A stretch of 36,366 nucleotides of DNA from Anaerolineales bacterium (GTDB taxonomy: Bacteria > Chloroflexota > Anaerolineae > Anaerolineales > DRMV01), in assembly GCA_027019065.1 (NCBI GenBank), contig JALUXH010000219.1, forward strand, positions 1 through 36,366, written 5' to 3'. Below the pieces are notes generated by a model that did not search any database, had not been told where the DNA came from, and saw nothing but the letters and a program-made list of their open reading frames with translations. Positions 1-36,366 of the stretch are shown piece after piece. The position numbers and the translations under genes are program-made. Within the stretch, counting starts at the first letter, position 1, and the number at the start of each line of letters is the position of its first letter.

Positions 1-1662
1 GCGTGGGAAGTCATCCGCCCCCGCCTGCATGCCGCCGCCGAAGGGGAAACACCCCCGCCCGTGCTGCTCCACGGCGTTACCGGCAGCGGCAAGACCGAAA
101 TCTACCTGCGCGCCGCGGCCGAAACCCTGGCGCTGGGGCGGCAGGTGGCCGTGCTGGTGCCCGAAATCGCCCTTACCCCCCAGACCGTGCAGCGCTTCCG
201 GGCCCGGTTTGGAAGCGCGGTGGGGGTGCTGCATTCCGGCCTTTCGCAAGGGGAACGCTACGCCACCTGGCTGCGGGTGCGGCAGGGGGAAATCCGGCTG
301 CTCATCGGCCCCCGCAGCGCCCTGTTTGCCCCTTTTGCCGACCTCGGGCTCATCGTGGTGGATGAATGCCATGAGGAAGCCTACTACGAAGCCGAGCGGC
401 TGCCCCACTACCACGCCCGCGAAGTGGCGCTGGCCTACGGCCGCCTCGCCCCGGCGCCGGTGCTGCTGGGCAGCGCCACGCCCGATGTCGTGACCTACGC
501 CCGCGCCCGCCGCGGCTTCCTGACCCTGCTGGAACTGCCCGACCGCATCCTCGCCCATCGGGAAACCGTGGCCGCGCACCCCACGGCGGCTGCCCGCCCC
601 CGCTACCGCCCCCTGGCCGGCGACGCCCTGGCCGCCGACCTCCCGCCGGTGGAAGTGGTGGACATGCGCGCCGAATTGCGTTCCGGCCACACGGGCATCT
701 TCAGCCGCCCTTTGCTGGCGGCGCTGGAAGCCACGCTGGGCCGCGGTGAGCAGGCCATTCTGTTCCTCAACCGGCGCGGCAGCGCCACCTATGTTTTCTG
801 CCGCGATTGCGGCCACGTCTTCCGCTGCCCCCGCTGCGACCTGCCGTTGACTTACCACAAAGAGGAAAACACGCTGATTTGCCACCATTGCGGCTATCGG
901 CGCAAGATGCCGAAAACCTGCCCGGTATGCGGCAGCGAGCGGGTGCGGCCTTACGGCGCGGGCACCGAGCGGGTGGAAGCCGAGGTGCGGCGGCGCTTTC
1001 CGCAGGCGCGCACCCTGCGCTGGGATGCCGACGCTGTGCGCGCCGCGGGCGGGCACGAAGCCATCCTCAGCCATTTCGTCGCCCGCCGCGCCGACATCCT
1101 CATCGGCACGCAGATGCTCGCCAAGGGGCTGGATCTGCCCTATGTAACCCTGGTGGGCATCGTGCTGGCCGATGTGGGGCTCACCCTGCCCGATTACCGC
1201 GCCGCCGAGCGTGGTTTTCAGATTCTCACGCAGGTCGCCGGGCGGGCCGGGCGCAGCCCTTTGGGCGGCAAGGTGATTTTGCAGACCTACATGCCGGAAC
1301 ACTACGCCATCCAGGCTGCCGCCCGGCACGATTTTCAGGGCTTTTACCGGCAGGAACTGGCCTACCGCCGCAAACTGGGCTACCCGCCCTACGCACACCT
1401 CGCGCGGCTGGTTTACCACGGCTGGGAGGCTGAACGCACAGAGGAAGAAGCCGCGAAGATGGCAGCCCGCCTGCGCGCCTGGGTGCAGGCCGGGCCTCAC
1501 CCCGCCACGCAAATCATTGGCCCGGCGCCGTGTTTCTACGCCCGCGTGCGGGGGCGCTACTGCTGGCATGTGTTGCTGCGCGGCCCTTCCCCGGCAGATA
1601 TTTTGCGCGGCCGCCGCCTGGGCGAGTGGGATGTGTTCCTCGACCCGCCTTCCCTGCTCTGA
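1..1662 (+). CDS. priA: Primosomal protein N' / replication restart helicase PriA (5' truncated by window edge)
   Basis: Frame open from base 1; Walker A HGVTGSGKTE, DECHEE (DEAH-like box), paired zinc-binding CxxC motifs (CRDCGHVFRCPRCD, ICHHCGYRRKMPKTCPVCGS), GTQMLAKGLDLPYVTLVGI, QVAGRAGR. Confidence 0.95.
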   Translation, partial: AWEVIRPRLHAAAEGETPPPVLLHGVTGSGKTEIYLRAAAETLALGRQVAVLVPEIALTPQTVQRFRARFGSAVGVLHSGLSQGERYATWLRVRQGEIRLLIGPRSALFAPFADLGLIVVDECHEEAYYEAERLPHYHAREVALAYGRLAPAPVLLGSATPDVVTYARARRGFLTLLELPDRILAHRETVAAHPTAAARPRYRPLAGDALAADLPPVEVVDMRAELRSGHTGIFSRPLLAALEATLGRGEQAILFLNRRGSATYVFCRDCGHVFRCPRCDLPLTYHKEENTLICHHCGYRRKMPKTCPVCGSERVRPYGAGTERVEAEVRRRFPQARTLRWDADAVRAAGGHEAILSHFVARRADILIGTQMLAKGLDLPYVTLVGIVLADVGLTLPDYRAAERGFQILTQVAGRAGRSPLGGKVILQTYMPEHYAIQAAARHDFQGFYRQELAYRRKLGYPPYAHLARLVYHGWEAERTEEEAAKMAARLRAWVQAGPHPATQIIGPAPCFYARVRGRYCWHVLLRGPSPADILRGRRLGEWDVFLDPPSLL

Positions 1663-1756
1663 TCCGCCGCCTCGCCTGACGCGGAAATACCCGGCGCCGG
1701 CTCCCTTTTAAACGCCGCCGCCCCTCACCATCAGGCGGGGGCTGCCGGTCGTCGTG

Positions 1757-1858
1757 CTATGCGGCCTGTTTGCGGGCCTTTTTCGGCTTGGGGCGGGTCT
1801 TGCCGTGCGAACCACGCCAGATTTTGCCGCGGCGGGTGCGGCGGTCGCCTTTGCCCAT
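1757..1858 (-). CDS. 30S ribosomal protein bTHX (33 aa): [33 protein letters not shown]
   Basis: ATG at 1858, TAG at 1757-1759, GGAGG Shine-Dalgarno just upstream on the minus strand; MGKGDxRTRRGKIxxGSxGKxRP signature of the THX family. Below the ORF-track size cut-off. Confidence 0.85.
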
Positions 1859-1906
1859 GAGCACACCTCCTTGAAGAAAATCGGGGAAGTGAGTAAGGGA
1901 CATGCG

Positions 1907-1931
1907 AAGGGGCAACGCGACGTTGCCCCTT
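1907..1931 (-). terminator. Perfect 11-bp hairpin just 3' of tmRNA (AAGGGGCAACG-TCG-CGTTGCCCCTT); terminator or processing hairpin without strong U-tract
   Basis: Perfect inverted repeat 1907-1917 / 1921-1931. Confidence 0.5.
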
Positions 1932-1936
1932 GCGGC

Positions 1937-2339
1937 AGGTGGAGATGGCGGGAATCGAACCCGCGTCCGAAGAAGTCGGCCCTCGGATGTCTACGAGCGT
2001 AGTCGGTCGTTTGTTCTCGCCCAACCACCCCACGACCGACAGAGGGGTTGGCCGGGCCAGCCGCCGGCGCCCGAAAGCGCCTCTTTCGCACGGTGAGCGG
2101 CATCCCGTGCGGCACCCCGGCTTTGTCCCGCCCGACACCACCTCCGGCCGGGGAACGGGGTGGGCGGACGCCGCCTCATGTTGAGACGGTAGTGCCTGCC
2201 TTCAACTGCTTACGCAGCGAGAGGCATGGCAGCAACAGGAGTGCGGTTGGCACTTATTTTTTGCGCTGATTTTACGAGTTCGGCGCCTCTCGGCTCGCAA
2301 TCCGGGACCTTGCCTTCTCCGTCGAAGCCTTTCATCCCC
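1937..2339 (-). ncRNA. ssrA: Transfer-messenger RNA (tmRNA), one-piece
   Basis: 3' end carries T-arm GCGGGTTCGATTCCCGC and acceptor CATCTCC; 5' end GGGGATG pairs with it over 7 bp (one G-U). 5' part has GGGGATGAAAGGCTTCGACGG and a tag reading frame. Consensus -10 TATAAT lies upstream. Confidence 0.93.
2210..2251 (-). other. tmRNA tag reading frame, (A)NRTPVAAMPLAA-stop
   Basis: After AAAAATAAGT: GCC AAC CGC ACT CCT GTT GCT GCC ATG CCT CTC GCT GCG TAA; C-terminal LAA degron-like ending. Confidence 0.8.
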
Positions 2340-2352
2340 GGGTTGTGCTTCC

Positions 2353-2358
2353 ATTATA
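2353..2358 (-). promoter_or_regulatory. -10 element TATAAT of ssrA
   Basis: Exact TATAAT on minus strand ending 13 nt before tmRNA 5' end; no convincing -35 box. Confidence 0.6.
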
Positions 2359-2500
2359 GCACGGATTTTATCAGAATGGCGTTAGAATTCGGGGGCAGCA
2401 GGGCAAGGCAGGAACCCCTTGCAAGCGCGTTCCCCGCGCCAGGCTTCCCGGCGGTACAATAGACGCGCCCTCGTGCTCATTTCCCCAAAGGAGCCTCCGG

Positions 2501-3502
2501 ATGAGAACAATCCTTGCCGAGTTAGAGCAGTGGCTGGCCGCCGGGGAGCGCGTCGCGCTGGCCGTGGTGGTGCAGGCGCGGCGGCCCGCGCCGCGCCCGG
2601 CGGGGTCGTGGCTGGCCGTGACGGCGTCGGGGAAAATCGCCGGGTCGGTCAGCACGGGCTGCGTGGAAAACGCCGTGGTGCAGGAAGCCCAGGCGTTGCT
2701 GGCGGGCCGGTCGGCGCGGGTGCTTCACTACGCCCCTGCCGACGAAAACGGCTGGGAAGTTGGGCTGACCTGCGGCGGCGAAATTGAAGTGCACGTTACG
2801 CAGTTCACACCGGTGCACGCGCACTTGCTGGCCGCGTTGCGCCGAGGTGAAACCGTGGCGCTGGTCACTTCGCTTGCCGGGCGGGGGCATTTGCTCGCCT
2901 GGGAAGACGGGCGGCAAGAAGGCAACCCGGCGCTTGCCGAAGCGCTGGCAGGAGCCTTCCCCGGCCCTCAGGCTGTGCGCCGCGCCACGGCGCAAGGGGA
3001 ATGCTTTGTTCAGACTTTTACCCCGCCGCCGGTTTTGAACATTGTGGGGGCCGTTCATCTGGCACAATTGCTGGCGCGGCTGGCTGCCGTGGCGGGCTAT
3101 CGGACGCGCATCATTGACCCGCGCCCGCTGTGGAACACCCCCGAGCGCTTCCCCACTGCTGCAACGCGGGTGCTGGCCTGGCCGCAGGAAGCCCTCACGC
3201 CGCCGTTTTTGCGCCCTTCCGACGCGGTGGTGGTGCTTGCCCACGACCCCAAATTTGATGTGCCGGCGCTGGCAGCCGCGCTGCGCAGCCCGGTGGGGTA
3301 CATCGGCCTTTTAGGCTCCCGCCGCACACAGGCCCACCGGCAAGAGGCTTTGCGGGAACGCGGCTTTACCCCCGCCGACCTGGCCCGCATTCATGGGCCG
3401 GTGGGGTTCAGGCTGGGGGCTTCCTTTGAGGCCATTGCGACGGGCATCATGGCAGAAATTGTTGCTGCTCACAACGGAAAGCTCCCTCTCTCAAGCGGTT
3501 AG
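2501..3502 (+). CDS. XdhC/CoxI family protein (molybdenum hydroxylase maturation-like)
   Basis: SVSTGCVENAVVQEAQALL, LTCGGEIEVHV, Rossmann half with IDPRP, VVLAHDPKFDVPAL, GYIGLLGSRRT; SD AAAGGAG upstream. Confidence 0.85.
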   Translation: MRTILAELEQWLAAGERVALAVVVQARRPAPRPAGSWLAVTASGKIAGSVSTGCVENAVVQEAQALLAGRSARVLHYAPADENGWEVGLTCGGEIEVHVTQFTPVHAHLLAALRRGETVALVTSLAGRGHLLAWEDGRQEGNPALAEALAGAFPGPQAVRRATAQGECFVQTFTPPPVLNIVGAVHLAQLLARLAAVAGYRTRIIDPRPLWNTPERFPTAATRVLAWPQEALTPPFLRPSDAVVVLAHDPKFDVPALAAALRSPVGYIGLLGSRRTQAHRQEALRERGFTPADLARIHGPVGFRLGASFEAIATGIMAEIVAAHNGKLPLSSG

Positions 3503-3546
3503 CCCGCGCCGGCGCGCGGAGAGGCTTTCGCGCGCCGACGCGGGCT
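3501..3546. terminator. Long GC-rich hairpin between convergent genes, candidate bidirectional terminator
   Basis: AGCCCGCG-C-CGGCGCGCG / CGCGCGCCG-A-CGCGGGCT, 17 pairs with one mismatch, 10-nt loop. Confidence 0.55.
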
Positions 3547-3567
3547 TCTGCCGCGGTGAGCCTTGGC

Positions 3568-6500
3568 TCACACTTTTTGAATGCCAAGCGTGACCTTGCC
3601 GCCTGCGGCTTCGGCAGCAAAAGCCCCTTCGGGCGGGGCGGCGGCGGTCATTTCCACAGCCAGCACTTCGCCCATGATGTAATCCCGATAGGCTTCCACC
3701 GCGGCGGCGATGTCTTCCGGCGCCTGGTAGAACAGGCGGATGCGGTCGGCGAGGTCGAGGCCGGCTTCTTTGCGGGCGTTTTGCACCCAGCGCACGAAGT
3801 CGCGGGCGAGGCCTTCCTGCCGCAGTTCGGGGGTGATTTCGGTGTTCAGCGCCGCTAAGTACGCGCCTTCGCTGACCACGGTCAGCCCGCCGTGGGCTTC
3901 CATGATGACTTCCACTTCGTCGGGCTGAATTTCGTAGGTTTGCCCGTCCACTTCCACGGTCACGGGCTCGCCTGCCAGCAAGCGGTGGGCGGCGGGTTCG
4001 GCTTCCAGCGCCAGAATGGCCTGCCGCACTTTCGGGAACAGCCCCTTGTATTTCTGCCCCAGTTGCTTGGGCAGCGGCTTCAGGCGGAAGGCCACCGCCT
4101 CGCTCTGCCCGTGGAGCACACGGACGCGCTTGACGTTCAGTTCGTCGGCCAGCAGGTCGGCGTAGCGGGTGATGACATCCTGCTCGGCGGCGCGCCCGAC
4201 GGCGAAGGCGGCTTCCTGCAGCGGCTGGCGCACCTTGATGCCGGCTTTGTTGCGGGCGGCATGGCCGAGGGAAACCAGTTTGAGCACCAGGGCCATTTCG
4301 GCGTTCAGCGTTTCGTCGATCGCGGCGGCGTCGTAGGTCGGCCAGTCGGCCAGGTGGACGGATTCGGGGGCGCTTTCATCCACGCCGCGCACCAGGTTTT
4401 GGTAGAGTTCCTCGGCCATGAAGGGCATCGCGGGGGCAATCAGTTTGGCGATGGTGGTCAGGGCTTCGTAGAGGGTGCTGTAGGCAGCCTCTTTGTCAGC
4501 GTCCGAGGCGCTCTTCCAGAAGCGGCGGCGGCTGCGGCGCAGGTACCAGTTGGAAAGCCGTTCCACGAAGGCTTCCACCGGGCGGGTGGCGCCGAGGGCG
4601 TCGTAGGCTTCGTAGGCTTCGGTAACCTGTTTGGTGAGGGCGTGCAGTTCGGAACGCAACCAGCGATCAAGTTCGGTGTAGGCGGGCTGGGCGTCGGGGG
4701 AAGGTGTCCAGCCGTCCAGGCTGGCGTAGGTGGTGAAGAAAGCGTACACGTTCCAGAGGGTGAGGGAGAAGCGGCGCACGCTTTCGCCCACCAGGTTGGT
4801 GGAGAAGCGCTTGCTGTCGCCAGGGGGGCCGGCGGTGAAGAGATACCAGCGCAGGGCGTCGGCGCCGTGGCGGTTGATGACTTCCCACGGGTCAACGATG
4901 TTGCCGCGGGATTTGGACATTTTGAGGCCGTTTTCGTCCAGAATCAGCCCTAAGCAAACGACATTTTTGAAGGCTACATCGTCGAACAGCAGGGTGCTGA
5001 TGGCGTGCAGGGAGTAGAACCAGCCGCGGGTCTGGTCAACGGCTTCGCAGATGTAGTCGGCGGGGTGCTGTTTTTCAAAAAGTTCTTTGTTCTCAAAGGG
5101 GTAATGCCACTGGGCGACCTGCATCGCGCCGGAGTCAAACCAGACATCAATGAGTTCGGGCACGCGCTTCATCTCGCCGCCGCATTTGGGGCAGATCAGG
5201 GTCACTTCGTCCACGTAGGGGCGGTGCAGGTCAAGGTTGCTGAGGTCTTTTCCGGCCATTTCGGAAAGTTCGGCCACGGAACCCACGGCGTGCTGGTGGC
5301 CGCATTCCTGACATTCCCACACGGGCAGGGGGGTGCCCCAGTAGCGTTCCCGCCCCAGGGCCCAGTCAATGTTGTTTTCCAGCCAGTTGCCGAAGCGCCC
5401 GTGCTTGATGTAATCGGGCACCCAGTTGATTTTTTCGTTCAGCGCCACGAGGCGGTCTTTCTTCTCGGTGGTGCGGATGTACCAGGTGGGGCGGGCGTAG
5501 TAGAGCAGCGGGGTGCCGCAGCGCCAGCAGAAGGGGTAACTGTGGGTGTAGGTTTCGCCGCGGAAGAGCAGGCCGCGCTTTTGCAGGTCTTCCATGATGA
5601 GCGGGTCGGCGTCTTTGAAGAACATGCCCGCCCACGGGCGCACGGCTTCCACGATAGTGCCGTCGGGCTTGACGGTGTTGATGACCGGCAGGTCGTATTG
5701 GCGCGCCATTTCCATGTCGTCTTCGCCAAAGGCGGGCGCCATGTGGACGAGGCCGGTGCCGTCTTCGGTGGTCACGAAGTCGGCCAGCACCACGAAGTGG
5801 GCGGGCTTTTCGGGCGGCACGAAGGTGAAGAGGGGCTGGTAGCGTTTGCCTTTGAGCGCCTTGCCGGGGAATTCGGCCACAATGTCCACTTCCTCGTCGC
5901 GGAAGACCTTTTCCAGCAGGGGCTGTGCCACGATGAGGAATTCTTCGCCGCCGCCGGGCAGGGCGCGGCGGACTTTGACATAGGTTACATCGGGGTGAGC
6001 GGCGACGGCGACGTTGGCGGGCAGCGTCCAGGGCGTGGTCGTCCACACCAGCAGGGCGGTGTTGGGTTCGTCTTTCAGCGGCAGGCGGACGTAAACCGAG
6101 GGGTCGTCGGTTTCCTTGTAACCCTGCGCTACTTCGTGGTCGGCCAGGGGGGTGCCGCAGCGGGGGCAGTAGGTAACGACCTTGTGGCCGCGGTAAATCA
6201 GCCCCTGTCCCCACAATTGCTTCAGCATCCACCACACGCTTTCAATGTATTCGTTGTGGTAGGTGACGTAAGCGTTTTCCAGGTCAACCCAGAAGGCGAT
6301 GCGCTCGGTGAGCTTTTCCCAGTCCTGGATGTATTCAAAAACCGATTGGCGGCAAAGTTTGTTGAACTCGGCGACGCCGTATGCCTCAATCTGGCGCTTG
6401 CTGGTGAAGCCGAGTTTCTTTTCCACCTCAATTTCCACGGGCAGGCCGTGGGTATCCCAGCCGCCGCGGCGGATGATGTGGTAGCCGCGCATGACGCGAT

Positions 6501-6714
6501 AGCGCAGGAAGATATCTTTGAAAGAGCGGGCGAGGACGTGATGCACGCCGGGTTTGCCGTTGGCGGTGGGGGGGCCTTCGTAGAACACGAATTCCGGCCC
6601 GCCGCGGCGGGTTTCCTCGGTTTTGTGGAAGATGTCGCGCTCGCGCCACAGTTTGAGGCTGCGTTCTTCCATTTCGGGAAGGTTGACTTGGGGGGAAACG
6701 GGGGTGAAGGGCAT
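3568..6714 (-). CDS. ileS: Isoleucyl-tRNA synthetase
   Basis: 1048 aa; HHVL (HIGH-like), RGWDTHGLPVE, KMSKSRGNIVDPW; preceded by a T-box leader. Confidence 0.97.
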   Translation of the reverse strand: MPFTPVSPQVNLPEMEERSLKLWRERDIFHKTEETRRGGPEFVFYEGPPTANGKPGVHHVLARSFKDIFLRYRVMRGYHIIRRGGWDTHGLPVEIEVEKKLGFTSKRQIEAYGVAEFNKLCRQSVFEYIQDWEKLTERIAFWVDLENAYVTYHNEYIESVWWMLKQLWGQGLIYRGHKVVTYCPRCGTPLADHEVAQGYKETDDPSVYVRLPLKDEPNTALLVWTTTPWTLPANVAVAAHPDVTYVKVRRALPGGGEEFLIVAQPLLEKVFRDEEVDIVAEFPGKALKGKRYQPLFTFVPPEKPAHFVVLADFVTTEDGTGLVHMAPAFGEDDMEMARQYDLPVINTVKPDGTIVEAVRPWAGMFFKDADPLIMEDLQKRGLLFRGETYTHSYPFCWRCGTPLLYYARPTWYIRTTEKKDRLVALNEKINWVPDYIKHGRFGNWLENNIDWALGRERYWGTPLPVWECQECGHQHAVGSVAELSEMAGKDLSNLDLHRPYVDEVTLICPKCGGEMKRVPELIDVWFDSGAMQVAQWHYPFENKELFEKQHPADYICEAVDQTRGWFYSLHAISTLLFDDVAFKNVVCLGLILDENGLKMSKSRGNIVDPWEVINRHGADALRWYLFTAGPPGDSKRFSTNLVGESVRRFSLTLWNVYAFFTTYASLDGWTPSPDAQPAYTELDRWLRSELHALTKQVTEAYEAYDALGATRPVEAFVERLSNWYLRRSRRRFWKSASDADKEAAYSTLYEALTTIAKLIAPAMPFMAEELYQNLVRGVDESAPESVHLADWPTYDAAAIDETLNAEMALVLKLVSLGHAARNKAGIKVRQPLQEAAFAVGRAAEQDVITRYADLLADELNVKRVRVLHGQSEAVAFRLKPLPKQLGQKYKGLFPKVRQAILALEAEPAAHRLLAGEPVTVEVDGQTYEIQPDEVEVIMEAHGGLTVVSEGAYLAALNTEITPELRQEGLARDFVRWVQNARKEAGLDLADRIRLFYQAPEDIAAAVEAYRDYIMGEVLAVEMTAAAPPEGAFAAEAAGGKVTLGIQKV

Positions 6715-6810
6715 GGGAAACCTCCGAGGTGATAATGAGGAATGAAGAATTAGGAATTAGGGGGCGGCACGGTCATCATTCGCCATTCGCAACTCATAAT
6801 TAACACACAA

Positions 6811-7085
6811 CGCTCCCGCCCCGTGCAGGGACGAGAGCGCAGAACTCCCGCGGTACCACCCTGGTTCCCGCCGCGAAGGGCGGGCACTCGGTCGGGCACG
6901 GCCTGGGCAGGCTTATGCCCGCGCCCTGGTAACGGTGGGCGAGGCCGGCGCACCTACTAAGGGCTTGTGCCCCGTTGGGTTTGCGGCTCCGGAGGGATTT
7001 TCGGCCTGGCGCTGCCGCCCGGCTTCCACCGTCCCGGGCTCGCTGCAGGCTTTGGCAGGCTTACTCGTCTCCATCAATGCCTTTA
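6811..7085 (-). promoter_or_regulatory. T-box riboswitch leader of ileS (Ile specifier AUC; T-box AGGGTGGTACCGCG; terminator hairpin)
   Basis: AGGGTGGTACCGCG (6849-6862 minus); specifier context CCGAAA-ATC-CCTCCGGAGCC (ATC = 6996-6998 minus); GGAGACGAGTA near 5' side; 12-bp terminator stem 6811-6838 followed by TTGTGTGTT. Confidence 0.9.
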
Positions 7086-7106
7086 GACCGGTTTTCCAGT
7101 GCTTTC

Positions 7107-7135
7107 ATTATGCCACAAAGGCAGGCAGGGGTCAA
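7107..7135 (-). promoter_or_regulatory. ileS/T-box promoter, TTGACC-17 bp-CATAAT
   Basis: Near-consensus sigma70-type -35 and -10 hexamers with 17-bp spacing directly upstream of T-box leader. Confidence 0.75.
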
Positions 7136-7233
7136 CCTTTGCGCGTTCTGGAGACCGTTCCAATTTGAGTGGGGGCATGAAAAACTGACGGGGTTCCCCT
7201 AAAAAAGGCAAGAAAGCCTCATGGGCCTATCGG

Positions 7234-7440
7234 TTGAAAATGCTGTTATTAGAGATTCTGGAGAAAGCGCCCAAAGTGACGGGAGAGACCAACAACCGTA
7301 CCGGGCAAGTGATTGGACGAGCGTTCAAGGTGCGCACGCGAACGATGAGGGGGTTCAAACGAGATGACAACCGACCTCGGTTCCTGAATCTGGCGCTGGA
7401 TGCTCGCACCCGGCGCGAGGGGGCGGTTTACTTGCCCTAA
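7234..7440 (+). pseudogene. Probable C-terminal remnant of a DDE transposase
   Basis: KVTGETNNRTGQVIGRAFKVRTRTMRGFKRDDNRPRFLNLAL resembles the TNNxxE...IG...R.RTMRGF tail of several DDE transposases; only about 68 aa and no upstream catalytic domain. Confidence 0.4.
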
Positions 7441-7690
7441 AAAGAAGATGTACGGGGGCACTATCAGCGTTTGGCCACGTCCTGAGCTTTTCCACCCAAT
7501 TTGGCACGGTCACTCTTTGCCGGCTATGACAGCCACCGCTTGCCTGTTTTATTTTCCCCTTTTCCCCCACCTTTGGCCGTCTGCAGGGGCGGTTGGCGGT
7601 GGGGGTTTGCTTTTGGAGCGTGGCTGCGGTGCTATAATGAGCAGGGGCACATCCCTGCGGCTTTGGCCGCGCGCGATACGAGGTTATGGC

Positions 7691-8635
7691 ATGAATTTTC
7701 TCATCACCGGTGCAGCCGGTTTCCTGGGCGCGGCTTTGGCCAACCGCCTGGTGCGGGAAGGCCACCAGGTACGCGGGCTGGACGACCTTTCGGCAGGCGA
7801 CCGCGAGGCCCTTTCGCCGGAAGTGATGTTTACCCGCGGCGACATCAACGACCGCCCGAAGTTGTGGACCCTGCTGCAGGGCGTGGACTGCGTGTATCAT
7901 CTTGCAGCCCGCGTCTCGGTGCCTGAATCGGTGCTCTACCCGCGCGAATACAACGCCGTCAACGTTGGCGGCACGGTGGCTTTGATGGAAGCCATGCGCG
8001 ACGTGGGCGTGCGGAGGGTCGTGCTGGCTTCCTCCGGCGCGGTGTACGGCTTCCAGGAAAGCCAACCCTTAAAGGAAGAGATGATGCCCAACCCGCGGTC
8101 ACCTTACGCCGTCTCCAAACTGGCTGCCGAGCACTATGTGCGCACCATCGGACTGTTGTGGGGCATGGAAACCGTGGTGCTGCGGGTGTTCAACGCCTAC
8201 GGCCCCGGCCAGCACCTGCCGCCTTCCCACCCGCCGGTTATCCCCAGTTTCCTGTACCAGGCCGTGCGCGGCGGCACGCTGGTGGTCCACGGCGATGGCA
8301 GCCAGACGCGCGACTACGTCTTTGTGGACGATGTGGTCAATGCTCTGGTCGCTGCGGCCACGGCGCCGCAAGCCGCAGGGGAAATCATCAACGTGGGCAG
8401 CGGTAAGGAAACCAGCGTGCGCCAACTGGCCAATCTGGTGCTGGAAACCGCCCGCAGCCATGCTCAAATTGTCTACAACCCCCGCTCGGGCGGGGGGGTG
8501 CCCCGCATGTGTGCCGACCTGACCAAAGCGGAACGCATCCTGAACTACCGCCCGCGGGTGGGGCTGGCCGAGGGGCTGCGGCTGACTTTGGCCCGCGACC
8601 CCCGCTTTCAGCCCGCCGCAGCCGCTCCGGCGTAA
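7691..8635 (+). CDS. NAD-dependent epimerase/dehydratase (UDP-glucose 4-epimerase-like)
   Basis: Starts MNFLITGAAGFLGAALA; YAVSKLAAE (YxxxK), extended SDR; ORF-track N-terminal extension to 7400 judged spurious; TATAAT at 7633-7638. Confidence 0.88.
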   Translation: MNFLITGAAGFLGAALANRLVREGHQVRGLDDLSAGDREALSPEVMFTRGDINDRPKLWTLLQGVDCVYHLAARVSVPESVLYPREYNAVNVGGTVALMEAMRDVGVRRVVLASSGAVYGFQESQPLKEEMMPNPRSPYAVSKLAAEHYVRTIGLLWGMETVVLRVFNAYGPGQHLPPSHPPVIPSFLYQAVRGGTLVVHGDGSQTRDYVFVDDVVNALVAAATAPQAAGEIINVGSGKETSVRQLANLVLETARSHAQIVYNPRSGGGVPRMCADLTKAERILNYRPRVGLAEGLRLTLARDPRFQPAAAAPA

Positions 8636-8688
8636 CCCTTCTCGGGCCTGTTCCCCCGAAAAGCCGTGCCATTTTGCGGAGGTGTGTC

Positions 8689-9699
8689 ATGCGTGCCTGG
8701 CGATTGTATGCTCACGATGTGATTGAGAACGAGCCTATGCGCCTGGAAGAAGTCCCCATGCCTGAGCCTGGGCCGGGGCAGGTACGGCTCAAAATCCGCG
8801 TCTGCGGCGTCTGCCACACCGACCTGCACACCGTGGAAGGCGACATCCACCCCCCGCGCCTGCCCATCACGGTGGGGCACCAGGTCGTCGGCATTGTGGA
8901 TCAACTCGGCGAGGGCGTCACCAACCTCAAAATCGGCGACCGCGTCGGTGTGCCGTGGTTTTACGACGCCTGTGGCAAGTGCGAGTATTGCCGGCGCGGC
9001 GAAGAAAACCTCTGCCCCAACGCCCGTTTCACCGGCTTCCACGTGGATGGCGGCTATGCCGAATACATGCTGGCCGAAGCCCGCTACGCCCTGCCCATCC
9101 CTGAAAAGATGGACGACCTGCACGCTGCTCCGCTGCTCTGTGCGGGCATCATCGGCTACCGCTCGCTCAAGAAAGCCGACCTGCAGCCGGGGGAACGCCT
9201 GGGGCTGTTCGGCTTCGGGGCCAGCGCCCACATTGCCATCCAGGTGGCGCGCTATTGGGGCTGCGAGGTCTATGTGTTCACCCGCTCGCCGAATCACCAG
9301 CAACACGCGCAAGCACTTGGCGCGGCGTGGGTTGGCCGCCCTGACGAAAAAGCCCCCAAGCCGCTGGATCGCGCCGTCATCTTTGCCCCCGCGGGCGAAG
9401 TGGTGCCTCGCGCCCTGGAAAACGTCCGCCGCGGCGGCACGGTGGCCATCAACGCCATTCACATGAGCCCCATTCCCGAAATGCCCTACCCCCTCATTTA
9501 CTGGGAACGCACCCTCCGCAGCGTCGCCAACGCCACCTATCAGGATGGCGTGGCATTCCTGAAACTCGCCGCCGAAATTCCCGTACACACCACCGTCACC
9601 GAATACCCGTTGGAAGACGCCCAAAAGGCGCTCCAAGACCTGAAAGCCAGCCGCATCAACGGCGAGGCGGTGTTGCGAGTGGCGTCTGACTCTCCTTGA
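8689..9699 (+). CDS. Zinc-dependent alcohol dehydrogenase family protein
   Basis: CGVCHTDLHTVEGD, GHQVVGIVDQLGEGV, CGKCEYCRRGEENLC structural zinc site, GLFGFGASAH; GGAGGTGT SD before ATG 8689. Confidence 0.9.
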   Translation: MRAWRLYAHDVIENEPMRLEEVPMPEPGPGQVRLKIRVCGVCHTDLHTVEGDIHPPRLPITVGHQVVGIVDQLGEGVTNLKIGDRVGVPWFYDACGKCEYCRRGEENLCPNARFTGFHVDGGYAEYMLAEARYALPIPEKMDDLHAAPLLCAGIIGYRSLKKADLQPGERLGLFGFGASAHIAIQVARYWGCEVYVFTRSPNHQQHAQALGAAWVGRPDEKAPKPLDRAVIFAPAGEVVPRALENVRRGGTVAINAIHMSPIPEMPYPLIYWERTLRSVANATYQDGVAFLKLAAEIPVHTTVTEYPLEDAQKALQDLKASRINGEAVLRVASDSP

Positions 9700-9806
9700 A
9701 AAAGCCGACATGAAATGACAGAACGCGCCCTCCCCCCACTTTGGCTCGCTGCCCGATATAATGGCGGCGCGTCCAACGCCCTTTTTGCCCCAGAAACCAC
9801 GAAATC

Positions 9807-10685
9807 ATGGCAACCGCACCCACCTTCACCCCTCCCCAACAACCCGGCACAGCCCTGCAGGTCACGGCCGCGGCCGTGCTGGCCGCCAGCGCAGGGGTGT
9901 GTTATTACCTTGCAGCCCAACCCGCGGCACAGGGCGGCCTGGCTTTCCTGCTGTTAGGGCTGCTGCTGACCGCGCCGCTACCGTTGCTGCTCTACGGCGC
10001 TTACGCCCTGCGGCAGGCCGTTTACGCTGTGAACCGCGACCGCCTGGTGCTGCAATGGGGATGGTGGGTAGAAGAAATCCCCATGCAAGCCATCACATGG
10101 GTACAAACCGCGGACGCGCTGGAAACCCCGCTTCCTCTGCCGAGAGCCCGCTGGCCCGGCAACCTGACCGGCGAACGTCAAAGCGGCGGGCTGACCTACA
10201 CTTTCATGGCCTCGCAGCCTCAAGGGCTGGTCGTCATTGCGACAGAACACCGCCGCTATGTCATTTCGCCCACCGACCCGGCGGCCTTCCTGGAAGCCGT
10301 GCGCCGTGCAGCCGAGGAAGGCTCACTGGAAACCGTCCTTTCGGCCTCACACCGCCCCACCCGCTGGCTGAACGCCATCTGGAACGACCCCTTGGCCCGT
10401 GCCTTGTTGCTGGCCGCCTGGGGGGTGACCCTGGCCGCAGTGCTTTGGAGCAGCCTGGCCGCTTCAAGCCTGGCCCCGTCCCGCGGGGCGCCTGCCGACG
10501 ACCGGGCTGTGCTGCTGGCAGCCGCGGCCGTGCTGTTCCAGGGGCTGAATGCCGGGTTAGGGCTTTTTGCCTATCAGTCTCCTCTTCGGCGGGCGATGGC
10601 CTACCTCATCTGGCTCACCGGCGCGCTGGCGGCGGCGGGCTTTTTGGCCTCGGTCGGTGTGGTGCTGCTGGGAGGCGCGGGATGA
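9807..10685 (+). CDS. Membrane-anchored bacterial PH-domain-like protein
   Basis: Two N-terminal hydrophobic segments then YAVNRDRLVLQWGWWVEEIPMQAITWVQ and YVISPTDPAAFLEAV, plus C-terminal TM segments; TATAAT at 9757-9762. Confidence 0.65.
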   Translation: MATAPTFTPPQQPGTALQVTAAAVLAASAGVCYYLAAQPAAQGGLAFLLLGLLLTAPLPLLLYGAYALRQAVYAVNRDRLVLQWGWWVEEIPMQAITWVQTADALETPLPLPRARWPGNLTGERQSGGLTYTFMASQPQGLVVIATEHRRYVISPTDPAAFLEAVRRAAEEGSLETVLSASHRPTRWLNAIWNDPLARALLLAAWGVTLAAVLWSSLAASSLAPSRGAPADDRAVLLAAAAVLFQGLNAGLGLFAYQSPLRRAMAYLIWLTGALAAAGFLASVGVVLLGGAG

Positions 10686-11485
10686 GCCTGTGGACGCAGA
10701 TGGGGCTGGGCAGCGCCGCTGCGGCGCTTGTGGCCTGGGGAGCCTACCGGGCGCGGGCGCTGGCCTCCAGCGGCGCGTGGGCTGCCGTGTTCATCGGCGG
10801 GGTCATTTTTGGCCTGGGCGGCTGGGCATGGGCAGGGTTGCTGCTGGCCTTTTTCATTTCTTCCAGCGCGCTCTCTCACCTTTTTCGGCGGCGCAAGCGC
10901 ACCCTCGGCGAAAAATTCGCCAAAGGCAGCCGCCGCGATTGGGGGCAAGTGGCAGCCAACGGCGGGTTAGCCGCGGCGCTGGCCGTTTTTCATGCCCGGC
11001 AGCCGGAAGCCCAATGGGCCTGGGTGGCTTTCGCCGGCGCGCTGGCAGCGGTAAATGCCGACACCTGGGCTACGGAAATCGGCGTGCTTTCCCCCTGGAA
11101 GCCCCGCCACATCCTCACGGGGAAGCCCCTGCCCGCGGGCACATCGGGCGGGGTATCGCCCCTCGGGCTGGCCGCTGCCCTCGGCGGCGCAGCACTGCTC
11201 GGCGGCTGCGCAGCGTGGGGGCCCACCGGCTGGCCGGCTGCTCTCGCCATCACTGCAGGCGGCTTTGGCGGCGCGCTGCTGGATTCTGCCCTCGGAGCCA
11301 CCGTGCAGGCCATGTTCTTCTGCCCTCACTGCCAACAGGAAACCGAACACACCCCGCGCCATACCTGCGGCACACCCACCCTCTGGCGGCGAGGCTGGCA
11401 GTGGATGAACAACGACGTCGTCAACGCCCTGGCATCCCTCGCAGGCGCAGTGCTGGCCGCAGGCATCTGGGCGCTGGCGCGGTAA
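10682..11485 (+). CDS. DUF92 family (TIGR00297-type) integral membrane protein
   Basis: GVSPLGLAAALGGA, NADTWATEIGVLS, CPHCQQETEHTPRHTCGTPT, NDVVNALASLAGA; ATGA overlap with upstream gene. Confidence 0.85.
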   Translation: MSLWTQMGLGSAAAALVAWGAYRARALASSGAWAAVFIGGVIFGLGGWAWAGLLLAFFISSSALSHLFRRRKRTLGEKFAKGSRRDWGQVAANGGLAAALAVFHARQPEAQWAWVAFAGALAAVNADTWATEIGVLSPWKPRHILTGKPLPAGTSGGVSPLGLAAALGGAALLGGCAAWGPTGWPAALAITAGGFGGALLDSALGATVQAMFFCPHCQQETEHTPRHTCGTPTLWRRGWQWMNNDVVNALASLAGAVLAAGIWALAR

Positions 11486-11620
11486 CACCCCCGCCCCTTT
11501 CCTGCGCGCACACTGCACGCGAAAACGCCTCGGCAGGCGCAATGACCTGCCCCCATCGCGGCGATGGCAACCCCGGGCATGTGTTTCCCCCGCGTTCCCC
11601 TTTGGCGCCGCCCGCCGGGG

Positions 11621-13372
11621 CTAAATGGGCCCCGCCTGCAAATTTTCGCTTTGCAACGCCCACAAACGGCTGTAAAGGCCGCCGCGGGCGAGCAGTTCGG
11701 CGTGGGCGCCGCGCTCGGCCACTTCCCCCTTGTAGAGCACCACAATTTCATCCATCGCTTCCAGCCCCACCAGGCTGTGCGTGACCCACAACACGCTGCG
11801 GCCGCGGGTGGTCTCCAGCAGGGTTTCCACCAACGCCCGCTCGGTGATGGCGTCCAGGTTGGCGGTGGGTTCATCAAGGAGCAAAATCGGCGCGTCGCGC
11901 AGCAGGGCGCGGGCAAGAGCGAGGCGCTGGCGCTGCCCGCCGCTGAGTTGCAGGCCCTGGCCGCCCAAGTCGGTGTCGTAGCCCTGGGGCAGGGTGCGCA
12001 GCCAGTCGGCGAGGCGTACGGCTTCCATCACCGCGTCCAGGCGGGCTTCGTCGGCGTCGGGCGCGGCGAGGAGCAGGTTTTCCCGCAGGGTGCCGCTGAA
12101 AATGAAAGGCTTTTGCCGCACCACCGCGAAACGGCCGCGCACCTCATTGGGCAGCAATTTCCGCAGGTCGCGCCCGCCCAAGGTGATGCGCCCCTCGTGG
12201 TATTCCCAAAAGCGCAGCAGCAGGGCAATCAAAGTGGATTTCCCCGCGCCGCTGGGCCCCACCACCGCAATGCGCCTGCCTTCGGGCAGGTCAAGGGAAA
12301 CCTGCCGCAGCGCGGGCGGCTCGTCGGGGGCGTAGCGGAAGGTGAGGGCTTCCACCCGCAGGTCGTTGGCCGCGGGCAGCGCCGCGGGTCGGGCAGGCGG
12401 CTTCACGGCGGGCTCGGCGTCCACCAGTTCAAAGAGGCGGCGGGCGGCGGCGAGGTTGCTTTCCAGGAAGGCGGCCGCTGTGGGGAGGCCAAAGGCGGCT
12501 TCGTAACCGCTGAGGGCCACCAGCACCAGCGCCACCCAGGTTACGCCGCCCAAAGCGCCCGCCCGCACCAGCGGCACGCCCAGCAGCAGCACCGAGAGCA
12601 TCCCCAGCCCCGAAAAGAGGATTTGCAGCGCCTGCTCCGCGCCTTCCAGCGAGGCCATTTTGGCCTGCGCGCCGAGGATTTCCTCGCCTAAGCGCAGGGC
12701 AAGGCGGCGCTGGGTTTCGGCGTAGTTGTAAGCCAGGGCGTCGGCCAGCCCCTGCACATGGTCTACCAGCGCGGCATTGAGGGCCGCCCGGCGGGAAACC
12801 AGCGCCTGCCCGGCGCGGCGGGCGCGCAGCCGCGCCCATACGGGCGCCGCCACCGCCGCCAGCAGGAAGAAGACCAGCCACGCCAGCCCTAAGCGGGGGG
12901 CAAAGGCTGCCAAAAAGCCGGTCAGCAGCACCGCGGTGAGGGTGGCAACCCACGGCGGGGCGAGCACCCGCACGAAGAAGTTTTCCAGGGTGCGGATGTC
13001 GGCGATGATGCGCGCCAGCAGATCGCCGCTGCGGTAACGCTGCAGGCGGGCGGGGGCGAGGGGTTCCAGCGCGGCGTAAAACCACACCCGCAGGCGGGTG
13101 AGCACCCGAAAGGTGGTGTCGTGGGAAACCAGCCGCTCGCCATAGCGGAACGCGCCGCGGGCGATGCCGAAGAAGCGCACGCCCACGATGGCGACGTTCA
13201 GGTCGCCGATGGAGGGGTGCAGCGCGGCTTTGGCGATAATCCACGCGCCGGTGCCCAGCAAGCCCACGCTGCTCAGCACGGTGGCTGTGCCCAGCAGCAC
13301 CGAGGCGAGCACCATTTTCCAGAACGGCATCACCATGCGCAACAGGCGGCGGAAGGCTTGACGGTTGGTCAT
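11621..13372 (-). CDS. cydC: ABC transporter, CydC-type (thiol reductant exporter subunit-like)
   Basis: SVGLLGTGAWIIAKAA, VRFFGIARGAFRYGERLVSHDTTFRVLTRLRVWFY; Walker A GPSGAGKST, LSGGQRQRLALARALL, ILLLDEPTANLD. Start at MTNRQAF. Confidence 0.88.
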   Translation of the reverse strand: MTNRQAFRRLLRMVMPFWKMVLASVLLGTATVLSSVGLLGTGAWIIAKAALHPSIGDLNVAIVGVRFFGIARGAFRYGERLVSHDTTFRVLTRLRVWFYAALEPLAPARLQRYRSGDLLARIIADIRTLENFFVRVLAPPWVATLTAVLLTGFLAAFAPRLGLAWLVFFLLAAVAAPVWARLRARRAGQALVSRRAALNAALVDHVQGLADALAYNYAETQRRLALRLGEEILGAQAKMASLEGAEQALQILFSGLGMLSVLLLGVPLVRAGALGGVTWVALVLVALSGYEAAFGLPTAAAFLESNLAAARRLFELVDAEPAVKPPARPAALPAANDLRVEALTFRYAPDEPPALRQVSLDLPEGRRIAVVGPSGAGKSTLIALLLRFWEYHEGRITLGGRDLRKLLPNEVRGRFAVVRQKPFIFSGTLRENLLLAAPDADEARLDAVMEAVRLADWLRTLPQGYDTDLGGQGLQLSGGQRQRLALARALLRDAPILLLDEPTANLDAITERALVETLLETTRGRSVLWVTHSLVGLEAMDEIVVLYKGEVAERGAHAELLARGGLYSRLWALQSENLQAGPI

Positions 13373-13938
13373 GCACTTCTCTCCTCGCCCGCAGCGCGCC
13401 GGCGCTCGTATTCCGGCTTGAGGATGGCGTACACCAGCAGGTCGTAGTATGCCCCATCGCGGAAGACCGCGGCGCGCAGGGTGCCCTCGTAGGTCATGCC
13501 GATTTTCTGCATCACCCGCCCCGAAGCCGGATTGTTGTGCAGATAGCGCGCCTGAATGCGGTAGAGTTCCTGTTCGCCAAAGCCATAGGCCAGCACCGCG
13601 CGGGCAGCCTCGGTGGTGTAGCCCTGCCCCCAATAGGGCACGCCCACCCAATAGCCTATTTCGGCCACATGGCGCTGCTTTTGAAAGCGCAGGTCAATCG
13701 CACCCATGAAGTAGCCTTCCTGCCGATGGGTCATTGCCCAGGTTACAGCATGGTCCTGTTCAAAGGCCTCCCGTTGGGAAGCAATCCAGCGGCAGGCAGC
13801 CTCTTCGCTGTAGGGATGAGGAATGGTGGTGGTGCGGGCAATTTCCCAATCGCCGGCAAGCCGCACCAGGTCGGGGATGTCTTTGGGGGTGAACGCCCGC
13901 AGCAGCAGGCGCGGGGTGGTCAAAATGGGGAAGGTCAT
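13369..13938 (-). CDS. GNAT family N-acetyltransferase (RimJ/RimL-like)
   Basis: LTTPRLLLRAFTPKDIPDLVRL, IGYWVGVPYWGQGYTTEAARAVLAYGF, N.AS.RVMQKIGM; stop overlaps cydC start (ATGA). Confidence 0.9.
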   Translation of the reverse strand: MTFPILTTPRLLLRAFTPKDIPDLVRLAGDWEIARTTTIPHPYSEEAACRWIASQREAFEQDHAVTWAMTHRQEGYFMGAIDLRFQKQRHVAEIGYWVGVPYWGQGYTTEAARAVLAYGFGEQELYRIQARYLHNNPASGRVMQKIGMTYEGTLRAAVFRDGAYYDLLVYAILKPEYERRRAAGEERSA

Positions 13939-14026
13939 GGGTATTTTTAGGGCAAGGGGACAGCCGTTGGGGAAGCAGCGAAGCGGTTTTGCGGGGAGAT
14001 TATAACTGAAAACCGTTTTAACGCGA

Positions 14027-14058
14027 GCAGGCGGCGTGTGGATGCACACGCCGCCTGC
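14027..14058. terminator. Perfect 14-bp hairpin with GATG tetraloop downstream of gltD-like gene
   Basis: GCAGGCGGCGTGTG-GATG-CACACGCCGCCTGC. Confidence 0.6.
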
Positions 14059-14079
14059 CCCAGCGAAGGAGGAAAGGAG

Positions 14080-15579
14080 TCAAGGCACGGGCTGCAAGGC
14101 TTCTTCGCTGCCCGGCTGGCCCTCTGCCTTTTCCAAACCTGAAAGGTATTTGTGAATCGCCGCTGCCGCGCGTCGCCCGGCGGCCACGGCGGTTACCACC
14201 AAATCCGGGCCGGTGGCGGCGTCGCCGCCCGCGTATACGCCCGGGCGGGAAGTCTCACCGGTTTCGGGGTCGGTTACAATCAGGCCCCATTTGTAGGTTT
14301 TCAGGTCGGGCGTGGTCTTGCCGAGGGTATCGTCGGGCCAGTAGCCGATGGCAAGCACCACGATGTCGGCGGGCATGGTGAAGTTGGAGCCTTCCACGGG
14401 AATGGGGCGGCGGCGGCCGCTTTCATCGGGCTCACCCAGTTTCATCCGCACGCATTCCACCGCTTTCAGGCGGCCGTTCTCGTCGCCGATGAACTTCACC
14501 GGCTGGGTGAGGAACTGGTATTCCGCGCCTTCCTGCCGTGCCCAGGTGCGGTCTTTCAAGCCGCCGGGCATTTCGGCTTCCGAGCGGCGGTAAACGCAGG
14601 TGACTTTAGCCGCGTTCAGCCGCACCGAGGTGCGCAGGCAGTCCGAGGCCGTATCGCCGCCGCCGACCACGATGACGTGTTTGCCTTCCACTTCCAGCGG
14701 GCCTTTGCCTTTGTATTCTTCCGGCCAGATGTCTTCCGGCACATTGGCGCGCACCAGGTATTCGGTGGCGGGATACACGCCTTCCAGATCGTTGCCTTCC
14801 ACTTTCATGGGCGCATCCACATTGGCGCCCACGCCGATGAACACGGCCTCAAAGCCTTCCGCGAAGAGGTCGTCAATGGTCTTGTCCACCCCAATTTTGG
14901 TGTTGTAAACGAATTGGACGCCCGCCTGTTTCAGGTCTTCCACGCGGGCGAAAACCACGTCTTTGGGCAGTTTGAAATTGGGGATGCCGTAGGTCAAGAG
15001 CCCCCCGGCTGTGGGTTTGGCGTCGAACACAGTCACATCGTGGCCTTTTTGGCGCAATTGCTCGGCGCAGGAAAGCCCGGCCGGGCCCGCGCCGATGACG
15101 GCCACACTGTGGCCGGTGGGCTTCCCCACAGGCACTTCTACCAGGCCGCCCTTGACCCGCCGCTCGTAATCTACCACGAAGCGCTCCAACATGCCGGTTT
15201 GCACCGTGCCGTCGTAAGCCGAGCGCACGCAGCCGCCCTCGCACAGCACTTCGTGGGGGCAAACCCGGCTGCACACTTCGGGCATGGAACTGGTATCACG
15301 ATAGAGGGCTGCGGCTTCCAGAAAACGCCCCTGCTCAATCAGCCACATGGCCGAGGGGATGTCGTTGTGAACGGGGCAGGCCTGCATACACGGGGCAGGG
15401 TCAGGGCAGTGAATACAGCGGGAGGCTTCCCGCTGGGCTTCTTCGGGGGTCAGGGGAATGTGAATATCGTTGAAATCGCATACGCGCTCTTCGGGGTCGC
15501 GCAGCGGGAGTTCCAGGTAAGGGATCACCAACCGTTTTTTGCGGTCAATGGGCAGCGTCTCGCTGGGCACTTTCTGCAT
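14080..15579 (-). CDS. gltD: Glutamate synthase small subunit-like NAD(P)H oxidoreductase
   Basis: CIHCPDPAPCMQACPVHNDIP and CSRVCPHEVLCEGGCVR Fe-S motifs; VAVIGAGPAGLSCAEQL; HVIVVGGGDTASDC; GGAGGTGT SD. Confidence 0.88.
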   Translation of the reverse strand: MQKVPSETLPIDRKKRLVIPYLELPLRDPEERVCDFNDIHIPLTPEEAQREASRCIHCPDPAPCMQACPVHNDIPSAMWLIEQGRFLEAAALYRDTSSMPEVCSRVCPHEVLCEGGCVRSAYDGTVQTGMLERFVVDYERRVKGGLVEVPVGKPTGHSVAVIGAGPAGLSCAEQLRQKGHDVTVFDAKPTAGGLLTYGIPNFKLPKDVVFARVEDLKQAGVQFVYNTKIGVDKTIDDLFAEGFEAVFIGVGANVDAPMKVEGNDLEGVYPATEYLVRANVPEDIWPEEYKGKGPLEVEGKHVIVVGGGDTASDCLRTSVRLNAAKVTCVYRRSEAEMPGGLKDRTWARQEGAEYQFLTQPVKFIGDENGRLKAVECVRMKLGEPDESGRRRPIPVEGSNFTMPADIVVLAIGYWPDDTLGKTTPDLKTYKWGLIVTDPETGETSRPGVYAGGDAATGPDLVVTAVAAGRRAAAAIHKYLSGLEKAEGQPGSEEALQPVP

Positions 15580-15644
15580 TACACACCTCCTCTCCAACCT
15601 TCGCAAGGTGGCTTAATCCATACCAGAAAATGGGCTTTTTCGCA

Positions 15645-15660
15645 GGTGACGGTTGTCACA
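15645..15660. promoter_or_regulatory. Candidate Crp/Fnr-family binding palindrome upstream of gltD-like gene
   Basis: Minus strand TGTGA-CAACCG-TCACC, close to the TGTGA-N6-TCACA consensus. Confidence 0.35.
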
Positions 15661-15690
15661 AATCACCGCGCTTTTTTCGGTTTGCATATT

Positions 15691-17199
15691 TTACCGCGAA
15701 AGTGAATTTTTTGCCTGCCTGCACTGGCAGGCTTCCTTAATTGCCTCGCCGCGCCGCAGGAAGCCGTCGTAGGGCTGCCCCGTGCCGCCGGAAACCCAGC
15801 CGTCCAGCACCCAGGGCAGGCCGCGGTCGGCGGAAATCCATTCACCGTTGTATTTGCGGGCAATGTGGAGATGGGCGGCATTGGCAATGCCGCCTTCGCA
15901 GGAAGGATGCCCGATGCGTTCCCCGGCGTGCAGGTAAGCGCCGGGCTGCACGCGCCCCTCGGCGGCAATGTGCAGGTAGAGCACGTCCCAGCCGGTCTGT
16001 TCGTAGCCATCGCCGTCCAGGTCTTGCATCACTGCGCCGTCGGCGGCCCGCACCACCAGGCCGTCGGCCACGGCAACCACCCACGCTTTGCTGACGATGC
16101 AGCCGCCGTTGGGGGGCAGGTCGTCGGGGGCAAAATCCAGCGCGGCCCAGGCCGAGCCGTCGCCCCAGGCGCTGTGCGGCCCGCCGGTGAAATACCATGT
16201 GGCCCCTTTCTCAAAGGGCAGTTGCATGGGCGGCTGGGCCAGCCCGGGCGGCACAAGCGGCTCCACGGCGTAGTCAAAGGGATAGCCAAAGAGGCGGCGG
16301 TAGGTCGCGGCCAGCCCGTCGGGCCCCACATCGTGCTGCCAGGCCTTTAGCCCGTCTATCAGGGCAAAGAAATGCTGCACCGCCGCGGTTCCGGCGTTCA
16401 CCGAGGGTGCGGGGCGCACCAGCAGGCCGTCGGCCAGCACAAAAGCCCCCAGGGCGTTGACCCGCCAGAGGTAATAGCCCCGGTTGAGTTCATTGGCCGC
16501 CCAGTGGAGTTGCTGCCAGAGCCCCTCCCTTTGGGGAGCCTGCCAGCCAAAGGGGTAAGCCCGCTGGGAGGCGGGCACGCGGGCGTGGGTTACCCAGCCG
16601 CTTTCGTATTCCAGCAGCGCCAGCAGCAGCCGCGGGTTGACGGAATAGTCGCGCGCGACGCGCGCCAGCATCTCGTCGCCGCGCATCGTCGTGCCGTGGA
16701 CGTCTTCCCGATAGGTTGCCAGGAAACCGCCCGCGTGGGCTACAAAGGCTTTCACATCAAAAGCCGCGTTGCTGGGGCCGGCCACCAGTTCGGAATCGGG
16801 AATGATTTTGAAAGCCGGTGCCGCGGCGGCAGGTGTTGGAGCGGGGATGGTGAGGGTTTCCCCCACGGAAAGGAGGTTGGGGTGGGTCAGGTGGTTGGCT
16901 TCCACAATGGCCTGCACGCCGACTTCAAAGCGCCGCGCCAGCACGGCCAGGGTGTCGCCGGGCTGCACCTGATAGCGCTGTTCTCGGGCGCGCAAGGTGG
17001 GCAGGGGGCGGGGCGGGTTGGGGGTGGGGGAAGGCGGCATTTCGCCGGGTTTCCGCACGGGGGTGGCAAAGGGCAGCAGGGCGGGCGTCGCGCCGGAAGC
17101 GGGCGCGTAAGCCGCGGTAGGCGGCTGCCAGGCAGGGGACGTGCATCCCCCCAACCACAACACGCCTATCAGCCAGAGCCAGAGCCCGCGGCGCACCAT
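15691..17199 (-). CDS. Lipoprotein with LysM domain and M23-type peptidase-like C-terminal region
   Basis: Lipobox-like LWLGGC after MVRRGLWLWLIGVLW; LysM YQVQPGDTLAVLARRFEVGVQAIVEANHL; C-terminal VVAVADGLVVRA..VLYLHIA..GRVQPGAYLHAGERIGHPSCEGG..AHLHIA. Confidence 0.8.
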   Translation of the reverse strand: MVRRGLWLWLIGVLWLGGCTSPAWQPPTAAYAPASGATPALLPFATPVRKPGEMPPSPTPNPPRPLPTLRAREQRYQVQPGDTLAVLARRFEVGVQAIVEANHLTHPNLLSVGETLTIPAPTPAAAAPAFKIIPDSELVAGPSNAAFDVKAFVAHAGGFLATYREDVHGTTMRGDEMLARVARDYSVNPRLLLALLEYESGWVTHARVPASQRAYPFGWQAPQREGLWQQLHWAANELNRGYYLWRVNALGAFVLADGLLVRPAPSVNAGTAAVQHFFALIDGLKAWQHDVGPDGLAATYRRLFGYPFDYAVEPLVPPGLAQPPMQLPFEKGATWYFTGGPHSAWGDGSAWAALDFAPDDLPPNGGCIVSKAWVVAVADGLVVRAADGAVMQDLDGDGYEQTGWDVLYLHIAAEGRVQPGAYLHAGERIGHPSCEGGIANAAHLHIARKYNGEWISADRGLPWVLDGWVSGGTGQPYDGFLRRGEAIKEACQCRQAKNSLSR

Positions 17200-17635
17200 G
17201 CCTCCCATTTTACAACAAAATCGGTAATTCACGTGACGCAGCGGTGATTGACGGCAACTTTCACCCTATGAAACCGTTGAACCTTTGGTTTTTTGGCCCT
17301 CACCACTCCCCCTTCGCGGCGGCTCAGCCCCCTTTTCTTTCCCAACGGGAGAGGAAGCAGAAAAACCTCCACCGATTTCGCAGATTCGCACAGATTGGGC
17401 GAAAGGCGCCGTTCAGCCTTTGGCGGCGCGCTGCGGCCCGTCGTAGGGCGGCCCTACGCGGCAGCCAAGGGGCTTTTGGCATCATTCCGGGGCAAATCGG
17501 CCGCGGCTGCCGCACCCCGCTACTTGGGATTAGGCTCTCCGGCAGTGCTCAGTCACCCGGCTTGATCTCACCCCAGGCGGGGCAGATGGCGCCTTCTGGG
17601 ATGACCAAAATCTTGTTTGAGAACGCGCCGGGCAG

Positions 17636-19258
17636 TTATTCCATTTCCCCAAAATAGCCCATTTCGGCCAGCACGGCCAGCACCAGCGGCGCGGCATCGC
17701 GCCGCACGGCCACCGCAGCCGGGCCGAGCACCGGCCCCAAAAAGCGCGCCGCGCGGCTCTGCCGCAGGGCTTGCAAAATTGCCGGATCGCGCACCTGCAG
17801 CACCGTCATCGGCTTGATGGCAGCCTGCACGCCTTCGGCCTCCCAGCGGCGGATGGCCTGGACGATGGTCGGCGGCAGGGCGCGGGTGTGCTGCTTCAGC
17901 AGCGCGAGCACCTGTTCGGCCGGAATGCCCTGCTCGGCGGCGCGGCGCAAGGATGCCGCCGTCAGACGGAAGCGGTAGCCGCTGCGGTCGGTGCCTTCCC
18001 ATTCGGCAAAGCGGGCGACGTGATAACGCACCACCCGCGGGCTGCGCCACGGGGCGAACAGGCGGCCATCGGCGCGCAGCATCAGCGGCTGGTCTTCGGC
18101 CTGGCCCGGCGGGGCCTGCCCGGCCAGCAGCGCCCGCCCGCGCCGGGTCAGGCGGAAGGCCGCCGGCAGCACGCCCTTTTTGGGCGCGGCCAGGGCCACA
18201 ACGCCAAACCACGCCAGCGGTCCGGTCAGCAGGAAGCGGAGCAGCGCGCCGTCCACCGCGTCCCAGTGCTCCCAACCCGAGAGCGGCTCGCCGTCGGCCG
18301 AGCGCAGATACCATGAATCGTAATCGCCCGGGGCGGGGCGCTGGAAATCGGGGCAGCACTGGTGCACGGCGGCCACCAACCCTTCCAGGCTCCACCATGT
18401 GCCCGCAGGCAGGCGTTCCAGCCAGCCGAGCACGGCCTCGCGGGCGCGGCGGGGGTCGTTTTCCCAGGGGCCTTCCGCCACCACGCCGGGCATCAGTTTG
18501 AGGTCGTTGAAGGCCAGCCCTTCCCGCCAGGCAGGAAACAGCCGCAGCAGCGCCTCGCCGCGAGGAGCCTCCAGGAAAGCGCGCACCGCGACGGGGTTCA
18601 CTTCGCCGGTAGGGGTCAGTACCCCCAAGGCGTGAGCGAGGGCTTCCAGATGGGCGGGGGTGTAGCGCCAGGCCTTGCGGTCGGGGGCCTCTTCGGGGAG
18701 GCGGCCGGCGCGGCGGGCGGCCAGGTAGGTGGTCAGGTGGTCAAGGATGTGGTCGTGGGAAGGCAGGGGGAAGGCGCGCTCGGCAGGCGTGGCGGGACGG
18801 CCGGGCAAAGGCTTTTCGGCCTGGGGCGGCGGGGGCAGCAGGGCGCGCATTTCGTCGGGGATGTAGGCGAATTCCAGCGGCCCGGCGGGGCCTTCCAGGA
18901 ACGCCCTGCCCACCCATCCGGCGTACCACAACACCTCGGCGGGGGAAACCGGCTGTTCGTGGGGCTTTTCCCGCTCGCGGCGGCCGGGGCCCATCTCGCG
19001 GAAAGGGCCGAAACGCCGCACGAATTCCGCCCACGGCAGGCGGCCTTCGCGGGCGTGCAGGGCCTGCAGTGCGGCGCGGGCGTCTTCCGGCAAGCGGGCG
19101 AGCACGGCTTCGGCCTCGGCGGGAGCGCGCATCGCGGCTTCCAGGGCATCGGCGCCCGCGGCCACCGTGGGGAAGGTTTCCGGCACGCCCCACGTGCGGG
19201 CAAAAATGCGCAGCAGGCCCAGGTCGGCCTGGTGAAGGTGGTAGTGGAGGGAAGGCAT
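17636..19258 (-). CDS. Helicase-associated (XPB/Ssl2-like) domain protein, function unknown
   Basis: 540 aa; N-term LHYHLHQADLGLLRIFARTWGVPETFP, tandem winged-helix-like segments; C-terminal QGIPAEQVLALLKQHTRALPPTIVQAIRRWEAEG typical of helicase-associated domain proteins. Confidence 0.6.
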   Translation of the reverse strand: MPSLHYHLHQADLGLLRIFARTWGVPETFPTVAAGADALEAAMRAPAEAEAVLARLPEDARAALQALHAREGRLPWAEFVRRFGPFREMGPGRREREKPHEQPVSPAEVLWYAGWVGRAFLEGPAGPLEFAYIPDEMRALLPPPPQAEKPLPGRPATPAERAFPLPSHDHILDHLTTYLAARRAGRLPEEAPDRKAWRYTPAHLEALAHALGVLTPTGEVNPVAVRAFLEAPRGEALLRLFPAWREGLAFNDLKLMPGVVAEGPWENDPRRAREAVLGWLERLPAGTWWSLEGLVAAVHQCCPDFQRPAPGDYDSWYLRSADGEPLSGWEHWDAVDGALLRFLLTGPLAWFGVVALAAPKKGVLPAAFRLTRRGRALLAGQAPPGQAEDQPLMLRADGRLFAPWRSPRVVRYHVARFAEWEGTDRSGYRFRLTAASLRRAAEQGIPAEQVLALLKQHTRALPPTIVQAIRRWEAEGVQAAIKPMTVLQVRDPAILQALRQSRAARFLGPVLGPAAVAVRRDAAPLVLAVLAEMGYFGEME

Positions 19259-19268
19259 GGAACAGGGA

Positions 19269-20201
19269 TCAGTGGGAAGGCGGCGCGGCGACGTGCAGCG
19301 CCTGGGGCACGATCTCCACTTTCAGGCGGCGCACATGGGTATCAAAACCGGCAAAGATTTCGCCGTCCATGTGGATCTGCAGCGGCCGGTCGGCTTCCAG
19401 GTGCAGGGTGTGGAAAGCGCCCAGGTCCACCGCGGGGTGCGCACCGTGGGTGCCGTGCATGACCTGCGAAACCAGCCCCAACATGCCCGGCCGGGAGACC
19501 GGGCCGATGGCAAGGTAGTTCAGCAGGCCGTCGTCGGGGCGGGCCGCGGGGGTGGTCAGGAAGCCGCCGCCTTCCCGCGGGCCGTTGCCGATGACCAGCA
19601 TCATCAGGTCGGCTTCGCGGGGGCGGCCGTCAATTTCCAGCCGGAAGTGGGGCACGCGCAGGTCAAAGGCAATCGTTTGCAGCACCGCGGTGAGGTACAT
19701 CACGAAGCCGCGCACCACCGGCAACTGGTGCGAGCGGATGGTGACGATGGCATCAAAGCCGATGCCGAGGGTGTTATCCACAAATTCCACCCGGCCGTGC
19801 TCATCTTCCGCGCGCATCACATCCACGGGGCGTGGCGGGGCGGTGAGGGCGATTTCCAGCGCCTTGTGCGGGTCGGGCGGCAGGCCGACGGCATGGGCAA
19901 AGTCGTTGCCCGAGCCGAGGGGCACGACCCCCAGCACGGGGCGGGCTTCCGGCGGCAGGCGCAGCAGGCCGTTGACCACTTCGTGTACCGTGCCATCGCC
20001 GCCCACCGCCACGACCCGCTCGTAGCCCTGTTCGGCAGCCTGCCCGGCCAGCTGCGTGGCATGGGTGGGATACACCGTGCCCGCCCAGTCCAGGCGGCCA
20101 TCGGCGAGTTCTTCGGCCAGGGGGCGCAGGTCGGCAATCCGCCGCCAGGCATGGCCGACATCGGCATTGGGGTTGAGGATGATGAGGGTTTTGGGGGGCA
20201 T
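19269..20201 (-). CDS. Diacylglycerol/lipid kinase family protein (YegS/DgkB-like)
   Basis: KTLIILNPNADVG, VVAVGGDGTVHEVVNGLL, LGVVPLGSGNDFAHAVGLP. ORF-track extension to 20312 runs into a mobile repeat, so ATG 20201 preferred. Confidence 0.9.
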   Translation of the reverse strand: MPPKTLIILNPNADVGHAWRRIADLRPLAEELADGRLDWAGTVYPTHATQLAGQAAEQGYERVVAVGGDGTVHEVVNGLLRLPPEARPVLGVVPLGSGNDFAHAVGLPPDPHKALEIALTAPPRPVDVMRAEDEHGRVEFVDNTLGIGFDAIVTIRSHQLPVVRGFVMYLTAVLQTIAFDLRVPHFRLEIDGRPREADLMMLVIGNGPREGGGFLTTPAARPDDGLLNYLAIGPVSRPGMLGLVSQVMHGTHGAHPAVDLGAFHTLHLEADRPLQIHMDGEIFAGFDTHVRRLKVEIVPQALHVAAPPSH

Positions 20202-20248
20202 AGGCAAAACCGGGGGGAAGGATGGCCGGGCGTGTGATAGGATTATAC

Positions 20249-20497
20249 GTAACTGCTCAGCTTTGGCAGGGAGAAACCACAGATTACGCAGAAAAATATC
20301 CACCGATTTCACAGATTAGCACCGATTGGAAACACAGAAGACACAGAAGAACCACAGAAAACACAGAAATTTACTTTGCGTCTTTGCTTCCTTTGCGTCC
20401 TTTGCGCTATCTTGGCGCCCTTGGCGACCTAAAATCTGCATTCATCCATGATTATCCGCGTCGTCTGCGGGCTGTTTTCCAAAGGCTGAACAGTTAC
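20249..20497 (+). mobile_element. MITE-like element copy 1 (249 bp), flanked by 8-bp TSD GATTATAC
   Basis: TIRs GTAACTGCTCAGCTTTGG / CCAAAGGCTGAACAGTTAC; direct repeats GATTATAC at 20241-20248 and 20498-20505. Confidence 0.85.
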
Positions 20498-20545
20498 GAT
20501 TATACAGCATTTCCCCCGCCGCGTGCGGGGACGGAGGTGCGGCGA

Positions 20546-21169
20546 ATGCGCGAGCGCAGGCGCTTTTATGTGGTCTGGAAGGGGCGCAAAACCGGCGTTT
20601 TCCCTTCGTGGGAAGCCGCCCGCGCCCAGGTGGAAGGCTTTTCGGGGGCGCAATACAAGGGCTTTGCCAGCCGCGAAGAGGCCGAGCGCGCCTGGCGGGA
20701 AGGCTACGCGACCCGGGCAGGCAAGCCGGCTTCCCTGGGGCGCTGGCGCACGGCAGCCCGCAAGCCGATGCTGCCCGGCCTCGCGGTGGACGCCGCGGCT
20801 TCGGGGGCGCGCGGCCCGATGGCCTACCGCGGCGTGCGGGTGGAAAGCGGGGAAGAAGTTTTCCGCCAGGGGCCGTTTGCAGTGGGCACGGTCAACATCG
20901 GTGAGTTTCTGGCGATTGTGCACGCCCTGGCCTGGCTGGAAGCCCGCGGCCTGACATGGCCGGTGTATTCGGATTCGCGCGTGGCGCGCGGCTGGGTGGC
21001 GAAGGGGCGCTGCAACAGCCGCCTGCCGCGCACGCCGGAAACCGAAGCCGTCTGGGCGCTTGTGGCCCGCGCCGAAGCCTGGCTGGCAGCGCATCCCGAG
21101 CACGCGCCGGTGCTGGCCTGGGAAACGCGCCTGTGGGGGGAGATTCCGGCAGATTTCAATAGAAAGTAA
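20546..21169 (+). CDS. Ribonuclease H family protein with N-terminal viroplasmin-type domain
   Basis: FYVVWKGRKTGVFPSWEAARAQVEGFSGAQYKGFASREEAERAW then RNase H-like region (GEFLAIVHALAWLE, YSDSRVARGWV). Confidence 0.85.
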   Translation: MRERRRFYVVWKGRKTGVFPSWEAARAQVEGFSGAQYKGFASREEAERAWREGYATRAGKPASLGRWRTAARKPMLPGLAVDAAASGARGPMAYRGVRVESGEEVFRQGPFAVGTVNIGEFLAIVHALAWLEARGLTWPVYSDSRVARGWVAKGRCNSRLPRTPETEAVWALVARAEAWLAAHPEHAPVLAWETRLWGEIPADFNRK

Positions 21170-21252
21170 GGGGGCTCTCAAGGCCTCGCGCGGTGAGGCG
21201 AGTAGAGCGTTTCATGACGAGGCGAGCGTTCTCGCTTCTTCAATTCTCCCCC

Positions 21253-21304
21253 TTGACACCCTCCGCCTTTGTGATACAATGATACAAAGATACAAAGATA
21301 CTTT
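21253..21304 (+). promoter_or_regulatory. Promoter TTGACA-16 bp-TACAAT overlapped by four tandem 8-mers GATACAAT/GATACAAA/GATACAAA/GATACTTT
   Basis: TTGACA 21253-21258; TACAAT 21275-21280; repeats 21273-21304. Confidence 0.7.
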
Positions 21305-21326
21305 CGGCCAAAAAGGGAGTTTTGCC

Positions 21327-21734
21327 GTGCCCGCGCCTTTGCGCCGCCTGCCGCTGGAAGTGGACTTTCGCCAGCGCACCCCCATCACCGAGCAAATCCG
21401 CAACCAGATTCGGTTGCTCATCAGCCGCGGGGTGCTGCGGCCGGGCGATCAGTTGCCCACCGTGCGCCAACTGGCAGCCGATTTGCGCATCAACTTCAAC
21501 ACGGTGGCGCGCGCTTACCGGCTGCTGGAGGAAGACGGGCTGATTTCCGTACAGCATGGGCGCGGCACGTTCGTGCTGGCCCCGGCCTCGCCCCAGGCCG
21601 AGGCTCACCTCAAGCAAGAAACACTGGCCTTGCTGGCCCGGCACTTCGCTGCCCAGGCGCGTGAAATGGGCTTTTCGGCCGATGAAGTCCTCGCCGCCCT
21701 GCGGCGCGCCTGGCAGGAAGACGAGCCGCCCTGA
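21327..21734 (+). CDS. GntR family transcriptional regulator (YtrA-like)
   Basis: PITEQIRNQIRLLISRGVLRPGDQLPTVRQLAADLRINFNTVARAYRLLEEDGLISVQHGRGTFV; GTG start with upstream GGGAG. Confidence 0.9.
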   Translation: MPAPLRRLPLEVDFRQRTPITEQIRNQIRLLISRGVLRPGDQLPTVRQLAADLRINFNTVARAYRLLEEDGLISVQHGRGTFVLAPASPQAEAHLKQETLALLARHFAAQAREMGFSADEVLAALRRAWQEDEPP

Positions 21735-21783
21735 TTCCCCGTGCTTCTTTTGCCCCCTGTTCCGCTTCAACCCGACTTCTCCC

Positions 21784-22010
21784 GTATCTATTCAGCCTTG
21801 GTAAAGAGAAACCACAGATTCCGCAGATTTCACAGATTTGCACCGATTGGAAACACAGAAGACACAGAAGAACCACAGAAATTTACTTTGCGTCTTTGCG
21901 CCCTTTGCGCTATCTTGGCGCCATCGTGGCGAGCTTGGCGACCTAAATCCGCCTCCATCGGTGATTAGCCCCATCATCCGCGGGCGATATCTCCAAGGCT
22001 GAACAGTGAC
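21784..22010 (+). mobile_element. MITE-like element copy 2 (227 bp), flanked by 8-bp TSD CTTCTCCC
   Basis: TIRs GTATCTATTCAGCCTTGG / CCAAGGCTGAACAGTGAC; CTTCTCCC at 21776-21783 and 22011-22018. Confidence 0.85.
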
Positions 22011-22037
22011 CTTCTCCCTTCCTCTTGGAGGTTGACA

Positions 22038-23039
22038 ATGCTCAAGAAGTTTCCGGCTTCCAAAGCCAAAATGGCCAATCAGCCGCACATTGCGCCCGTG
22101 GCCGTGCTGGCCTTCTTCGTGCTGGAAGGCATTGCCGTGGGCGGCGCGCTCTGGTTGCAGCCCCGCTACGGCGATGCCCTTGTCGGCGCCTGGGTGGGGT
22201 TCTTCACGGTGGTGGCACTGTACATCCTGTTTTCCTGGCAAATTGCCAACCAGTGGGAAAAGGCCGTGGTGCTGCGGCTGGGCAAGTTTCGCGGCCTGTA
22301 TGGCCCGGGGTTGTTCTGGATTGTGCCGGTGGCCGATACCATCGCCACCTGGGTTGACCAGCGGGTGATGGTCACGCCTTTTCGCGCCGAAAAGACCCTC
22401 ACCAAAGACACGGTGCCGGTAGATGTGGATGCAGTGCTCTTCTGGATGGTGTTTGACGCCGAAAAAGCCGCCCTGGAGGTGGAAGATTACCGGGCTGCGG
22501 TGTCGTGGGCGGCGCAAACCGCCCTGCGGGAAATCATCGGGCAGAAAGACCTGGCCGAAATTCTGACAGGCCGCGCGGCGATGGACGAAGAGTTGCAGCG
22601 CATCATTGACGCCCGCACCACGCCGTGGGGTGTGAGCGTGCAGTCGGTGGAAATCCGCGACATCGTGATTCCGCCCAACCTGGAGGAAGCCATGAGCCGC
22701 CGCGCCCAGGCCGAGCGGGAACGCCAGGCGCGCGTCATTCTGGGACAGTCGGAAATGGAAATCGCGGCCAGTTTCTCTGAAGCCGCAAAAGCCTATGCAG
22801 AAAACCCGACCGCGCTGCACCTGCGGGCGATGAACATGCTCTTTGAAGGGCTGAAAGAGAAAGGCGCGCTGGTGATTGTGCCCAGCAGTGCAGTAGAAAC
22901 GATGAACCTGGGCGGATTGAGCGGGCTGGTTTCGCTGAGCGGTCAGCAGGCCGCCGCGCAGGAAGCCGCCCGCGGGCAGCAGTCCGGTACACCGCCGCGG
23001 TCGGCCGCCCAGGGCAGCAACGACCGGCCTGCGCCATAG
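22038..23039 (+). CDS. SPFH/band 7 domain protein (slipin-like)
   Basis: Two TM segments then WEKAVVLRLGKFRGLYGPGLFWIVPVADTI, VDAVLFWMVFDAEKAALEVEDYRAAVSWAAQTALREIIG, SVEIRDIVIPPNLEEAMSRRAQAERERQARVI. Confidence 0.93.
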   Translation: MLKKFPASKAKMANQPHIAPVAVLAFFVLEGIAVGGALWLQPRYGDALVGAWVGFFTVVALYILFSWQIANQWEKAVVLRLGKFRGLYGPGLFWIVPVADTIATWVDQRVMVTPFRAEKTLTKDTVPVDVDAVLFWMVFDAEKAALEVEDYRAAVSWAAQTALREIIGQKDLAEILTGRAAMDEELQRIIDARTTPWGVSVQSVEIRDIVIPPNLEEAMSRRAQAERERQARVILGQSEMEIAASFSEAAKAYAENPTALHLRAMNMLFEGLKEKGALVIVPSSAVETMNLGGLSGLVSLSGQQAAAQEAARGQQSGTPPRSAAQGSNDRPAP

Positions 23040-23049
23040 CCCGGGCCGA

Positions 23050-23065
23050 AGTTTCACATGAAACA
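23050..23065. promoter_or_regulatory. parS-like palindrome 1 (AGTTTCACATGAAACA)
   Basis: Two differences from the 16-bp ParB site TGTTTCACGTGAAACA. Confidence 0.6.
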
Positions 23066-23075
23066 CCCCGGCGGG

Positions 23076-23091
23076 GGTTTCACGTGAAACG
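23076..23091. promoter_or_regulatory. parS-like palindrome 2 (GGTTTCACGTGAAACG)
   Basis: Exact 14-bp core GTTTCACGTGAAAC of the canonical ParB-binding site. Confidence 0.7.
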
Positions 23092-23117
23092 CCTGCCAAA
23101 AGAGAAAGGAGGTTGTG

Positions 23118-23765
23118 ATGAGCAACAAAGCGGCGATAGGATGGATTGCGGCCATTTTTGTGCTGATGGCCGCGGTGACGGCAGCGGCTTACCCTCACCT
23201 GCCGGCGGTGATGACCACCCACTGGGGCGCCAACGGCCAGCCCAACGGCACCATGTCCCGCTTTTGGGGGGCGTGGCTGGTGCCTTTGCTGGCGGTCGGG
23301 GTCACAGCATTGCTCTGGCTGGTGCCGTCCATTGACCCCCGCCGCAGGAACTACGCCGCCTTCCGCACCACCTATAACGCCTTCGTGGTCGGCATGGTGG
23401 CCTTCCTGGCCTACGCGGATTTCACCACCCTGGCCTGGAACTTGGGCTACCGCCTCCCTGTGGGAAAGACGCTCGCCCCTGCGCTGGGTGCGATCTTCAT
23501 CGCGGTGGGCGTGCTGCTCCGCAAAGCCCGGCCCAACTGGTTCGTCGGCATCCGAACCCCCTGGACGCTTTCCAGCGCCACCGTGTGGCAGAAAACACAT
23601 CGCCTGGCCGCACCCGCCTTCATCGCTTCAGGGGCGGTGTGTGTGCTCGGCGTGTTGTGGGAGCCGCTCATGTGGGCAGGGGTAGGGCTGGTCATGGCCG
23701 CCGCCGTGGGCGTCTCGGCATATTCCTACTTCGCCTACGAGGCCGAACAAAAACGCGCCCCGTAG
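23118..23765 (+). CDS. SdpI family / DUF1648 domain membrane protein
   Basis: LPAVMTTHWGANGQPNGTMSRFWGAWLVPL, NWFVGIRTPWTLSSATVWQKTHRLA. Confidence 0.9.
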   Translation: MSNKAAIGWIAAIFVLMAAVTAAAYPHLPAVMTTHWGANGQPNGTMSRFWGAWLVPLLAVGVTALLWLVPSIDPRRRNYAAFRTTYNAFVVGMVAFLAYADFTTLAWNLGYRLPVGKTLAPALGAIFIAVGVLLRKARPNWFVGIRTPWTLSSATVWQKTHRLAAPAFIASGAVCVLGVLWEPLMWAGVGLVMAAAVGVSAYSYFAYEAEQKRAP

Positions 23766-23788
23766 CGCCCTGCACCGCGGCCTGTTTC

Positions 23789-23825
23789 CCCGCAAGGGCT
23801 TTTTAGTTGCCCTTGCGGGTTTTTT
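23789..23825 (+). terminator. Rho-independent terminator
   Basis: CCCGCAAGGGC-TTTTTAGTT-GCCCTTGCGGG followed by TTTTTT; 11-bp perfect stem. Confidence 0.93.
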
Positions 23826-23863
23826 GTGCTATCCTACCCCCGCGCTTTGCTTTGGAGGCTGCG

Positions 23864-24661
23864 ATGAACCCCCTTTTGATTCCAACGGCCGAACCGTTTT
23901 TCTTCCCCGGCAACCCCACGGCCTGCCTGCTGGTGCATGGCTTCACCGCCACCCCGCGGGAAATGCGCGGCCTGGGTGAGTATCTGCATGCCGTTTATGG
24001 CTATACCGTGCTGGGCGTCCGCCTGGCAGGGCACGCCACCACGCCCGAAGATATGGCGCACATGCGCTGGGAAGACTGGCTGGCTTCCGCCGAAGACGGC
24101 TGGCATATGCTCCGCAGCGCCGGGCACCGCCGCATCGCGGTGGCGGGGCTTTCCATGGGAGGCGTGGTCGCCCTGCTGCTGGCTTCCTATCAGCCGGTGC
24201 TGGCCGTGGTCAGTATGGCTGCGCCCTACGCCCTGGAAATCACCCTGCGCGAACGGCTTTGGGGGCTGGTGCGGCCTTATTTTCCCAAAGGCGAGGGCCG
24301 GGTGTATGACCCCGAAGGCTTCCGCGGGCGGGTGGCGTATCCGGTCAACCCGGCCCGCAGCGCGCTGGAACTGGTCAAGATGCTCGGCGTGCTGCGGGAA
24401 ACCCTGCCCACCGTGACCGCGCCCGCGCTGGTGTTGCATTCCCGCAACGACCGCTATGTGCAGCCGGCCAACGCGGAGCGTATTTACGCCGCTTTGGGAA
24501 GCCCCCGCAAGCGGCTGGTGTGGGTGGAGCGCAGCAGCCACGTGGTAACACTGGACGCCGAGCGCGAGCGGGTGTTCCGCGAAGCGGGGGGGTTTATCGC
24601 CGAAGCCGCCCTGCAGGAAGCCGCGCCGCAGGATGAGCCCCCGCCCGGAGAGACGCCATGA
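23864..24661 (+). CDS. Alpha/beta hydrolase (carboxylesterase/lipase-like)
   Basis: CLLVHGFTATPREMRGLGEYL, VRLAGHATTPEDM, VAGLSMGGVVALLLA nucleophile elbow; GGAGG SD. Confidence 0.9.
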   Translation: MNPLLIPTAEPFFFPGNPTACLLVHGFTATPREMRGLGEYLHAVYGYTVLGVRLAGHATTPEDMAHMRWEDWLASAEDGWHMLRSAGHRRIAVAGLSMGGVVALLLASYQPVLAVVSMAAPYALEITLRERLWGLVRPYFPKGEGRVYDPEGFRGRVAYPVNPARSALELVKMLGVLRETLPTVTAPALVLHSRNDRYVQPANAERIYAALGSPRKRLVWVERSSHVVTLDAERERVFREAGGFIAEAALQEAAPQDEPPPGETP

Positions 24662-25788
24662 ACCGGGACCTGCGCCTGCTGAGCGTTTCGCTTTTCATCT
24701 GGGGCATCGGCGAGGGGCTTTTCTTTTACTTTCAGCCCCTCTATTTGCAAAAACTGGGCGCGTCGCCGGAAGTCATCGGCGTGATTTTGGGCATCGGCGG
24801 CCTGGTGCTCAGCCTTTCTCACATTCCGGCAGGCGCGGCGGCCGACCGCTTCGGGCGGCGGCCGGTGATGTGGGCTTCGTGGCTGACCGGGCTGGTGGCA
24901 GCCTGGACGATGGCGCTGGCGCGCTCGCTGCCCGTGTTTGCCGCGGGGGCGGTGCTCTACAACCTTTCCGCCTTCGTCATTGCCCCGCTGAACAGTTACG
25001 TCACGGCGGCGCGCGGGCGCTGGAGCGTGCAGCGGGCGTTGACGATCACCTCGGCGTCGTTCAATGCCGGTGCAGTGGCAGGCTCGCTCATCGGCGGGCA
25101 GCTCGGTCAGCGGCTGGGGCTGGCAGCCATTTATCAGGCCGCGGCGCTGATTTTCATGGTTTCGGTGGTGGTGGTGCTTTTCGTCCATGCCCAGCCGGTG
25201 GTGCCGCCGGAAAGCCGCGGCGGGGCAGGCCGTGGACGGCGGTTTTCGGCGCGTTTTTGGGGCTTCATGGGTTTTGTGTTCCTGGTCATGCTGGTGCTTT
25301 ACCTGCCGCAGCCCCTGGCCCCCAACTTTTTGCAAAACGTGCGGCATGCCTCCCTGGGCGATATCGGCACGTTGGGCGCCCTGGCCCGCGGCGGGATGGT
25401 GGTCATCAGCCTGGTGCTGGGCAGTTTTGGCGCCTGGGAAGGCTTCCTGCTGGCGCAGATCTCCGGCGGGCTGTTTGCGCTGCTCATCTGGAAAGGCAGC
25501 AGCATGTGGGTTTACAGCGCCGCGTATTTTTTCGCCGGCGGCTACTGGGCTTCCAAAGCAATGGCAGCGGCCGAGGTGCGCAGCATGGTGGCAGAGGCCG
25601 CGATGGGGCTGGCTTACGGCCTGAACGAGACGATGGGAGGGCTGGCCGTGTTTCTGGCTTCTACCCTCGCGGGCTGGATGTACGCCCGCGCACCGGAAAG
25701 CGTTTTCCGCTGGACGGTGGGGCTGCTGCCGTTGCTGTTGCTGGGGAACCTGCCTTTTCACCCCCGCTGGGGGCGCAAGGTTTCATAA
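24658..25788 (+). CDS. MFS transporter
   Basis: Multi-TM; GAAADRFGRRPVMWASWL loop motif; ATGA overlap with upstream hydrolase. Confidence 0.88.
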   Translation: MNRDLRLLSVSLFIWGIGEGLFFYFQPLYLQKLGASPEVIGVILGIGGLVLSLSHIPAGAAADRFGRRPVMWASWLTGLVAAWTMALARSLPVFAAGAVLYNLSAFVIAPLNSYVTAARGRWSVQRALTITSASFNAGAVAGSLIGGQLGQRLGLAAIYQAAALIFMVSVVVVLFVHAQPVVPPESRGGAGRGRRFSARFWGFMGFVFLVMLVLYLPQPLAPNFLQNVRHASLGDIGTLGALARGGMVVISLVLGSFGAWEGFLLAQISGGLFALLIWKGSSMWVYSAAYFFAGGYWASKAMAAAEVRSMVAEAAMGLAYGLNETMGGLAVFLASTLAGWMYARAPESVFRWTVGLLPLLLLGNLPFHPRWGRKVS

Positions 25789-25815
25789 AAAAGCGCAATT
25801 TTTGTGCCTATTTTG

Positions 25816-25869
25816 AAAAAAGCAGCCGCGCAACCCGTTTGCTTTGAAGAAAACATCGGGCTGCGCGGC
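25816..25869 (-). terminator. Rho-independent terminator of the gamma-lyase gene
   Basis: Minus strand GCCGCGCAGCCCG...CGGGTTGCGCGGC (12/13 pairs) followed by CTGCTTTTTT. Confidence 0.7.
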
Positions 25870-25902
25870 CGGGGTGGAACAAGCGAGTGCTCCAGAAGGC
25901 TT

Positions 25903-27150
25903 TTACACTTTCGCGAGGGCGTCTTCCAGGTCGGCAAGGATGTCGTCGGTGTTTTCTATGCCCACGGAGAGGCGCACCAGGCCGTCGGTGATGCCGATGG
26001 CCTCCCGCTCTTCCCGCGGCACACCGGCGTGGGTCATGCTGGCGGGGTGCTCAATAAGGGTATCCACGTTGCCGAGGCTGACGGCCAGGGTGGCCAGTTT
26101 GATGTGCTCCATCAGGGCGGCTCCGGCTTCAAGGCCGCCTTTAAGTTCAAACGACACCATGCCGCCGAAGCAGTGCATTTGCTTTTTGGCCACGGCATGG
26201 CCGGGGAAGCTTTCCAGGCCGGGGTACATGACCCGGGCCACTTTGGGGTGTTTTTCCAAAAATCGGGCTACAACCATGCCGTTTTCGCAATGTCGCTGCA
26301 TTCTAACCTCAAATGTTTTCAAACCGAGGTTGGTCAGCCAGGTATCGAAAGGGCTGGGCGAGGTGCCGAGGCTTTTCAGCACGCTTTTGAAATCGGTGCG
26401 CATGAAATCAAGATGCGGGCTGACCACGGCGCCGCCCACCACCACCCCGTGGCCGGTGATGTATTTGGTGGTGGAGTGCAAAACAATATCAGCGCCCAGG
26501 GTAAGCGGGCGCTGACAATAAGGGGTGGCAAAGGTGTTATCCACACACATCCATGCCCCGTGTTGGTGGGCCATTTCGGCCACGCCCGCAAGGTCGGTAA
26601 TGTCCATGGAAGGGTTGGCCGGCGTTTCCACATAGGCCAGGCGCGCCTCAGGATGTTGGGCAAAAGCCGCCGCCCAGCCGTCAAGGTCATCGCCGTGAAC
26701 CCATACCACCTGAATGCCCAGCCGGGGCGCAATGTTGTGCAGGAATTCAAAGGTGCCGCCGTACACGACTTCCTGCGCAATGACCGTTTCACCGGCCTTC
26801 ACGCGAGACATGATGGTGGTGCTGACCGCCCCCATGCCGGTGGAAAGCACCCACCCGGCCACCAGGTCATCCAGGCTTTGGCCGGGATGCCGGCGCAGCA
26901 GGTCGTAGGCTTCCAGCGCGGCAATTTTGCGTGCCAGTTGCTTGCTGTTGGGGTTGCCGATGCGGGTGTAGATGTAGCCTTCCCGCTGGCCGGCGAACAG
27001 CGCCGCGCCGGTGGCCACATCGGGGAAACTGAAGGTGGAGGTCTGATAAATCGGGGTCACGTGGGCGTGGTTGGGGTCTTGCCCTTCGCCGACGTGGATG
27101 GCCAGGGTCCCCATACCCAGGCGCGACCAATCTTTTTCTGTTTGGCTCAT
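25903..27150 (-). CDS. Cys/Met metabolism PLP-dependent enzyme (cystathionine gamma-synthase / methionine gamma-lyase-like)
   Basis: TPIYQTSTFSFPD, YTRIGNPNSKQLARKIAALE, VDNTFATPYCQRPLTLGADIVLHSTTKYITGHG (PLP lysine). Confidence 0.93.
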   Translation of the reverse strand: MSQTEKDWSRLGMGTLAIHVGEGQDPNHAHVTPIYQTSTFSFPDVATGAALFAGQREGYIYTRIGNPNSKQLARKIAALEAYDLLRRHPGQSLDDLVAGWVLSTGMGAVSTTIMSRVKAGETVIAQEVVYGGTFEFLHNIAPRLGIQVVWVHGDDLDGWAAAFAQHPEARLAYVETPANPSMDITDLAGVAEMAHQHGAWMCVDNTFATPYCQRPLTLGADIVLHSTTKYITGHGVVVGGAVVSPHLDFMRTDFKSVLKSLGTSPSPFDTWLTNLGLKTFEVRMQRHCENGMVVARFLEKHPKVARVMYPGLESFPGHAVAKKQMHCFGGMVSFELKGGLEAGAALMEHIKLATLAVSLGNVDTLIEHPASMTHAGVPREEREAIGITDGLVRLSVGIENTDDILADLEDALAKV

Positions 27151-27222
27151 CTTTTTTCTCCTTGCGCGTTTGGGGTAGGATGGTTCGGTGCCGCGGCAGG
27201 CGGCTCGCGGGAAGCCCGCGCT

Positions 27223-28479
27223 TTACACCTGCAGGACGTGTTGCACGGAAGACGCCTGGGCGGGTTCGCGAGGCAGCACCACGACCATGGTCGTGCCTTT
27301 GCCTTCTTCGCTTTCGGCCCAGATGGCGCCGCCGTGGGCTTCGGCCATGGCTTTGGCAATGGCCAGCCCCAGCCCCAGCCCCCCGTGACGGCGGGTGAGG
27401 TGTTTTTCTACCTGATAGAAGCGGTCAAAAATGCGCCTCAGGTCCTGTGCGGGAATGCCGATGCCCGTGTCGCTGACCAGAATCTGGAAGTAATCTTCCA
27501 GCGGCTGCAAAGTCACGGCGACTTCCCCTTCGGCATCGGTGAAGGTGAGGGCATTTTGGAGCAGGTGGCGCAGCAAGATGCGGATTTTTTCAGGTTCCAC
27601 TTGGGCAGGGGTGGGGGTTTCCGGCAGGCGGAGCGTCAGCCGAATGCGCCGCGCTTCGGCTTGGGGCTGAAACGAGGTCAGCACTTCCTGCAGCAGGGCA
27701 TTCAGGTCGGTGCGCTGCAGGCGGAGGACGGTTTGCCCCTGCTGATAGTTTTCCAGTTGGCTGAGTTCTTCCACAATGTCTTTCAGCCGCAGGGCGGCCC
27801 GTGTCAGGGTTTGCATGGGGCCTTTGTAGGGCTCGTCAAGCACTTCCTGCAGGTGGGTGGCATAGCCGAGGATGATGCCCAGCGGCGTGCGCAGTTCGTG
27901 TGAGGCAATGGCGACAAAATCCGATTTCATGCGGTCTACTTTTTGCAGGGCTTCGTAGGCCTGCCTGGCTTCTTTGAGCAGCCGGGCGTTATGCAGCGCC
28001 ACCGCCGCATGGGCAGCCAGGGTTTGCAGGGCTTCCGCGTCTTCGTCGGTAAAGCCGCCGGGTTTGTTGAGGGCTTCCAGCACGCCCAGCGGGCGCTCTT
28101 CCAGCAGCAGAGGTACGGCCATCAGGTTACGGGTGGTGAACCGGAGGGCGCGGTCCACTTGCCGAAAGTGGCGCGGTGAGCGCGGCACATTCATTTCAAC
28201 AATCGGCTGACGTTGCGCCAGGGCTTTGCCCGCGATGCTCCCCCGCAGCGGGACGGACTGGTGTTTGAGGATTTCCCAATGCTCCGGCGTGGCGGCGGCA
28301 AAATGGAGTTGGTTGCTTTCTTCATCGTAGAGTAAAATAGAGGCGGCTTCGCTTTGGGTCAGTTCCATAGCCGCCCGAATGACCGTTTCCAGCACGGCCT
28401 GGGGTTCCAGGGTGGTACTGAGGGTGCGGCTGATTTCCAGCAGCCGCTCCAGGCGGTACACACGGTCGCGGGTGGGCAT
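27223..28479 (-). CDS. GAF domain sensor histidine kinase
   Basis: GAF-like N-term (LTQSEAASILLYDEESNQL...MAVPLLLEERPLGVLEALNKPGGFTDED); H-box ASHELRTPLGIILGY; GIGIPAQDLRRIFDRFYQVEKHLTRRHGGLGLGLAIAK. Confidence 0.93.
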   Translation of the reverse strand: MPTRDRVYRLERLLEISRTLSTTLEPQAVLETVIRAAMELTQSEAASILLYDEESNQLHFAAATPEHWEILKHQSVPLRGSIAGKALAQRQPIVEMNVPRSPRHFRQVDRALRFTTRNLMAVPLLLEERPLGVLEALNKPGGFTDEDAEALQTLAAHAAVALHNARLLKEARQAYEALQKVDRMKSDFVAIASHELRTPLGIILGYATHLQEVLDEPYKGPMQTLTRAALRLKDIVEELSQLENYQQGQTVLRLQRTDLNALLQEVLTSFQPQAEARRIRLTLRLPETPTPAQVEPEKIRILLRHLLQNALTFTDAEGEVAVTLQPLEDYFQILVSDTGIGIPAQDLRRIFDRFYQVEKHLTRRHGGLGLGLAIAKAMAEAHGGAIWAESEEGKGTTMVVVLPREPAQASSVQHVLQV

Positions 28480-28596
28480 GGGAAAATCCTCCACAGCGAG
28501 ATTATAGCATAGCAGCAGCGTTTGCAGCGTTCGGTGGGAGAGATGCCAGCCCCCCCGACGCCGACTTCACCCCACTTTTTCAGGAGGCAGCACATC

Positions 28597-29682
<1,086 letters not shown>

Positions 29683-29724
29683 CCGCGCCGTGGGCGGGAA
29701 CGGTGGTGCGGTACAATCAGGGGC

Positions 29725-30261
29725 ATGGACACCCTGGCAGGCAAATTGCGGCTGGCTCTTGCGGCGGTGGGGTTGGGGCTGCTGGGGTGGGGGCTGTGGC
29801 CCCTGCCGCGGCACACCTATACAAATGACCTTGCCGGGGCGCGGCTGACTTTCACCGTGCCCACAGCCCTGCGGCTGGGCGATGCCCCGCCCGCCCAACT
29901 GGAGGTGGCCCCCCTGAAGGCCGCGCCGGCCGAAACGGCGGCCCCGGCCCCCCTGCAACTGACCGTCCGCCTGACGCTTGATGGCGCACGCGCCGCGCCG
30001 CAGGGCGAAGCCCGCCTGACGCTGGGGAAAGCCGCCCCGGTGCGACTGGTTTGGCGCGTCCACCCGCAGGCACCCGGTAGCGTCCTCGGCAGCCTGTGGG
30101 TGTATCAGGTTTTCCCCGACGGCAGCCGCATGGCGCGCCTCACCTACCCCCTGCACTTGCGGGTGCTTGCCTTCCTCGGCCTGAATGGGCCTCAAGCCCG
30201 CCTGCTGGGCGCCTTCGCCCTTCTGGTTGCCGCTGTGCTCGCCTTCGCAGCGCGGCAATAA
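29725..30261 (+). CDS. Hypothetical membrane-anchored protein
   Basis: 178 aa; N- and C-terminal hydrophobic segments with periplasmic-like domain; TACAAT 8 nt upstream of ATG. Confidence 0.6.
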   Translation: MDTLAGKLRLALAAVGLGLLGWGLWPLPRHTYTNDLAGARLTFTVPTALRLGDAPPAQLEVAPLKAAPAETAAPAPLQLTVRLTLDGARAAPQGEARLTLGKAAPVRLVWRVHPQAPGSVLGSLWVYQVFPDGSRMARLTYPLHLRVLAFLGLNGPQARLLGAFALLVAAVLAFAARQ

Positions 30262-30307
30262 GGCTTCCCCCCTGCGCCGCGTTGCCCTTCCCGGAAAGGA
30301 GATCGCC

Positions 30308-31072
30308 ATGTCTCGCTTTGTTGACCTTTCAGCCCCCATTGCCCCCAGCCCCGAGGGCACGCCGCCTTTCCTGAAAACGGAAATTGAATATCACGACCAC
30401 CAAGCAGGGGCCGCGCAGGCGCAGGCTATCCTCAAGGTGCCGCCCGAACTTTTCCGCCACGGCGAGGGCTGGGCCACCGAAACCATCACCCGCCTCGGCA
30501 CCCACGACAGCACCCACATTGACGCCCCTTACCATTACAACAGCACCATCCAGGGCCAACCTGCCCAAACCATAGACCAACTGCCGCTGGAATGGTTTTT
30601 CAGCGACGGCGTGGTGCTGAACATGACCCACAAGGCCAAAGGCGACCCCGTCACCGTGGAAGACATTCAGCAGGAACTCGCCCGCATCGGCTACGCCCTC
30701 AAACCGCTGGATATCGTGCTGGTGCACACCGGGCAAGACAGGTTTTACCACGCCCCCGATTACCTCTTCCGCGGCCCGGGCGTTACAGCCGAAGCCACCG
30801 TGTGGCTGTATGACCAGGGCGTGCGCGTGATGGGCATTGATGCCTGGGGGTGGGATGAGCCGCTGGATCTCCAGGCGAAAAAAGCACTGCAGGCCGGGCA
30901 GCCGGGCGTGTTCTGGGCGGCCCATCAGGTGGATTTGCCCTACGCCCAAATAGAGCGGCTGGTCAACCTTGACCAACTGCCGCCGCTGGGCTTCAAAGTG
31001 GCCTGCTTTCCGCTGAAAATTCAAGGCGGCAGTGCGGGGCCGGCACGCGTGGTCGCCATTCTGGACACGTAA
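30308..31072 (+). CDS. Cyclase family protein (kynurenine formamidase-like)
   Basis: LGTHDSTHIDAPYHYN (HxGTHxDxPxH-type), SAPIAP, GDPVTVEDIQQEL, VDLPYAQIERLVNLDQLPPLGFKVACFPLKI. Confidence 0.9.
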   Translation: MSRFVDLSAPIAPSPEGTPPFLKTEIEYHDHQAGAAQAQAILKVPPELFRHGEGWATETITRLGTHDSTHIDAPYHYNSTIQGQPAQTIDQLPLEWFFSDGVVLNMTHKAKGDPVTVEDIQQELARIGYALKPLDIVLVHTGQDRFYHAPDYLFRGPGVTAEATVWLYDQGVRVMGIDAWGWDEPLDLQAKKALQAGQPGVFWAAHQVDLPYAQIERLVNLDQLPPLGFKVACFPLKIQGGSAGPARVVAILDT

Positions 31073-31109
31073 CCGTTCGGCCCCGGCAAGGAAAAACCAC
31101 AGAGATTTC

Positions 31110-31374
31110 GTAACTGTTCAGACTTGGAGACATCGCCCGCGGATGATGTGGCTCATCACCGATGGAGGCAGATTTAGGTCGCCAAGGTCGCCACAATGGC
31201 GCCAAGATAGCGCAAAGGGCGCAAAGGAAGCAAAGACGCAAAGTAAATTTCTGTGTTTTCTGTGGTTCTTCTGTGTCTTCTGTGTTTCCAATCGGTGCAA
31301 ATCTGTGAAATCGGTGGATATTTTTCTGCGAAATCTGCGGAATCTGTGGTTTCCCTTTACCAAGGCTGAATAGC
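31110..31374 (-). mobile_element. MITE-like element copy 3 (265 bp, inverted), flanked by 8-bp TSD GAGATTTC
   Basis: TIRs GTAACTGTTCAGACTTGG / CCAAGGCTGAATAGC; GAGATTTC at 31102-31109 and 31375-31382; body is near-identical reverse complement of copy 2. Confidence 0.85.
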
Positions 31375-31487
31375 GAGATTTCACAAATGCACACAGATTT
31401 TCTCTTTGCGCTCTTTGCTCCCTCTGCACGCCCCCTTCCCGGCGGCTTTGGCGTTTGGGGTGAAGGGCGGGAGGCCGGCCCTGTAAC

Positions 31488-32777
31488 ATGAAAATTTACC
31501 TGGATACCATTGGCTGCCGTCTCAATCAGGCCGAAATAGAACGCATGGCGCGGGAATTCCGCGCCGCGGGCCACGAACTGGTGGCTTCCGCAGGGGAAGC
31601 CGACCTTGCCGTGGTCAACACGTGCGCCGTCACCGGCCCCGCGGCCGCCGATTCGCGCCAGCGCATCCGCCGCCTGGCGCGGGCAGGCGTGCCGCGCATC
31701 GTGGCAACCGGCTGCTGGGCCACGCTGGAACCCGACCGCGCCGCCGCCCTGCCCGCCGTGGCCGCCGTGGTGCCCAACCCCCGCAAAGACGCCCTGGTGC
31801 CCGCGCTGCTGAACCTGCCGCCAGAACGCTTTGACCTGGAGCCCATCGCGCGGGAACCCATCCCCGGCAGCCGCGCCCGCACCCGGGCTTTCATCAAAGT
31901 TCAGGATGGCTGCGACAACCGCTGCACCTTCTGCATCACCACGGTGGCGCGCGGGCCGGGGCGCAGCCGCCCCCAGGCCGAAGTGCTGGCCGACATCCGC
32001 GCAGCCCTGCGCGGCGGCGCACAGGAAATCGTGCTGACCGGCGTGCACCTCGGCTCGTGGGGGCGCGACCTGACGCCTCCCCGCCGCCTGCGCGACCTCG
32101 TCGCCGCCGCCTTGCGCCAAACCGGCGTCCCCCGCCTGCGCCTCTCTTCCTTAGAGCCGTGGGACTTAGACGCCGATTTCTTCGCCCTTTGGGAAGACCC
32201 CCGCCTGGCCCCGCACCTGCACCTGCCGCTGCAATCGGGCAGCGCCGCGGTGCTGCGCCGCATGGCCCGCAAAACCACCCCCGAAACCTTTGCCCGCCTG
32301 GTGGCGGCAGCCCGCCGCCTGATTCCCGATGTGGCCATCACCACCGACCTGATCGCGGGCTTCCCCGGCGAAACCGAGAAAGAATTTGCCGAAACCCTGG
32401 CCTTCGTGGAGGCAATGGCCTTTGCCGGAGGGCATGTATTTACCTATTCCGAGCGCCCCGGCACCGCGGCGGCCTCCATGCCCCGCCCCGTGCCGCCGCC
32501 CGTGCGCAAGGCGCGCAACGCCGCCCTGCGGCAGGTGCTGGAAGCCTCGGCAGCCCGTTACCGCGCCCGCTTCGTGGGGCGCACCCTGACCGTGCTCTGG
32601 GAAAGCGCCGAGCCGCAGCCGGAAGGCGGCTTCCTGCTGCGAGGCATGAGCGGCCGCGGCCTGCGGGTCGCAGCCCGGGCCCCCGAAAACCTCTGGAACC
32701 GCCTGACGCCTGTCACCATCACCGCCGCGGGGGCAAACGGCCTGGAAGGCGAAATTGCGGCCCCGCCCCGGCCGTGA
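31488..32777 (+). CDS. mtaB: tRNA (N6-L-threonylcarbamoyladenosine(37)-C2)-methylthiotransferase MtaB
   Basis: MKIYLDTIGCRLNQAEIERMAREF, radical-SAM CDNRCTFCITTVARGPGRSR, TDLIAGFPGETEKEFAETLAFV. Confidence 0.93.
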   Translation: MKIYLDTIGCRLNQAEIERMAREFRAAGHELVASAGEADLAVVNTCAVTGPAAADSRQRIRRLARAGVPRIVATGCWATLEPDRAAALPAVAAVVPNPRKDALVPALLNLPPERFDLEPIAREPIPGSRARTRAFIKVQDGCDNRCTFCITTVARGPGRSRPQAEVLADIRAALRGGAQEIVLTGVHLGSWGRDLTPPRRLRDLVAAALRQTGVPRLRLSSLEPWDLDADFFALWEDPRLAPHLHLPLQSGSAAVLRRMARKTTPETFARLVAAARRLIPDVAITTDLIAGFPGETEKEFAETLAFVEAMAFAGGHVFTYSERPGTAAASMPRPVPPPVRKARNAALRQVLEASAARYRARFVGRTLTVLWESAEPQPEGGFLLRGMSGRGLRVAARAPENLWNRLTPVTITAAGANGLEGEIAAPPRP

Positions 32778-32810
32778 AAGGCGCACCCAGGCACAGAAGG
32801 GGCGTTGCCG

Positions 32811-33971
32811 ATGCCTGAACCCCGCGCAGCGCCGGCCCTGCCCGACCGCACCGCCCTGACGGCGCGGCTGAAAGCCGCAGCCCGCCGCCTCGGCTTCCAC
32901 CTGGTCGGCGTGACCGACTGCGCCCCCGCCGAAACTTACGCCGCCTACACGGCCTGGCTGGACGAAGGCCGCCACGCCGGCATGGCCTACATGGCGCGGG
33001 AACGCAACCGCGAGCGCCGCGCCGACCCGCGCCGCATTCTGCCGGAATGCCGCAGCATCCTTGTGCTCGGCATCCGCTATTTCCGGCAAAGCGCCCTGCC
33101 GCCGCCGGAAAAGGGGCAGGGACGGGTGGCTTCCTACGCCTGGGGAGCCGATTATCACGACATCGTAGTGGAGAAACTGCGCGCGCTGGTGGCCTTCCTG
33201 GAAGGCGAAATCGGCGCGCCCGTGCCCAACCGCTATTACACCGATACCGGCCCGGTGCTGGAACGCGAATATGCCGTGCGGGCCGGGCTGGGCTGGGTGG
33301 GCAAGAATGCCATGCTCATCCACCCCCGCCTCGGCTCATACCTCATTTTGGCCGAAGTGCTGCTCGGCGTGCCGCTGGAACCCGACCTGCCCTTCCCCAC
33401 CGACCATTGCGGCACCTGCACCCGCTGCATTGAAGCCTGCCCCACCCAGGCCATTTTGCCTACCCGCACGGTAGATGCCAACCGCTGCCTCTCTTACCTC
33501 ACCATTGAAAACAAGGGGGCGATTCCCACAGCGCTGCGCCCGCCGATGGGCGAATGGGTGTTCGGCTGCGATATTTGCCAGATGGTGTGCCCGTGGAACC
33601 GCCGCGCCCCGCTGGAAGGCGACCCGGCTTTTGCCCCCCGCCCCGAAGTGCCCCGCCCGCGGCTCGCCGCCGAAATGCGCCTTTCCCCCCAGGCCTTCAA
33701 CCGCAAATTCAAAGGAAGCCCCCTCAAGCGGGCCAAACGCCGCGGCTATTTGCGGAATGTGGCCGTGGCGCTGGGCAACATGGGCGACCCCGCGGCCGTT
33801 CCCGCGCTGGTGGAAGCCCTGCACGACCCCGACCCGCCGGTGCGCGCCCATGCCGCCTGGGCTTTGGGCCGCCTCGCCACGCCGGAAGCCTGCCGCGCCC
33901 TGGAAGCCGCATTGGATGCGGAAACCGACCCGGAGGTGCGCGCCGAACTGCGCGCGGCCCGCTGCCGATAA
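32811..33971 (+). CDS. queG: Epoxyqueuosine reductase QueG with C-terminal HEAT repeats
   Basis: GMAYMARERNRERRADPRRILPECRSILVLGIRYF, CGTCTRCIEACPTQAI, FGCDICQMVCPWNRRAP, HEAT-like ALGNMGDPAAVPALVEALHDPDPPVRAHAAWALGRL. Confidence 0.95.
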   Translation: MPEPRAAPALPDRTALTARLKAAARRLGFHLVGVTDCAPAETYAAYTAWLDEGRHAGMAYMARERNRERRADPRRILPECRSILVLGIRYFRQSALPPPEKGQGRVASYAWGADYHDIVVEKLRALVAFLEGEIGAPVPNRYYTDTGPVLEREYAVRAGLGWVGKNAMLIHPRLGSYLILAEVLLGVPLEPDLPFPTDHCGTCTRCIEACPTQAILPTRTVDANRCLSYLTIENKGAIPTALRPPMGEWVFGCDICQMVCPWNRRAPLEGDPAFAPRPEVPRPRLAAEMRLSPQAFNRKFKGSPLKRAKRRGYLRNVAVALGNMGDPAAVPALVEALHDPDPPVRAHAAWALGRLATPEACRALEAALDAETDPEVRAELRAARCR

Positions 33972-34057
33972 GCCGCGCAGTCGCCATTCCGCCTGCCCGG
34001 AAGAGGGGCGCCGAGGCGCAAGAGGAGCACAGAGACGCAGAGGAATTTCAAAACACG

Positions 34058-34161
34058 CGAAGCATCACGCCAAGAGCGCAAAGGGAGCAAAGACGCAAAG
34101 TCAATTTCTGGGTTTCCCTGGGGTTCTTCTGTGGCTTCCGGGTTTCCAATCGGCGCTCATC
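34058..34161 (-). repeat. Truncated relic of the same CACAGA/TTTGCG repeat family
   Basis: ACGCCAAGAGCGCAAAGGGAGCAAAGACGCAAAGTCAATTTCTGGGTTTCCCTGGGGTTCTTCTGTGGCTTCCGGGTTTCCAATCGG aligns with interior of copy 3. Confidence 0.65.
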
Positions 34162-34349
34162 GTAACGGTTCAGCCTTGGAAAAACAGGCCGCGGATGGCG
34201 CGGAATTTAGGTTGCCAAGATCGCCAAGCAACGGAAGTAAGTGTGGCGCTTTTCCGCGTTTTTCACCCAATCTGTGCCGATCTGTGAAATCTGTGGATGT
34301 TTTTTTCTGCGCAATCTGCGGTTTCTTTCTGCCGAGGCTGAACAGCTAC
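34162..34349 (-). mobile_element. MITE-like element copy 4 (188 bp, diverged/internally deleted)
   Basis: TIRs GTAACGGTTCAGCCTTGG / CCGAGGCTGAACAGCTAC; interior GGAATTTAGGTTGCCAAGATCGCC and AATCTGTGCCGATCTGTGAAATCTGTGGAT; no clear TSD. Confidence 0.7.
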
Positions 34350-34450
34350 CTGCAATCTTTGCCTGCAACCCTCCGCACCCCCACGTTTGACCTGCGGCGG
34401 AACATGCGCTAAACTGGAAGCGTCGTCCGCACGTGCCCCGGGAGGCTGAG

Positions 34451-35224
34451 ATGTGGTTCACCCAGGCAACCTTCATCGGCGTGGTGCCTTTGGCCGGGAG
34501 GCCCCTGGCCTACGCTGCGCTGGACGCCGAGCGCCGGCTGCTGGCTTTGGCGCAGGGCGACCTGGCCGAAGTGGTGGCCTTTTGCGGCGGCCAGCGGCAG
34601 GCCGTGGTGGCGATGGCGTCTCCCACCGCCCCCAGCCGCGGCCTGTTACAGCAGCCCGCCTACCGCGATGCGCTGGAAGCCCCTCTGCGGCCGGGACGGT
34701 GGCAGCAAGGCCGGGTTGCCGAATTCCAACTGCGCCGCCACAACCTGCGAATGCTGCCCACCCCTGCCGACCCTGCCCGCGCCCCTGCATGGATGCGCAT
34801 GGGGTTCCGCCTGTACAACCGGCTGCGCCAGATGGGCTACCGGCCTTACCCCGCCGAAGACAGCCCCCACCAGGTGCTGGAAACTTACCCCTACGCCGCC
34901 TTCGCCGCTCTGCTGGGACGCCTGCCCTTCCGCAAAAACACCCTGGAAGGGCGCATCCAGCGGCAATTGCTCCTTCAGGAGCAGGGCCTTGACCTCCCCG
35001 ACCCGCTGCGCATTTTTGAAGAGTTCACCCGCCACCGCTTCCTGAGCGGCGCGCTGCCGACCGAAGGGCTGCTCGCCCCGCAGGAACTGGATGCCCTGGT
35101 GGCCGCCTGGACGGCCTGGAAAGCCGCCGCCGCGCCGGAAGAAGTGATAGCCCTGGGCGACCCCGCCGAAGGGCAAATTGTGCTGCCCGTAGCCGCTTTG
35201 CACGCGCGTTACACAAGCCGATGA
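34451..35224 (+). CDS. DUF429 family protein
   Basis: FIGVVPLAGRPLAYAALDAERRLLAL, VVAMASPTAPSRG, GFRLYNRLRQMGYRPYP, VLETYPYAAFAALLGRLPFRKNTLEGRIQRQLLL; GGAGG SD. Confidence 0.75.
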   Translation: MWFTQATFIGVVPLAGRPLAYAALDAERRLLALAQGDLAEVVAFCGGQRQAVVAMASPTAPSRGLLQQPAYRDALEAPLRPGRWQQGRVAEFQLRRHNLRMLPTPADPARAPAWMRMGFRLYNRLRQMGYRPYPAEDSPHQVLETYPYAAFAALLGRLPFRKNTLEGRIQRQLLLQEQGLDLPDPLRIFEEFTRHRFLSGALPTEGLLAPQELDALVAAWTAWKAAAAPEEVIALGDPAEGQIVLPVAALHARYTSR

Positions 35225-35228
35225 CGCC

Positions 35229-36366
35229 ATGACGCCCCCCGACCCCGTTTCTCCGCTGCCTTCGCCCGACGAGGAAAGCGCTTCCGCTTCCACCCAGCCG
35301 CCGCACCTTTCCCGGCGGATGCGCGTGCTGGGCTGGTGGCGGCGGCAAATGCGCGCCGTGGATGTCAAACGGCGGGGCACGGTCGCCGCCCAGTTACGGG
35401 AAGGCTCGCACCCCGATTTTGATTATTTCCTCATGGTGCTGCTTTCCAGCGTGATTGCCACCCTGGGGCTGCTGATCGATTCAGGGGCCACGGTGATCGG
35501 CGCCATGCTCGTTGCCCCGCTGATGACCCCCATTTTGGGGCTGGGGCTTTCTTCCCTCACCGGCGACGACCGCCTGCTGAAAGACGCCACCAGCGCCCTG
35601 GTGCGCGGCGCATTGGTGGCCATCGGCACGGCATTGGTGCTGACCCTCATCAACCGCCCGCTGCCCTTTGCGCCTTTACAGCGGCTGCCTTACGAGGTGC
35701 TTTCCCGCACCCGCCCCGGCCCCATTGACCTTGCCATTGCCCTGGCAGGCGGCACCGCGGCGGCCTTTGCCTGGGCGCTGCCTTCGGTGTCCCCTTCGCT
35801 GCCCGGCGTGGCCATTGCCACCGCCCTGATGCCGCCGCTGGATGTGGTCGGCATCGGCATCGGCCTGGGCCGCTGGGATGTCGCCGGCGGCGCTTTTCTG
35901 CTGTTCCTCACCAACGCCATCGCCATTGCCTTCGCTTCCATGCTGGTTTTCTATGCCCTGGGCTTTGGCGAAACCACGGTGTTCCAGATCCACAGCGTGC
36001 GCGACCTGCCCGGCGTACTGCAGCTTTCGGGGGTGCTGGTGCTGCTGCTCTTGCTGCCGCTGGCCTACCTGAGCGCCAGTTTTGTCCGCCAGGCCGCCCG
36101 CACCAGTTGGATCGACAGCGTGGCCGCCGCAGAAGTGCAGCGCATGGGCGCCGAACTGACCAACATCCAGTTTGAAGAACGCAACGGGGTGCTGCACATG
36201 AACCTGGAAGTCCGCACCCAGCGCACCCTGCGCTATGAAGAAGTGCGCGACCTGCAAAAGCGCCTGGCGCAGCGGCTGAACCGTTCGGTTTCCATTGTAG
36301 TGGACCAGATCCTTTACACCAAGCTCAGCCCCCTCATCCTGCCCACGCCCACCTTCACGCCCACGC
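35229..36366 (+). CDS. DUF389 domain membrane protein (TIGR00341-like), 3' truncated by window edge
   Basis: Frame from ATG 35229 open to window end (missing from ORF track because no stop): DFDYFLMVLLSSVIATLGLLIDSGATVIGAMLVAPLMTPILGLGLS, ALAGGTAAAFAWALPSVSPSLPGVAIATALMPPL. Confidence 0.9.
   Translation, partial: MTPPDPVSPLPSPDEESASASTQPPHLSRRMRVLGWWRRQMRAVDVKRRGTVAAQLREGSHPDFDYFLMVLLSSVIATLGLLIDSGATVIGAMLVAPLMTPILGLGLSSLTGDDRLLKDATSALVRGALVAIGTALVLTLINRPLPFAPLQRLPYEVLSRTRPGPIDLAIALAGGTAAAFAWALPSVSPSLPGVAIATALMPPLDVVGIGIGLGRWDVAGGAFLLFLTNAIAIAFASMLVFYALGFGETTVFQIHSVRDLPGVLQLSGVLVLLLLLPLAYLSASFVRQAARTSWIDSVAAAEVQRMGAELTNIQFEERNGVLHMNLEVRTQRTLRYEEVRDLQKRLAQRLNRSVSIVVDQILYTKLSPLILPTPTFTPT

What the first reader, a model, noticed from the sequence alone, without database searches (positions are those of the whole stretch)
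31081..31450. Copy 3 is nested inside an older relic of a related repeat
Removing 31110-31374 and one GAGATTTC rejoins GGAAAAACCACAGAGATTTC|ACAAATGCACACAGATTTTCTCTTTGCGCTCTTTGCTCCCTCTGCAC. This again has the family's word order: AACCACAGA, CACAGATT, CTTTGCGC. A younger element has inserted into a decayed one, giving a relative age order and hinting at preference for its own kind or for the same intergenic niches.
Basis: partly seen in the sequence, partly recalled or inferred. Interest (0 to 1): 0.65.

Follow-up and report, generated by a model that had tools for sequence, protein, structure and literature searches.

The report
MITE nested inside an older MITE
A short non-coding transposon in an Anaerolineales-type bacterial genome has jumped into the decayed remains of an older copy of its own family, and a second kind of short transposon in the same genome lands in this family most of the time, apparently because the family carries its preferred target sequence.

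Summary
Confirmed. Copy 3 (31110-31374) is flanked by a perfect 8-bp duplication (GAGATTTC) and sits inside an older element of the same family. The rejoined flanks align across the junction with an uninterrupted copy on contig C199 (score 138; best of 500 shuffles 50), which carries the single pre-insertion site ACCACAGAGATTTCACAAAT.

The family is a MITE with GTAACTGTTCAGCC ends and 8-bp duplications (64 such elements found), best explained as mobilised by an IS66/ISBst12-type transposase. No IS66 gene was found in this genome.

Self-nesting is real (8 of 65 sites strict, 0 of 1300 shuffles), but a preference for its own kind is not established: the family already fills about 3-9% of intergenic DNA. 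A second MITE ("MITE-B", 195 bp) does show preference: about 16 of 22 probably independent insertions lie in this family, and the nucleotide where copy 3 landed was hit repeatedly, by MITE-B in both orientations. Nested bacterial MITEs are known; the strong host preference is the new part.

The parts
31069..31109 (+). Left part of the older relic (MITE-A): left terminal inverted repeat GTAACCGTTCGGCC (31069-31082), then CCGGCAAGGAAAAACCACAGAGATTTC. The TAA at 31070-31072 is the stop codon of the upstream cyclase gene.
   Evidence: cyclase homologues in relatives end VVAILE* or VVAILED*, here VVAILDT* with the TAA taken from the repeat
31102..31109 (+). Target site, left copy of the 8-bp duplication GAGATTTC
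   Evidence: single copy in the uninterrupted homologue C199
31110..31374 (-). Copy 3, the younger MITE-A element (265 bp), opposite in orientation to the relic. Left end GTAACTGTTCAGACTTGG; right end CCAAGGCTGAATAGC, 3 nt shorter than the family consensus end.
31375..31382 (+). Target site, right copy of GAGATTTC
31383..31485 (+). Right part of the older relic: ACAAATGCACACAGATTTTCTCTTTGCGCTCTTTGCTCCCTCTGC..., then CCTTCCCGGCGGCTTTGGCGTTTGGGGTG; truncated, no right terminal repeat
20249..20497 (+). Copy 1, intact MITE-A; 8-bp duplication GATTATAC at 20241-20248 and 20498-20505
21784..22010 (+). Copy 2, MITE-A; 8-bp duplication CTTCTCCC at 21776-21783 and 22011-22018
33980..34349 (-). Fourth locus: element 34162-34349 (GTAACGGTTCAGCC ... 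GGCTGAACAGCTAC) joined on its left to a MITE-A fragment cut off at 34161; no clean duplication (CGCTCATC/CTGCAATC), so a nested insertion that lost one side, or a recombinant

Best explanation
Copy 3 is a non-autonomous transposon (MITE) with IS66-type ends that transposed into an older, already inserted copy of the same MITE family between a cyclase gene and an mtaB-like gene, duplicating the 8-bp target GAGATTTC. The likely mechanism is a transposase of the IS66 family, ISBst12 group, supplied in trans, which recognises the GTAACTGTTCAG ends and cuts the target with an 8-nt stagger. Shown: the ends, the duplication, the empty-site homologue, the nesting and many sibling copies. Inferred: the transposase, since none was found in this genome, and the cause of the nesting. 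The family's interior (repeats of CACAGATT, CACAGAAA, CTTTGCG) makes lower-GC islands full of GAAA/TTTC words in a 65% GC genome, so old copies act as landing sites: weakly for the family itself, strongly for the second MITE-B.
For: Perfect 8-bp duplication. Junction-spanning match to an uninterrupted copy, z = 24 against shuffles. Relic has its own left terminal repeat. 64 sibling elements with 8-bp duplications (at most 1 mismatch), against 6 of 1740 in offset controls. 317 terminal-repeat sites against 40 in the reversed-pattern control. Nested sites 8 of 65 strict, 11 of 65 lax, 0 of 1300 shuffles. IS66 loci of the same class: 9 of 30 carry an inverted pair within 2 mismatches of GTAACTGTTCAG, against 0 of 30 for two control words; four have perfect 8-bp duplications. 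Published ISDge4 (IS66 family, ISBst12 group) has ends GTGACTACTCAGCA and GTAACTGCTCAGCA and an 8-bp repeat (PMC12898284).
Against: No IS66 transposase in this genome and only one, probably a foreign contig, in 18 genomes of the family, so the driver is not seen together with the MITE; the genome is an incomplete draft. Copy 3's right end lacks 3 nt of the consensus end. The relic has no right end, so its own duplication cannot be checked. No shared empty site in relatives, because the cyclase-mtaB neighbourhood is not conserved in the genus.
Confidence: 0.9

Rival explanations
1. The flanking words are not a relic but chance or simple low-complexity repeats (CACAGATT, CTTTGCG) that happen to flank copy 3.
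For: The words are short and recur all through this genome.
Against: The rejoined core aligns as one ordered block, terminal repeat included, to several separate loci far beyond shuffles, and matches the homologue exactly over ACCACAGAGATTTCACAAAT across the junction.
Confidence: 0.02
2. The nested pair arose by recombination or gene conversion between copies, or was copied in as a ready-made composite, rather than by an insertion at this place.
For: Composite A-in-A and B-in-A units do occur in several copies in this genome (the CGGAAAAC junction on C50, C83, C104, C123; L278/L286 and L263/L274).
Against: No second copy of the copy 3 + relic combination was found: the copy 3 search gives only partial relatives, and the relic search returns its two halves at this locus only. 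The duplication is exactly 8 bp and perfect at the element ends.
Confidence: 0.07
3. The ends belong to another transposase family with 8-bp duplications (for example IS1595, IS256 or ISAs1 type), not IS66.
For: No IS66 gene in this genome or clearly in its family.
Against: IS66 elements of the same class and published ISDge4 have near-identical ends and the same duplication length. Ends of the other families recalled from memory do not begin GTAAC.
Confidence: 0.1
4. Self-nesting reflects active targeting of its own kind by the MITE-A transposase.
For: 8-11 of 65 insertions nested; several MITE-A insertions share the nucleotide NNGATTTC^ACA.
Against: Occupancy of intergenic DNA by the family is 2.6-8.8%, so the excess is at most modest. 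Target letters of 65 insertions carry almost no consensus (at most 0.11 bit per position). Copies were partly found by family similarity.
Confidence: 0.25

Closest known systems
IS66 family, ISBst12 group (ISDge4 of Deinococcus geothermalis; IS66 elements in other genomes of the class, e.g. locus L106)
   Same: Ends GTAACTG(C/T)TCAG and 8-bp target duplications
   Different: MITE-A is about 90-280 bp, non-coding, and no IS66 gene was found in its genome
Bacterial MITEs in general, e.g. BrickBuilt of Porphyromonas gingivalis (PMC4596501)
   Same: Short, intergenic, terminal inverted repeats, internal repeated words; BrickBuilt_18 contains another MITE, a precedent for nesting in bacteria
   Different: BrickBuilt has IS5-type ends and irregular duplications; MITE-A has IS66-type ends and regular 8-bp duplications
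Insertion sequences that target intergenic repeats (IS1397 into REP palindromes; from memory, not tested here)
   Same: A mobile element that lands mostly in another repeat family, as MITE-B does in MITE-A
   Different: MITE-B is itself non-coding, uses several positions in its host and goes in both orientations

Membership tests
MITE (non-autonomous, IS-derived) | Short, non-coding | tested here: met
   Sampled elements mostly 140-280 bp; the two-ended loci whose letters were read show only short repeated words and no transposase-like frame
MITE (non-autonomous, IS-derived) | Terminal inverted repeats | tested here: met
   GTAACTGTTCAGCC at both ends; 317 sites against 40 control; paired ends
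MITE (non-autonomous, IS-derived) | Target-site duplication of constant length | tested here: met
   8 bp in 64 elements; offset control 6 of 1740
MITE (non-autonomous, IS-derived) | High copy number in intergenic DNA | tested here: met
   131 ends at one mismatch or less; 48 of 60 empty sites outside called genes
IS66 / ISBst12 group | Ends beginning GTAA with IS66-like sequence | tested here: met
   Same 12-nt end as IS66 elements of the class and nearly that of ISDge4
IS66 / ISBst12 group | 8-bp duplication | tested here: met
IS66 / ISBst12 group | DDE_Tnp_IS66 transposase encoded or present in the genome | tested here: not met
   No PF03050 match in this genome, so the element is filed as a MITE with IS66-type ends, not as an IS66 element
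IS66 / ISBst12 group | Mobilised by an IS66 transposase in trans | not testable with these tools
   Needs a transposition assay

The most novel reading that the evidence does not exclude
MITE-A copies, relics included, serve as a landing platform. A second MITE (MITE-B, 195 bp, ends GTAACTGCCTACGC / GTAATTACCTACCC) lives mainly inside MITE-A because its target motif (roughly CA^GAAAW or the reverse) is the repeated word of MITE-A, and the nucleotide NNGATTTC^ACAGAT, where copy 3 landed, is a hot spot used by several families in both orientations.
Probability: 0.65. Interest if true: 0.6.

Novelty: new member of a known kind. Interest (0 to 1): 0.42.

Why it matters
The nesting gives a relative age order for copies in this genome and shows that relics stay usable as targets. 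The host preference of MITE-B turns the general question of why bacterial MITEs cluster in intergenic islands into a testable one: whether earlier repeats seed later insertions by carrying the target motif. The relic also supplies the stop codon of a neighbouring gene, a small example of IS66-type GTAA ends terminating a reading frame.

Tried and rejected
Dating by an orthologous empty site: rejected, because the mtaB-like gene has other neighbours in its relatives and the cyclase lies elsewhere. IS66 in the same genome or family as the driver: none in this genome; one in a relative whose ends and flanking genes look foreign. Rfam on the locus: one chance-level match only (RAGATH-15, 13.5 bits against a cut-off of 199.5). 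Target consensus for MITE-A: none. Literature on the interior words or on MITEs in Anaerolineae: nothing relevant among the papers listed. Two lax nested calls (L174, L187) were dropped because they matched only long paired loci that probably contain host DNA; L147 and L163 look nested by eye but miss the strict criterion. Laying out the whole genome was not possible, so counts come from searches and fetched stretches.

Full report
OBSERVATION. The stretch reads as the finding says. GAGATTTC occurs at 31102-31109 and 31375-31382, and between them lies copy 3 (31110-31374), a relative of copies at 20249-20497 and 21784-22010 (95% over 152 nt and 93% over 117 nt, both inverted). Those two copies have their own perfect 8-bp duplications, GATTATAC and CTTCTCCC. 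The element family, called MITE-A here, ends in GTAACTGTTCAGCC.

THE RELIC. Joining the flanks (one GAGATTTC kept) gives a sequence whose best match in the genome outside the locus is C199:8066-8157, 83% identity, E 2.4e-20, spanning the junction; C235, C190, C63 and C1 also span it. In a direct alignment the relic core scores 138 against C199, while 500 dinucleotide shuffles average 28.5 with a maximum of 50; the left part alone scores 58 and the right part alone 80, so both contribute in the same order. C199 reads ACCACAGAGATTTCACAAAT without interruption: this is the empty site. The relic begins with a terminal repeat of its own at 31069 (GTAACCGTTCGGCCCCGGCAAGG) and continues to about 31485. 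Its right terminal repeat is gone, while the homologue on C209 still ends GGGCAGGCGGAATAGTTAC. The relic's terminal repeat provides the stop codon (GTAACC) of the upstream cyclase (PF04199), whose relatives end VVAILE* or VVAILED*. Copy 3 lies in the opposite orientation to the relic.

AGE ORDER. The inserted element must be younger than its host. Divergence agrees: copy 3 has relatives at 93-97% over long pieces, the relic only 83% over 84 nt, and it is truncated. Copy 3 itself is not brand new, since its right end lacks three letters.

THE FAMILY. A search with the terminal repeat (up to 2 mismatches) gives 317 sites against 40 for the reversed pattern in 2.48 Mb. In fetched stretches 64 elements have paired ends and an 8-bp duplication with at most one mismatch; shifting the comparison gives 6 of 1740. 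Within the genus the ends are abundant in G000, G004 and G005 and rare in G001-G003. The same exact end occurs in MAGs labelled Anaerolineales, and also in a Myxococcales MAG with a different interior. The contig coordinates of JALVOR01 (Anaerolineales) coincide with those of G004, a genome of the window's genus, so the window is probably from Anaerolineales (inference).

MECHANISM. Ends beginning GTAAC with 8-bp duplications point to the IS66 family. Of 30 IS66 loci from the class, 9 carry an inverted pair within two mismatches of GTAACTGTTCAG and none carries either control word; four have perfect 8-bp duplications. The ISBst12-group element ISDge4 has ends GTGACTACTCAGCA and GTAACTGCTCAGCA and the repeat CCTCGATG (PMC12898284). 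The window's genome has no PF03050 match, so the MITE is either stranded or served by a transposase that was lost or not assembled. The IS66 step is inferred.

IS SELF-NESTING MORE THAN CHANCE? Against shuffled sequence, yes: 11 of 65 rejoined sites match other family members across the junction, against 0 of 1300 shuffles. With a stricter library it is 8 of 65. Against random insertion into intergenic DNA, not clearly: the family fills 2.6% of intergenic positions in random contigs and 8.8% with the window included, so the probability of 8 or more ranges from about 0.001 to 0.2. Gene calls were made with a simple hexamer model, and five contigs without called genes were left out of the baseline. 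Insertions favour lower-GC surroundings (0.54 against 0.60 for intergenic DNA), which with intergenic tolerance may be enough. No target consensus was found for MITE-A.

A SECOND MITE THAT DOES PREFER THIS FAMILY. Searching for insertions at NNGATTTC^ACA, the nucleotide where copy 3 landed, showed other elements there, including a different MITE, MITE-B (195 bp, ends GTAACTGCCTACGC / GTAATTACCTACCC, 8-bp duplications), in both orientations (for example L253 and L144). A genome search with one MITE-B copy, blind to context, listed about 40 copies of 150 nt or more, mostly full length. Of 36 examined, 27 have a duplication with at most one mismatch, and 21 of these are inside MITE-A. After merging similar contexts, 18 of 24. 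Counting by hand the host positions and opposite orientations that cannot share an insertion, about 16 of 22 independent events; the chance at 8.8% occupancy is 6e-13. MITE-B sites carry a motif: 7 of 24 duplications start GAAA or end TTTC, against 2.6% of 8-mers inside MITE-A (P = 2e-6), and in a leave-one-out test true sites rank at a mean percentile of 0.90 among random MITE-A positions. So MITE-A is probably favoured because it is rich in this motif. Limits: the query copy was itself nested, only the best 40 of 188 candidates were scored, the position count and the GAAA/TTTC class were chosen after seeing the data, and composites that moved as units may remain in the counts.

KNOWN OR NEW. 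Nested MITEs in bacteria are known: in P. gingivalis a 236-type MITE lies within BrickBuilt_18 (PMC4596501). The finding as given is therefore a new member of a known kind. The new part is the strength of MITE-B's preference for MITE-A, and the shared hot spot.

VERDICT.

Noticed in passing
L257-L293; e.g. L253 507-701 (minus) in host MITE-A: MITE-B, a 195-bp element with GTAACTGCCTACGC / GTAATTACCTACCC ends and 8-bp duplications, lies inside MITE-A in about three quarters of the copies examined.
   Followed up: yes
window 31110; L016, L082, L142, L143, L247, L248, L250; MITE-B in L033, L072, L153, L164, L178, L253: One nucleotide of MITE-A, NNGATTTC^ACAGAT, is an insertion hot spot for several MITE families, in both orientations. 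Several of the listed cases were seen from one junction only.
   Followed up: partly
L037, L058, L063, L144: A third short element (GTAATTACCTACGTGGTGGCAAAACGCCTCTG..., MITE-C) also sits in MITE-A copies.
   Followed up: no
window 31070-31072: The stop codon of the cyclase gene lies in the relic's terminal repeat; GTAA ends can terminate reading frames they land in.
   Followed up: partly
L078 1301-1620 (C235:5007-5318): A relic-type MITE-A with three tandem internal units of about 100 bp, an internal expansion.
   Followed up: no
G005 upstream of the mtaB-like gene (L219): A MITE-A-type right end (GAGGCTGAACAGTTAC) lies just before the mtaB-like start codon in another species of the genus, apparently an independent use of the same spot.
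   Followed up: no
window 17344-17490: A further family-like stretch in the spacer 17233-17635, without clear ends.
   Followed up: no
L120, L127, L128, L131 (Myxococcales MAG UBA4248): Elements with the same 18-nt end but an unrelated interior and GTTAC/GTAACTATTCAG partner ends; another MITE family with the same type of ends in a distant phylum.
   Followed up: no
L200, L202-L205 (C90, C117, C131, C145, C159): Short contigs on which the gene model trained on this genome called no genes; possibly foreign contigs in the assembly.
   Followed up: no
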